Assembly: GCA_003158745.1 (NCBI GenBank)
Contig: PMLC01000067.1
Coordinates: 4,738-50,992 of the forward strand
Direction: 5' to 3'
Source: Acidobacteriota bacterium
Lineage (GTDB): Bacteria > Acidobacteriota > Thermoanaerobaculia > Thermoanaerobaculales > Thermoanaerobaculaceae
Length of the DNA stretch: 46,255 bases
A program made the position numbers and the translations under genes. Position 1 is the first letter of the stretch. The number at the start of each line of letters is the position of its first letter. Shown in pieces: positions 1-46,255 of the stretch. The notes under the pieces are model-generated. The model was given only the letters and a program-made list of their open reading frames with translations. It made no database searches and was not told where the DNA came from.

Positions 1-1050
1 TCGGCCCTCGACCGGTTTGCCCTGCCCCGGCGCGAGCTGGCGGTCGCGCACCGTTCCGGCAAGCTTGTATGCGTGGCGTGCGCGCACCGTTGCAAGCTGG
101 TCGACGGCGCTCGCGGCGTGTGCCTGGTGCGCGGTCGCAGTGGGGACGCGCTCATGGTGCCGTGGGGCTACACGGCGGGCATCGCAATCGATCCCATCGA
201 GAAGAAGCCTTTCTTCCACCTGCTCCCCGGCGCGCGCGCCCTCTCGTTCGGCATGCTCGGCTGCGACCTCCACTGCGGGTACTGCCAGAACTGGTTCACC
301 TCGCAGGCTGTGCGGGACCCGCGGGCGGGCGGGGAGGCGGAGCCGGTGAGCCCCGAGGCGATCGTGGCCGCGGCGGTCGCCCGCCACTGTGATGTCATCA
401 CCTCGACCTACAACGAGCCACTGATAACCTCCGAGTGGGGGCACGACGTGTTCGTGCAGGCACGCGCGGCGGGGCTGGTGACGACGTTTGTTTCGAACGG
501 TCACGCCACGCCCGAGGTCCTCGCCTACCTGGCGCCCGTCATGGACGCCTACAAGGTGGATCTCAAGTCGTTTTCCCCGAAGACCTACGCGGCCCTCGGC
601 GGGAAGTTGCAGCCTGTCCTCGACACGATCGCTGAGCTGTCGACTCGCGGCATCTGGGTGGAAGTGGTCACGCTCATCGTGCCGGGGCTCAACGATTCTC
701 CTGGGGAGTTGCGCGATGTCGCCTCGTTCCTCGTGGGCGTTTCGCCGGACATCCCCTGGCACGTGACGGCGTTCCACCCCGACTACGAGATGACCGGCCC
801 GCCGGCGACCCCGGTCCGGACGCTGCTCGAGGCCGTCGAGATCGGAAGCGCGGCAGGCCTCAAGTTCGTGTACGCCGGAAACCTCCCGGATCGGGTCAGG
901 AACCTCGAGGACACGCGCTGCCCTTCCTGCGGCGCAACCCTCGTCCGCCGGACCGGCTTCACCGTGCAGGAGGTGCGCGTCACGGCCGGAGGGGCGTGCC
1001 CTTCCTGCGGCGCCACCATCGCCGGCCGCTGGGCGAAGCCGGTCGCGTAG
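1..1050 (+). CDS. amrS: AmmeMemoRadiSam system radical SAM enzyme (5'-truncated by window)
   Basis: Radical SAM protein of the AmmeMemoRadiSam (AmrS) family; its physiological reaction is not settled. The frame is open from base 1, and the family's N-terminal Cys-rich segment (CVACAHRC, then GARGVC) is present from about base 70, so the start lies upstream and the piece here is about 349 residues. The 4Fe-4S motif CDLHCGYC (CX3CX2C) is at bases 262-285. The C-terminus carries two CPSCG knuckles (about 919-933 and 1000-1014), the zinc-ribbon-like end typical of this family. An internal ATG at 73 would cut off the first conserved Cys and is rejected as the start. The partner AmmeMemoRadiSam A/B proteins are not in view. 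The stop is followed by a palindromic repeat, then smc. Confidence 0.88.
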   Translation, partial: SALDRFALPRRELAVAHRSGKLVCVACAHRCKLVDGARGVCLVRGRSGDALMVPWGYTAGIAIDPIEKKPFFHLLPGARALSFGMLGCDLHCGYCQNWFTSQAVRDPRAGGEAEPVSPEAIVAAAVARHCDVITSTYNEPLITSEWGHDVFVQARAAGLVTTFVSNGHATPEVLAYLAPVMDAYKVDLKSFSPKTYAALGGKLQPVLDTIAELSTRGIWVEVVTLIVPGLNDSPGELRDVASFLVGVSPDIPWHVTAFHPDYEMTGPPATPVRTLLEAVEIGSAAGLKFVYAGNLPDRVRNLEDTRCPSCGATLVRRTGFTVQEVRVTAGGACPSCGATIAGRWAKPVA

Positions 1051-1096
1051 ACTCTTCGCAAGACAAAGGCTCGGGGTTCGGGGCGCGAAGAAACGC

Positions 1097-1180
1097 GCAG
1101 AGGAGCGGAGGGGAAGAGGACCGCGGCGCTGGCCTCGTCCCTGGCTCCTCCGCTCCCCTGCTCCTCTGCCCCTCCGCCGC
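1097..1180. repeat. GAGGAGC-type palindromic repeat after amrS
   Basis: Purine-rich words related to GAGGAGCGGAGG (1097-1120) are followed by the pyrimidine-rich complement (1146-1180). The 10 bases GCAGAGGAGC pair perfectly with 1160-1169, and a further 6-base match follows after a 2-base slip. It begins 46 bases after the amrS stop and ends about 65 bases before smc. The same words recur at 6570-6600 after another stop codon. There is no U-tract, so a classical intrinsic terminator is not evident. Confidence 0.6.
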
Positions 1181-1244
1181 TGCCGGCGGCGCCAGGAAAG
1201 CAGCCCATCTCAGGCCGCACGGTGGTAGTATCTCAAGTTCGACG

Positions 1245-4200
1245 ATGGGATTGGTGCGTCTCGCTTCGCTCACCCTCGAGGGTTTCAAGTCCTTCGCCGG
1301 ACGTGTGGAGCTCTCCTTCCCGGGCGCGATCATCGCGATCGTCGGACCCAACGGCGCCGGCAAGTCCAACATCTCCGACTCCATCGCCTGGGTGCTCGGC
1401 GAACAGTCCGCGCGCCTCCTGCGCTCCCAGAACATGGCCGATGTGATCTTCGCGGGCGCCCCGAGCAGACCTCCGCTCGGCGCGGCCGAGGTGAGCCTCA
1501 CCCTGGCCTCGCAAGACGGCCGATGGCCGGACACCGACGGCAGGCTCACGGTTTCCCGCCGGGTGATGCGCGACGGCACGTCGGACTACCGGATGCAGGG
1601 GCGTCGCGTGCGTCTCAAGGACATCATGGACGAGCTGATGGACGCCGGCCTCGGTACGCGTGCCTACGCGATTATCGAGCAGGGGCGCATCGGCCAGGTC
1701 CTTTCGGTCAAAGCGACGGAGCGACGCAACCTGTTCGAGGAGGCGGCAGGAATCACCAAGTTCCGCGCTCGCCGCCACGAGGCCGAACTGAAGCTCGCGG
1801 AGACCAGCGCCAACCTCCTGCGGCTCGCCGACGTGGCGGCCGAGGTCAAACGGGCACTGGAGCAGGCCCGGCGTCAGGCGAGGCGCGCCGACAAGCATCG
1901 CGAACTGCGAACCGCGCTCGCCGAGGTTCGCGCCGCCCTGTTCTCCGGGAAGCGGGCCGTGTTGGTCGTGGCCGTCGAGGAGAAGCAGCAGGCGCTGACC
2001 GCGGCGGGCCTCGCCGAGGCCGAGGCCGCAGCGATGCTCGCGAGCGTCGAAGCCGCTCTGGCGGCGTTGCGCCGGGACCTCGATGGCGGTCAGGAGCGTC
2101 TAACCGCTGCCCGTGACCAGGAGGCCAAGAGCGACGCCCTCGCGCAGCGGCGCGAGGCCGAGGAGGCGGCTGCCCGCCGGGAGAACGCGGAGGCGTCGGC
2201 GCGCCGCGAGGCGTCGGCCATCGAGGCTCACCGGTTAGTCGCATCGGCCCAGGCGCTCGTGCAGCAGGGGGCGGTCCTCGTAGCCGCGCTCGCAGGGGCG
2301 GAGGAGACTCGCTCTGGTTGCGAGCGTGACGCCGCCGCGGCCGGCGCGGCGGCCGAGACCACGGAGGTCGTGGCGCGAGCGGCCGGCACCCAGACGGAGG
2401 AGGCCCGCCGAAGCCTGCTCGCCGCGGTCGCGGCCACGAGTGAGGCCCGCAACCGCGTCCACCGGCTCGGGATAGAGCTCGAGCAGGATGGCTACCAGCG
2501 CACCCGCTTGACGTCCGAGCACGAGCGTCTCTCGGCTCATCTCGCCCAGGAGGCGAAGGGCGAGGAGGAGGAGGCCGCCAAGGAGGGTGCCGCAGCGGCG
2601 ACCGCGGCGTCGTTGGAGCGCGAGCGGCAGGAGCTGCGAGGGCGGCAGGAGGCGCTCGCGGCAAGGGCGTCCGACCTGACGGCCAATCGCGACCGCGCCG
2701 GCCACGAACGGTGGCAGGCCCGCCACGAACGAGAAGGTCTCGGTCGCCTGCTCGCTGAGGCGCGCGCACTGCCGACCGCCCTCGCCCGCGCGCTCCCTGC
2801 CGAGAAGCTCCTCGGAACCGTGGCGGACTTCCTGGCCCCGGACTCGGACGTGGCGAAGCTCCTCGATAGCGCCTACGGCGACCTGCTCAACCTCCCGGTC
2901 TGCGCCGACGAGGAGAGCGCGGCGCTCCTCGTGGCGCAGGCGCCCAAGGTCGAGGGGAAACTCGCCGTAGTGATCGCCGACCGCTCGCTGCCCCAGTGGC
3001 CATCACCGCTGCTCGAGCAGGGCGGCGCAGCGCCGGAGAACATGGGATGGCTCTCCGCCGCACTCCCGCGCGCCGCGGTAGCCCGCGACCTTGCGCACGC
3101 GCGGGAGCTCGCCGTAACCGACCCCGATCTGGTCGTTCTGCTTCCGGGCGGCGGCCGGCGGCGAGGCACGTTCCTGGAGCTTCCCGGATCTCGCACCGTC
3201 GCTCCCGGCACCCTCGAACTGCGTATCCGCGAGCGCGACGTGCTCGCCGCGGAGCAGGCGGCCGCCGCCCGCGAGGAGGCCACCGTTGCGGCGCTCGAGC
3301 AGGTCCAGCGCGAGATCGCGGAGATCGCCCCGCGACTGGCCGAGCACGACGCCGCCGTGCAGGCGGCCGCAGAGGCACTGGCGGCAGCGTCGTCCGCGAG
3401 GTCGTCGCTCCACCGCGAGCGCGAGCGGCTCGAGCGCGAGCTCGAGGCGCTTGCCGCCGAGCTGACGCGCCTCGGCGACGAGAGCAACGCCTTGGCGGGC
3501 CGTCTCGTGGTGGCGCGCGAGGAGGTCGAGCGGCTCGGGAAGCGTTCCTCCGAGATGGAGGCCGAGGTGGATGCCCTCGCACGCGATGCCGACCGCGCGC
3601 GCGAGGCCGCGGCCTCGGCGCGAGCCCAGGCCGAGCGAGCGCGCGGCGCGGAGGCGGTAGCTATCGAGCGCGTCGCCGGGGCCCGGCGGGACGTCGAGCG
3701 CCACCGCGAGGAGCTGGCCGAACTCAGGCGGCGCGAGACGGCGGCTCGCGACGACGCCAAGGTGCAAGGCGAGCGCGCCGAGACGGCTGGCCGCGCGGCG
3801 GTTTCGGCACGCGTCGAGCTCGAGGAGCTGCTGGCGCATCGGACCGCCGCGCACAACGATGTCGAGCGGCTCACGGCCGAGGTCGGAGGTATCCGCGCGC
3901 GGGTGGAGACCGCCTCCGGCGAAGCCGAGCAGCGCCGGATCGGGCATCTCGCGGCCCGCGACGCGGCCCACGCTGCCCGCCTCGCCCTCGCCGAGACCAA
4001 CGGGGCACGCGAGAAACTCGAGGAGACCATAGCCCTGACGCTGGCCGGCCAGGCCGAGCTGCCGTCGCCTCCGCCGGCCGAGGCAGTACCCGAGTTCGAG
4101 GCGCGCGAGCAGGCTCTCGCGGCCGAGCTCGAGGCGCTCGGCCCGGTGAACGAGCTCGCCGTCGCCGAGCGCGACGGACTCGAGCAGCGCCATGCATTTC

Positions 4201-4733
4201 TCAGGGAGCAACGCCGCGATCTCGAGAATTCGATGGAGTCGCTCAACGGCACGGTCAAGGAGCTCGACTCCACGTGCGCCGAGAGGTTCCTCGCCACGCT
4301 CGCCGAGGTGAACGTCGCCTTCGATGCCGTCTTCCGGCAGCTCTTCGGCGGCGGCGAGGCGAGGGCCGAGCTTTCCGACCCCGAGGCCCCGCTCGAGAGC
4401 GGGATCGAGATCCGCGTTCGGCCGCCGGGCAAGCACACGCAGTCGGTGTTGCTGCTCTCCGGCGGCGAGAAGGCCCTCGCAGCGGTGGCGCTCCTGCTCG
4501 CCCTTTTCCGCATCCGCCCGGCGCCGTTCTGCCTGCTCGACGAGGTGGATGCCCCGCTCGACGACGCGAATGTCGAGCGCCTCGCGACCCTCCTGCGCGA
4601 GATGAGCGAGGGTACGCAGTTCCTGCTCATCACTCACAACCGCAGGACGATGGCCCATGCCGACGTGCTCTACGGCGTCACCATGGAGGAGTCGGGCGTC
4701 TCCCGCATCGTTTCGGTCCGCCTCGAGGAGTAG
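1245..4733 (+). CDS. smc: Chromosome segregation protein SMC
   Basis: Structural maintenance of chromosomes ATPase, which with ScpA/ScpB (not in this window) forms the condensin-like complex that compacts and segregates the chromosome. It has 1162 residues, a normal length. Residues 34-41 hold the Walker A motif GPNGAGKS; long Ala/Glu/Arg-rich coiled coils flank a hinge at about 520-650; the C-terminal head has the signature LLSGGEK (from about 1070) and Walker B CLLDEVD (about 1096). The ATG at 1245 is chosen because MGLVRLASLTLEGFKSF is the family N-terminus; the open frame extends far upstream but that part is noncoding repeat. No Shine-Dalgarno is visible, and a TAGTAT -10-like box sits at 1226-1231, so the leader may be very short. 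The next gene starts two bases after the stop. Confidence 0.95.
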   Translation: MGLVRLASLTLEGFKSFAGRVELSFPGAIIAIVGPNGAGKSNISDSIAWVLGEQSARLLRSQNMADVIFAGAPSRPPLGAAEVSLTLASQDGRWPDTDGRLTVSRRVMRDGTSDYRMQGRRVRLKDIMDELMDAGLGTRAYAIIEQGRIGQVLSVKATERRNLFEEAAGITKFRARRHEAELKLAETSANLLRLADVAAEVKRALEQARRQARRADKHRELRTALAEVRAALFSGKRAVLVVAVEEKQQALTAAGLAEAEAAAMLASVEAALAALRRDLDGGQERLTAARDQEAKSDALAQRREAEEAAARRENAEASARREASAIEAHRLVASAQALVQQGAVLVAALAGAEETRSGCERDAAAAGAAAETTEVVARAAGTQTEEARRSLLAAVAATSEARNRVHRLGIELEQDGYQRTRLTSEHERLSAHLAQEAKGEEEEAAKEGAAAATAASLERERQELRGRQEALAARASDLTANRDRAGHERWQARHEREGLGRLLAEARALPTALARALPAEKLLGTVADFLAPDSDVAKLLDSAYGDLLNLPVCADEESAALLVAQAPKVEGKLAVVIADRSLPQWPSPLLEQGGAAPENMGWLSAALPRAAVARDLAHARELAVTDPDLVVLLPGGGRRRGTFLELPGSRTVAPGTLELRIRERDVLAAEQAAAAREEATVAALEQVQREIAEIAPRLAEHDAAVQAAAEALAAASSARSSLHRERERLERELEALAAELTRLGDESNALAGRLVVAREEVERLGKRSSEMEAEVDALARDADRAREAAASARAQAERARGAEAVAIERVAGARRDVERHREELAELRRRETAARDDAKVQGERAETAGRAAVSARVELEELLAHRTAAHNDVERLTAEVGGIRARVETASGEAEQRRIGHLAARDAAHAARLALAETNGAREKLEETIALTLAGQAELPSPPPAEAVPEFEAREQALAAELEALGPVNELAVAERDGLEQRHAFLREQRRDLENSMESLNGTVKELDSTCAERFLATLAEVNVAFDAVFRQLFGGGEARAELSDPEAPLESGIEIRVRPPGKHTQSVLLLSGGEKALAAVALLLALFRIRPAPFCLLDEVDAPLDDANVERLATLLREMSEGTQFLLITHNRRTMAHADVLYGVTMEESGVSRIVSVRLEE

Positions 4734-4735
4734 CC

Positions 4736-6544
4736 GTGGGCCGCACACGCCCCGCTCCCGCGGCCGCAAACCCGGGCGTTCGCCCGCTCGAAGCGCTCTC
4801 TTTCCTTGCTGCGATGGTGCTCGTCCTCGTCGTGCCGTTGATCTTCGACGGTGCCGCCTTCGACGCGTTCCGCGGTCCCAAACGCGATCTGGCCGCGGCC
4901 GCATGGGCCATGCTGGCCGCGGTGTTTGCCGTCACAAACCTGGGCGGTGCCGCGTGGCGAGACCGGTGGTGGCCCGCGTGGGGCGGGGTCGTGGCCGGCG
5001 GGCTCATGAGCGCCGTCCTCTGTCCGGAGCCCGCTCGCGCCCTCGCCAACCTCCTTCCGGTCGCGCTCGCGGCCCTCGGCTGGGGTGCGCTGCGCCAACT
5101 GTCCGAGGAGCGCCGCAGGTTCCTCGTCCGTCTCGTGGTCTGGGCGGGCTTCATCGAGGCATGCCTCGTGCTCCTGTTCCTGAGGCCCGAGTGGCAGCCG
5201 CGGGCCTTCTCGCTGCTGGACCTCGGCGGCCGCTACGGTTGGGTCGGAACGATTGGTAACCCCGGCGACGTGGCGACCTTCCTTGTGCTTCCGGCGCTGC
5301 TCGCGGCCGAACGTGCCCTGAGGTCGCACCACCGGAGGTTCGCCTGGGCGGGTGCTGCCGTGCTCATTGTCGGCGTGCTGCTCGGGACCCGCACGGTCAC
5401 CGGGGCGCTCGCCCTGACCGCAGGCGCGCTGGTCCTCGCGTGGCGCGGCGTTCCACGTTCGAGACGTCTCCCGGTCATCGCAGTGGTGCTCATCGTTGCC
5501 GTCGGTGCGTTCGTCGCCACACCTCTCTCGCGGAGGGTCGCCGCTGCCGTCGGTGAGGCCCACGGTGGCCTCATCTGGCTCGGGAGCGCGCGAGGTGCAG
5601 CGTACGCGGCTGCCGGCTCGATGTTCGCCGCCCGGCCTGCGACCGGCGTCGGGTTCGGGTTGTTCGAGGCCAACTCGTTCCGGTTCCAGAGTCAGGACGC
5701 GCTCGCCGAGCGCGGGCGGGTGCTGGGCATGGTGACCGGCTTCGGTGAGGCCCATAACGACCCCCTCCAGTACGCCGCGGAGACCGGACTCCTGGGGCTG
5801 CTGCTCGCCGCGGCAGGGGTGGTCCTCGCGGTACGACGCCGAAGAACTGCGCCCTTGGCAAAGTCGGTCGACCTGGTGCCGATCGCCACCGCCGCGCTCG
5901 TCCTGGCGCTCACGCAGTTCCCGCTCCACCTCGCCGCCATTGCGGCCCAGTGGGTTGTGCTGGCGGCTCTCGCGGCCCCGCCCTTGCCGGCACCGCCGGT
6001 CCTCTCCGGCTGGCCTGGGCGTCTGCGCCTGCTCGCGATCGGGCTCCTGATCGGAGCCGCCATCACGGTAACGTGGGAGCGATACCGTGCCGCTGCCGCA
6101 ATGCAGCAGGCCAGGGTCCTGGTCGACACGCTGCGAACCGCGCCGTTGCGCCCGGCCGCAAAGGCCGAACTGGCGCGAGCCGCACTGGCCAACCTTCGGC
6201 CCAGAGTGTTTTGGCTTGCGGGCTCCTGGGAGGCCGCGGTGACGCTCGGGAACGTCGCTGCGGCAGCCGGCGAGACGGGCGTTGCGCTCGACAGCTTCGG
6301 CCGCGCGCTCGCGCTCGCCGACCGGCCCGAGGTGCGGTTCGACGTCGGCATGACGCTACTGATGGCCGGCGACAGAGAGGAAGGAATGGGCCAGCTCGTC
6401 AGGGCGGTCCAGCTCAACCCGGCAGTCTTCCGGGAGATCAAGGACCCGGCCCTGTCGCGCGAGCTGCGCGGTCGGCTCGACGCCTCAGGCTACGGTGCGA
6501 AGCATTCGTGGATGTTCAAGGACACCCCCGCCGAACAACCGTGA
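4736..6544 (+). CDS. O-antigen ligase/polymerase-like membrane protein with C-terminal TPR
   Basis: Predicted multi-spanning inner-membrane protein of the Wzy/WaaL (O-antigen ligase) superfamily, which join or polymerise lipid-linked glycans at the periplasmic face. The GTG at 4736, two bases after the smc stop, gives 602 residues. About ten hydrophobic segments run to about residue 450. The family's large-loop signature is visible: a GTIGNPGD motif, then GVGFGLFEANSFRF followed by EAHNDPLQYAAETGLLG, where the HND/E residues are the conserved catalytic-loop type. The last 100 or so residues are soluble and read as one or two TPR-like helices (VALDSFGRALALADRP). No glycosyltransferase neighbours are present, so the glycan cannot be named. 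Co-transcription with smc is likely from spacing. Confidence 0.8.
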   Translation: MGRTRPAPAAANPGVRPLEALSFLAAMVLVLVVPLIFDGAAFDAFRGPKRDLAAAAWAMLAAVFAVTNLGGAAWRDRWWPAWGGVVAGGLMSAVLCPEPARALANLLPVALAALGWGALRQLSEERRRFLVRLVVWAGFIEACLVLLFLRPEWQPRAFSLLDLGGRYGWVGTIGNPGDVATFLVLPALLAAERALRSHHRRFAWAGAAVLIVGVLLGTRTVTGALALTAGALVLAWRGVPRSRRLPVIAVVLIVAVGAFVATPLSRRVAAAVGEAHGGLIWLGSARGAAYAAAGSMFAARPATGVGFGLFEANSFRFQSQDALAERGRVLGMVTGFGEAHNDPLQYAAETGLLGLLLAAAGVVLAVRRRRTAPLAKSVDLVPIATAALVLALTQFPLHLAAIAAQWVVLAALAAPPLPAPPVLSGWPGRLRLLAIGLLIGAAITVTWERYRAAAAMQQARVLVDTLRTAPLRPAAKAELARAALANLRPRVFWLAGSWEAAVTLGNVAAAAGETGVALDSFGRALALADRPEVRFDVGMTLLMAGDREEGMGQLVRAVQLNPAVFREIKDPALSRELRGRLDASGYGAKHSWMFKDTPAEQP

Positions 6545-6555
6545 CCGGGGTCCGA

Positions 6556-6722
6556 AGCAACGAGCAGAAGAGCGGAGGGGCTGAGGAGCAGAGGAGCAAA
6601 GACCGTTCGGTGGTTCCAAGGTCCGAACGTTCGAGTGTTCACACTCTCCGGGCCCAACAATGGCTGCTGAACCTGCGAACCTGCGAACGTGCGAACAGTC
6701 GTCTCTCCTTTGCCCCTCTGCT
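6556..6722. repeat. Reiterated-word palindrome after the O-antigen ligase gene
   Basis: This starts 12 bases after the stop codon. The left outer arm (6570-6602, GAGGAGC-type words ending in CAGAGGAGCAAAG) pairs with 6707-6719 (12 of 13). Inside are reiterated GTTCG/GTTCAC words (about 6605-6642) and their complements, CGAAC-type words (CTGCGAAC repeated, 6669-6696). It fills most of the 232-base gap before the EamA gene. I see no coding capacity; the short ORF ATG at 6756 stops after five codons. Confidence 0.6.
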
Positions 6723-6776
6723 GCCGGACATCGACGATCCTGTATTCTGGCGTCCATGCAGCTCGACCGGTGAACC

Positions 6777-7649
6777 GTGGGCCAGCTCTTCGCCCTCCTG
6801 ACCGCGGTGATCTGGGCAATCGCCGTGATCCTCCTGAAGAGATCCGGGGAGACAGTGCCCCCGTTCTCGCTCAACCTCTTCCGCGTCGTCGTCTCGACCG
6901 CGCTCCTGGTGCCCACGGTGGCCGTGGCCGGCCAGGCCAGTTGGAGTCAGGGCTCCCTGCGAGACGTCTTGATCCTCTTCGCGAGCGGGATCATCGCCAT
7001 CGCCACCTCGGACACCCTTTTCCACATGAGCCTCAACGCCGTCGGCGCGGGGATCTCCGCGATCATCGACAGCCTCTACGCACCTCTCACGGTGCTGCTC
7101 GCCACCGTGCTGCTCGGCGAACATCTCTCGGCGCGGCAGCTCCTCGGGATGGCGCTCGTCATCACCGGAGTCCTCGTCGCCGCCCAGCATGAGGCTCCCC
7201 ACGGCGTCACTCCGCGGCAGCTTGTCCTGGGCGTAGTGTGGGGCGTCCTCGCGATGATCGCCCTGGCGCTCGGGATCGTGATCGCCAAGCCCGTCCTCGA
7301 CCATTCCCCCGTGCTGTGGGCGACGATCGTCCGCCAGATCGGCTGCCTCGGCGTGATGCTCCCGATCGCGCTGCTCTCGCCGCGCCGCCGCGAGATCTTC
7401 CATGTCTTCCGGCCGTCGCGAGGCTGGCGGTTCTCGCTGCCAGGCGCCATCCTCGGGTCGTACCTCGCGCTCATTTTCTGGATCGCCGGGATGAAGTACA
7501 CCAAGGTCGGGATCGCCGCGATTCTCAACCAGTCGAGCACGATCTACGTCCTCGTCCTGGCCGCGATCTTCCTGAAGGAGCCGTTCACGCGGAGGAAGAT
7601 GCTGGCATCGGTCATCGCCATCGCCGGCATCCTCCTCGTCACCCTCTAG
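6777..7649 (+). CDS. EamA/DMT-family transporter
   Basis: Drug/metabolite-transporter superfamily permease of 290 residues with ten predicted membrane helices in two homologous EamA halves. The first half ends near residue 140 (LLGMALVITGVLVAA) and the second covers about 150-290 (ILNQSSTIYVLVLAAIFLKEPFTRRKMLASVIAIAGILLV). The substrate cannot be read from sequence; the family includes exporters of amino acids, nucleosides and sugars. The start is GTG at 6777: the in-frame ATG at 6756 meets a TGA five codons later, so it cannot be the start. It stands alone between two intergenic repeat regions; a TATTCT box at 6742-6747 is a possible -10, with no convincing -35. Confidence 0.88.
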   Translation: MGQLFALLTAVIWAIAVILLKRSGETVPPFSLNLFRVVVSTALLVPTVAVAGQASWSQGSLRDVLILFASGIIAIATSDTLFHMSLNAVGAGISAIIDSLYAPLTVLLATVLLGEHLSARQLLGMALVITGVLVAAQHEAPHGVTPRQLVLGVVWGVLAMIALALGIVIAKPVLDHSPVLWATIVRQIGCLGVMLPIALLSPRRREIFHVFRPSRGWRFSLPGAILGSYLALIFWIAGMKYTKVGIAAILNQSSTIYVLVLAAIFLKEPFTRRKMLASVIAIAGILLVTL

Positions 7650-7650
7650 T

Positions 7651-7788
7651 GGCGCCGCCGATAGCGGACCATCTGCGTTGTCGGCCTTCGGCGGTTCGGA
7701 TCCTCACATAGCCTCCGGCTATGCTCCGGTCCGACCGCCTCGTCCTCCTAGCATCTGGCCCACTCTCGGCGGCGCGGCTCCACGCACG
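7651..7788 (+). repeat. Structured intergenic repeat, copy 1 (forward)
   Basis: This begins one base after the EamA stop. An outer stem pairs 7652-7664 with 7763-7775 (12 of 13), an inner stem pairs 7690-7700 with 7730-7739 (one bulge), and the tip hairpin CATAGCC/GGCTATG lies at 7707-7723. The part from 7701 aligns without gaps beyond the tip to the reverse complement of 7913-7996 (copy 2), including a shared GGCGGCGCGG block. No ORF is credible here. Confidence 0.65.
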
Positions 7789-7912
7789 CTGCCACCGCCC
7801 TGCACAGGCTGAGTCGTGGCTTCACTGAGCAGGCACCCACGACAAATGCTGGAGCTTCTCGATCTCCATGAACGGCGCTGCGCCACAGTCCTAGGTGGGA
7901 CCTCACAGCACG
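7789..7912. other. Spacer between two facing repeats
   Basis: These 124 bases lie between the two inverted repeat copies. I see no ORF with a start signal, no tRNA-like fold and no clear promoter. Together with the flanking repeats (7651-7788 and 7913-8035) and the tail to 8141 it makes the 492-base gene-free stretch after the EamA gene. Confidence 0.4.
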
Positions 7913-8035
7913 GCGTGTAGCCGCGCCGCCGCCGTTGGGCCTATGGCAAGGCGCGCGAGCCGGTCGCACCGGAGCGTACCCGGAGGTACGTGAGGACAGG
8001 CGAGACGCGGCTTTGCCGCGGCTCGCGGGGGGAAC
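7913..8035 (-). repeat. Structured intergenic repeat, copy 2 (reverse)
   Basis: Reverse-oriented relative of copy 1. Read on the minus strand from 7996, it has the same TCCTCAC flank, a hairpin tip with stem GTACC/GGTAC around a TCCG loop, the same GCTCCGGT-N-CGACCG flank and the same GGCCCA and GGCGGCGCGG blocks. A second hairpin, CGCGGC-TTT-GCCGCG, lies at 8006-8020. The stem differs from copy 1 on both sides but remains complementary. Confidence 0.65.
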
Positions 8036-8141
8036 GGGGGGTCAAGAGCGGCCGGGCGGGCGGTGGAGCGGCCGCGGGACCCCCCGCCCGGATAGCTCCG
8101 GCGAGCGCAACGCAGCCAGAGGTCCGACGCCGGCGGCGCCC
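8036..8141. other. G/C-rich hairpin tract downstream of the 834-residue gene
   Basis: A GGGGGGTC tract (about 8036-8043) is mirrored by GACCCCCC (about 8079-8086), with CCGGGCGGGCGG/CCGCCCGG words between and after them, so the tract can fold into a strong hairpin. It lies just past the stop of the minus-strand gene that ends at 8142. It lacks a clear U-run, so terminator function is only a possibility. Confidence 0.35.
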
Positions 8142-10646
8142 CTACTTGTGCGCGAGAGGTCGAAGCATGAAGAGCTCGACGGTGGGGCGGCGGGGGCCGG
8201 GGGTGGCGAGGGGGTATCCGATGGCCCCCTGCACCAGCGTGCCCCACGGGCCTGGCGCGGTCAGGCCGAACGAGAACCCCGAGAGCGGCTGTGCACGGTA
8301 CTGCCCGGTGATGTCGTGCACCCAGCCGGCGTCCACGCCGGCCTCGGCCCGGATCGTCGGCGAGAGAGGCAGCGCGAGCGACGCCCGCACCACCCCGAGG
8401 CGCTCCGGGAGCACCCGATCCGAGGCGATGCCGCGGATGCGCAGGTCTCCGAAGCGCGACGGCGCCGGCGCCGAGAACCGGTCGAGGTCGTGGCCCGTCC
8501 AGGCCTCAGCGTCGAGGTGCAGCTTGGCCAGCAGGAACACCGCCTTCTCATAGACCACCAGCAGACGGTCGCGCTGCCAGCTCTTCTGCGGCGTCTCGCT
8601 CCCGTCGAGCCCCCAGGCGCGCCAGTTGGCGCGCCACCCGGCCTCGCCCATCAGGCTCGCCGTGACCGGGCCAAGGGCCGCCTCGCCCTGCAGCCGCACG
8701 GTCGGTTCGAACGTCCCCAAGGGCAGAACGAAGTTGGAAGCCGTGGCGTCGTCGCGGGAGAAGTCCAGCCGGTTGAAGCCCACGTCGAGGAGCGCGCGGA
8801 CGACACCCACGGAGGCGGCGATCCCGGCCCCGATGCTCTGGCGCATCGCCTTCACCGCCTGCCCCTTCTGCTCGACCCCTCCGAGGTAGAGGCTGTTGGA
8901 GAAGGGCAGCAGCTGCACGAACGCGCGCAGCGAGAGGTCCGCATCGCCGCGACGCGTCGAGAAGGCGGCGTCGTTGATCACGCCGGCGACAAGGAGGCGG
9001 AGTTGGTCGCCGCGATGGCGAAAGTCGAAGTCCTGAATCTGTATGCCGCCGTACGGCACCGGGATCGAGAAACCCGGGTCGTATGCCGCGCCCGCGATGA
9101 GGAACCGCTGCGAGCGGCCCGTCGTCCCACCGGGGATCCTCCCGCCCCGCCCGTCGGGGACCAGAGGGACGACACCGGCAAGACCGTCCCGGAACATGCG
9201 GTGGTCGCGCGCATAGGCGGCCGCGCGGTCGGGTGCGAAGCCGGGCGCGTCGATCACGAGGCCGGAGAGTTCGAGCTCGCGATGGACGGTCGCCGAGCCT
9301 CCGAACACCGAGAGCAGGTCGTCGGCCACGACATTCGAGGGCAGCCACAGCGTTTCGCCACCGAGCTCGACCGCCCGGTAGGAAGTGACCGAACGAGTCG
9401 CCCTCACCTCGTCCGGGAGGCCCTCTGCAACCTCGTCCAGCTCCACGAGACCGAATGCAGCCGCGTCGATGTATGCGGTGCCGTGACGCGCGGGGCCGCC
9501 AGGGCGCTCATCTGCGAAGGTCAGCGCGTAGCAGCGCCGTCCCTGCCGCTGCTCCACGCCGACAAGCTCGTACCGGTACGAGGACTGCAACCGCAGCGTG
9601 AGAGGCGGCACCGGTGCGCGCTGAGGCTCGAGAAGCGGCAGGTCCGGCAAGTTGTCCGGGTCCCAGCTCACCCCGTCCACCCAGGCGCGGGTGATCTCCC
9701 AGTCCGTGCCGACGGCGTGCTCCCAGAACGCCGGCCCCGCGAGCGCGACCTCGAAGCTGCGTGAGAGCTCCGCCACCCACACCCGGACCAGCAGCCGCTG
9801 CTCGCCGCTCCACCGCGGGGCTACTCGTTCCTGGCGCGCCGCGGCACGCTGGTGGCGCGCCAGCACCTCGGCGGCCGACGGCAACCGCTCGCCGCTTACC
9901 GCGACGTTCTCGAACGCCGCGCCCGCCTCGGCAGGCCTCGCGGCCACGAGCACGCCTCCGTCGGGGAGCGGCGGCAACGCACACGTCGCGCCTGCAGCGC
10001 TCTTCTTCAGCGCCACGGCGCGCCTGCCGTCGGCGAGCAGCGTCGCACCGCCGTACCACGGGCCCGGAAGCACGACGGCTCCGCCGGGAAACCCGGCCGG
10101 GAGCCCGACGACGGTCGCGAGGTCGGCCGGCCGCATCGCCGTCGCAAGCTCGCGGGTTCCGGCTCTGGCGGCCTGCGGCTCCGGGAGCAGCCCGCCCAGC
10201 TCCCCCACCCACGCAGGGTCGGGGTGGCCGATGAGCACGGACGCCGCGCCGGCCGCGAGCGCCGCGACCGCGGCTTCGGGGTCCCCGACGGCAACGACTA
10301 CGGGCATCCCGCCAAGCCGGCCCTGCAGCTCGGACAGCGCCCCTGGTTGCGGCGGGGGCTCGGGCGCAAAACCGTCGACGTACGGCAGGACCGAGGCGGG
10401 CGGCGGCACCGGCCCGACCGCGACCACCGGAACCCGCCGAGCCGCCAACGCAACCGCGGCTTCGAGCCAGCCCTGGCCGGGCTCAGCCGGCGACGCCGGC
10501 AGGAGCAAGAGGTAGCCTTCGGCTCCCTGCGCGGGCAACGGCTCGTCGGCACGGACCACCTGCCACCCGGAGGGCCCCCGGCGAGGATCGGCGATGACCG
10601 GGGAGAGCGCCGGTGCAGCCGCGAGGAGAAGGCTGGCTAGGAGCAT
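8142..10646 (-). CDS. Exported three-part outer-membrane-barrel-like protein of unknown function
   Basis: I do not recognise a named family for this 834-residue protein. It begins with a signal peptide (MLLASLLLAAAPALS). Residues about 20-270 form an Ala/Gly/Val-rich alpha/beta region (VVVAVGDPEAAVAALAAGAASVLIG) resembling a TIM-type fold. Residues about 285-480 resemble the LolA/RseB/DUF4292 half-barrel (YELVGVEQRQGRRCYALTF, then YIDAAAFGLVELDE). From about 505 to the end the pattern is alternating hydrophobic/polar strands with Gly/Asp turns, as in an outer-membrane beta-barrel, although the last residue is Lys rather than Phe. The ATG start is clear. The gene stands apart from its minus-strand neighbour by about 150 bases. 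A cell-envelope role is inference from architecture. Confidence 0.7.
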   Translation of the reverse strand: MLLASLLLAAAPALSPVIADPRRGPSGWQVVRADEPLPAQGAEGYLLLLPASPAEPGQGWLEAAVALAARRVPVVAVGPVPPPASVLPYVDGFAPEPPPQPGALSELQGRLGGMPVVVAVGDPEAAVAALAAGAASVLIGHPDPAWVGELGGLLPEPQAARAGTRELATAMRPADLATVVGLPAGFPGGAVVLPGPWYGGATLLADGRRAVALKKSAAGATCALPPLPDGGVLVAARPAEAGAAFENVAVSGERLPSAAEVLARHQRAAARQERVAPRWSGEQRLLVRVWVAELSRSFEVALAGPAFWEHAVGTDWEITRAWVDGVSWDPDNLPDLPLLEPQRAPVPPLTLRLQSSYRYELVGVEQRQGRRCYALTFADERPGGPARHGTAYIDAAAFGLVELDEVAEGLPDEVRATRSVTSYRAVELGGETLWLPSNVVADDLLSVFGGSATVHRELELSGLVIDAPGFAPDRAAAYARDHRMFRDGLAGVVPLVPDGRGGRIPGGTTGRSQRFLIAGAAYDPGFSIPVPYGGIQIQDFDFRHRGDQLRLLVAGVINDAAFSTRRGDADLSLRAFVQLLPFSNSLYLGGVEQKGQAVKAMRQSIGAGIAASVGVVRALLDVGFNRLDFSRDDATASNFVLPLGTFEPTVRLQGEAALGPVTASLMGEAGWRANWRAWGLDGSETPQKSWQRDRLLVVYEKAVFLLAKLHLDAEAWTGHDLDRFSAPAPSRFGDLRIRGIASDRVLPERLGVVRASLALPLSPTIRAEAGVDAGWVHDITGQYRAQPLSGFSFGLTAPGPWGTLVQGAIGYPLATPGPRRPTVELFMLRPLAHK

Positions 10647-10796
10647 GCTGCGTCCTTATAGCACCCATTGGGAACGGTTCGACCGGTTTACACCGGACGG
10701 AATCCGTGAGGATTGATCCCATCCCGGAGAGTGGATGGGACCCTGAGGGTCATGAGGCTGCGGGTGCATGGGCGGACGGCAGCCGCACACCCGCAA

Positions 10797-11423
10797 TCAG
10801 TGCGGTCCGAGAGGGGTCTTCTCGCCCGCCGTGATCGCAAAGGGAACGGTGTTCTCCGGCGGCGTGATCGGGCACTGTCCGGCGATGCCGTAGGCGCAGT
10901 CGGGGTTATACCCGCGGTTGAAGTCGAGGCTCACGACCCCGCCCGGCATCCTCTCGACCTCCAGGTAGCGCCCGGCGCCGTACGTTTCGGTGCCGGCGCC
11001 GGCGTCGCGAAACGGTAGGAACAGAGCGTCCGGGTAGCGGTCGCGGATGTCGTCGAGCTGGAAGACGGTGAGCGCCGCCGTACCACCCGGGAGGCGGATG
11101 CGCACCCGGCCCACGCGGTGTGCGGGGCGCTGCTCCCCGTTGCTCGCGGCAATCCGAAGCGCTTCCGGCGGGACGATCGGCTCGATCATGGCTCGAAACC
11201 TGTACGCGGGGTCGAACGGATAGAAGCGCAGGCCCCTGAAGCGGCTCGCCTCCGATGGAGGAAGCGCGGCTTTCACGGCCTCCTCGCGTTCCTGCCGGTA
11301 CTTCCGCTCGGGCGCCGGGAGCGGGACCCGGCACGACGAGAGGGCCAACACGCCAGCGGCGGTCGTGAGGGCAGACAGACAAACAAACAAGCAGGTAAGG
11401 AGCGGGCCGCGAGTTCGACGCAA
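10797..11423 (-). CDS. DUF1684 lipoprotein (short paralogue)
   Basis: This 208-residue protein has a lipoprotein signal ending LALSSC (lipid Cys at 31). The C-terminal two thirds carry the DUF1684 signature: FLPFRDAGAGTETYGAGRYLEVE, then SLDFNRGYNPDCAYG and CPITPPENTVPFAITAGE. The function of DUF1684 is not established. A longer relative is at 39097-40035 in this window; the present protein lacks most of that one's N-terminal domain. It lies 12 bases downstream of the hypothetical gene 11436-12170 and is probably co-transcribed with it. The start region overlaps purine/pyrimidine repeats (ACAGACAAACAAACAAGC on the plus strand), which are coding here. Confidence 0.8.
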   Translation of the reverse strand: MRRTRGPLLTCLFVCLSALTTAAGVLALSSCRVPLPAPERKYRQEREEAVKAALPPSEASRFRGLRFYPFDPAYRFRAMIEPIVPPEALRIAASNGEQRPAHRVGRVRIRLPGGTAALTVFQLDDIRDRYPDALFLPFRDAGAGTETYGAGRYLEVERMPGGVVSLDFNRGYNPDCAYGIAGQCPITPPENTVPFAITAGEKTPLGPH

Positions 11424-11435
11424 GACCGTGGAACC

Positions 11436-12170
11436 CTAGAAAATCACGTGCTGGATGTAGAAGTTCTCCGGCGTCACCTTGCCGCTGACGAACTCGGCGG
11501 CGTCGGCGGCCGAAATCCGGAACACGCCGGCCTCTTTCCCCGATTCGTTGAGCATCTGGAGCTCGACCCGCTCGGGCGCCCGCTGGGGAGCCTTCTGGAC
11601 GAGAAGCTGGTACGTCGCAGCCACAGCTTGAAGAGCCTTGAGCGTCTCCGGCTGGCCGTTCACCTGGATCTCGATGAACAGGTAGGCCGGTTGGGTCCCC
11701 TCGCTGGTCCGGTAGAGGTAGAGGTGGTAGCTCTCGAGTCCCTGCTGGAATGCCTGGTCCACCTGCGCATCCCGGAAGTGCCCCTCGCGGAACATCACCC
11801 CGGGGGTCGGAGTGGGCCTGGCGGCCACGCCTTCCTTGGCGGCTACCCCGAGCTTGATGTGGCCAAGGCTCGAGACCGCTGCGGTCGGCGTGGGCGTGGG
11901 CACAGGCTTCTTGAAGTCCACCCATTCCAGCAACTGGGCGTCACCGAGCCCTTGACCGTTCACTTTCTCCGTGGCCTCCATGTCGATCTGCGAAACCGGG
12001 ATCGACCTCCAGGTCCCTGTCTTGGTGATGAACACCGCGTTGGGACCCTTCACCTGGTACTTCTCCTTTGCGATCACGCGGTCGCCGTTGCGGAGTATCA
12101 AAATGTACACAGCGAACGCCTGCTGGGCCGCCAGCATGAGAACGACACCGAAGAGCACCGCCCTCTTCAC
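11436..12170 (-). CDS. Exported protein of unknown function
   Basis: This 244-residue protein has a signal peptide (MKRAVLFGVVLMLAAQQAFA). Residues 22-62 form a small beta domain (ILILRNGDRVIAKEKYQVKG, then GTWRSIPVSQIDME) like those in acidobacterial exported proteins that describe a property of a parameter or key. A low-complexity Pro/Thr linker (PTPTPT) lies near 90-95 and again near 113. The C-terminal half is mixed alpha/beta with no motif I recognise. The start is GTG at 12170, placed by GGGAGG eight bases upstream. It is divergent from aroF with only 50 bases between, which include the palindrome GGCTA-GTA-TAGCC at 12191-12203. Confidence 0.7.
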   Translation of the reverse strand: MKRAVLFGVVLMLAAQQAFAVYILILRNGDRVIAKEKYQVKGPNAVFITKTGTWRSIPVSQIDMEATEKVNGQGLGDAQLLEWVDFKKPVPTPTPTAAVSSLGHIKLGVAAKEGVAARPTPTPGVMFREGHFRDAQVDQAFQQGLESYHLYLYRTSEGTQPAYLFIEIQVNGQPETLKALQAVAATYQLLVQKAPQRAPERVELQMLNESGKEAGVFRISAADAAEFVSGKVTPENFYIQHVIF

Positions 12171-12190
12171 TTTGAGAACCTCCCTGCCTC

Positions 12191-12203
12191 GGCTAGTATA
12201 GCC
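12191..12203. promoter_or_regulatory. Palindrome in the divergent hypothetical/aroF intergenic region
   Basis: GGCTA-GTA-TAGCC is a 5-base-arm palindrome containing TAGTAT, a plausible -10 box for aroF, in the 50-base gap between divergent genes. The symmetry means the same site could serve both directions or bind a dimeric regulator. No good -35 is visible. Confidence 0.3.
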
Positions 12204-12220
12204 CCTGTCTTGAGGGAGCG

Positions 12221-13261
12221 ATGATGCTGATTGTCATGACGGCGGGGGCCACCCCGCAGCAGCTTGAGCAGGTCATTGAGCGGATCGCGGCGCTTGGGCT
12301 GAAGGCCCACGCCATTCCCGGTGCCCAGCGGGTCGCGATAGGAATTACGGGCAACCAGGGCTCGGTCGAGCCTGCCCTTTTCGAGAATCTGCCCGGCGTA
12401 CTCGAGGTCATCCCGGTATCGCATCCGTACAAGCTCGTGAGCCGCGAAGCCAAGTCGGAAAACAGCGTCGTGACGGTACGTGGTGTTCCGGTCGGCGGCG
12501 ACAACTTCGCCGTTTTCGCCGGGCCGTGTTCCGTGGAGACGCCGGAGCAGACACTCACCATCGCGCGGGCCGTGCGCAGCGCAGGCGCACAGATCCTGCG
12601 CGGCGGCGCCTTCAAGCCCCGCACCTCGCCGTATGCCTTCCAGGGACTCGGGGAACCTGGCCTCGTGATCCTCCGCGACGTCGGGCGCGAAGTCGGGATG
12701 CCGGTCGTCTCGGAGGCGCTGGACGAGCGCTCGCTCGAGCTCGTGACGGAGCACTGCGACATGATCCAGGTCGGCGCCCGCAACATGCAGAACTACTCGC
12801 TGCTCCGTCTCGTGGGTAAGACCCGCAAGCCGGTCCTCCTCAAACGCGGCATGGCTGCGACGGTCGAGGAACTCCTCATGGCCGCCGAATACGTGCTGGC
12901 AGAGGGAAACTACCAGGTTGTCCTCTGCGAGCGCGGAATCCGGACTTTTGCCGACCACACGCGCAACACCGTCGACCTCGCCGCGGTCGTGGCGGTCCAA
13001 CGCCTCTCGCACCTCCCGATCATCGTCGATCCCTCGCACGGAACCGGCAGGCGCCACAAGGTGATCCCGATGGCCCGAGCGGCGGCGGCCGTGGGAGCCG
13101 ACGGCCTCATGGTCGAGGTCCACCACGAGCCCTCTCAGGCGCTCTCGGACGCGGCGCAGGCGCTTCTCCCGGAGGAGCTCGCCCAGTTCATGCGCCAGCT
13201 CCCGGCCCTGCTCCCGCTTACCGGACGGCACCTGGCGCAGGCGCTCGAGTTGAGCGCCTGA
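12221..13261 (+). CDS. aroF: 3-deoxy-7-phosphoheptulonate synthase (DAHP synthase, type I-beta)
   Basis: Catalyses condensation of phosphoenolpyruvate and erythrose 4-phosphate to DAHP, the first step of the shikimate pathway, in the cytoplasm. It has 346 residues. An N-terminal ferredoxin-like regulatory domain (about 1-70) precedes the KDO8P/DAHP synthase barrel. Seen motifs are FAGPCSVE, RGGAFKPRTSPYAFQGLGE, QVGARNMQNY, KPVLLKRG (Schiff-base/PEP-binding Lys), CERGIRTF and PIIVDPSHGTGRR (metal-binding His). The ferredoxin-like domain in this subclass commonly mediates feedback inhibition by aromatic amino acids; this is family knowledge, not shown here. ATG 12221 or the adjacent ATG 12224 follows a GAGGGAG ribosome site. 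The S55-like gene starts six bases after the stop. Confidence 0.95.
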   Translation: MMLIVMTAGATPQQLEQVIERIAALGLKAHAIPGAQRVAIGITGNQGSVEPALFENLPGVLEVIPVSHPYKLVSREAKSENSVVTVRGVPVGGDNFAVFAGPCSVETPEQTLTIARAVRSAGAQILRGGAFKPRTSPYAFQGLGEPGLVILRDVGREVGMPVVSEALDERSLELVTEHCDMIQVGARNMQNYSLLRLVGKTRKPVLLKRGMAATVEELLMAAEYVLAEGNYQVVLCERGIRTFADHTRNTVDLAAVVAVQRLSHLPIIVDPSHGTGRRHKVIPMARAAAAVGADGLMVEVHHEPSQALSDAAQALLPEELAQFMRQLPALLPLTGRHLAQALELSA

Positions 13262-13267
13262 CAACCG

Positions 13268-14986
13268 ATGGCTCCCGCACTCCTGCCGCTCGCTCTCTCG
13301 GCCGCACTCTCGTGGCTCGACCCTGCGACGGTGCAGCCGGGCCAGAAGGGGATCTGTGTCACCGAGTGGACCGGCGGGGAGCGGCGCGAAATCCCCGTGG
13401 TCGTGATGGGGGTGCTCGACGCCTCCGGCCCGGACCGCAAGGGCGTTCTCGTGCGCCTCGAAGATGAGCGGCTTGCAGGCACCGGCGTCGTCGCCGGAAT
13501 GAGCGGGTCGCCGGTGTACCTGGACGGCAAGCTCCTCGGCGCCCTCGCTCTCGGGTGGGCGTGGGCGCGTGAGCCGCTCGGCATCGTGACGCCGTTCGCC
13601 ACGATGCACGATATCTCCCTCGCCGGCCCCGCCGCGACGACGCAGGGGCCGACGCTGGCGCAACTGGCCTCCATCGCCGCCGGAACGACCGACCCGTGGG
13701 CGCTCCTGCCGCAGCTCCCGTCCAGGCGCGATCTCCCGCCGCAGCTGCTTGCCGTGTCGGGGCTGAGCGTACCAACGGGGTTTGCGGCCGACCTGCTGAC
13801 GCGGATTGGATTGCAGCCGGTGCCGGCCGGGACCGCACACGATCTCGCGGGCGTCCCAGCGCCCGGGGATATGATGGCGGTCCAGCTCGTGTGGGGTGAC
13901 GCGTCGCTCGCCGCGGGTGGGACGGTGACCGCCAGCGAAGGCGACCTGGTGTGGGCGTTCGGGCACCCGCTGTACGGGCTCGGCGAGGTGAAGCTCCCCG
14001 TGGCGCGCGCGCGGGTGCTGGCGATCCAGGGGTCCTACCAAAGCCCGTTCAAGGTGTTCGCGGTAGGCGAGCCGTTCGGAACGCTCGTCGCCGACCGGTC
14101 GGCCGGCGTGGTCGCGAAGGTCGGCGCAGCGCCCGACGGGACTTCCATGACGGTGCGGGTCCGCGATGTGATCGGCGACAAGACATGGCGATTTGCGATC
14201 GCCGAGATGCCGATCCTGCAGCCGCTGCTCGTCACCTTCCTCACGAACGCATGCCTCACCGCCCGCGGCGCAAGCGCCGGCGAGGCTTCGGTGCGATTGG
14301 CACTCACGATCCACACCGGCGACGGCCGGGAGATTGCGGTGCATCAGGCGCTGCGCGGACCGGACGCCCTTGCGCGCCTGTCGCTCTTCGCCGGGACCGT
14401 GGTGAGCTTCCTCGCCAACTCGCCGTTCCCTCACCCCGCGTTAAGCGGTGTCGAGCTCATCTTGGACCGTGACGAGGAGCCTCGCGGCGCTTCCATTTTG
14501 GAGGCCGTGCCTGCCCGGACGACGGTGAGGCCGGGCGATGAGCTCACCGTCGACGTACGCCTGCAGCAACAGGAGCGCCCGGTCGAGCACCGTCTTGTCA
14601 CGATCCGGGTGCCGGCGGGCGCATCTGCAGGCCCACTCGAACTCATCGTCGCTGACGGCGAGAGCTGGAGCGACTACCGTCTGCGAGCGGAAGCGATCGT
14701 CCCGGCGGATTACTCGGACCAGATCGACCAGCTCCGGCGGCTCGGGAGCAGCACCGACCTCGTGGCCGCACTCGAGGCGCGCGAGCGAGGGGCGGCGCTG
14801 CCCGGGGTGTCGCAACCCGGCCTCCCCCCGTCCTGGTCCATCACGCTCGCCTCCGGGCTGGGGAGTCGGGCGCTGACCCGTCTGGCCACAGTGGTGCTCG
14901 CGACCGAACGCGTTGCCGGTTCCTACCCCCTCGAAGGGTCCGTGCGCGTGCAGCTCACCGTCCGCCCTGGACCGGAGGTGCCATGA
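13268..14986 (+). CDS. SpoIVB/S55 peptidase-like exported protein
   Basis: This 572-residue protein has a probable short signal segment (MAPALLPLALSAALS) and the domain annotated in acidobacteria as SpoIVB peptidase S55. Seen are GTGVVAGMSGSPVYLDGKLLGAL (GMSGSPV at residues 77-83, containing the candidate Ser) and, much later, WAFGHPLYGLGEVKLP (His at 233). The C-terminal 250 residues are beta-rich (VRPGDELTVDVRLQQQERPVEHR) and lack a recognised motif. In Bacillus SpoIVB the His-containing segment precedes the GMSGSPI segment; here the order is reversed. Whether it is proteolytically active is unproven. The stop overlaps the start of the next gene by four bases (ATGA), so the two are likely translationally coupled. 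Confidence 0.75.
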   Translation: MAPALLPLALSAALSWLDPATVQPGQKGICVTEWTGGERREIPVVVMGVLDASGPDRKGVLVRLEDERLAGTGVVAGMSGSPVYLDGKLLGALALGWAWAREPLGIVTPFATMHDISLAGPAATTQGPTLAQLASIAAGTTDPWALLPQLPSRRDLPPQLLAVSGLSVPTGFAADLLTRIGLQPVPAGTAHDLAGVPAPGDMMAVQLVWGDASLAAGGTVTASEGDLVWAFGHPLYGLGEVKLPVARARVLAIQGSYQSPFKVFAVGEPFGTLVADRSAGVVAKVGAAPDGTSMTVRVRDVIGDKTWRFAIAEMPILQPLLVTFLTNACLTARGASAGEASVRLALTIHTGDGREIAVHQALRGPDALARLSLFAGTVVSFLANSPFPHPALSGVELILDRDEEPRGASILEAVPARTTVRPGDELTVDVRLQQQERPVEHRLVTIRVPAGASAGPLELIVADGESWSDYRLRAEAIVPADYSDQIDQLRRLGSSTDLVAALEARERGAALPGVSQPGLPPSWSITLASGLGSRALTRLATVVLATERVAGSYPLEGSVRVQLTVRPGPEVP

Positions 14987-17076
14987 GACGCTCCGTTGCC
15001 TTTCTTTTCGCCCTGGTTGCCTTCGGCTCAGCTTACGCGTCGCAAACAAGGTGGTTCGTGCTGGACACGCCACGTGCCCTTGCCGGTGCCACCGGCCACG
15101 GGGTCGTGATCTTCCCGGACGGTTCGCTGCGCCCGCTGGCCCCGCTCACGTCCGTGGCAACCTTCGACGAGCCGCTCGGCCTGGCCCTGGCGGTGGCGCC
15201 CGACGGGACCGCATTCGTCGGCACCGGCCACCCGGCCCGGATCTACCGCGTGCGCGAGGGCAAGAAGGAGCTCGTCGGCGAGGCGAAGGCGGACCAGATC
15301 ACGGCGCTGCTGCTTGCCCCTGACGGAACCCTCTGGGCGTCCACCGCCGCCCCCGCGCTGCTGCTCCGTTCCACCGGAGGCAAAGGCCCTCTCGAGGAGG
15401 CGGCGCGGTTTCAAGACGGGAGCCTCTGGGACCTCGCGTGGTTCAGGGGCGGCCTGGTGGTGGCTGCGGGCAACCCCGGAAGGCTGATGCGTCTCACCGC
15501 CAAGGGGCTCGAACTCGCGGCGCCGATCCCCGACCGGCACGCTCGGTGCCTTGCCCCGAGCGGCGAAGTCCTGCTCGTCGGCACCTCGGGGAAGGGGCTG
15601 GTCATGCGCTGGACCGGCGATTCCCCGCCCGGTGTCGTCTACGACTCGAGCTTCACCGAGATTGCCGCCCTCGCCGTCGCGCCGGGCGGCGTCACCTACG
15701 CGGCGGCATTGACCGGCGAGCCGTCCCTCAGCAAACCGCCGGCAAAGGAGGACGGCGACGCCACGGTGACGGTGTCCGTGACCGAGAGCCCGAGCACGAC
15801 CCCCCAGACGACGAAGGGCCCCGCAACCTCCGAGATCGTACGCATCCTGCCTCAGGGGGCTGCGACAATGGTCCACCGCTTCACCAAACAGATCGCCGAC
15901 ACGCTCGCGTGGGGCAATTCAGGGCTGATCGTCGGCACCGGCCTCGAAGGCGAGTTGTGGCAACTCGTCGACGGCGCGGCCGCGATGCTCGACACTGTCG
16001 ATGCCGCGCAGGTCGTCCGCGTGGCGGCGGGCGGCGACTGGGTGCTGACTCAGACCCCAACCAAGCTGCTCCACCGCTCCGGAAAGATCCATGGCACTTT
16101 TGCTTCCCCGCCCCTCGACGCCGGCCAGCCGGCGCAGTGGGGGGATTCCACTCTCGTCGGCGAGCTGGCCCCATCCGGCGGGTGCACGCTTCGGTTTCGT
16201 TCGGGCGCAACCGCCACACCCGACGAGACATGGAGCGCCTGGTCCGCACCGATCGCGTGCCCGGGAGGTCAGGTGACATCGCCCCCCGCCCGCTACCTCC
16301 AGTGGCAGGTGGAACTCGAACCGGCGGCGGGGACCCCGTCGCCCCGCGTAGGCCGCGTTGAGGTCGCGTACCGCCAGATCAACCTGCCGCCGGATATCAA
16401 GGATCTCACTATTCACGACCCTGGAGAGGTCTTCCTCAAGGGGCCGCCGCCGTCCGACCGAATCGTCGAGGTCCAACACCCCGACCTGTCCGGCATCTTC
16501 ACAACCCTCGACGACGACGCGAAGGAAGCCCAGGACCGGCTCGGCAAGAAGTACTACCGCATCGGGTACCAGACCGTGTCGTGGAAAGCCGAGGACCCCA
16601 ACGGCGACCCCCTGCGGTTCAACGTCGAGATCCAAAAGGCCGGGAGCCCTGCATGGTGGAAGGTGCGCGAGAACCTCGAAACCACCTCGCTGGCTCTCGA
16701 TACTCAGGCGTTGGCCGACGGCATGTACCGCTTCCGCCTCACTGCCACCGACGCACCGGCAAACCCCGTCGAACCCGGCACGGCGCAAGCGCTCTCGAGT
16801 TGGTTCGTCGTTGACAACACGCCGCCGACAGTCACGGTCGTCCGCAAGGGCAACGTCTGGCTCGTCACGGTGGACGACTCGCTTTCGCCGATCGCCCGTG
16901 TGGAGTGGAACCGCGATGCCGACACATGGCACGCCCTGACACCCGACGACGGCCTGCTCGACAGGAAGCATGAGACGTTCCGCATCCCCGCCCAAGCAGG
17001 CACACACGTGGTCGCAGTGCGCGCCGTGGACGAGCATCACAACCGCGCCATCGCCGCGGTGGAGGAGCAGCCGTGA
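14983..17076 (+). CDS. Exported beta-propeller/Ig-like protein of unknown function
   Basis: This 697-residue protein has a signal peptide (MRRSVAFLFALVAFGSAYA). Residues about 30-400 show repeated propeller-blade phrases such as LALAVAPDGTAFVGTG, ALLLAPDGTLWAST and EIAALAVAPGGVTYAAA, with a Thr/Ser/Pro-rich insert near 245-285. From about 395 on there are beta-sandwich-like segments; the last is FN3/Ig-like (TPPTVTVVRKGNVWLVTVDDSLSPI). No catalytic motif is seen. Four-base overlaps join it to the S55-like gene before it and to coaD after it. Function unknown; an extracytoplasmic or surface scaffold is inference. Confidence 0.75.
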   Translation: MRRSVAFLFALVAFGSAYASQTRWFVLDTPRALAGATGHGVVIFPDGSLRPLAPLTSVATFDEPLGLALAVAPDGTAFVGTGHPARIYRVREGKKELVGEAKADQITALLLAPDGTLWASTAAPALLLRSTGGKGPLEEAARFQDGSLWDLAWFRGGLVVAAGNPGRLMRLTAKGLELAAPIPDRHARCLAPSGEVLLVGTSGKGLVMRWTGDSPPGVVYDSSFTEIAALAVAPGGVTYAAALTGEPSLSKPPAKEDGDATVTVSVTESPSTTPQTTKGPATSEIVRILPQGAATMVHRFTKQIADTLAWGNSGLIVGTGLEGELWQLVDGAAAMLDTVDAAQVVRVAAGGDWVLTQTPTKLLHRSGKIHGTFASPPLDAGQPAQWGDSTLVGELAPSGGCTLRFRSGATATPDETWSAWSAPIACPGGQVTSPPARYLQWQVELEPAAGTPSPRVGRVEVAYRQINLPPDIKDLTIHDPGEVFLKGPPPSDRIVEVQHPDLSGIFTTLDDDAKEAQDRLGKKYYRIGYQTVSWKAEDPNGDPLRFNVEIQKAGSPAWWKVRENLETTSLALDTQALADGMYRFRLTATDAPANPVEPGTAQALSSWFVVDNTPPTVTVVRKGNVWLVTVDDSLSPIARVEWNRDADTWHALTPDDGLLDRKHETFRIPAQAGTHVVAVRAVDEHHNRAIAAVEEQP

Positions 17077-17588
17077 CCGACCAACCGATCACAGCGGTCT
17101 ACCCCGGCAGTTTCGATCCGTTCCATCTCGGCCACCTCGACATCGTGCGCCGGGCGGTCACCATCTTCCCGCGGGTCGTCGTCGGGGTCCTCCGCAACGC
17201 CGACAAGACGCCGCTGCTGCCGGCGGAGCGACGGGTGGAACTGATACGCGAAACGCTCGACGGGATGCCCGGCGTCGAGGTGACGGCGTTCTCGGGCCTG
17301 CTGGTCGACTTCATGCGCGAGAGCCGGGCACGGGTGATCCTGCGCGGCATGCGGGCTGTTTCCGACTTCGAGTACGAATTCCAGATCGCCCTCATGAACC
17401 GGAGGCTCTGGAACCCCGCCGAGACCGTTTTCCTTACCCCCACCGAGGAGTTCACCTACCTCTCGGGGCGGATCGTGCGCGAGATCTGGCATCTCGGCGG
17501 CGACGTCTCGGGGCTTGTGCCGGAGCCCGTTCGCCGCGCCCTCGAGGAGCTGCGGATGGAGTCGTTGAGGAACCCCGCCGAAGCGTGA
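17073..17588 (+). CDS. coaD: Phosphopantetheine adenylyltransferase
   Basis: Transfers AMP from ATP to 4'-phosphopantetheine to make dephospho-CoA, the penultimate step of CoA synthesis, in the cytoplasm. Its 171 residues fit the family. The nucleotidyltransferase motif YPGSFDPFHLGH is at 10-21 (HxGH 18-21), RGMRAVSDFEYE is at 91-102, and the C-terminal binding segment reads SGRIVREIWHLGGDVSGLVP (131-150), where SSSxVKE is more usual. The start is GTG at 17073, overlapping the previous stop by four bases. Coupling of coaD to exported proteins of unknown function is odd; in many bacteria it sits with rsmD. Confidence 0.94.
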   Translation: MTDQPITAVYPGSFDPFHLGHLDIVRRAVTIFPRVVVGVLRNADKTPLLPAERRVELIRETLDGMPGVEVTAFSGLLVDFMRESRARVILRGMRAVSDFEYEFQIALMNRRLWNPAETVFLTPTEEFTYLSGRIVREIWHLGGDVSGLVPEPVRRALEELRMESLRNPAEA

Positions 17589-17649
17589 TCGGAGCACCTG
17601 TCCCGCACCGCGGCTAGGTGCGGACACCTGGAGTGGAGGGTCGAAGCGC

Positions 17650-19503
17650 TTGTTCACGAACCGACGAACTCTGGTCGCCTCCCTCGCAGTGTTTGCCGCA
17701 ACGGGGAGCCTCGCCGCCGTGAACCTGCCGGGAGAGAAGGAAAGGTGGCGCACCGCCGAGGCGGGCGGGTTCACAATCTACTCGAACGCATCGGAAGGGG
17801 AGATTGTGCGGCTCGAGGCGAACCTCCAACACATGCGCGACGCGCTCGGTTCGATCTTCCAGATCAACACCCGGTCTCCTCGCCCGATCCGGGTTTTTCT
17901 CTTCGATGACACCAAGTCCTTCGCTCCGTTTCGAGACTCTCTCATGGGGCGGAAAGCCAAGATGGTCGCAGGAGCATTCCTGCACGGTCGCGATGCGGAG
18001 TACATCCTCCTGGATGCCCAGCATCACGAGGCATCTGAGAACATCGCCTACCACGAGCTCACGCATCTGTTCATCGAAAGTACCACGCCGGACGTCCCGT
18101 TATGGTTCAACGAAGGGCTTGCCGTGTTCCTCTCGACATTCGAGGTCGTCGGCACCAAGGTGAAGATCGGTCGCCCCGACCTAGCCAACATCCAACTCTT
18201 GCGCGAGCACGGCCGCATGCCGCTGGGACGCCTGCTCTCCGTCACCCCCGACGCAAAGGAGTACACCGAAGAGGGACATGCCGGGGTCTTCTACGCCGAG
18301 TCGTGGGCTTTCGTGCACTACTTGCTCATGGGCGCCCCGCAGCGAAAAGGTCAGCTCACCGCCTATCTCGCCGCCGTGAAGCAGGGGCACTCTCCCGAAG
18401 AGGCCTTTCGCTCGGCTTTTCAGTGCGACTTCGCGACTTTGGAGAACGAGCTTGGCAGCTACCTGCAGCGCGAGGGTCTGCAGTACAGAATCGTCGACCT
18501 GAGCGCCCTCCCGGCCGCCGCGACGCCGAAGCCGATCCCGGTCCCCCGCGACGAGATCCTGTTCGAACTCGGAGATCTCCTCTCGCAGTGCAACGCCTGC
18601 GATTTGGCCGATGCCCGAACGTTCCTGGACGAAGCGTTGAAGGTCAATCCTTCGAATGGGCAGGCCACGCTGCTGCTCGAGCAGCTCTCGCGGGGGCCGA
18701 CGCCGGATTTGGCGCTCGAGCCGCAACCCCCACGACCCGGGGAACCGAGCCGGATCCGTGTCCGGGAGCCGCAGCCGGATCCGACCCTCGAGGACCTGAT
18801 TGCCGCCGAGGGAATCGTCGGCGAACTGACCGGAACCCCCACTCCGCCGGACGAGCAGTTCCGCGCCAGGCTCGCACGAGCCCGCGAACTCTTCCAGGCG
18901 GTGCTGGCCCGGAACCCAAACTCGACACGGGCTTGCAACGGCCTGGCGAGAACCTACCGGTTTCAGATTGAAGACACGGATGCCGCCATCGCGACGTTCG
19001 AGAGAAGTCTCACCATCAACCCCGGTCAGGCGGGTGTCCTCGCGGAGATGATCGACCTCTGCGTCCGAAGGGGACGGCGACCAAAGGCGGACGAGATCAT
19101 GGATCGCTACGTCAAGACGAACCCCAACCCGGAGGTACGCCGCCAGTGCGAGGACATCCTTGCCCTTGGGGACGCCAATGAAGGGGCTCGCCTCGTGCGC
19201 GAAGGAAGAGCTGAGGACGGCCTGGCACTCATCGAACGCGCGATCGCGGGCACCTCGAATCCGACGATTCAGGATCAGCTCAGGGACAGCCTCGCGATGC
19301 TCAAAGCCGATCTCGACCGCCACAGGCAGGTGGACCTGTTCAACCAGGCAGCTGCGAAAGCTCGGGAAGGAGACCTCGTCGGCGCGTACAAAATCGTTGA
19401 TGCGTTGCTGTTGACTGCCACCGACCACGAGGTCATCGAGCGCGCCAAGAGCCTCCGGGAGAAGCTCAGGCCCTTCTTGATCAACCCGGAGAAGAAACCC
19501 TAG
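17650..19503 (+). CDS. Secreted MA-clan-like metallopeptidase domain with TPR tail
   Basis: This 617-residue protein starts at TTG 17650, supported by GGAGGG at 17635-17640; no ATG or GTG fits. A signal sequence (LVASLAVFAATGSLAA) leads into a DUF1570/peptidase MA-like domain: HELTH at 135-139 inside AYHELTHLFIES, and WFNEGLAVF at 152-160 with Glu155 as the likely third zinc ligand. After about residue 290 come TPR-like helical repeats (ADARTFLDEALKVNPSNGQATLLLEQL; AIATFERSLTINPGQAGVLAEMIDL), broken by a Pro-rich stretch at about 355-380. Zinc peptidase activity is expected from the motif; the target is unknown. The gene follows coaD after a 61-base gap and converges with a kinase pseudogene. 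Confidence 0.82.
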   Translation: MFTNRRTLVASLAVFAATGSLAAVNLPGEKERWRTAEAGGFTIYSNASEGEIVRLEANLQHMRDALGSIFQINTRSPRPIRVFLFDDTKSFAPFRDSLMGRKAKMVAGAFLHGRDAEYILLDAQHHEASENIAYHELTHLFIESTTPDVPLWFNEGLAVFLSTFEVVGTKVKIGRPDLANIQLLREHGRMPLGRLLSVTPDAKEYTEEGHAGVFYAESWAFVHYLLMGAPQRKGQLTAYLAAVKQGHSPEEAFRSAFQCDFATLENELGSYLQREGLQYRIVDLSALPAAATPKPIPVPRDEILFELGDLLSQCNACDLADARTFLDEALKVNPSNGQATLLLEQLSRGPTPDLALEPQPPRPGEPSRIRVREPQPDPTLEDLIAAEGIVGELTGTPTPPDEQFRARLARARELFQAVLARNPNSTRACNGLARTYRFQIEDTDAAIATFERSLTINPGQAGVLAEMIDLCVRRGRRPKADEIMDRYVKTNPNPEVRRQCEDILALGDANEGARLVREGRAEDGLALIERAIAGTSNPTIQDQLRDSLAMLKADLDRHRQVDLFNQAAAKAREGDLVGAYKIVDALLLTATDHEVIERAKSLREKLRPFLINPEKKP

Positions 19504-19609
19504 AGCCACTCGACGCCACCGAGTTGCGGCTCGGCCGTGGGCACACGCCCGGTGCCTCAACGCCCCTGCCGAGCTGACCCGGGGCCCACGGGACAGCTCC
19601 GGCTGCACA

Positions 19610-20951
19610 TCACCCCTGGGGAAGACGGGGGTCGATGTCGGTGGTTTCCTCGACGGTTTTCAGATCGACGACGACCGCGATCCACGTCGTGCGGTACCCT
19701 GGAGCGGTGAGCTTGACGTAGTGCCAGCCCGGTCGCGAGAGAGCACCTTGTGTCATGGCGAGCATGATCGGAGTTGTCGGCTCGACCGATCAGCACCCCA
19801 TCGACCGTTACCAGCGCATTCTCGGGCGTGAGCTTGAACTCGGCAGCACACCGGCTGTAGAAGATCGCCACGACCTGCGGCACCGTCACGGCCGCCCCTG
19901 TGGCAAGCGTGCCCGGCGGCTCCGGCGCGCTTGCAGTGACCGGCCCGGCTTGGCTGGGAGGCTCCGTCGGCTGCGGCGACGGAATGGGTCTCGATGCCGC
20001 CTTACGAGCGCGCCCGCTCTGTGGACCGGCGTGGCCGCCGCGAGCGGTGGGGGGGGGGTCAAAGCGGCGAGCGAATCCGGCACCGCTCGTCCTCCGCCGT
20101 ACCGAACCGCCACGGCACCCACTGCTGCCAGGACGCGGAGCGCCGCGAGCCTTGCCGGCACGACGAGCCTGGCGCGCCTCCACGTGGGCATTGGTCCCGT
20201 CGAGATCGTGAGGCCGTGCTGCGCGGTCGTGACCGGGTCGCTGAAGGCGACGCTTGCCACCACGGCGCGGGCGCCGGCCGCGAAAGATGCCTCGTCGGGA
20301 ATGCGCCTCTCGGGTGCCTTTTCCAAGTACCGGCGCAGGAAGGCGGTCACTTTCTCGCCAAGTGCGGTCGAGACCGGGGGGTTGGCGAGAGGATCCTCAA
20401 GGAGGATCTGATAGATCAACGTTGTGACGATGTTGGCCGGGTTGCCCACAACCGTGACGGTGCGGTTGAGGTCGGCCTTCTCGCCGACGGCCTTGGCGAC
20501 CCCAAAATCGGCGACCTTAACCCGACCTCGTGACCATGACATTCCCGGGCTTGATGTCCCGGTGCACGACCCCGAGTGCGTGGGCTGCCCCAAGGGCATC
20601 CGCAACCTGCCCAGCTATTTCGAGCGCCTCCGGCGCCGACGGGAACTCACCCCGCAAGAGCCGTCCCCCAAGGGACTCCCCGGTCACAAGCTCCATCACG
20701 AGGTAGAGCGAGTTTCCGTCCCGCCCGGCGTCGTATGCGGTCACGACGTCGGGATGGCTGATGCGCGCCGCCACCCGTACCTCCCGAAGGAAGCGCGCCT
20801 GCAGCTCGGCATTTGATCTGGCGATCTCACTGCCGCGGGGAGCGATCACCTTGACCGCGACCTATCGGTCGAGAGCCGGATCGAGGGCGCTGAAGACCGC
20901 GCCCGAGCTCGCCGAACGCGGATTGCGCCCGACCGCGGCCGGCAATATCAC
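19610..20951 (-). pseudogene. Ser/Thr protein kinase with C-terminal PEGA domain, degenerate
   Basis: Remnant of an Hanks-type kinase, reading on the minus strand. An FGELGRG fragment and GAVFSALDPALDR, both from the glycine-loop region (20865-20910), are in different frames. An in-frame TAG at 20862-20864 precedes VAVKVI. The catalytic loop HRDIKPGNVMV (about 20535-20570) is intact, but a stop follows and VADFGVAKAV continues in another frame (about 20495-20525). The segment from the activation loop to helix F is missing: TVVGNPAN runs straight into LIYQILLEDP. The C-terminal PEGA-type domain is also split: LTPENALVTVDGVLIG (about 19790-19840) and HYVKLTAPGYRTTWIAVVV (19665-19725) are in different frames. 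A run of ten G at 20049-20058 lies between the two parts. Its GTG would overlap the stop of the DUF2007-type gene, so it was once the last gene of that operon. Confidence 0.85.
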
Positions 20952-21343
20952 TGTTCGGCGTCCCCCGAGGTGTCAGGCTCGGCCTCGACATCCTCAGGGA
21001 TGGTGTCCTCCCCGGCATCGGCCTGAGCGAGCAGGGCATCGGCACGGTCTGCGTCCTCGGGGCCGACCAGCAGCAGCACCTCGGCCTCATCGACCTGTGG
21101 GAAGGGGTTCAGCACGACGTGCCTGTCCACAACCTCGGCGGCGATCCCGTGGTCCTCCAGGAGCCCCTGGGCGAGATGCGCCTCCTCGACCGTCGTGTAC
21201 GACGCCACCTCGACCCACGCGGGACCCGGCTCTGGCGGGGTCTGGACAGAGGGATGCGGCGAATTCAAAAGACCGACACCGCACTCCGAGCAGCGGGTGA
21301 AACCGTCGCGGTACTCAGCACCACACTCCGGACACCACGGCAT
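20948..21343 (-). CDS. Zinc-ribbon plus DUF2007-type signal-transducing protein
   Basis: This 131-residue protein starts with a zinc ribbon of two CxxC pairs (CPEC at 4-7, CSEC at 18-21). A DUF2007-like alpha/beta domain follows at about 43-100: VEVASYTTVEEAHLAQGLLEDHGI, then AEVLLLVGPEDADRADALL. The tail is acidic. DUF2007 proteins are annotated as putative signal transducers without a proven role. It lies 23 bases downstream of the small DUF883-like gene, and its stop overlaps the start of the kinase pseudogene, so the signalling partner in the operon may have been that kinase. Confidence 0.75.
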   Translation of the reverse strand: MPWCPECGAEYRDGFTRCSECGVGLLNSPHPSVQTPPEPGPAWVEVASYTTVEEAHLAQGLLEDHGIAAEVVDRHVVLNPFPQVDEAEVLLLVGPEDADRADALLAQADAGEDTIPEDVEAEPDTSGDAEQ

Positions 21344-21366
21344 GGGTCACCCCCAGGGCGAGGTGA

Positions 21367-21705
21367 CTAGAACTCGAACACCTCGCCGTCGAGAACGTCG
21401 GAGAGTTGGCGCATGATTCCACTGGTCACCGCCGCCGAAACACCCGCTACGATCGCGGCGCCTTTGGACCGACCGAGCAGGAAACCGAGGCCGGCTGCCA
21501 CGCCGACGGAGAGCATCGGGTGACGACGGACCATGTCACGCCAGTCGATCTCGCCGGGAATCACCTTGTCGAGGAGGAGGTCGGCGTTCAGGCGCCGGCG
21601 GTGGGCCTCCGCCTCGTCCTCATCGTTCTGGAGCTCGTACGACTCCTCCTCCGGCTCCGGGAAGTCGTGGCCCTGCTCCTCGTCACGGGGTTTCTCGTTG
21701 TCCAT
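21367..21705 (-). CDS. Small membrane protein, DUF883/YtxH-like
   Basis: This 112-residue protein has a very acidic N-terminus (residues 1-35), a linker with WRDMVRRHP, then a Gly/Ala-rich hydrophobic segment (MLSVGVAAGLGFLLGRSKGAA) like the C-terminal anchor of DUF883/YqjD proteins, followed by a second hydrophobic stretch (AAIVAGVSAAVTSGIM). It lies three bases after the stop of the helical DUF883-like gene 21709-22206. A membrane-surface or stress role is inferred from the family; no catalytic residues are seen. Confidence 0.65.
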   Translation of the reverse strand: MDNEKPRDEEQGHDFPEPEEESYELQNDEDEAEAHRRRLNADLLLDKVIPGEIDWRDMVRRHPMLSVGVAAGLGFLLGRSKGAAIVAGVSAAVTSGIMRQLSDVLDGEVFEF

Positions 21706-21708
21706 TCG

Positions 21709-22206
21709 TCATGGCTCCCGACGGCGCACGAGGTAGCCGACGGCGAAACCGATCCCGAGGGCGATCAGGACCGACTTGCCGGGGTTGCGCCGGATGTAGT
21801 CCACCACGTCGTCACGAACCTCCTTGACGTCGACCTCCTGCACCTTCGCCTTGACCTTGGCATAGCCTTTCTTGACGTCGGCGCTGATCTTCTCGAAGTT
21901 CGCTTTGGCCTTCTCGTAGGCCTCCTCGGCCAACTCGCGCGACCGGCCGTAAAGCTCACCCGTCTTCTCGCGGGCGTTCTCCAGGGCGGCCCAGGCTTCA
22001 GTCAGGTATACCTTGGCCTTGCTGTAGGCATCGGATGAACGCGACCGGATCTTTCCGTACCCCTCGCCAATCGCTTCTTTGGCTTTCTCCATCGAGCCCT
22101 CGGCTCGCGCAATGGACTCCTTGGCCCCTTCGAGCACGTCGTGCACCGCGCCCTCCAGCTGATCGATCTTCTCGTCAACTCCCGACGCCTTCTTCGGTGT
22201 GGTCAT
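21709..22206 (-). CDS. Helical DUF883/YtxH-like membrane-anchored protein
   Basis: This 165-residue protein is almost wholly amphipathic helix, rich in Ala, Lys and Glu with AKE/AKA repeats (KAKEAIGEGYGKIRSRSSDA; EEAYEKAKANFEKISADVKK). It ends with RRNPGKSVLIALGIGFAVGYLVRRREP, the single C-terminal membrane anchor typical of DUF883/YqjD-type proteins, some of which bind ribosomes or respond to stress. The ATG at 22206 is preferred over an upstream GTG at 22239 because GGAGGTG lies four bases upstream. It is first gene of a minus-strand operon with 21367-21705, 20948-21343 and the kinase pseudogene, and is divergent from the beta-CASP gene. Confidence 0.72.
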   Translation of the reverse strand: MTTPKKASGVDEKIDQLEGAVHDVLEGAKESIARAEGSMEKAKEAIGEGYGKIRSRSSDAYSKAKVYLTEAWAALENAREKTGELYGRSRELAEEAYEKAKANFEKISADVKKGYAKVKAKVQEVDVKEVRDDVVDYIRRNPGKSVLIALGIGFAVGYLVRRREP

Positions 22207-22301
22207 GGGCACCTCCCAGTGATCCCTTGATGACACCAATTCTACGCCCCGACCAAAAGGGGTGCAAGAGAAGCGAGGTTAAGAAAATGAGACCGGAGCG
22301 C

Positions 22302-22330
22302 TTGCCGCACCCCTCTCGCACGGGTATGGT
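22302..22330 (+). promoter_or_regulatory. Putative sigma70-type promoter for the beta-CASP gene
   Basis: TTGCCG (22302-22307), a 17-base spacer and TATGGT (22325-22330) make a reasonable housekeeping promoter. The predicted transcript would begin within about 5 bases of the ATG at 22342, so it would be nearly leaderless; AGAAGG at 22331-22336 is a weak ribosome site only if transcription starts earlier. Confidence 0.45.
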
Positions 22331-22341
22331 AGAAGGCCCAG

Positions 22342-23733
22342 ATGGTTTCTTTCACCTTCCTCGGCGCGACGGGAACGGTCACGGGTTCGCGCTACCTCCT
22401 CGAGGCTCACGGCTCGCGGATCCTGATCGACGCCGGCCTCTTCCAGGGAAAGAAGGAGCTCCGCCTCCGAAACTGGGCCCCGTTCCCCGTACCGCCAGAC
22501 TCCCTCACCGCCGTCATCCTAACCCACGCGCACATCGACCACTCCGGTTTCCTCCCGCGCCTCGTCCGACAGGGTTTCGGTGGCCCCACCTACGTCACAC
22601 CCCCGACATCCCGGCTGCTCCAGGCCGTCCTTCCCGACGCCGCTCACCTCCAGGAAGAAGAGGCGCGGTTCGCCACGAAGGTCGGTTCATCGAGGCACGT
22701 GCCCGCGTTGCCGCTGTTCACCGTGCGCGACGCACAACAGGCCCTCGGCACTCTCAGAGGCGTGCCTTTCGGGCAACGGACCACCCTCCGGCCCGGCATC
22801 GAGTTCTCCTATCACCGCCAGGGGCACATCCTCGGCGCCGCCGCGGTGGAGCTCCGAATCAAGGTCGCCGGTGGGGACCATCTTACGATCTACTTTTCGG
22901 GTGATGTCGGCCGTTACGGTGTCCCGATCCTCAAGGACCCGGAGCCGTACCCCGGATCCTCAATCCTCGTCGTCGAGAGCACGTACGGCGACCGCCTCCA
23001 CGACCCCGTCGACCCCCGCGAGCAGCTCGCCGACGTCATCAACGACGCCGCGAACCGAAAGGGCATCATCCTGGTGCCGGCGTTTGCGATCGATCGCACA
23101 CAGGAGCTGTTGTACCTGCTGCGTGAGCTCATCGAGGACGAGGCGATTCCGCCGCTCCCGATATTCCTCGACTCCCCGATGGGGCGCGAAGCAACCGCGG
23201 CTTATCGAGCGTGCGCCCAGGAGCACGACGCCGAAATGCGAGAGCTCGTGCGTTCAGGGGTGGACCCGCTGGCGCCCTCCACCCTCGAGATCATCGGGCA
23301 AGTGGACGAGTCCAAGAGGCTGAACGCGGTCTCGGGGCCGGTGATCATCATCTCGGCATCCGGAATGGCGACCGGGGGCCGCGTCCTCCACCACCTCCGC
23401 CACCGCCTGCCCGACCCTAGCACAACCGTCGTATTCGTGGGCTTCCAGGCCGAGGGCACTCGTGGGCGCCGGATCCTCGACGGGGAGCCGGAGGTCAAGA
23501 TCTTCGGCCAGATGGTCCCGGTAGCCGCACAGGTTCGCAGCATCCCCTCCCTCTCGGCCCATGCCGATGCCGACGAGCTCACGATCTGGGCAGGGGCGCC
23601 CGCAACCACGCCGTCCATCGTCTTCGTAACGCATGGCGAGCCGGCGGCAAGCCAGGCCCTGGCCGACCGCTTGGCAACACGGTTCGGGTGGCGGTGCGTC
23701 ATCCCTTCTCTCGAAGAGACGGTGACGCTGTGA
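22342..23733 (+). CDS. Beta-CASP metallo-beta-lactamase-fold RNA-processing hydrolase
   Basis: Cytoplasmic zinc-dependent nuclease-type hydrolase of 463 residues, related to CPSF73/YsxH-like MBL-fold RNA metallo-hydrolases. Seen are the MBL motif HAHIDHSG (about residues 55-62), a later His at HILGAAAVEL, the metal-bridging Asp in FSGDVGRYG, the beta-CASP insert from about 225 (VPAFAIDRTQELLYLL), and the C-terminal RMMBL segment (SLSAHADADEL, then FVTHGEPAASQALAD). The motif order fits the family. Substrates are expected to be RNA but none is shown. Its stop overlaps the start of the next gene by four bases (GTGA), indicating translational coupling to the YihY-type membrane protein. Confidence 0.9.
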   Translation: MVSFTFLGATGTVTGSRYLLEAHGSRILIDAGLFQGKKELRLRNWAPFPVPPDSLTAVILTHAHIDHSGFLPRLVRQGFGGPTYVTPPTSRLLQAVLPDAAHLQEEEARFATKVGSSRHVPALPLFTVRDAQQALGTLRGVPFGQRTTLRPGIEFSYHRQGHILGAAAVELRIKVAGGDHLTIYFSGDVGRYGVPILKDPEPYPGSSILVVESTYGDRLHDPVDPREQLADVINDAANRKGIILVPAFAIDRTQELLYLLRELIEDEAIPPLPIFLDSPMGREATAAYRACAQEHDAEMRELVRSGVDPLAPSTLEIIGQVDESKRLNAVSGPVIIISASGMATGGRVLHHLRHRLPDPSTTVVFVGFQAEGTRGRRILDGEPEVKIFGQMVPVAAQVRSIPSLSAHADADELTIWAGAPATTPSIVFVTHGEPAASQALADRLATRFGWRCVIPSLEETVTL

Positions 23734-24866
23734 GCAGACCACTCGTCGCATTCGGCCGCTTCGTCACCGAGCTTGTCCGCGCTCAGTACAGGGACCAGCT
23801 CATGCTGCGCGCCGGAGCGCTCGCTTACACCACCCTGCTGTCGATCGTCCCCCTGCTCACGGTGGCGCTCGTCACGGTAGGCCGTGTGCAGCCCGAGCGC
23901 GCCGCCGTCGTCGTACGCGCAATCGCGATGGTGCTTCCCTTCTCGCCGATGCGGGTTCAAGCGATCCTCGCCGCCTTCGCCCATCGGACCGCGGCGCTCG
24001 GCTGGCTGGCCATCGTGATCTCCGTCTTCGTGACATTCAACGCGTTTTGGCAGATAGAGGAGGTCATCAACGCGATCTGGGGATTCCCGAGGCGACGACG
24101 CTGGGAGGTCCGCCTGGTTTCGATAGGAACCCTGCTGGTGACCGGCCCCTTGTTGCTCACGGCACTGTTCTCGGCTCTCTACTGGCTCTCATCGCGGTCC
24201 TGGTATCCCCTCGTGGCGCCGCTCACTCGGCCCCTCCCCGCGCTGCTCGCCGCGATGGTGCTCACGGCGCTCTACCGGTGGGTCCCCCATACCAAGGTGA
24301 GCTGGCGCGCCGCCTTTACTGGTGCTGGCGTCGGTGCCCTCTCGCTCACGCTCCTCCACCTTGCCTTTCAGACCTACGTCGGGCTGGCCTCCGACCTCAA
24401 CGTGATCTACGGCTCGCTCGCAATGCTGCTTTTCTTCCTGTTGTCGATCTTCCTGCTCTGGTTCGCGATTCTGCTGGGGGCCGAAGCGTCATGGGTCGTC
24501 GGGCATGCCTTACCTGTGCCGCAAAGCGAAGGGAGCCGGCGTCTGCTGAACGTACTCGTCGCGATCGACCGGCAGGGGAGCCTCTCCACCGACGCGATCG
24601 TACGTCTCCTGGGCCATTCCGGAAACGACCTGCTGGCCCGTCTCGCGGCGGCCCCCGCGATCCTGACCGGAGGTTCCGCGGGATGGCGCCTGGCCCGCGC
24701 GCCGGAATCGATCACCGTCATCGAGGTTCGCGAGCGCGTCGGCGTCCCTTCCTCGCCCCCGGAAGACGATGGCGCCGAAACGCTGACTCTGGCGGGTTTC
24801 ATCAAGCAGTCCAACAGCGGAGAGGCTGCGGCGGTCGCGCCCGGCGTCTACCAGAAGGTCGTCTAG
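23730..24866 (+). CDS. YihY/BrkB (UPF0761) family inner-membrane protein
   Basis: This 378-residue protein starts at GTG 23730, overlapping the beta-CASP stop. The first about 265 residues are the YihY domain: six hydrophobic helices beginning RAGALAYTTLLSIVPLLTVAL, the family's typical opening, then FNAFWQIEEVINAIWGF and a final IYGSLAMLLFFLLSIFLLWFAILLGAE. The C-terminal about 110 residues are soluble and resemble a winged-helix-like tail (LLNVLVAIDRQGSLSTDAIVRLL). Older annotation as ribonuclease BN is not supported for this family; a transport or envelope role is unresolved. It converges with the methyltransferase gene. Confidence 0.88.
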   Translation: MSRPLVAFGRFVTELVRAQYRDQLMLRAGALAYTTLLSIVPLLTVALVTVGRVQPERAAVVVRAIAMVLPFSPMRVQAILAAFAHRTAALGWLAIVISVFVTFNAFWQIEEVINAIWGFPRRRRWEVRLVSIGTLLVTGPLLLTALFSALYWLSSRSWYPLVAPLTRPLPALLAAMVLTALYRWVPHTKVSWRAAFTGAGVGALSLTLLHLAFQTYVGLASDLNVIYGSLAMLLFFLLSIFLLWFAILLGAEASWVVGHALPVPQSEGSRRLLNVLVAIDRQGSLSTDAIVRLLGHSGNDLLARLAAAPAILTGGSAGWRLARAPESITVIEVRERVGVPSSPPEDDGAETLTLAGFIKQSNSGEAAAVAPGVYQKVV

Positions 24867-24897
24867 GAGCCTGTCCGATTAGTCGGGTGCGGTCGCG

Positions 24898-25737
24898 TTA
24901 CGAGTGCCCGATCGTGCGGACGAAGAAGTTACCGGTGCCCTCGCTGTTACCCGGACTCGCAGAGCCGCCGCCCTCGCCCGGTTTCCGGCCCGTGTACTCC
25001 GAGAAGAGTCCGATCGACAGCACCCGGTTGACGTCGGTGAAGCCGGCGGCGTCGAGCGCATCGAGGATCAAGGCGGGGGGCACGCAGTTCTCGATAGTGT
25101 CCCAGAAGTAGCGCATTAGGAGTTCCGCCTCGGCGTTGCGGGTGCGGAGCCTCGTCAAGGTCGGGACGACACGCCTCAGGTAGAAACGGATGATTCCGGC
25201 TCCCGCCTTGTTCGCTGGCCGCGTGAGCTCGAGCACGCACACCGTTCCCCCGGGCTTGAGCACGCGGAAGAACTCCTTGAACGCGGACGTCAGGTCACCC
25301 AGGTGCCGAAGCGCATACCCCATGCTCAGGAAGTCGAAGCCGCCCTCACGGATCGGGAGTTGCTCGCCCAGGCCGAGGACCCCGGCGACGCCGAGCTGCC
25401 GGCGGGCCTCCAGCAGCATCCCGAGACTGGGGTCGAGGCCGATGACCTGCCTCTCACCGGCGAGTCCGGCCGCTTCGCGGGCCACAAGTCCCGTTCCGAT
25501 CGCCACGTCGAGCACCGTCATTCCGTGGCTCAGCCCCGCTCGCTGCAACGCCTCGCGCCGGTACCGGCGCCCCCAGCCCAGCGCCATTGGTCCCTCGATC
25601 CGGTCGTAGTCGCGCGCGGCCGAGTCGAAGAGCCGGCGGACGAACCGCGGCCTCTCGTCATCGTTGTCGTAGTAACGACCGAGGGTCGGATGCGGCGGCA
25701 ATGCGACCCCAGATGCCGGTTGTTGTCCGTCTTCCAT
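24898..25737 (-). CDS. UbiE/MenG-like class I SAM methyltransferase
   Basis: This 279-residue methyltransferase of the quinone-biosynthesis type (C-methylation of demethylmenaquinone or a ubiquinone precursor). The SAM motif I VLDVAIGTGL is at about residues 75-84; the next acidic residue of motif II lies in GLDPSLGML; post-motif LSMGYALRHLGD and FFRVLKPGGTVCVLEL are typical UbiE/MenG phrases. The first about 30 residues and the Gly/Ser-rich last 25 are extra compared with the core. Which quinone it serves cannot be read; no other quinone genes are here. The ATG has no ribosome site, and a TAGAAT box (plus-strand 25744-25749) lies only six bases upstream. Confidence 0.82.
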   Translation of the reverse strand: MEDGQQPASGVALPPHPTLGRYYDNDDERPRFVRRLFDSAARDYDRIEGPMALGWGRRYRREALQRAGLSHGMTVLDVAIGTGLVAREAAGLAGERQVIGLDPSLGMLLEARRQLGVAGVLGLGEQLPIREGGFDFLSMGYALRHLGDLTSAFKEFFRVLKPGGTVCVLELTRPANKAGAGIIRFYLRRVVPTLTRLRTRNAEAELLMRYFWDTIENCVPPALILDALDAAGFTDVNRVLSIGLFSEYTGRKPGEGGGSASPGNSEGTGNFFVRTIGHS

Positions 25738-25780
25738 CGTGGAATTCTACCAGCGCCCCCAAATGGGATACCGAGTGATA

Positions 25781-26651
25781 CTAAATTGCCTTCAAAGGTA
25801 TCTGTGTGATCCAAGGGAAGCCGGTTGTGCGTTGGACGCGAGGTGGGTCGGCTTCCAAGGCGGCGAGGCCGGTCACGAGCTGGCCTTCGACAGCGTCCAT
25901 CGTGTCGAAGACCAGGTTGGCGGAGGATTGCTCGCGGAGGAGATCCCAGACGTGTTCGGTGGGGTTGAGCTCAGGGCTATACGGCGGGAGTGCGGCAAGG
26001 CGCATGTTTTCGGGGACGACGACATCGTGGGCTGTGTGCCAGCGGGCGCCCAGCAGCGTCGTGGGTCGTTGATCCGACCGAAACGGGCTTCGTCCTCGAA
26101 CATCAGTCGAACGGATCGGCCGATTCTGGCTTGACGGTCTATTTCGTGCGCGATGACCTCGGGGAGTTTCTTTTGAACGCCTCCTGAGCGCTGGGATCTC
26201 CCTTGGGATGTCGAGGACGGGGTGCGATCTTGCGCCAGCCGTGCCGCGCCAGCATGCGATACACCGTGGACTTGGGCACCGTGTGACCGACCCGCTGCTC
26301 GTAGGCAGTCTTGATCTCACCGACGACCAGGATCCCGCCTCGTTCGGCCTGCTCAAGAAAACCCTCTAAGAATGCTTCTTCTTCGTCGGGCCGCAGGTAG
26401 CTATGTCGCCGTCCTCCCCGGCCGGCGCCCACCAGGATCTCTTCGCCGTGCCGCAGGTACCGCGAGTGCCAGGCGCGAACCGTGTTGGGCGACCACCCGA
26501 CCGCGACGGCAATCTCCTGGCTGGAGAGCCCCAAGCTGGCCCGCAGCCACACGCATTGCACCCGGCGAAAATCCGCCTTCGTCCTCGTCCGGCCCAGCAG
26601 TGCCCCGACCCGCTCGATCGCGTCCCCCGACAACGCCGTCGGCTTTCGCAT
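25781..26651 (-). mobile_element. IS630-family transposase remnant
   Basis: The N-terminal part (26139-26651) carries the helix-turn-helix domain: LSSQEIAVAVGWSPNTVRAWHSRYL and the winged-helix segment VPKSTVYRMLARHGWRK. The frame breaks in an A-rich tract near 26170-26180 and continues as LPEVIAHEIDRQARIG, then LMFEDEARFGR with the first catalytic Asp. After DPRRCW the sequence jumps to GARWHTAHDVVVPENM, so roughly 60 residues of the DDE core, including the second Asp, are missing. The third acidic residue is kept in PYSPELNPTEHVWDLLRE. It therefore cannot encode an active transposase. Terminal inverted repeats could not be identified with confidence. Confidence 0.85.
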
Positions 26652-26718
26652 GCTTTCCCCCTTTCTTCAAACACCGGGGGAAACATACCATAAGGATACA
26701 TATGAACGCAACTACGTA

Positions 26719-26858
26719 TGAAGAGTCGGAGAGACCCAAGACTCGCAGCCGGGCCACGGGGACTAAACGTGCGAAGGGCCGCGCAATGCCCGACCCCCCT
26801 CACTTCCCTCGCGGAGATCCTCTAACTCTTAACTCTTCACTCTCAACTCTGCACTGCC
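26719..26858 (-). repeat. Reiterated-word repeat after bamA
   Basis: Read in the direction of bamA, this begins immediately after the stop codon: GAGTTGAGAGTGAAGAGTTAAGAG-type words at 26821-26858 (ACTCTT-rich on the plus strand), with the 8-base complement TGAAGAGT at 26719-26726. The second arm is weak. It fills part of the 207 bases between the IS630 relic and bamA; I see nothing else there. Confidence 0.45.
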
Positions 26859-29468
26859 TCAGAACGTACTGCCGATCGAGAACAGGAAGTTCCCCTTCTT
26901 CTCGTCCGAGAACGGGTGCGGGTTGATGCCGTAGATGAAACGCAACGGAGCCTGGAAGATGGGAAGGAAGACCCGCAGTTCCGCCCCGTACGAGTACCGC
27001 ATGAGGCCCAGGTCCCACCCTTGTGTCTCGTACCACGTGTTTCCGATGTCCGAGAAGAAGATCAGCTTGAGCGGACCGCCGAGCTTGATCTGGTATTCGA
27101 TATTGGCCTGCAAGTACCGGTCGCCGCCGAGTTGCACGCCATTCGCGTCCACGAAATACGCGCCGGTCTTGGTGCGCGGCAGAACCGAGTACCACTCGAA
27201 GCCGCGCAGCGAACGCTCGCCTCCAAGGCGGTAGCGGTCGTAGAACGGAATCGTGAACCCGCCAAACGGCCTGATTATGCCACCCTCGAAATTAAACGCG
27301 AAGATCGTTCGCTTCGACAGCGGGTCGAACAGCGCCATGCCCCACTCGGGACGCAGGTAGTGGAAGTCCCCACCCAGTGCCCCGCCCGCGTACCGCAACC
27401 GGAGGAAGTACGAAACCCCCTGGCTCGGGTCGAACGGGTCGTCGCGCGAATCGTAACCGTACGCCGGGGTGAGCGCCGACGTGATGCCCCTGTAGATCTC
27501 GTAGAACTTGCTCTCGCCTGGGATGTCCTTGTATGGGGTCGGTATCGGCTGACGATGCGGATAGTCGAGGTTGCTGTCGGGTGACAGGGTGCGGTTGGTG
27601 CTGTACTTCGCGTAGACATCCTCGTAGCTGTAGGTGATCGAGAAGTTCCCGAAGTCTGAGACTCCGAGCCCCCAAACCAGTGACCCGCCCTTGCCGCTCC
27701 GCTGGTAGTCGCTTAGCAGCGACGTGATGGCGGAGTAGTCCAACGTCTGGTTGTAAATCGAGGCCCCAATCATCATCCGCTTGTCGAGGAAGTAGGGCTC
27801 CGAAAACGAGAGCGTATAGCTCTTGCCGGTCGCGCCCGCCTGCAAGCCGATGCCGAACGTCTCGCCTCGCCCGAGGAAGTTCCGGGTGTTGAAACTGGCC
27901 TGCCCGAAGAAGCCTTCGAGCTCCGAGTAGCCGGCGCCGAATTGAACGTCGGTCCGGCCGGTCTCCTCACCCTTGATCGTGACGTTGACCGTGTGGTTTT
28001 TGTCGTCGAACTTGAACTCGACGGGGTCTTCCTTGAGCTTGAAGTAGCCGAGCTGGTTGACCTTGAACATGGACTTCTTGAACCCGCCCATGTTCATCCA
28101 GTCGCCCTCGAAGAGGCGGATCTCCCGCCGCATCACTTTTTCCTGGGTCTTTTTGTTGCCCGCGAACTCGATCCGACCCAGTCGAAAACGGTCACCCTCG
28201 AAGACGCTCACCACGACGTCCACCGTGTCGGGTTTGTCCTTACGCTCGACCAGGACCTGATTGGTATAGGAGTAGATGTAGCCGCGCGCTTGATAGAGAT
28301 TGCGGACGGCCTCGTTGCCCTCCTCGACCTTGGAGTAGTTGTAGATCTTGCCGGGTTTGACCTCGTACAGTTTTCGGAGCCCGTCCGACAGGAACACCGT
28401 GTTGCCCTTGATCGACAGATCGCCCATCTTGAACTGCTTGCCTTCCTGGACGGGGATCACCACGACCATCCGGAACTTCTTCTCCTTCTGGGTTCTCCCT
28501 TGCGGGTTGCGGGCGATCAGCTCGATCTTGGGCTCCCCGACCACGATGTCCTTATACCCATGGTTCATGTAGAACTTCTTGAGGTTCTCCGAGTCTTCGC
28601 CCCACGTCTCTTTGCTCCAGATCGTCTTTTTGCTGAACATCCAGATCAGTGACTTCTGCTTCGTCTTCTTGAGCGCCCCTCGCAGCCTCCTATCCGAGAA
28701 GACCTTGTTCCCCTCGAAGCGGATAGTGCCGATCTTGATCTTGGCGCCTTCGTCGATCTTGAACGTCACCTTTCGCTGGTTCGGGCCGGTCTCGGTGACC
28801 ACCGGGTCCACGAGCACACTCGGGTACCCTTCCTTGGCGTAGACGTCTAGCATGGCCTGCTTGAGGCGCTGGAGCTCGGAGGCCCTCAGCGGCACGTTCC
28901 GCTTGATCGTCACGTTCGCTGTATCGAGCTTCTCCTTGATCGTCGAGGTGGATAGCTTCTTGTTGCCTTCGAAAAGAAACTCGGTCACCTTAGGGCGCTC
29001 GCGCACCGTGACGATGAGGCGCACCTTCCCGGGCGCGATCTCCTCGGATTCGATCTTGAGGTCCTCGACCAGACCAGAGTCCCAGAAACGACCGAAGCTC
29101 CTGGCTATTGCGGACGGGTCGTAGGGATCGCCTTCCGACACGTTGAGGTAGTACTCGACGGTTTCTGCGGTGATCGTTGCACCGCCCACAATCTTGATCT
29201 CCGCTATCACGGGGTGCGAGGGGTCTCCGGGCGTCGAGGCGTCGCGGTTCTTCGCCGGCTGCACCTGGGCTGGTTGATTCGCCTGGGGTATCGCGTCTGG
29301 CTTCGCGAGTGGTGCGGCATCCTGCTTCACGGCAGGTTTGGGTGTCTCGGCGGGCGTAGGGGTCGCCGTGACCTTGGGGGTTTCGCCGGCTGGGCTGGAG
29401 TCATCGCCACCCGCGACCCCGACGGCACATGCAAGGACGACGAGCACTGCGGCCGCTACTCTTCGCAC
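26859..29468 (-). CDS. bamA: Outer-membrane protein assembly factor BamA
   Basis: Central outer-membrane insertase of the Bam complex (869 residues). A signal peptide (MRRVAAAVLVVLACAVGVAGG) and a Pro/Thr/Ala-rich linker (to about 85) lead to five POTRA domains (about 88-500), each with the beta-alpha-alpha-beta-beta outline and turns such as FEGNKKLSTSTI, FEGNKVFSDRRL, IKGNTVFLSDGL and FAGNKKTQEKVM. The barrel covers about 505-869, with the loop-6 motif LRGFEWYS near 770 and a C-terminal IGSTF typical of Bam substrates. The start is GTG at 29468, overlapping the clpC stop by 13 bases. The usual downstream skp-lpxD genes are absent; an IS630 relic lies there instead. Confidence 0.95.
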   Translation of the reverse strand: MRRVAAAVLVVLACAVGVAGGDDSSPAGETPKVTATPTPAETPKPAVKQDAAPLAKPDAIPQANQPAQVQPAKNRDASTPGDPSHPVIAEIKIVGGATITAETVEYYLNVSEGDPYDPSAIARSFGRFWDSGLVEDLKIESEEIAPGKVRLIVTVRERPKVTEFLFEGNKKLSTSTIKEKLDTANVTIKRNVPLRASELQRLKQAMLDVYAKEGYPSVLVDPVVTETGPNQRKVTFKIDEGAKIKIGTIRFEGNKVFSDRRLRGALKKTKQKSLIWMFSKKTIWSKETWGEDSENLKKFYMNHGYKDIVVGEPKIELIARNPQGRTQKEKKFRMVVVIPVQEGKQFKMGDLSIKGNTVFLSDGLRKLYEVKPGKIYNYSKVEEGNEAVRNLYQARGYIYSYTNQVLVERKDKPDTVDVVVSVFEGDRFRLGRIEFAGNKKTQEKVMRREIRLFEGDWMNMGGFKKSMFKVNQLGYFKLKEDPVEFKFDDKNHTVNVTIKGEETGRTDVQFGAGYSELEGFFGQASFNTRNFLGRGETFGIGLQAGATGKSYTLSFSEPYFLDKRMMIGASIYNQTLDYSAITSLLSDYQRSGKGGSLVWGLGVSDFGNFSITYSYEDVYAKYSTNRTLSPDSNLDYPHRQPIPTPYKDIPGESKFYEIYRGITSALTPAYGYDSRDDPFDPSQGVSYFLRLRYAGGALGGDFHYLRPEWGMALFDPLSKRTIFAFNFEGGIIRPFGGFTIPFYDRYRLGGERSLRGFEWYSVLPRTKTGAYFVDANGVQLGGDRYLQANIEYQIKLGGPLKLIFFSDIGNTWYETQGWDLGLMRYSYGAELRVFLPIFQAPLRFIYGINPHPFSDEKKGNFLFSIGSTF

Positions 29469-31876
29469 ACACCCTCCCGCGCCCCCACAACCAGGCGTTC
29501 CCCTTCAACGGATACCAGCAGGACCTCGCAGCTCGAGTGCCGGTGCGAGATCAGGTAGTCCGATACCGCGTCCTCCAGGTGCCGCACGACGGCGCGGCGC
29601 AGCGGCCGGGCGCCCGCCGATGCCTCGCCGCCCGCGTGAGAGAGCAGCCACTCGATGGCGGCCGCCGGGACCTCCAACGTGATCCCGCGTCCGGCCAGAT
29701 GGGCAACGACGTCCCCGACGAGCAGCTGCGCCACCTCGTGGAGTTCGTCCAGTTGGAGCGGGTGGAACACCACGACGTCGTCCAGTCGGTTGAGAAACTC
29801 AGGCGGAAACTGGCGCTTCAGCTCGCGAAGCACTGCCTCGCGGATCTCCGGATGGGACGGCGTGCCGCCGCTCTCGGCGAACCCGACCTGGGCACCCCCC
29901 GCCAGAAGCTCCCTCGTACCAAGGTTGGAGGTCATGATGATGAGCGTGTTCCTGAAGTCGACCTGATCGCCGTACGCATCGGTCAGAATGCCGTCCTCGA
30001 GGACCTGGAGCAGGAGGTTGGCGATGTCGGCGTGAGCCTTCTCGATCTCGTCGAGCAGGATCAGCGAGTACGGCTGGCGCCGCACGCGCTCGGTCAACTG
30101 CCCCCCTTCCTCGAAGCCAACGTAGCCGGGGGGCGAGCCGATCAACTTCGAGATGGCGTGTTTCTCCATGTACTCAGACATGTCGAAACGTACGAGGGCC
30201 TTTTCCGAGTGAAAGAGGAACCGGGCGAGCTGGCGGGCCGCCTCGGTCTTCCCTACCCCAGAGGGCCCGAGGAAGAGGAACGAACCGATTGGGCGAAGCC
30301 CGCGAGTCACGCCTAGACGCGAGCGCCGAATCGCCCGAGCGATGGCGGAGATCGCTTCCTGCTGCCCGACGATGCGCTGGCGAAGGATTTCCTCCATGCG
30401 CGCGAGGCGATCTGCCTCGTCCTCTCGCAGCGTCGTGATCGGGATCCCGGTCCACGACGCGATCACCTCCTCGACCTCGGCGCGCCCGACCTCGGCAACC
30501 GGCTCCTGCATCGGTTGAGCCTGCGAGATCTTCTTGATCTCCGAGCGGAGGGAAAGCTCGCGCTCTCGGAGCCTGACCGCGCCCTCGAAGTCCTTGGCCG
30601 AGATCGCCCGCTTCATCTCCCGCACAACCCGACTCGCTTCGCTCTGCTTCTGGCGCAGGTGCTCGGTCGAGGCGGCCCCACGGAGCTTGACGCGGGCTCC
30701 GCCCTCGTCGAGCACGTCGATCGCCTTGTCGGGGAAATACCGGTCGGTGATGTAGCGTCCAGACTGCGTGACAGCTGCCCGCAGCGCTTCGTCGGTGTAA
30801 CGGACCTTGTGGAACTTCTCGTACCGGTCCCTCACGCCCTGGAGGATCACGAGCGTCGCCTCCTCGTCGGGAGGCTGCACGGCCACCGGCTGGAAGCGGC
30901 GGGAGAGGGAGCGGTCCTTTTCGATGTACTTCCGGTACTCCTTGAGCGTGGTTGCGCCGATGCAGGTGATCTCTCCACGAGATAGCGCCGGTTTGAGGAT
31001 GTTGGCTGCATCGAGCGAGCCCTCGGCGGACCCGGCTCCGATCAGCACGTGGAGCTCGTCGATGAAGACGATGATCTCGGGGTTCTCGCGAAGTTCCTTG
31101 AGGATCGCTTTGAGGCGCTCCTCGAACTGTCCGCGGTACTTGGTGCCGGCCACTACCAGCGGAAGGTCGAGCGCGAGAATTCGCCGGTCCGCCAGCTGCA
31201 CCGGTACGCGCCCCGACGCGATTCTCTGCGCGAGACCCTCCACGATAGCGGTCTTCCCAACGCCCGGCTCGCCCAGCAGAACCGGATTGTTCTTCGTCCG
31301 GCGCAGGAGGATCTGGACGATGCGATCGATCTCCTCCTCGCGTCCAACCAGAGGATCGAAACCCCCGGTGGTGGCGAACTCCGTGAGGTCGCGGGCGAAC
31401 TCGCCGAGAGCCGCAAGCTCGCGCTTGCCCTTCTTGACGTCGCGGTCGCGCCAGATCTCACCAAGCTCCTCGCGGGCTGCCAGGAGCGACATCCCATGGC
31501 GGCCGAGGGCCCGCGCCGCCGCGCACGACTCAAGGCGCAGCATCGCGAGAAGCACATGCTCGTTGCCCACGGCGGACTGGCCCAGGACCTCCGCCTCGTG
31601 GGTGGCGAGCAGCAGGATGCGGCGGCTGTCGTCTGCAAGGGGGAGATCGGCGGGCGCCTGCGTGTCGGCCACCCTCGAAACGGCGCCGAGCTCCTGGCGC
31701 AACTCTTCGCCAGAAAGCTGGAAGCGCACCAGCAGCTGCTCCACGACCTCGTCGCTCTCGCGCAACAAGCCGAGGAGGATGTGCTCGGAGGCGATAGCCT
31801 GGGCTCCCGCCCGGGCCGCCTCGTAGCGAGCGAAAAAGAGAGTCCGCCTAGCCCTCTCGGTCAGGTTTTCGAGCAT
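29456..31876 (-). CDS. clpC: ClpC-type AAA+ chaperone/unfoldase
   Basis: Hsp100 ATPase of 806 residues that unfolds proteins, in most bacteria for ClpP. Two Clp_N repeats lie at about 5-50 and 80-135. The first AAA+ module has Walker A GEPGVGKT (202-209) and Walker B VFIDE (270-274). A short middle region holds a UVR-like helix (EASRVVREMKRAISAKDFEGAVRLRERE, about 413-440). The second module has GPSGVGKT (537-544) and LILLDE (605-610). The C-terminal tail is short. It overlaps lolD by 16 bases upstream and bamA by 13 downstream, so all three should be translated together; a ClpC inside the lol-bam operon is unusual and suggests a link to envelope quality control. Confidence 0.92.
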   Translation of the reverse strand: MLENLTERARRTLFFARYEAARAGAQAIASEHILLGLLRESDEVVEQLLVRFQLSGEELRQELGAVSRVADTQAPADLPLADDSRRILLLATHEAEVLGQSAVGNEHVLLAMLRLESCAAARALGRHGMSLLAAREELGEIWRDRDVKKGKRELAALGEFARDLTEFATTGGFDPLVGREEEIDRIVQILLRRTKNNPVLLGEPGVGKTAIVEGLAQRIASGRVPVQLADRRILALDLPLVVAGTKYRGQFEERLKAILKELRENPEIIVFIDELHVLIGAGSAEGSLDAANILKPALSRGEITCIGATTLKEYRKYIEKDRSLSRRFQPVAVQPPDEEATLVILQGVRDRYEKFHKVRYTDEALRAAVTQSGRYITDRYFPDKAIDVLDEGGARVKLRGAASTEHLRQKQSEASRVVREMKRAISAKDFEGAVRLRERELSLRSEIKKISQAQPMQEPVAEVGRAEVEEVIASWTGIPITTLREDEADRLARMEEILRQRIVGQQEAISAIARAIRRSRLGVTRGLRPIGSFLFLGPSGVGKTEAARQLARFLFHSEKALVRFDMSEYMEKHAISKLIGSPPGYVGFEEGGQLTERVRRQPYSLILLDEIEKAHADIANLLLQVLEDGILTDAYGDQVDFRNTLIIMTSNLGTRELLAGGAQVGFAESGGTPSHPEIREAVLRELKRQFPPEFLNRLDDVVVFHPLQLDELHEVAQLLVGDVVAHLAGRGITLEVPAAAIEWLLSHAGGEASAGARPLRRAVVRHLEDAVSDYLISHRHSSCEVLLVSVEGERLVVGAREGVCEE

Positions 31877-32553
31877 GCCTCCTCGACAGTGGCCCCGGTC
31901 AGTCGCAGTGTGCGTCCACAGCGACCGGCCAGGGCCTCGTTGTGCGTCACGATAACACTCGTGAGGCGTCGGCTCAAATGCAGCTGCCGCAACACTCCGA
32001 AGAGGTGCTCGGCGTTCGTGGCGTCGAGGTTGCCGGTCGGTTCGTCGGCCAACAGGAGCTCCGGTTTGGCGACCAGCGCCCTGGCCACCGAACCGCGCTG
32101 CTGCTCCCCGCCCGAGAGCTCGTCGGGGAAGTGGCTCCGGCGTGGGCCAAGTCCGACTTCCTCGATGAGTTCGGCAGCCGCCGCGAACGCGGTTGAATGG
32201 CCCTCCCCCGCGATCAGCAGGGGCATCGCCACATTCTCCTCGAGAGTGAATTCCGGCAGCAAGGCGTGAAATTGGAACACGAACCCGATTCGGCGGTTGC
32301 GCCAGCGCGCTCTCTCATCGACCGACAAAGCGGCCACGTCGATCCCGAACAGACGCAGCTCACCGGCGTCCGGGCGGTCCAGGAGGCCGAGCAGGTGCAG
32401 CAGAGTGCTCTTGCCGACGCCGGATGGCCCAACGACCGCGAGCATCTCACCGTGCGCCACTGCGAGGTCGAGGCCCCAAAGCACCTCGACCCGGCGCTCA
32501 CCGGCGCCGTACCCTTTTCGCAGACCATGGGCGACAACCAGCTCGTCACTCAT
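31861..32553 (-). CDS. lolD: Lipoprotein-releasing ABC transporter ATPase
   Basis: ATPase of the LolCDE system, which lifts lipoproteins from the inner membrane for delivery to the outer membrane. It has 230 residues. Walker A GPSGVGKST is at 42-50, the Q-loop is in GFVFQFHALLPEFT, the signature is LSGGEQQR, Walker B is LLLADEPTGNLD, and the switch His is in IVTHNE. All are intact. The ATG at 32553 (MSDELVV) is preferred over an in-frame upstream start because it lies in the direct repeat that marks the ancestral overlap with lolC/E. The gene overlaps clpC by 16 bases. Confidence 0.9.
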   Translation of the reverse strand: MSDELVVAHGLRKGYGAGERRVEVLWGLDLAVAHGEMLAVVGPSGVGKSTLLHLLGLLDRPDAGELRLFGIDVAALSVDERARWRNRRIGFVFQFHALLPEFTLEENVAMPLLIAGEGHSTAFAAAAELIEEVGLGPRRSHFPDELSGGEQQRGSVARALVAKPELLLADEPTGNLDATNAEHLFGVLRQLHLSRRLTSVIVTHNEALAGRCGRTLRLTGATVEEACSKT

Positions 32554-32690
32554 ACCGCAGCCCGTTATCCGGGCGAGGGATCCCATCCCGCCGTTGGCGG
32601 AACTCTAGGCCCCCCGGGCCCCCCGCTCGTTCCGCCAGAGGTGGGACTCGCCCATACGCCATGCCACATCTCTTACTCATACCGCAGCCC
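32548..32690. repeat. Palindromic insert between 16-base direct repeats at the lolC/E-lolD junction
   Basis: The 16 bases ACTCATACCGCAGCCC occur at 32548-32563 and 32675-32690 (plus strand). Between them lie 111 bases with a nested palindrome: GGGCGAG (32571-32577) pairs with CTCGCCC (32647-32653), GGCGGAAC (32596-32603) pairs with GTTCCGCC (32629-32636), and the loop holds GGCCCCCCGGGCCCCCC. One repeat copy carries the lolC/E stop, the other the lolD start. Confidence 0.75.
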
Positions 32691-33815
32691 TTCCAGTACG
32701 TCTCTCCTCGAGGCGGCGCGCGCCGGGGCAATCGACGCGAGGAGAGCTGCGACCAACGAGACGGTCAGCACGATCGCGACCGAGGCGGGGGTGACGCGGA
32801 ACGGGACGTGCGAGACAATGAAGACACCGCGTGGGAGGGGCAGCGCATGAGTCCGGTCCAGGACCTCCGCGGCGACGCCGCCGAGTGCGGTGCCCAGGAC
32901 TCCGCCCAGAGCTCCGACGCCGAGGCCGAGCAGCAGGAAGAGGCGCCGCACCCGTGAAGGGGTCATTCCGAGCGCGGTGAGCAGTGCCACATCGGCACGC
33001 TTCTCGGCCGCCAGCAGTGCCAGGTTGCACAGCAGGTTGAGCGCCGCAACGACCATCACGAGCGCGACGCCGAACCCGATCATGGCTCGTTCGAGCGCAA
33101 GTGCGGCCAGAAGAGGACGGTTCAACGCCGCGAACGACACCACTTCCACCCCCTCCGGCACCTCGCCCTGCACAACCGATGCCACCCGCCAGGCCTGGCG
33201 CGGGTCCTTCGCCCGCAGCACCACCCTCCGTGGGGCGCCGAGATCGAGCAGTGCGGCACCCACGCTCACCGGAGCGAAAACCACCGCGCGGTCGTCCCCG
33301 GGCTGCACGGGATTGACTATGCCCACTACCACACGGCGCCGCGTCGGCACCGGTCCCAGCGGCGTCAGCACCAGTCGCGGGCTCGCGATCGTGATCTCCG
33401 AACCGGCACCAACACCCAACCGCGCCGCCAGGACCCTATTGACCTCTATGCGGGACAGAGTGTCCACCGCCTCCAGTTCGGCCGGGACAGCTCCGTCCGG
33501 ACCGAGGCACCACACCGCGCCGCCGGCCGACGCCCGCACCTCGAGCTCCGGATGGCGCTTCCGCAGTCTCGCCAGCCAGTCGCCCTCGGGCAGGGCGCGA
33601 CCCACGCGCGGCCGCAGCTCTGCGTGCGTGCCCGCCTCGGCAAGCTGGGCCCGGATCGTGGACTGGAAACCCTCCAGAAGCGCCAGCGTCACCACCAGGG
33701 CCGCCGCCCCCAGCGCCATGGCCCCAAATGAGATTGCACTCACCGCCGCGACGTGCGTCCGGCGGCGGAGGCCGAGGAGGTACCGCCCCGCGACGAAGCC
33801 CAGCACGCTCCTCAA
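32673..33815 (-). CDS. LolC/LolE-type lipoprotein-releasing permease
   Basis: Membrane subunit of the lipoprotein-releasing ABC transporter (FtsX/MacB superfamily), 380 residues with the start chosen. The first helix is at about 20-45 (AVSAISFGAMALGAAALVVTLALLEGFQ), then a large periplasmic domain, then three C-terminal helices (MIGFGVALVMVVAALNLLCNLALL; LFLLLGLGVGALGGVLG; VAIVLTVSLVAALLASIAPA). It ends in the family phrase RRDVLEGLRYE. TTG at 33815 with GGGAGG five bases upstream is the likely start; GTG 33806 is an alternative. Longer frames read into the repeat at 33838. A single LolC/E-type permease could form a homodimer with LolD, as LolF does in some bacteria. Confidence 0.85.
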   Translation of the reverse strand: MRSVLGFVAGRYLLGLRRRTHVAAVSAISFGAMALGAAALVVTLALLEGFQSTIRAQLAEAGTHAELRPRVGRALPEGDWLARLRKRHPELEVRASAGGAVWCLGPDGAVPAELEAVDTLSRIEVNRVLAARLGVGAGSEITIASPRLVLTPLGPVPTRRRVVVGIVNPVQPGDDRAVVFAPVSVGAALLDLGAPRRVVLRAKDPRQAWRVASVVQGEVPEGVEVVSFAALNRPLLAALALERAMIGFGVALVMVVAALNLLCNLALLAAEKRADVALLTALGMTPSRVRRLFLLLGLGVGALGGVLGTALGGVAAEVLDRTHALPLPRGVFIVSHVPFRVTPASVAIVLTVSLVAALLASIAPARAASRRDVLEGLRYE

Positions 33816-33837
33816 GCCGCCCTCCCACCCACCCGGT

Positions 33838-33950
33838 CCACAGTTGACAGTCGACAGTTGACAGTGAAGACGCTCGGTTCGGACCCCCAATGGCGACCCA
33901 GCCTCGAGCTCCGGCCGGGACTGTGAACTGTCAACTGTGAACTGTCGACT
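33838..33950. repeat. CAGTTGACAGT-type palindrome between lysS and lolC/E
   Basis: The left arm (33838-33866) is built of CAGTTGACAG/TCGACAGTTG words. The right arm (33921-33950) is built of CTGTGAACTG/TCAACTGTGA words; ACTGTCAACTGT is a perfect 12-base match between arms. Read with lysS, it begins eight bases after the stop codon. The same words recur at 42297-42424. Confidence 0.7.
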
Positions 33951-33957
33951 CGTTCCA

Positions 33958-35424
33958 TCATCCCTCGCGGGGGCGCAGCAGAGGGAACAGGATAACGTCG
34001 CGGATGGAGTGCGAATCGGTGAGCACCATGACGAGACGGTCGATTCCGATCCCCTCTCCGGCCGTCGGCGGCATGCCGTGCTCGAGCGCCATGATGTAGT
34101 CCTCGTCCACCACCCCGCCGCCGAGACGCGCTTGCTCCTCGAACCGCCGGCGCTGGTCGTCAGGGTCGTTAAGCTCCGTGAAGGCGTTGGCGAGCTCCAT
34201 GCCGGCGACGTACAGCTCGAAACGCTCGGTCAGGTCTGGCTCGCCGGGCTTGCGCTTCGCGAGCGGCGAGATGTCGGCGGGAAAATCGGTCACGAACGTC
34301 GGATCCTGAAGAGAGGCCTCCGCCGTCGCCTCGAATAGCTCCGCCAACAGCTTGCCCGACGACAGCCGGTGCACGTCCGCGATCTCGTACCGACGGGCGG
34401 CCGCCTCGAGGCGCGACCGCTCGCCGAGGTCCTCCGGACCGAGGCTGGAGTGGGCCAGTACCGCATCGCGCATCGACACCCTCGCCCACGGCCGTGCGAG
34501 CGAGATCGTACGCTCTCCCCAAGGCAACACGGTACCGCCCGCCACGGTCTCCGCGATGCCGCAAAGCATCTCCTCGGTGAGGGCCATCAGGTCTTCGTAG
34601 CTGGCGTAGGCCCAGTAGAACTCCAGCATGGTGAACTCGGGGTTGTGCTGGGTGGAGATTCCCTCGTTCCGGAAGTTGCGGTTGATCTCGTAGACGCGCT
34701 CGAACCCGCCCACAACCAGCCGTTTCAGATACAGTTCGGGGGCGATTCGCAGGTAGAGGTCCATGTCGAGCGTGTTGTGGTGCGTGACGAACGGCCGGGC
34801 GCTGGCGCCGCCGGGAATCGGCTGCATCATCGGGGTTTCGACCTCGGTGAAGTCTCGCCCGTCGAGAAAAGAGCGAATCGCTCGCACGATTGCGGCCCGA
34901 GCCTGGAACACCTTGCGCGAATCCGGGTTCGTTGCGAGATCGAGGTACCGCTGACGCGCACGCAACTCGCGATCGGTGAGGCCGTGCCACTTCTCCGGCC
35001 AGGGCTGCAAGCCCTTGGAGAGCACGGTCAGGCTCTCGGACCGCACGGTGAGCTCGCCTGTCCTGGTCCGGAACAGCACGCCCTCGGTCCCCCAGAAATC
35101 GCCGAGGTCGAGCGTCTCGAGGAGCCCGAACGCCTCGGCCCCGACCACGTCTCGCTTCACGTACACCTGGATGCGGCCGTCGCCGTCGGAGAGGTCGAGG
35201 AACGCCGCCTTGCCGTGGGTGCGGATCGCCGTGACGCGGCCGCCGACCCGAGTCCGTGCTGCGCGAATCTCGAGGGCCGCCGCATCGAGATCGGCATAGC
35301 GCGCAACGACTTCGCTGACCCTTCCGTCCACGGGGAAGCGTGGGGGGTACGGGTCCAGCCCTCGGCGCCGAAGCTCGTCGAGCTTGCCCCGGCGGTGCGC
35401 TCGCAAAGTCTCCAACGGTTCCAC
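33958..35424 (-). CDS. lysS: Lysine-tRNA ligase, class II
   Basis: Charges tRNA(Lys) with lysine using ATP. It has 488 residues with a normal layout: an OB-fold anticodon-binding domain (VGGRVTAIRTHGKAAFLDLSD, with IQVYVKRD) then the class II catalytic core. Motif 2 is FRNEGISTQHNPEFTMLEFYWAY and motif 3 is GEGIGIDRLVMVLTDSHSIRDVILFP. The start is GTG at 35424, backed by GGAGG five to nine bases upstream; the open frame continues further up but into the divergent promoter region. It leads a minus-strand group with lolC/E, lolD, clpC and bamA, an order (lysS-lolC-lolD-bamA) found in many diderms. Confidence 0.96.
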   Translation of the reverse strand: MEPLETLRAHRRGKLDELRRRGLDPYPPRFPVDGRVSEVVARYADLDAAALEIRAARTRVGGRVTAIRTHGKAAFLDLSDGDGRIQVYVKRDVVGAEAFGLLETLDLGDFWGTEGVLFRTRTGELTVRSESLTVLSKGLQPWPEKWHGLTDRELRARQRYLDLATNPDSRKVFQARAAIVRAIRSFLDGRDFTEVETPMMQPIPGGASARPFVTHHNTLDMDLYLRIAPELYLKRLVVGGFERVYEINRNFRNEGISTQHNPEFTMLEFYWAYASYEDLMALTEEMLCGIAETVAGGTVLPWGERTISLARPWARVSMRDAVLAHSSLGPEDLGERSRLEAAARRYEIADVHRLSSGKLLAELFEATAEASLQDPTFVTDFPADISPLAKRKPGEPDLTERFELYVAGMELANAFTELNDPDDQRRRFEEQARLGGGVVDEDYIMALEHGMPPTAGEGIGIDRLVMVLTDSHSIRDVILFPLLRPREG

Positions 35425-35564
35425 GGCACCTCCGCGTGCCGCTTGCCGGCGCGCCAAAGCGGCGCATTCTAACATGTGGCAGTCGGCTCGGCCGAGGCGC
35501 AAACCCCGTCGCATCAATCGGTCACGGCGTTTCAGCCCGAGCGATGCGGGCGCGTCGCCGCCGC

Positions 35565-35592
35565 TTGACCGCCAACGTGCCGGTGCTACCAT
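35565..35592 (+). promoter_or_regulatory. Putative promoter of the VKOR/OmpA-like/TlpA operon
   Basis: TTGACC (35565-35570), a 16-base spacer and TACCAT (35587-35592) form a plausible sigma70 promoter about 58 bases before the GTG at 35651, in the 226-base gap from lysS. Confidence 0.4.
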
Positions 35593-35650
35593 CCGGCAAG
35601 GTGAAGAGCGCCTCGCCCTTCACGCTGATGGCCGCCGGAGGGCCCACACC

Positions 35651-36859
35651 GTGAACAAATCGCGTCCGGGCGCCGTCGTCGCGCTGGCCGTCTTCGCTCT
35701 CGCCGGCGTCGTTTTTTCCGCAGTCTCGACCGCGGACTTTATCGCCTTCCTCGACAGGCAAGTCCATTCGGTGACGTGCTCGTTCGTACCCGGCCTCGGC
35801 GCGGCGGACACCACCGGCGTGTCAGGGTGCCATGCGGTGCTGATGAGCCCATACTCCGCCGTGCTGCGGACTTGGACCTGGGGCGGCGTCCCGATCTCGC
35901 TCGCGGCCCTGGCGGTGTTTGCGTTCATCCTGTTTCGGGCGGGCGACCTCCTCCTCCGACACCGGACCGAGGATCCGCAGGAAACCGGATTCCTGATCGC
36001 GGCCACCCTGCTTCCCGTCCTGACCTCGATTGCCTACTTCCTGATCGCGGTGCTGCGCGTGGGGTCGGTGTGCAAGCTGTGCGTCGGCATCTACGTCGCC
36101 TCGATCGGGGCCTTCCTGTGCGCGATCCTGGCGCACCGGAACGCAACTCGCGGACCTATAACATCACCCACCAGGCTGGGCAGGCACGCAATCGCCTTCC
36201 TCGAGGGCGTCGTCTTCGTCGCAGTGCCCGTGTTGCTCTACGTGGCGCTCAAGCCGGCGTACGCGGACACCTTCGCCCGGTGCGGCGAATTGCTCCACCC
36301 CGAGGACCGGTACAACGTGCGCGTCAAGCTCACGTCGCCCGCCGGCGGGGTGCCGGCCGTCGAGGTGCTCGACCCGTTGTGCCCGGCATGCAAGGGGTTC
36401 TCCCAGCGGCTGGCGTCCAGCGGGCTTTCCGAGCGGCTCGAGCGAGAGCTGGTCCTTTTCCCGCTCGACAAGGAGTGCAACTGGATGGTCAACGAGTCGC
36501 TCCACCCGGGGGCGTGCGCGGTCAGCGAAGCCGTGCTGTGCGGCGGCGTCAGGGCGCACGAGGTCCTCGAGTGGGCGTTCGCGAACCAGGCCGAGTTGCG
36601 GGATCTCGGCAGCGACACGAATCGGCTCTACACCCGGATCCGGCAGCAATTCCCCGAGCTCGGCGACTGCCTCGGCAGGCCAGCCGTAAAGGCCAGGCTC
36701 AACCGCTCGCTGCGGTGGGCGGTGGCAAACTCGCTGCCGGTCCAGACCCCGCAACTATTCGTGCGAGGACAGAAGGTGTGCGAGGAGGACACGGATCTCG
36801 GCCTCGAGTTCGTCCTCGCACGCCTGCTTTCGGCGCCACAACCTGCCGGACGACGGTGA
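35651..36859 (+). CDS. VKOR-thioredoxin/DsbA-like fusion protein
   Basis: Inner-membrane disulfide-forming enzyme of 402 residues. The first about 190 residues are a vitamin K epoxide reductase (VKOR) domain: loop Cys43 and Cys60 (VTCSFVPG; SGCHAVLMSPYSAV), several membrane helices, and the quinone-reactive CKLC at 141-144. Residues about 215-400 are a periplasmic thioredoxin-fold domain with CPAC at 244-247 (VLDPLCPACKGFSQRL). Bacterial VKORs replace DsbB, passing electrons from a DsbA-like partner to quinone; here partner and VKOR are one chain. Start GTG 35651 precedes the first membrane helix. It is followed nine bases later by the cysteine-rich OmpA-like gene and then a TlpA-like lipoprotein. 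Confidence 0.88.
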   Translation: MNKSRPGAVVALAVFALAGVVFSAVSTADFIAFLDRQVHSVTCSFVPGLGAADTTGVSGCHAVLMSPYSAVLRTWTWGGVPISLAALAVFAFILFRAGDLLLRHRTEDPQETGFLIAATLLPVLTSIAYFLIAVLRVGSVCKLCVGIYVASIGAFLCAILAHRNATRGPITSPTRLGRHAIAFLEGVVFVAVPVLLYVALKPAYADTFARCGELLHPEDRYNVRVKLTSPAGGVPAVEVLDPLCPACKGFSQRLASSGLSERLERELVLFPLDKECNWMVNESLHPGACAVSEAVLCGGVRAHEVLEWAFANQAELRDLGSDTNRLYTRIRQQFPELGDCLGRPAVKARLNRSLRWAVANSLPVQTPQLFVRGQKVCEEDTDLGLEFVLARLLSAPQPAGRR

Positions 36860-36868
36860 GGTGAGGGA

Positions 36869-37564
36869 ATGACGACAAACCGGACTCACCTCGTGCTCTT
36901 TCTCGTGGTGCTGGCGCTGCTCTCGGGGACGGTAGCGTTCTGGGTTCACTCCGCGTCCTCCCGACTCGCCGAGATCCAATCGGCAGGCAAGGGGCCCGGC
37001 GCTGCGGTCGCGAGCGCAGCGGACGAGGGGTACTGCACCGGCGCTCTGAAGCAGATCCTGCGCCGCGTCCTGACCTCGTGCGGGCTCATCAAGGGCGGCT
37101 CGCAGCGCGGCTGCCAGCCGATGCAGGCGCGTAGCGTCGCGGCGATGTCGGGCGAGGACTTCAACGCCCTGTTCGTCCCGCTCTCGGACCGCGCGGCGAT
37201 CATCCAGTTCGACCAGGACAGCGCCGACCTCGACGGAGAGGCGCTGGCGCTCCTCGACAGGACGTTCGCCGCCCAGCGGGGTGCGTCGTACTTCCTCGTT
37301 GTGTCGCGCGCCTCTCCCGAAGGCGCGCTCGCCTACAACCGCGAGCTCTCGCGCAAGCGCGCTCAGGCGGTGCTCGACCACATTCGTTCGAGGTTCTCCG
37401 ACCCCGATCTCGACCAGGAGGTCGGGCTGCTGTGGCTCGGGGCCGAGTTCGCCCAGCTCGACAAGGACTTCTGCCAGTGGCACCGCTCGCGCCCCAACGA
37501 GGCGTGCACGACGGCCCACCTGAACCGATCGGCGTTCATCGCCTGGATCGACTGCCGGCTGTGA
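36869..37564 (+). CDS. Cysteine-rich OmpA-like periplasmic protein, membrane-anchored
   Basis: This 231-residue protein has an N-terminal membrane anchor or uncleaved signal (VLFLVVLALLSGTVAFWV, residues 9-26). Residues about 105-200 resemble the OmpA C-terminal peptidoglycan-associating fold (IIQFDQDSADLDGEALALL, then SRASPEGALAYNRELSRKRAQAVLDHI). There are six cysteines, at 56, 71, 82, 202, 213 and 229, split between segments flanking that domain. The match to OmpA is partial, so peptidoglycan binding is inferred. The ATG is preceded by GAGGTGAGGG. Its stop overlaps the GTG of the TlpA-like gene by four bases. With redox enzymes on both sides it may be their disulfide-bonded substrate. Confidence 0.68.
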   Translation: MTTNRTHLVLFLVVLALLSGTVAFWVHSASSRLAEIQSAGKGPGAAVASAADEGYCTGALKQILRRVLTSCGLIKGGSQRGCQPMQARSVAAMSGEDFNALFVPLSDRAAIIQFDQDSADLDGEALALLDRTFAAQRGASYFLVVSRASPEGALAYNRELSRKRAQAVLDHIRSRFSDPDLDQEVGLLWLGAEFAQLDKDFCQWHRSRPNEACTTAHLNRSAFIAWIDCRL

Positions 37565-38163
37565 AGCGAGGCCTCCTTGCCGTCGCGGCGTTGGCTGCGC
37601 TCGCGGTCGCGTGCGGCGGCGGGGAGAAGCCTCGGCTCTCCCGAACTGAGAGCGTCGCGGCGAGCGGCCAGGCGCCCGGCCCGCATCGATGGTGCGATGC
37701 CTTTTACACCGACGCTAATGCGCCGAGATTTGCCCTGCCCACGGTGAGACCGGCGCGCCCCGGCGAAACGGTGCCCTCCCTGCCCACCGACCGCTGGGTT
37801 TGGGTCAACCTGTGGGCGACTTGGTGCGGACCCTGCAGGCGCGAGATGCCGCTGCTGCTGTCCTGGCAGAAGCAACTCGCGAGGGACGGCGAGGTCGTGG
37901 ATCTCTGGTTCCTCTCGGTCGACGAACGGGAGAGGGACCTCACGCGTTTCCTGAGCGAGAACCCCGACGTCGCGCCCGGCACCTCGCTACGTCTTGCCTC
38001 GTCAGAGGGTCTCGCCCGGTGGCTCGCGGGCTTCCCCGGCGCTCCGACCGACTCGATCCCACTGCAGGTCATCGCGGCGCCGGGCGGCGCGGTGCGATGC
38101 ATCCGTGCCGGCTCGCTGCGGGATGCCGACTACCCGATCGTAAAAGCCCTAATCCGGCGCTGA
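37561..38163 (+). CDS. TlpA/ResA-like thioredoxin lipoprotein
   Basis: This 200-residue envelope thioredoxin has a lipoprotein signal (LAALAVAC, lipid Cys18). The thioredoxin domain starts near residue 78 (RWVWVNLWATWCGPCRREMPLL) with WCGPC at 88-92, Cys89 and Cys92. A DAxY-like linker precedes it (ANAPRFALPTVRPARPGETV), as in TlpA/ResA. Such proteins usually reduce disulfides in the periplasm, for cytochrome c maturation or other clients. The GTG at 37561 overlaps the preceding stop. It is the third gene of the redox operon; the next gene converges from the other strand. Confidence 0.87.
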   Translation: MKRGLLAVAALAALAVACGGGEKPRLSRTESVAASGQAPGPHRWCDAFYTDANAPRFALPTVRPARPGETVPSLPTDRWVWVNLWATWCGPCRREMPLLLSWQKQLARDGEVVDLWFLSVDERERDLTRFLSENPDVAPGTSLRLASSEGLARWLAGFPGAPTDSIPLQVIAAPGGAVRCIRAGSLRDADYPIVKALIRR

Positions 38164-38229
38164 TGAGCTCGACTCCAGTAGCGGCCCCGCAGGCCCCGTC
38201 CTCTCCACGCTTCGGCGGCGCCAGGAGCC

Positions 38230-38952
38230 TCAGAACGAGGCGACGAGGGAGACAGTCGAGGCCGTGTCGGTCTTGTGGAACCCCGGGACAGGTTGGTTGC
38301 TGTAGCGCACCTCGTACGCCGCCTTGAGCGCAAGCGTGTCGGTGAGCGAGGCTTTCAGGGCGGTCTCCGAGGTCGCGCGCCAATCGCTGGTCTCGTCAAA
38401 GTCCGGATACCACCGCAACTTCTGGGTGAACGCCGATGTCTTGGAGAGCGTCCACTGGTAGGCCGCGCCCAGGATTCCGCCCACGAACGAGCGGTTGCTG
38501 CCGGAGACCGGGTTTAACTTGGTCCACGTGAGGCCGCCGTCGAAAGCCAGCGCGTGCACGGGGCCGGTGAGGAACTTGTACGTTGCGCCCCCTTCGAGGA
38601 TCCCGCGCAGGTCGAAGCCCGCGAAGGTATCGCGCTCGCCGCTCGCCCCGACGAACACCGACCAGCGGTCGTTCAGGGACCTCGTGCCGCGCACGCCCGC
38701 AAGGTAGCGCTCGGCGTCCGTGACGCCGTCCTTCGTCGCGCGGAGGTACTTTGCCGCGACCTCGAGCCCCCAGGGGTCCGGTATTCGTTTCAGACCGAAC
38801 TCAAACCCGAGCGACTGCGTGTCGGAGTTTCCCGTGGTTGCCAGGAGCGACAGGCCGAGCGACCCGGCCCACGGCTTCTGGGCGGCGTCGTCCGCCGCAA
38901 CCGGGAGTGCGAAGAGAAGCGTGACGATCCCACCGACGAGAGCCCGATTCAT
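38230..38952 (-). CDS. DUF481 outer-membrane-barrel-like protein
   Basis: This 240-residue protein has a signal peptide (MNRALVGGIVTLLFALPVAA) and the DUF481 pattern: WAGSLGLSLLATTGNSDTQSLGFEFGLKR, then alternating strands with YLAGVRGTRSLNDRWSVFVGASGERDTFAG and a C-terminal STVSLVASF ending in Phe, as Bam substrates do. DUF481 proteins include YdiY and are salt-, acid- or copper-related in some species; function here is unknown. ATG 38952 is preferred over 38970 because AAAGGGG lies eight bases upstream. It stands alone, converging with the TlpA-like gene. Confidence 0.82.
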   Translation of the reverse strand: MNRALVGGIVTLLFALPVAADDAAQKPWAGSLGLSLLATTGNSDTQSLGFEFGLKRIPDPWGLEVAAKYLRATKDGVTDAERYLAGVRGTRSLNDRWSVFVGASGERDTFAGFDLRGILEGGATYKFLTGPVHALAFDGGLTWTKLNPVSGSNRSFVGGILGAAYQWTLSKTSAFTQKLRWYPDFDETSDWRATSETALKASLTDTLALKAAYEVRYSNQPVPGFHKTDTASTVSLVASF

Positions 38953-39096
38953 GTCCTGATCCCCTTTCATCGTGCTGCAGCGTGTGGTCCGATGGTGTCG
39001 AGGATACTCCACCAAGGCGTTTCCGCACTCGACGACGCCATGCGAAGCGCGGTGCCGCCGCCAGGAATTCCCAGCGCCGGGTCGGCATGGTACAAG

Positions 39097-40035
39097 ATGT
39101 CCATGACCCGGCGCCGACCGATGTATGCCTCGGTTGCGGTGGTTCTGACCGCGACGACCGCCCTGGCTCTTTCGTGTGCCCGCAGGCCGCTGGTGGACCC
39201 CGACTACACCGCCCGGATTGAGGCATGGCGCGCCAGACGACTGGCCGCCCTGAAGGCGGACGACGGGTGGCTCTCCGTTACCGGCCTGTTCTGGCTCAAG
39301 CTGGGCGAGAGTCGTTTCGGCGCCGGCGCCGCGAACGAGATCGTTTTGCCCGGTGCAAGCACGCCCGAGGTCGCCGGCACGATCGAACTACGCGCCGACG
39401 GCACCGTCTTCGCACGGTCACTGCCCGGTTCCGGCGTCACCCTCAACGGGAAGCCGGCCGGCGAGCGGCCCCTGCGCAGCAACCATGCCGGGGGAGATCC
39501 CGACACCCTCCACGTCGGCTCCGTGAGCCTCTATGTCATCGACCGCGGCGGCAAGCTCGCGATCCGCGTCAAGGACGCCAACAACCCCGGCCGCCTGCGC
39601 TTCAAGGGGATCGAGAGCTTCCCGATCGATGCCTCTTACCGCGTGCAGGGAACGTTCGAGCCCTACTCCGCGCCGCGCCGGGTCGGCGTGGCCACTGCCC
39701 AGGGCCCGGCTCAGACGATGCTCGTGCCGGGCCTCCTTCGGTTCTCGCTCGCGGGCAGAGCGCTGGCGCTCGAGCCGTTTGTAACGTCGCCCGAAGACCC
39801 GACGTTCTTCTTCGTGTTCCGCGATGCGACCGCCGGTCACGAAACCTACGGTGCCGGCCGGTTCCTCGACGCGCCGGCGCCTGCCAAAGGCTCGAGCACC
39901 GTCGTGCTGGACTTCAACGAGGCGACCAACCCGCCGTGCGCCTTCACGCCGTTCGCGACCTGCCCCCTGCCACCGCCTGGCAATGTTCTGGCCGTCCGGA
40001 TTGAGGCCGGCGAGAGGTACTCCGGCAGGGAGTGA
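39097..40035 (+). CDS. DUF1684 lipoprotein (full-length)
   Basis: This 312-residue protein has a lipoprotein signal ending TALALSC (lipid Cys at 27). Two parts are seen: an N-terminal segment (ADDGWLSVTGLFWLKLGESRFGAG, then NEIVLPGASTPEVAGTIEL) and the C-terminal DUF1684 signature (FFFVFRDATAGHETYGAGRFL; VLDFNEATNPPCAFTP; CPLPPPGNVLAVRIEAGE). Function is not established. It is longer than the relative at 10797-11423, which keeps only the C-terminal signature. The start is uncertain: ATG 39097 or 39103 (MTRRRPMYASV), neither with a clear ribosome site. Confidence 0.8.
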   Translation: MSMTRRRPMYASVAVVLTATTALALSCARRPLVDPDYTARIEAWRARRLAALKADDGWLSVTGLFWLKLGESRFGAGAANEIVLPGASTPEVAGTIELRADGTVFARSLPGSGVTLNGKPAGERPLRSNHAGGDPDTLHVGSVSLYVIDRGGKLAIRVKDANNPGRLRFKGIESFPIDASYRVQGTFEPYSAPRRVGVATAQGPAQTMLVPGLLRFSLAGRALALEPFVTSPEDPTFFFVFRDATAGHETYGAGRFLDAPAPAKGSSTVVLDFNEATNPPCAFTPFATCPLPPPGNVLAVRIEAGERYSGRE

Positions 40036-40079
40036 ACCGCACGCGTGAACTAGGTTCCCAAGCATCTCGAGCCCTGTCG

Positions 40080-40107
40080 TTTCCCAAGGTCCCGCTTGGG
40101 GTATCCT
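40080..40107 (+). promoter_or_regulatory. Possible promoter with internal palindrome before the nucleoside phosphorylase gene
   Basis: TATCCT at 40102-40107 is a candidate -10 with a poor -35 (TTTCCC, 40080-40085). Between them CCCAAG-GTCCCG-CTTGGG (40083-40100) is a perfect six-base-arm palindrome, in position for an operator. The ATG at 40116 is eight bases beyond the -10 and has no ribosome site. Confidence 0.3.
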
Positions 40108-40115
40108 TGCCCATC

Positions 40116-40958
40116 ATGGAGATCTTCACGCCTCGCCTGCTCGAAGAGGCCGCCCACGCCTTCGCGGATCGTCTCGCGACCGGAAAGCTCGTCGGGGCCT
40201 TCGTCGCGGGCTCTGGGATCTCGCTCGCGGCGCCGGGCTGGGAGAAGGGCCCGGAAACCCCGTACGCCGAGGTCTTTCCGTTCCCGGTTTTCGAGCTGCC
40301 GGGCCACACCCCCACTGTGACCGTGTGGCGGCGGGGCGACGCGGAGCTCCTGGTTTTCAACGGCCGCTTTCACCTGTACCAGGGCTACAGCGCCGCCCAG
40401 GTGGCCGCGATTCCCCGGCTGGCCGGCCTCCTCGGTTCTCCGGTGTACGTCGCGACCAACGCCAGCGGTTCGATGGACCGCGCTGCACTGCCCGGCAGCC
40501 TGGTCGTGGTTCGGGACCATCTCAACTTCCAGGGCACGAGCCCGCTGATGGGCGAGTGGATTCGATGGCGCCCGCCGACTTTCCCCGACCTCACCGATGC
40601 CTACGACCCAAATCTGCGGGCCGTGGCGGTGCGGTGCGCGCGCGAAGCCGGGTTCGCCGTGACGGAAGGGGTGTACGTCGCCACCTTGGGAGCAAATTAC
40701 GAGACGCCGGCAGAGGTCGAGGCGTACCGCAGAATGGGAGGCACCGTCGTCGGCATGTCCACCGTGCAGGAGGTGATTGCTGCCCGCCACCTCGGCATGC
40801 GCGTTCTCGTGCTCTCGCTCGCCACCAATATGGCCGCAGGGATCGCGGGGCGCCCTCTCACCCACACGGAGGTCCTGGAGGCCGGCGAGGCTGCTCGCGC
40901 GCGGCTGCAGACCCTCCTGCAGGGCCTGGTTGCCGAGCTCTGCTCGGGAGGGGCGTGA
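40116..40958 (+). CDS. Purine nucleoside phosphorylase
   Basis: Phosphorolysis of purine ribonucleosides to base and ribose 1-phosphate, in the cytoplasm; PNP family of the trimeric (human/B. subtilis PunA) kind, 280 residues. Seen: VFNGRFHLYQGYSAAQV (the family's GRFHLYEGY), TNASGSM, GVYVATLGANYETPAEVEAYRRMGG, VVGMSTVQEVIAARHLGMRVLVLSLATNMAAG. The exact GP-S/F-ET motif reads GANYET. Substrate specificity cannot be fixed. ATG 40116 (MEIFTPRLLEEA) is chosen as it matches the family N-terminus; the frame starts 84 bases earlier with no signal. The MBL-fold gene starts at GTG 40955, overlapping the stop. Confidence 0.88.
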   Translation: MEIFTPRLLEEAAHAFADRLATGKLVGAFVAGSGISLAAPGWEKGPETPYAEVFPFPVFELPGHTPTVTVWRRGDAELLVFNGRFHLYQGYSAAQVAAIPRLAGLLGSPVYVATNASGSMDRAALPGSLVVVRDHLNFQGTSPLMGEWIRWRPPTFPDLTDAYDPNLRAVAVRCAREAGFAVTEGVYVATLGANYETPAEVEAYRRMGGTVVGMSTVQEVIAARHLGMRVLVLSLATNMAAGIAGRPLTHTEVLEAGEAARARLQTLLQGLVAELCSGGA

Positions 40959-41593
40959 GGGTCGTCTCGCTGGAGTTGGGGCCGTTCGCGGCACGGTGCG
41001 TGCTTCTCGCATGCGAATCCACGGGTTTCGCGGCCGTGGTCGACCCCGGGTTCGAGCCCGATGCGGTGATCGAGGCGGTGCGCCACGAGAAGCTTCGGCC
41101 CGTTGCCCTCGTGCTCACCCATGCTCACTTGGACCACGCATGGGGGGTCGCCGCGCTCAAGAGAGCGTTCCCTGCAGCCCCGCTCATGATGCATGCGGAC
41201 GAGCTTCCCCTCTACGAGAATTTGCCGGGCCAAGCGAGCGCATTCGGGTTCCCGGCCCCGGAGGTGGTCCCCGCGGAGCAGCTCCTGCACGACGGCGAGA
41301 CGCTCCCGATCGGGGAAGAGAGCCTGCTCGTGCGCCACTGCCCCGGCCACTCGCCCGGCCATGTCGTCCTCATCCGCGAGGATCCGCTGGTACCTTTGGC
41401 CGTGGTGGGCGACGTGTTGTTCGCCGGCTCCGTGGGGCGCACGGATCTGTGGGGCGGTTCGTTCGAGCAGCTCGAACGCTCGATCCGCGAGGTGCTCTAC
41501 CGCCTTCCCGATGCCACGCGCGTTGTCCCGGGCCACGGACCGGAGACCACGATCGGCACCGAAAAGGCGAACAACCCGTTCGTCCCCGGCTGA
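40955..41593 (+). CDS. MBL-fold hydrolase, glyoxalase II-like
   Basis: Short metallo-beta-lactamase-fold hydrolase of 212 residues. It has THAHLDHAWG (metal ligands His/His/Asp/His), the later His in CPGHSPGHVVL, the bridging Asp in VVGDVLFAGSVGRTDLWGG, and the final His in PGHGPETTIGTEKANNPF. These match hydroxyacylglutathione-hydrolase-type proteins of the YcbL kind. Substrate unknown; no glyoxalase I is in view. GTG 40955 overlaps the purine nucleoside phosphorylase stop by four bases, so the pair is probably coupled. Confidence 0.88.
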   Translation: MRVVSLELGPFAARCVLLACESTGFAAVVDPGFEPDAVIEAVRHEKLRPVALVLTHAHLDHAWGVAALKRAFPAAPLMMHADELPLYENLPGQASAFGFPAPEVVPAEQLLHDGETLPIGEESLLVRHCPGHSPGHVVLIREDPLVPLAVVGDVLFAGSVGRTDLWGGSFEQLERSIREVLYRLPDATRVVPGHGPETTIGTEKANNPFVPG

Positions 41594-41658
41594 AACCCGG
41601 CCCCGGGCGAGAACCCCCGCTCGGCGAAGCACGTTTAAGGGGTTGGAGGAACACGCCG

Positions 41659-42297
41659 ATGCGCCGCATCGCACTCGCTCTGGCAATGTGGCTCGCTGCG
41701 ACGATCACTACCGGCGAGGCCCTGAAAACGCTCAACCTCTCTCGCCCCGCGGAGGGGCTGGCCGAGGTCACCATCAAGGCGGGAATCGGCGACATTCAGA
41801 TCCAGGGCGATACCGGCAATCAGATCACCGTGCGGGTCGAAATCAGGTCCAAGGACGGGTTCTTCTTCAGCGACCGGCAGGCTAAGCGCGAAGTCGAAAG
41901 CACCGACCTCCAGGCTCGCGTGTCCGGCTCCGAGCTGACGCTCTCCCTCACTCCGGAGCAGCGTGACGGCGCGCACTGGGTCGAGGATTGGACTGTGCGC
42001 GTGCCGTCCGCGTCTGGCGTGTCGGTCAAACTCGGGGTGGGGGACATCACGGTGCTCGACCTCACCGGCAACGTGAGGGTCGAGGTCGGTGTCGGGGACG
42101 TCCGGGTCGAGGGGCAATACCAGTCTTTCGGGGACGTGCATGCGGCGTGCGGGGTAGGCGACGTCAGCCTGCGCACGCCGTCCAGCCGCGACGAGGGTTC
42201 AGGGTTCATCGGCCACACGCTCTCGGCTCACGGCCCGGGCAAGTCCACGATCCGGGCCAACGCGGGCGTCGGAGACGTAAAGCTACGCCTCCGGTGA
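41659..42297 (+). CDS. Exported beta-repeat protein, DUF4097-like
   Basis: This 212-residue protein has a signal peptide (MRRIALALAMWLAATITTGEA). The body has recurring G-[IV]-G-D-[IV] turns: AGIGDIQIQG, LGVGDITVLD, VGVGDVRVEG, CGVGDVSLRT, AGVGDVKLRL, which is the repeat style of DUF4097/DUF2807 beta-helices. No enzyme motif is seen. ATG 41659 is supported by GGAGGA nine bases upstream. The stop is followed within a base or so by the palindrome at 42297-42424, in a tail-to-tail junction with the carboxylase gene. Confidence 0.72.
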   Translation: MRRIALALAMWLAATITTGEALKTLNLSRPAEGLAEVTIKAGIGDIQIQGDTGNQITVRVEIRSKDGFFFSDRQAKREVESTDLQARVSGSELTLSLTPEQRDGAHWVEDWTVRVPSASGVSVKLGVGDITVLDLTGNVRVEVGVGDVRVEGQYQSFGDVHAACGVGDVSLRTPSSRDEGSGFIGHTLSAHGPGKSTIRANAGVGDVKLRLR

Positions 42298-42424
42298 GAC
42301 AGTCGACAGTTCACAGTTGACAGTCAACAGTCCGCCCTCCCAACCCAGAGATCCCCCATGCCCAGAGTCGCTGTGCGCCGTTGGCTTGTGACCGTCAACT
42401 GTCGACGGTCAACTGTCGACTGGT
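42297..42424. repeat. CAGTTGACAGT-type palindrome in a convergent junction
   Basis: The left arm (42297-42332) has words GACAGTCGACAG/TTCACAGTTG/ACAGTCAACAG. The right arm (42388-42424) has GTCAACTGTCGACGGTCAACT words. AACTGTCGACTG is a perfect 12-base match between arms. The same words are at 33838-33950. Stops of both flanking genes abut it, so it may end transcription from both sides, but no U-tract is present. Confidence 0.7.
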
Positions 42425-42427
42425 TTC

Positions 42428-44086
42428 TCAGGTTTGCAGGACGCCCCATCGGAACGGAGGGAGCTCCCCCTGATGGGCGCACGCTTCGATGCACCCTGAG
42501 ACGGCCTCTCGGGTGCAACGGGGGTCGAGGATCCCGTCCACCCAGAGGCGCGCAGCAGCGTAGCGGGGGTCCTCGGTCGCCTCGTAGCACGCGCGGATCT
42601 CGTCGAGCAGGGCCTGCTTCTCCTCCTCGCTCACGGCGCGCTTACCGACCTGGAGCTGCAGCAGAGTCTGAGCCGCCTGCTCGCCGCCCATGACCGCGAT
42701 GCACGCCGACGGCCACGCAAAGATGAAGCGCGGGCCGTATGCCTTCCCGGCCATCGCGTAGTTCCCGGCGCCGTACGAATTGCCGATGACGACGGTGATC
42801 TTGGGCACTGCGCTGTTGGCCACAACGTTGACCATCTTGGCGCCGTCCTTGATGATCCCCTCGCGCTCGGCCCGCGAGCCGACCATGAATCCCGTGACGT
42901 CCTGGAGGAAGAGCAGCGGGATCCCCTTCTGGTTGCAGAGCTCGACGAAGCGTGCGCCCTTGTCGGCGGCGTCGGCGTAAATCACGCCGCCAATCTGCAT
43001 CTCGCGCTCCTTTGGATCGAGCCCGCGTTTGCGCACCACCACCGCACGCTGGTTTGCGACCATCCCCAACGCCCAGCCGTCAATCCGGCCCGTGCCGCAC
43101 ACCAGCGTGCGGCCTGAGGTCGCCTTATACTCGTCGAACTCGGAGCGGTCGAGAAGGTGCGCCAGCAACGCATAGGTGTCGTACGGCCGCGTGCGGTCGG
43201 TGGGCATCACGCCCATGATCTGGGTCAGGTCGACCGCCGGTTCGGCCGGCTCGATGCGGTCGAACGGTACCAGGCGCGGGATGGCGAGTTGCCCCACGCG
43301 GTTGCGTACTGCTGCGAGGCACGACCCGTCGTCCGGGAAGCGGTCATCCACCACCATTGCCACATCGGCCATCACTTCCGCGCCGCCCAGCTGCTCGGCG
43401 TCGATCTGCTCACCGATCGCCGCGCGGACCAGCGCCGGGCCGGCGAGGAAGATCGAGCCGGTCCCCTCCACGATCAGAGCCTCGTCGGACATGATCGGCA
43501 GGTAGGCGCCGCCCGCCACGCACGGACCCATGATCGCCGCAATTTGGTAGATCCCCGCAGCCGATAGGCGGGCGTTGTTGTAGAACACGCGCCCAAAGTG
43601 CTCCTTGTCAGGGAAGATCTCCTCCTGGAGAGGGAGGAACACGCCGGCGGAGTCGACCAGGTAGACCACCGGGAGCCGGTTCTCGAGCGCGATCTCCTGC
43701 GCCCGCAGGATTTTCTTGCAGGTGATCGGGAACCACGCCCCGGCCTTGACCGTGGCGTCGTTGGCCACGACGACGCAGCGGCGGCCGCAGACGATGCCGA
43801 TGCCCATCACGCACCCAGCCGACGGGGCGCCACCCCACGCCTCGTACATCCCCCACCCCGCCCACACCCCGAGCTCGAGGAACGGCGTGCCGGGGTCGAG
43901 CAGCGCCCGCAGGCGCTCCCGCACCAGCATCTTGCCCTGCGACGTCTGCCGCGCGGCCGCCTTCTCACCGCCGCCGGCGCGGAGGCTCGCCTCTTCCGCA
44001 TGCAGTCCGTCGAGAACGCCCCGCCAGTGCGCCAGGTTGGTGTCGAAACCTGCGCCGCGCCGCGTCGAGCCGGACAATTGGCGCAT
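42428..44086 (-). CDS. Acyl-CoA carboxylase carboxyltransferase (beta) subunit
   Basis: Transfers carboxyl from biotin carrier to an acyl-CoA (propionyl-, methylcrotonyl- or similar), in the cytoplasm. It has 552 residues. The two crotonase-like halves are visible: the N-terminal half with GGAPSAGCVMGIGIVCGR and the oxyanion-hole segment GPCVAGGAYLPIMSDE, and the C-terminal half with VTGFMVGSRAEREGIIKDGAKMV and GNSYGAGNYAMAGKAYGPRFIFAWPSA. The acyl-CoA substrate cannot be fixed without a specificity comparison. The biotin-carboxylase partner is not in the window. ATG 44086 has AAGGGGGA four bases upstream. It is divergent from acpS and the acyl-CoA synthetase. Confidence 0.9.
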   Translation of the reverse strand: MRQLSGSTRRGAGFDTNLAHWRGVLDGLHAEEASLRAGGGEKAAARQTSQGKMLVRERLRALLDPGTPFLELGVWAGWGMYEAWGGAPSAGCVMGIGIVCGRRCVVVANDATVKAGAWFPITCKKILRAQEIALENRLPVVYLVDSAGVFLPLQEEIFPDKEHFGRVFYNNARLSAAGIYQIAAIMGPCVAGGAYLPIMSDEALIVEGTGSIFLAGPALVRAAIGEQIDAEQLGGAEVMADVAMVVDDRFPDDGSCLAAVRNRVGQLAIPRLVPFDRIEPAEPAVDLTQIMGVMPTDRTRPYDTYALLAHLLDRSEFDEYKATSGRTLVCGTGRIDGWALGMVANQRAVVVRKRGLDPKEREMQIGGVIYADAADKGARFVELCNQKGIPLLFLQDVTGFMVGSRAEREGIIKDGAKMVNVVANSAVPKITVVIGNSYGAGNYAMAGKAYGPRFIFAWPSACIAVMGGEQAAQTLLQLQVGKRAVSEEEKQALLDEIRACYEATEDPRYAAARLWVDGILDPRCTREAVSGCIEACAHQGELPPFRWGVLQT

Positions 44087-44394
44087 CGGATCCCCCTTGC
44101 CTTCCGTCAGCCCAGGGTACGACAGTCCGGACCGAGACCCAAACCCAAGATCGAGGGAGTGGAGTCCGATGACGGTGCTATCCTTCGATCAGCCCCCGTC
44201 TCTCGCACCGGTCACGGCCTCTTCGCGTCCAGGTCGAGAGTCCCGGAACCTGGCAGAACCGAATGATCTCACAAGATCTTGACATGCGGGAAAGGCCGGT
44301 CGTATCGTTAGGACCGCTTCGGTGAACTCTCGATGATAGCGAACTTGTCTCAACAGAGTGTAGACCCCCGACTCGTCCCGGCGAGGGGGCATCC
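44087..44394. other. Divergent intergenic region, carboxylase/acpS
   Basis: 308 bases without a gene. It holds the promoter-operator candidate at 44265-44308; in the rest I see no ORF with a ribosome site, no RNA gene fold and no repeat shared with the other loci. Confidence 0.4.
44265..44308 (+). promoter_or_regulatory. Putative promoter with overlapping palindrome for acpS
   Basis: TTGACA (44279-44284), an 18-base spacer and TATCGT (44303-44308) give a good -35 and a fair -10. The inverted repeat GATCT-CACA-AGATC (44265-44278) abuts the -35 and could be an operator. The GTG start is about 86 bases past the -10. Confidence 0.5.
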
Positions 44395-44802
44395 GTGATC
44401 GTCGGCCTCGGGACCGACGTGCTGGAGGTGGTGCGGATGGAGGCCGAGCTTGGCGACGGCGCCGGTTTCCGCGATGCAATCTTCACACCCGCCGAGATCG
44501 TCTACTGCGAGGGGATGCGCTACCCCGCACTGCACTACGCCGCGCGCTTCGCGGCCAAGGAGGCCCTGTTCAAGGCACTGGGTGCGGACGGACACGCCGG
44601 GATGAGATGGCGCGAAACCGAAGTGCTCCGCGAAGAGAGCGGACGGCCGCACATCGTCCTGCACGGCTCCACACGGGAGCTCGCGGACAGACTCGCGGTC
44701 GACGAGGTTTTCGTTACGCTGGCCCACACCGCCGAGCTGGCGTCCGCGACCGTGGTCCTGGAGTCCCGACGGGAGTCGGGCAGAGGGAGGCAACGAGGAT
44801 GA
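44395..44802 (+). CDS. acpS: Holo-[acyl-carrier-protein] synthase
   Basis: Transfers 4'-phosphopantetheine from CoA to acyl carrier protein, making the active carrier for fatty-acid synthesis. It has 135 residues. Motifs GLGTDVLEVVRME (metal-binding Asp8) and RFAAKEALFKALG (Glu56) are intact; FVTLAHTAELASATVVLE is the usual C-terminal strand. The start is GTG at 44395. Its ATGA overlap with the acyl-CoA synthetase suggests co-translation. It depends on CoA, whose late step is encoded by coaD in this window, but the two genes are far apart. Confidence 0.92.
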   Translation: MIVGLGTDVLEVVRMEAELGDGAGFRDAIFTPAEIVYCEGMRYPALHYAARFAAKEALFKALGADGHAGMRWRETEVLREESGRPHIVLHGSTRELADRLAVDEVFVTLAHTAELASATVVLESRRESGRGRQRG

Positions 44803-46255
44803 GCACGGTGGTGACCCACTTTACTTACGAGGAGCGAGTGACCGACTTCGACTGGGCGCTCTCCGAAAACGAGCTCGGTGTCAGCCGGGATGGACGCATC
44901 AACATCGGCTGGCACTGCAGCGACCGCATCTGCGAGCTCGGGCGGGCACACGTCCCCGCCCTCATTTGGGAGGACTTCGCCGGCGTCGGCCGCGTCTACA
45001 CGTTCGATGATCTCCGTGTCCTTTCCAACACCATCGCTCGCTTCCTCCAGAGTCTCGGTGTGGTGCCCGGCGAGCGCGTGTGCCTGTTCATGGATCGCAT
45101 CCCCGAACTCTACATCGGCTTCCTCGGGATCCTGAAGATGGGTGCCATCGCTCAGCCGCTGTTCTCCGCGTTCGGCGAGGACTCGCTGTGGACCCGCCTC
45201 GAGAACGCCGGAACGACCGCAATCATCACCCAGAGAAAGCACGTCCACAAGGTGCGCAAGATCCGGGATCGGCTCCCGGCGCTCAAACACGTCGTCGTTG
45301 TGGACGCCGGGGACACGCCGTTGCAGCCGGGCGAGACCGCGATGGCCCTCGACTCCCTGCCTCGGATCGACCACTTCGAGGTCTACCCTTCGACCGGCGA
45401 GACCCCGTCGGTGCTGCACTATACCTCGGGCACGACCGGCCAGCCGAAGGGTGCGCAGCACGTCCACTACTCTCTGGTCTCCCAGTACCTCACCGCCAAA
45501 TGGGTGCTCGACCTTCAGCCGGACGACATCTACTGGTGCAACGCGGACCCCGGTTGGGTGACGGGAACCTCCTACGGCATCATCGGGCCGTGGTCGAACG
45601 GCATCACGCAGGTTGTGCTCGACTCCGGCTTCAACACCGAGCGCTGGTACTCGTTCATCGCCAAGCACCGCGTCACCGTGTGGTACTCGGCGCCTACCGC
45701 AATCCGCCTCCTGATGCGGGATGGAACCGAAGTAGCGAGGCGCCACGATCTCTCCTCGCTGCGCCACCTTGCGAGCGTCGGCGAACCGCTCAATGCCGAA
45801 GCCGTGATCTGGTCCAAGGAGGCGTTCGGCCTTCCCTTCCACGACACCTTCTGGCAGACCGAGACCGGCTGCATCGTAGTCAGCAACCTCCCCGGAATGG
45901 CGATCAAGCCCGGCTCGATGGGCAAGCCGTTCCCGGGAATCACAGGGACGGTGCTCGATCCGAGGACGTTCGAGCCCGTCACGACGCCCGGCAGCGTCGG
46001 CCTGATCGCGCTGCGCCCCGGCTGGCCCTCGATGATCCGCAGCTATTGGAACAACCCGATCGGCTACGCCAACAAGTTCCGAAACGGGTGGTACCTGTGC
46101 GGCGACAGGGCGAGCATCGACACCGACGGCTACTTCTGGTTCGTCGGCCGGGACGACGACGTGATCAACACGGGCGGCCACCTGGTCGGCCCGTTCGAGA
46201 TCGAGTCGGCGCTCCTCGAGCACCCGGCGGTGGCGGAGTCCGCCGCGGTCGCCAA
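44799..46255 (+). CDS. AMP-forming acetyl/acyl-CoA synthetase (3'-truncated by window)
   Basis: Activates a carboxylic acid with ATP to acyl-AMP, then transfers the acyl group to CoA. Some 485 residues are visible, open to the window end. Motifs of the ANL superfamily: YTSGTTGQPKGAQ (from residue 208), YWCNADPGWVTGTSYGI, WQTETG near 350, and near the end GDRASIDTDGYFWFVGRDDDVINTGGHLVGPFEIES. GHLVGPFEIES is the acetyl/acyl-CoA synthetase hinge motif, so AcsA-like substrate range is the best guess, not proven. The C-terminal lysine domain is cut off. ATG 44799 overlaps the acpS stop and has GGGAGG upstream. A 562-residue antisense ORF (44535-46223) is not real. Confidence 0.88.
   Translation, partial: MSTVVTHFTYEERVTDFDWALSENELGVSRDGRINIGWHCSDRICELGRAHVPALIWEDFAGVGRVYTFDDLRVLSNTIARFLQSLGVVPGERVCLFMDRIPELYIGFLGILKMGAIAQPLFSAFGEDSLWTRLENAGTTAIITQRKHVHKVRKIRDRLPALKHVVVVDAGDTPLQPGETAMALDSLPRIDHFEVYPSTGETPSVLHYTSGTTGQPKGAQHVHYSLVSQYLTAKWVLDLQPDDIYWCNADPGWVTGTSYGIIGPWSNGITQVVLDSGFNTERWYSFIAKHRVTVWYSAPTAIRLLMRDGTEVARRHDLSSLRHLASVGEPLNAEAVIWSKEAFGLPFHDTFWQTETGCIVVSNLPGMAIKPGSMGKPFPGITGTVLDPRTFEPVTTPGSVGLIALRPGWPSMIRSYWNNPIGYANKFRNGWYLCGDRASIDTDGYFWFVGRDDDVINTGGHLVGPFEIESALLEHPAVAESAAVA

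Follow-up and report, generated by a model that had tools for sequence, protein, structure and literature searches.

Two facing sequences lying between a pair of convergent genes raise the question of what kind of element they represent and whether it acts as DNA or as RNA. They lie in a window of 46,255 nucleotides from an Acidobacteriota bacterium, by which we mean the whole stretch of DNA analyzed. The first-pass annotation had described them as facing copies of a structured repeat, either REP/BIME-like or a structured RNA, without deciding between a DNA-level and an RNA-level function. Both copies and their shared blocks were present in the window sequence, and the reported compensation in the tip stem was confirmed (ATAGCC-TCC-GGCTAT versus GTACC-TCCG-GGTAC). 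The copies aligned without a gap over 74 nt at 77% identity (7712-7785 and 7913-7986), and the similarity was beyond chance, with 43 blastn matches in the genome for each copy and a best non-self E value of 3e-35.

The limits of both copies had to be revised. Positions 7651 to 7786 of the forward strand form a single imperfect hairpin of approximately 125 nt followed by a short tail, with a covariance-model score of 153.8 bits and a folding energy of -68 kcal/mol (z = -6.4). The first unit had been placed from 7701, but its outer left arm, GGCGCCGCCGATAGCGGACCATCTGC, starts at 7651 and pairs with 7751-7775. The second copy, which had been ended at 7996, spans 8140 to 7913 on the reverse strand and had appeared shorter because its left arm is interrupted by 101 nt belonging to another repeat (8097-7997). 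Copy 1 starts 2 nt past the TAG stop codon of an EamA-like gene and copy 2 starts 2 nt past that of an 834-amino-acid gene, which had no Pfam match at an E value of 1e-5. The two copies face each other because these genes are convergent and each carries its own element at its stop codon, so that facing pairs, expected earlier as a property of the family, are a feature of this gene arrangement.

Coordinates of the two copies and of the adjoining stop codons in the window
Feature	Position	Strand	Basis
TAG stop ending the EamA-like transporter gene (6777-7649) and adjoining copy 1	7647-7649	+	ORF list; Pfam EamA, E 3e-40
Copy 1, complete imperfect hairpin, GGCGCC...GGCGGCGC, with the tip TCC loop at 7714-7716	7651-7775	+	Covariance-model match, fold
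Copy 1 tail, GGCTCCACGC...GCCCTGCAC, site of the CTAC/GTAG tag, which is CTCC in copy 1	7776-7806	+	24-copy alignment
Tip stem, right arm, and first part of the tail of copy 2; GTAG tag at 7917-7920, + strand	7913-7996	-	
Second repeat nested in copy 2, ATCCGGGCGGGGGGTCCC...GTCTCGCCTG	7997-8097	-	Genome matches
Outer left arm of copy 2, GGCGCCGCCGGCGTCGGACC...CTCGCCGG	8098-8140	-	Sequence, fold
TAG stop codon of the 834-amino-acid gene (8142-10646), abutting copy 2	8142-8144	-	ORF list

The covariance-model search proposed in the first-pass annotation recovered many further copies whose stem changes pair. A model built from 24 copies (R1) found 42 in this genome (G000) and 2 to 53 in each of the eight other species sampled from the genus, all of which were positive, while other genera of the same family and order had almost none and the family was absent from most of them. 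In the GTDB genomes, an exact 20-mer matched 53 stretches, all from Acidobacteria/Terriglobia metagenome-assembled genomes. A second model (R2) picked up weaker homologues in further families of the class. It also detected multicopy families in other parts of the phylum (f20 and f46), where copy counts are lower bounds, with few candidates scored per genome. No copies were found in plasmids or phages at the sensitivity of blastn, and no Rfam covariance model exceeded its gathering score, with matches at a lax threshold remaining at chance level. We found no earlier description of the family in the open-access collection searched, which omits most subscription papers. In two species of family f20 (L342-L357), the hairpin forms one end of a conserved unit longer than 300 nt, and the far end of this unit, GCATGCCTGTCCAAAAT, resembles Y1-type terminal repeats. 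Additionally, relatives in other families of the class (L242-L244, L046, L048, and L058) carry a further outer stem, about 18 to 20 nt long, that is copy specific in sequence, self-complementary, and begins at the TAG stop.

The fold is conserved well beyond the tip. Among the 24 copies, two-sided changes were found in 22 of the 37 base pairs and 97.6% of the cells were paired, although the copies are kin and these cell counts are thus not independent events; none of 500 shuffles reached the observed pairing, and slid structures likewise came nowhere near it. Two-sided changes were also found in 29 of the 37 pairs when 41 distant homologues belonging to other families in the phylum were aligned; this alignment was fitted to the model and is therefore biased towards the structure. 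The normalized mutual information was 0.76 for paired columns, whose separation reaches 124 nt, and 0.13 for columns 5 to 9 nt apart. The two sides of a stem segment change together, and different segments change almost independently: between two copies behind genes that are 93% alike (L099 and L131), most differences fall in a single segment and affect both arms simultaneously. Two mismatches are invariant (C.A in 102/103 and A.C in 100/103 copies). G-T cells made up 1.2% of the paired positions, compared with 14.8% in 12 tRNAs of these genomes. On the gene strand, G-T cells (47) nevertheless outnumbered A-C cells (24), which hints weakly at selection on RNA and counts against reading the element as a DNA hairpin.

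The copies also have a sharply defined position and orientation. Of 103 copies, 90 lie downstream of a gene that is encoded on their own strand (54% expected) and 74 lie at -2 to +15 nt of the stop codon of that gene (3% expected), the expected values coming from random noncoding positions of the same genome and the genes from a simple codon-usage gene finder that was checked on the window. At the tightest sites the stop codon was TAG in 27/37 cases, compared with 102/257 in the background. The upstream genes are mixed housekeeping genes without a functional theme. In other families of the class, some homologues are found directly at stops (L045, L238, and L239) or about 25 nt behind them (L242-L244), whereas those of f20 and f46 are mostly away from stop codons, and the placement is therefore a trait of this lineage and not of the whole superfamily.

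The two strands of the element are not equivalent. Relative to the upstream gene, the antisense strand folded better in 99/103 copies with RNA parameters, in 94/103 with DNA parameters, and in 41/41 of the distant homologues; the sense strand still folds, with a mean of -73 kcal/mol. On the antisense strand the tip is C(GGA)G, the loops are purine rich, and the invariant mismatches become G.T wobbles, while the unpaired bases on the sense strand are mostly C (41%) and T (32%). The gene strand carries CTAC, which is GTAG on the antisense strand, 5' of the hairpin, in 69/103 copies (67%), with GCAG or GGAG among the others; this lack of invariance counts against a REP-like mobile-DNA reading. 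With its purine-rich loops and tandem G.A pairs, the antisense strand also looks RNA-like, which is a further point against DNA. Overall, the rarity of G-T pairs and the features of the antisense strand favor pairing at the DNA level without proving it, and the choice left by the first-pass annotation leans to DNA on the nearly exclusive Watson-Crick pairing and the better-folding antisense strand.

Mobile DNA of the REP type would be expected from the first-pass annotation to occur with a RAYT transposase gene, and this linkage was rejected. Y1_Tnp genes occur in every species of the genus, but among 28 such loci scanned in nine species none was framed by the hairpin, and the only copy nearby (L031, 438-572) lies behind the stop codon of another gene, with a broken Y1 gene some 0.8 kb away. 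Many of the Y1_Tnp genes (L297-L320, L032, and L033) are instead flanked by inverted repeats that resemble those of TIRYT genes, GGTACCAGGTATCC or GGGGTCAGGCTTGCG, and are unrelated to the hairpin. The 101-nt repeat nested in copy 2 is a second hairpin repeat (also in L322-L329) with 11 matches in the genome. Eight of these lie at one fixed site within other copies of the large hairpin, between GGACCATCT and ATCCGGG, in the same orientation and mostly with CT just before them, while the other three lie elsewhere.

We then compared the elements at the ends of orthologous genes. In 25 ortholog groups from the loci sampled, two to five species bear an element, far above random sharing. The orthologous element was often no closer than any other copy, and gene and element identities diverged widely (99.7% versus 80% in one case and 98% versus 68% in another). 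At several stops, old left-end remnants precede newer copies. Behind the EamA-like gene, we found full elements in G000 and G006, a tipless element in G007, internally deleted elements in G004 and G005, and traces or nothing in G001, G008, and G002. Because an element is retained at the ends of orthologous genes while its sequence is often a different one, we read the sites as persisting while their occupants turn over, by reinsertion or gene conversion. No pair of empty and filled sites with clean flanks was seen, the EamA orthologues having remnants, and this counts against mobility. A role for the elements at synteny breakpoints or as cargo borders was hinted at by the conservation of neighbors (17/46 downstream versus 13/13 upstream) but was rejected as unproven, since in a controlled comparison the next gene was conserved at 5/7 element ends and at 40/57 other transcription unit ends. 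At a convergent pair of rfaE-like and M54-peptidase genes, facing elements are found in three species (L073 with L007, L084, and L121), and the DNA between them differs in each; this, too, had hinted at a cargo-border role.

Several other explanations were weighed against these results. The elements could be cis-acting 3' untranslated region hairpins whose fold is selected in the mRNA, for ribosome stalling or shielding of the message end, with copies spread by duplication. The concentration of copies at stop codons, the stable fold of the sense strand, and its excess of G-T over A-C cells all fit this, and, according to an earlier study cited in PMC12306157, ribosomes stall at E. coli REPs that lie up to 15 nt from a stop codon. 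We nevertheless consider it unlikely, as the mRNA strand is the weaker folder in nearly all copies, G-U pairs are rare, the upstream genes share no theme, many orthologues have no element or remnants only, and homologues in other families of the phylum mostly lie away from stops. A dispersed structured noncoding RNA or mobile RNA gene read from the antisense strand would explain why that strand folds best, with purine-rich unpaired bases and tandem G.A and G.U at invariant positions, and would agree with the hairpin ending the long conserved unit in two species of another family. Against it stand the absence of Rfam matches at either threshold, the absence of a sigma-70-like promoter near the window copies in a sigma-70-type scan, the almost purely Watson-Crick pairing, and the lack of a conserved distance to any gene on the antisense strand, and we regard it as improbable.

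The remaining explanations fared less well. Neutral quasi-palindromes in which template switching between the arms keeps the pairing, without selection, would account for compensatory changes within one genome and for simultaneous swaps of both arms. Such arm-to-arm correction is disfavored as the source of pairing because it would erase mismatches and two of them stay invariant; it also leaves position and orientation unexplained, and we judge it very unlikely. Integron attC sites are structure-conserved hairpins behind genes in which the bottom strand folds, and the elements resemble them in being long imperfect hairpins right behind a gene, in one orientation, with the bottom strand favored and structure kept over sequence. 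A cassette made of gene and hairpin is nonetheless hardly tenable, and attC identity was rejected: no GTTRRRY or RYYYAAC core was seen on reading the aligned ends, the 42 sites do not form dense arrays, and the largely conserved neighborhoods (the same 5/7 and 40/57 ends) do not suggest cassette behavior. Intrinsic terminators, finally, would also be located at the ends of transcription units, but 125-nt interrupted stems are unlike terminators and no terminator-like site with a T run was found in 7400-8400; we rejected this scarcely credible explanation.

To account for the observed fold, covariation, position, orientation, strand asymmetry, and turnover at conserved sites, we favor giant, nonautonomous, GTAG-REP-like mobile hairpins that act as single-stranded DNA, with a probability of roughly 55%. 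The mobile unit would comprise about 155 conserved nt, including the hairpin of about 125 nt, and the functional fold would be the single-stranded DNA hairpin of the antisense strand. In most copies this strand has GTAG before the hairpin, the C(GGA)G tip, the purine-rich internal loops, and the two G.T-type mismatches, irregularities of a kind recognized by TnpA-REP (HUH/Y1) transposases. TnpA-REP requires GTAG on the folded strand, in E. coli also a conserved mismatch bulge, and cleaves at CT beside the hairpin (PMC8266576). We infer mobilization in trans by a Y1 enzyme that would use single-stranded DNA as its substrate. The elements would be set, and reset, just behind stop codons, preferably amber, where they would be harmless; the mRNA would thus end in a strong hairpin beside the stop, and ribosome stalling or message stabilization may be a side effect. 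More tentatively, and with less than even confidence, we propose that the single-stranded DNA hairpin homes to the nucleotides behind stops, so that the same gene ends would be hit repeatedly across species, the element replaced, and the stem changed module by module in both arms together.

The repeats form a real, large, structure-conserved family whose nearest known counterparts are the GTAG REPs. They depart from these in two defining features, size and a linked RAYT gene, and both departures count against the favored reading. The REP-like part of the first-pass proposal stood while the facing pairs and the RAYT linkage did not. ERIC (IRU) sequences of enterobacteria are imperfect intergenic palindromes of 127 bp and are, by description, alike in size, imperfect palindromy, intergenic location, and sites common between species; to our knowledge, neither stop-codon placement nor strand asymmetry has been described for them. 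GTAG REPs and REPINs are likewise dispersed extragenic palindromes with GTAG on one side and conserved stem irregularities, mostly downstream of genes and often less than 20 bp from stop codons (PMC3733652 and PMC8266576). However, the stem described here has 37 pairs versus 5 to 13 and the unit about 155 nt versus 20 to 40 (three times longer), GTAG is present in 67% of the copies, the orientation at stops is single, and no RAYT gene is linked. The TIRYT/TIRtron repeats of Acidobacteria (PMC3733652) are palindromic repeats of the same phylum linked to Y1 enzymes, whereas the repeats flanking Y1 genes here are unrelated to the hairpin.

It has long been asked why REP-type repeats lie behind genes and whether targeting, tolerance, or function is the reason. 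This family makes the question testable, as its position, orientation, and folding strand are far sharper than in textbook REPs and its sites outlive the sequences occupying them. Fast, pair-preserving evolution within single genomes provides a natural system for separating selection on the fold from templated correction, and the patchy spread of homologues over the Acidobacteriota offers independent replicates. At three other gene ends in the window (33958, 41659-42297, and 42428), the stop is followed at no more than about 15 nt by short ACAGTTGACAGT-type repeats, a different kind of repeat that also lies just after stop codons.
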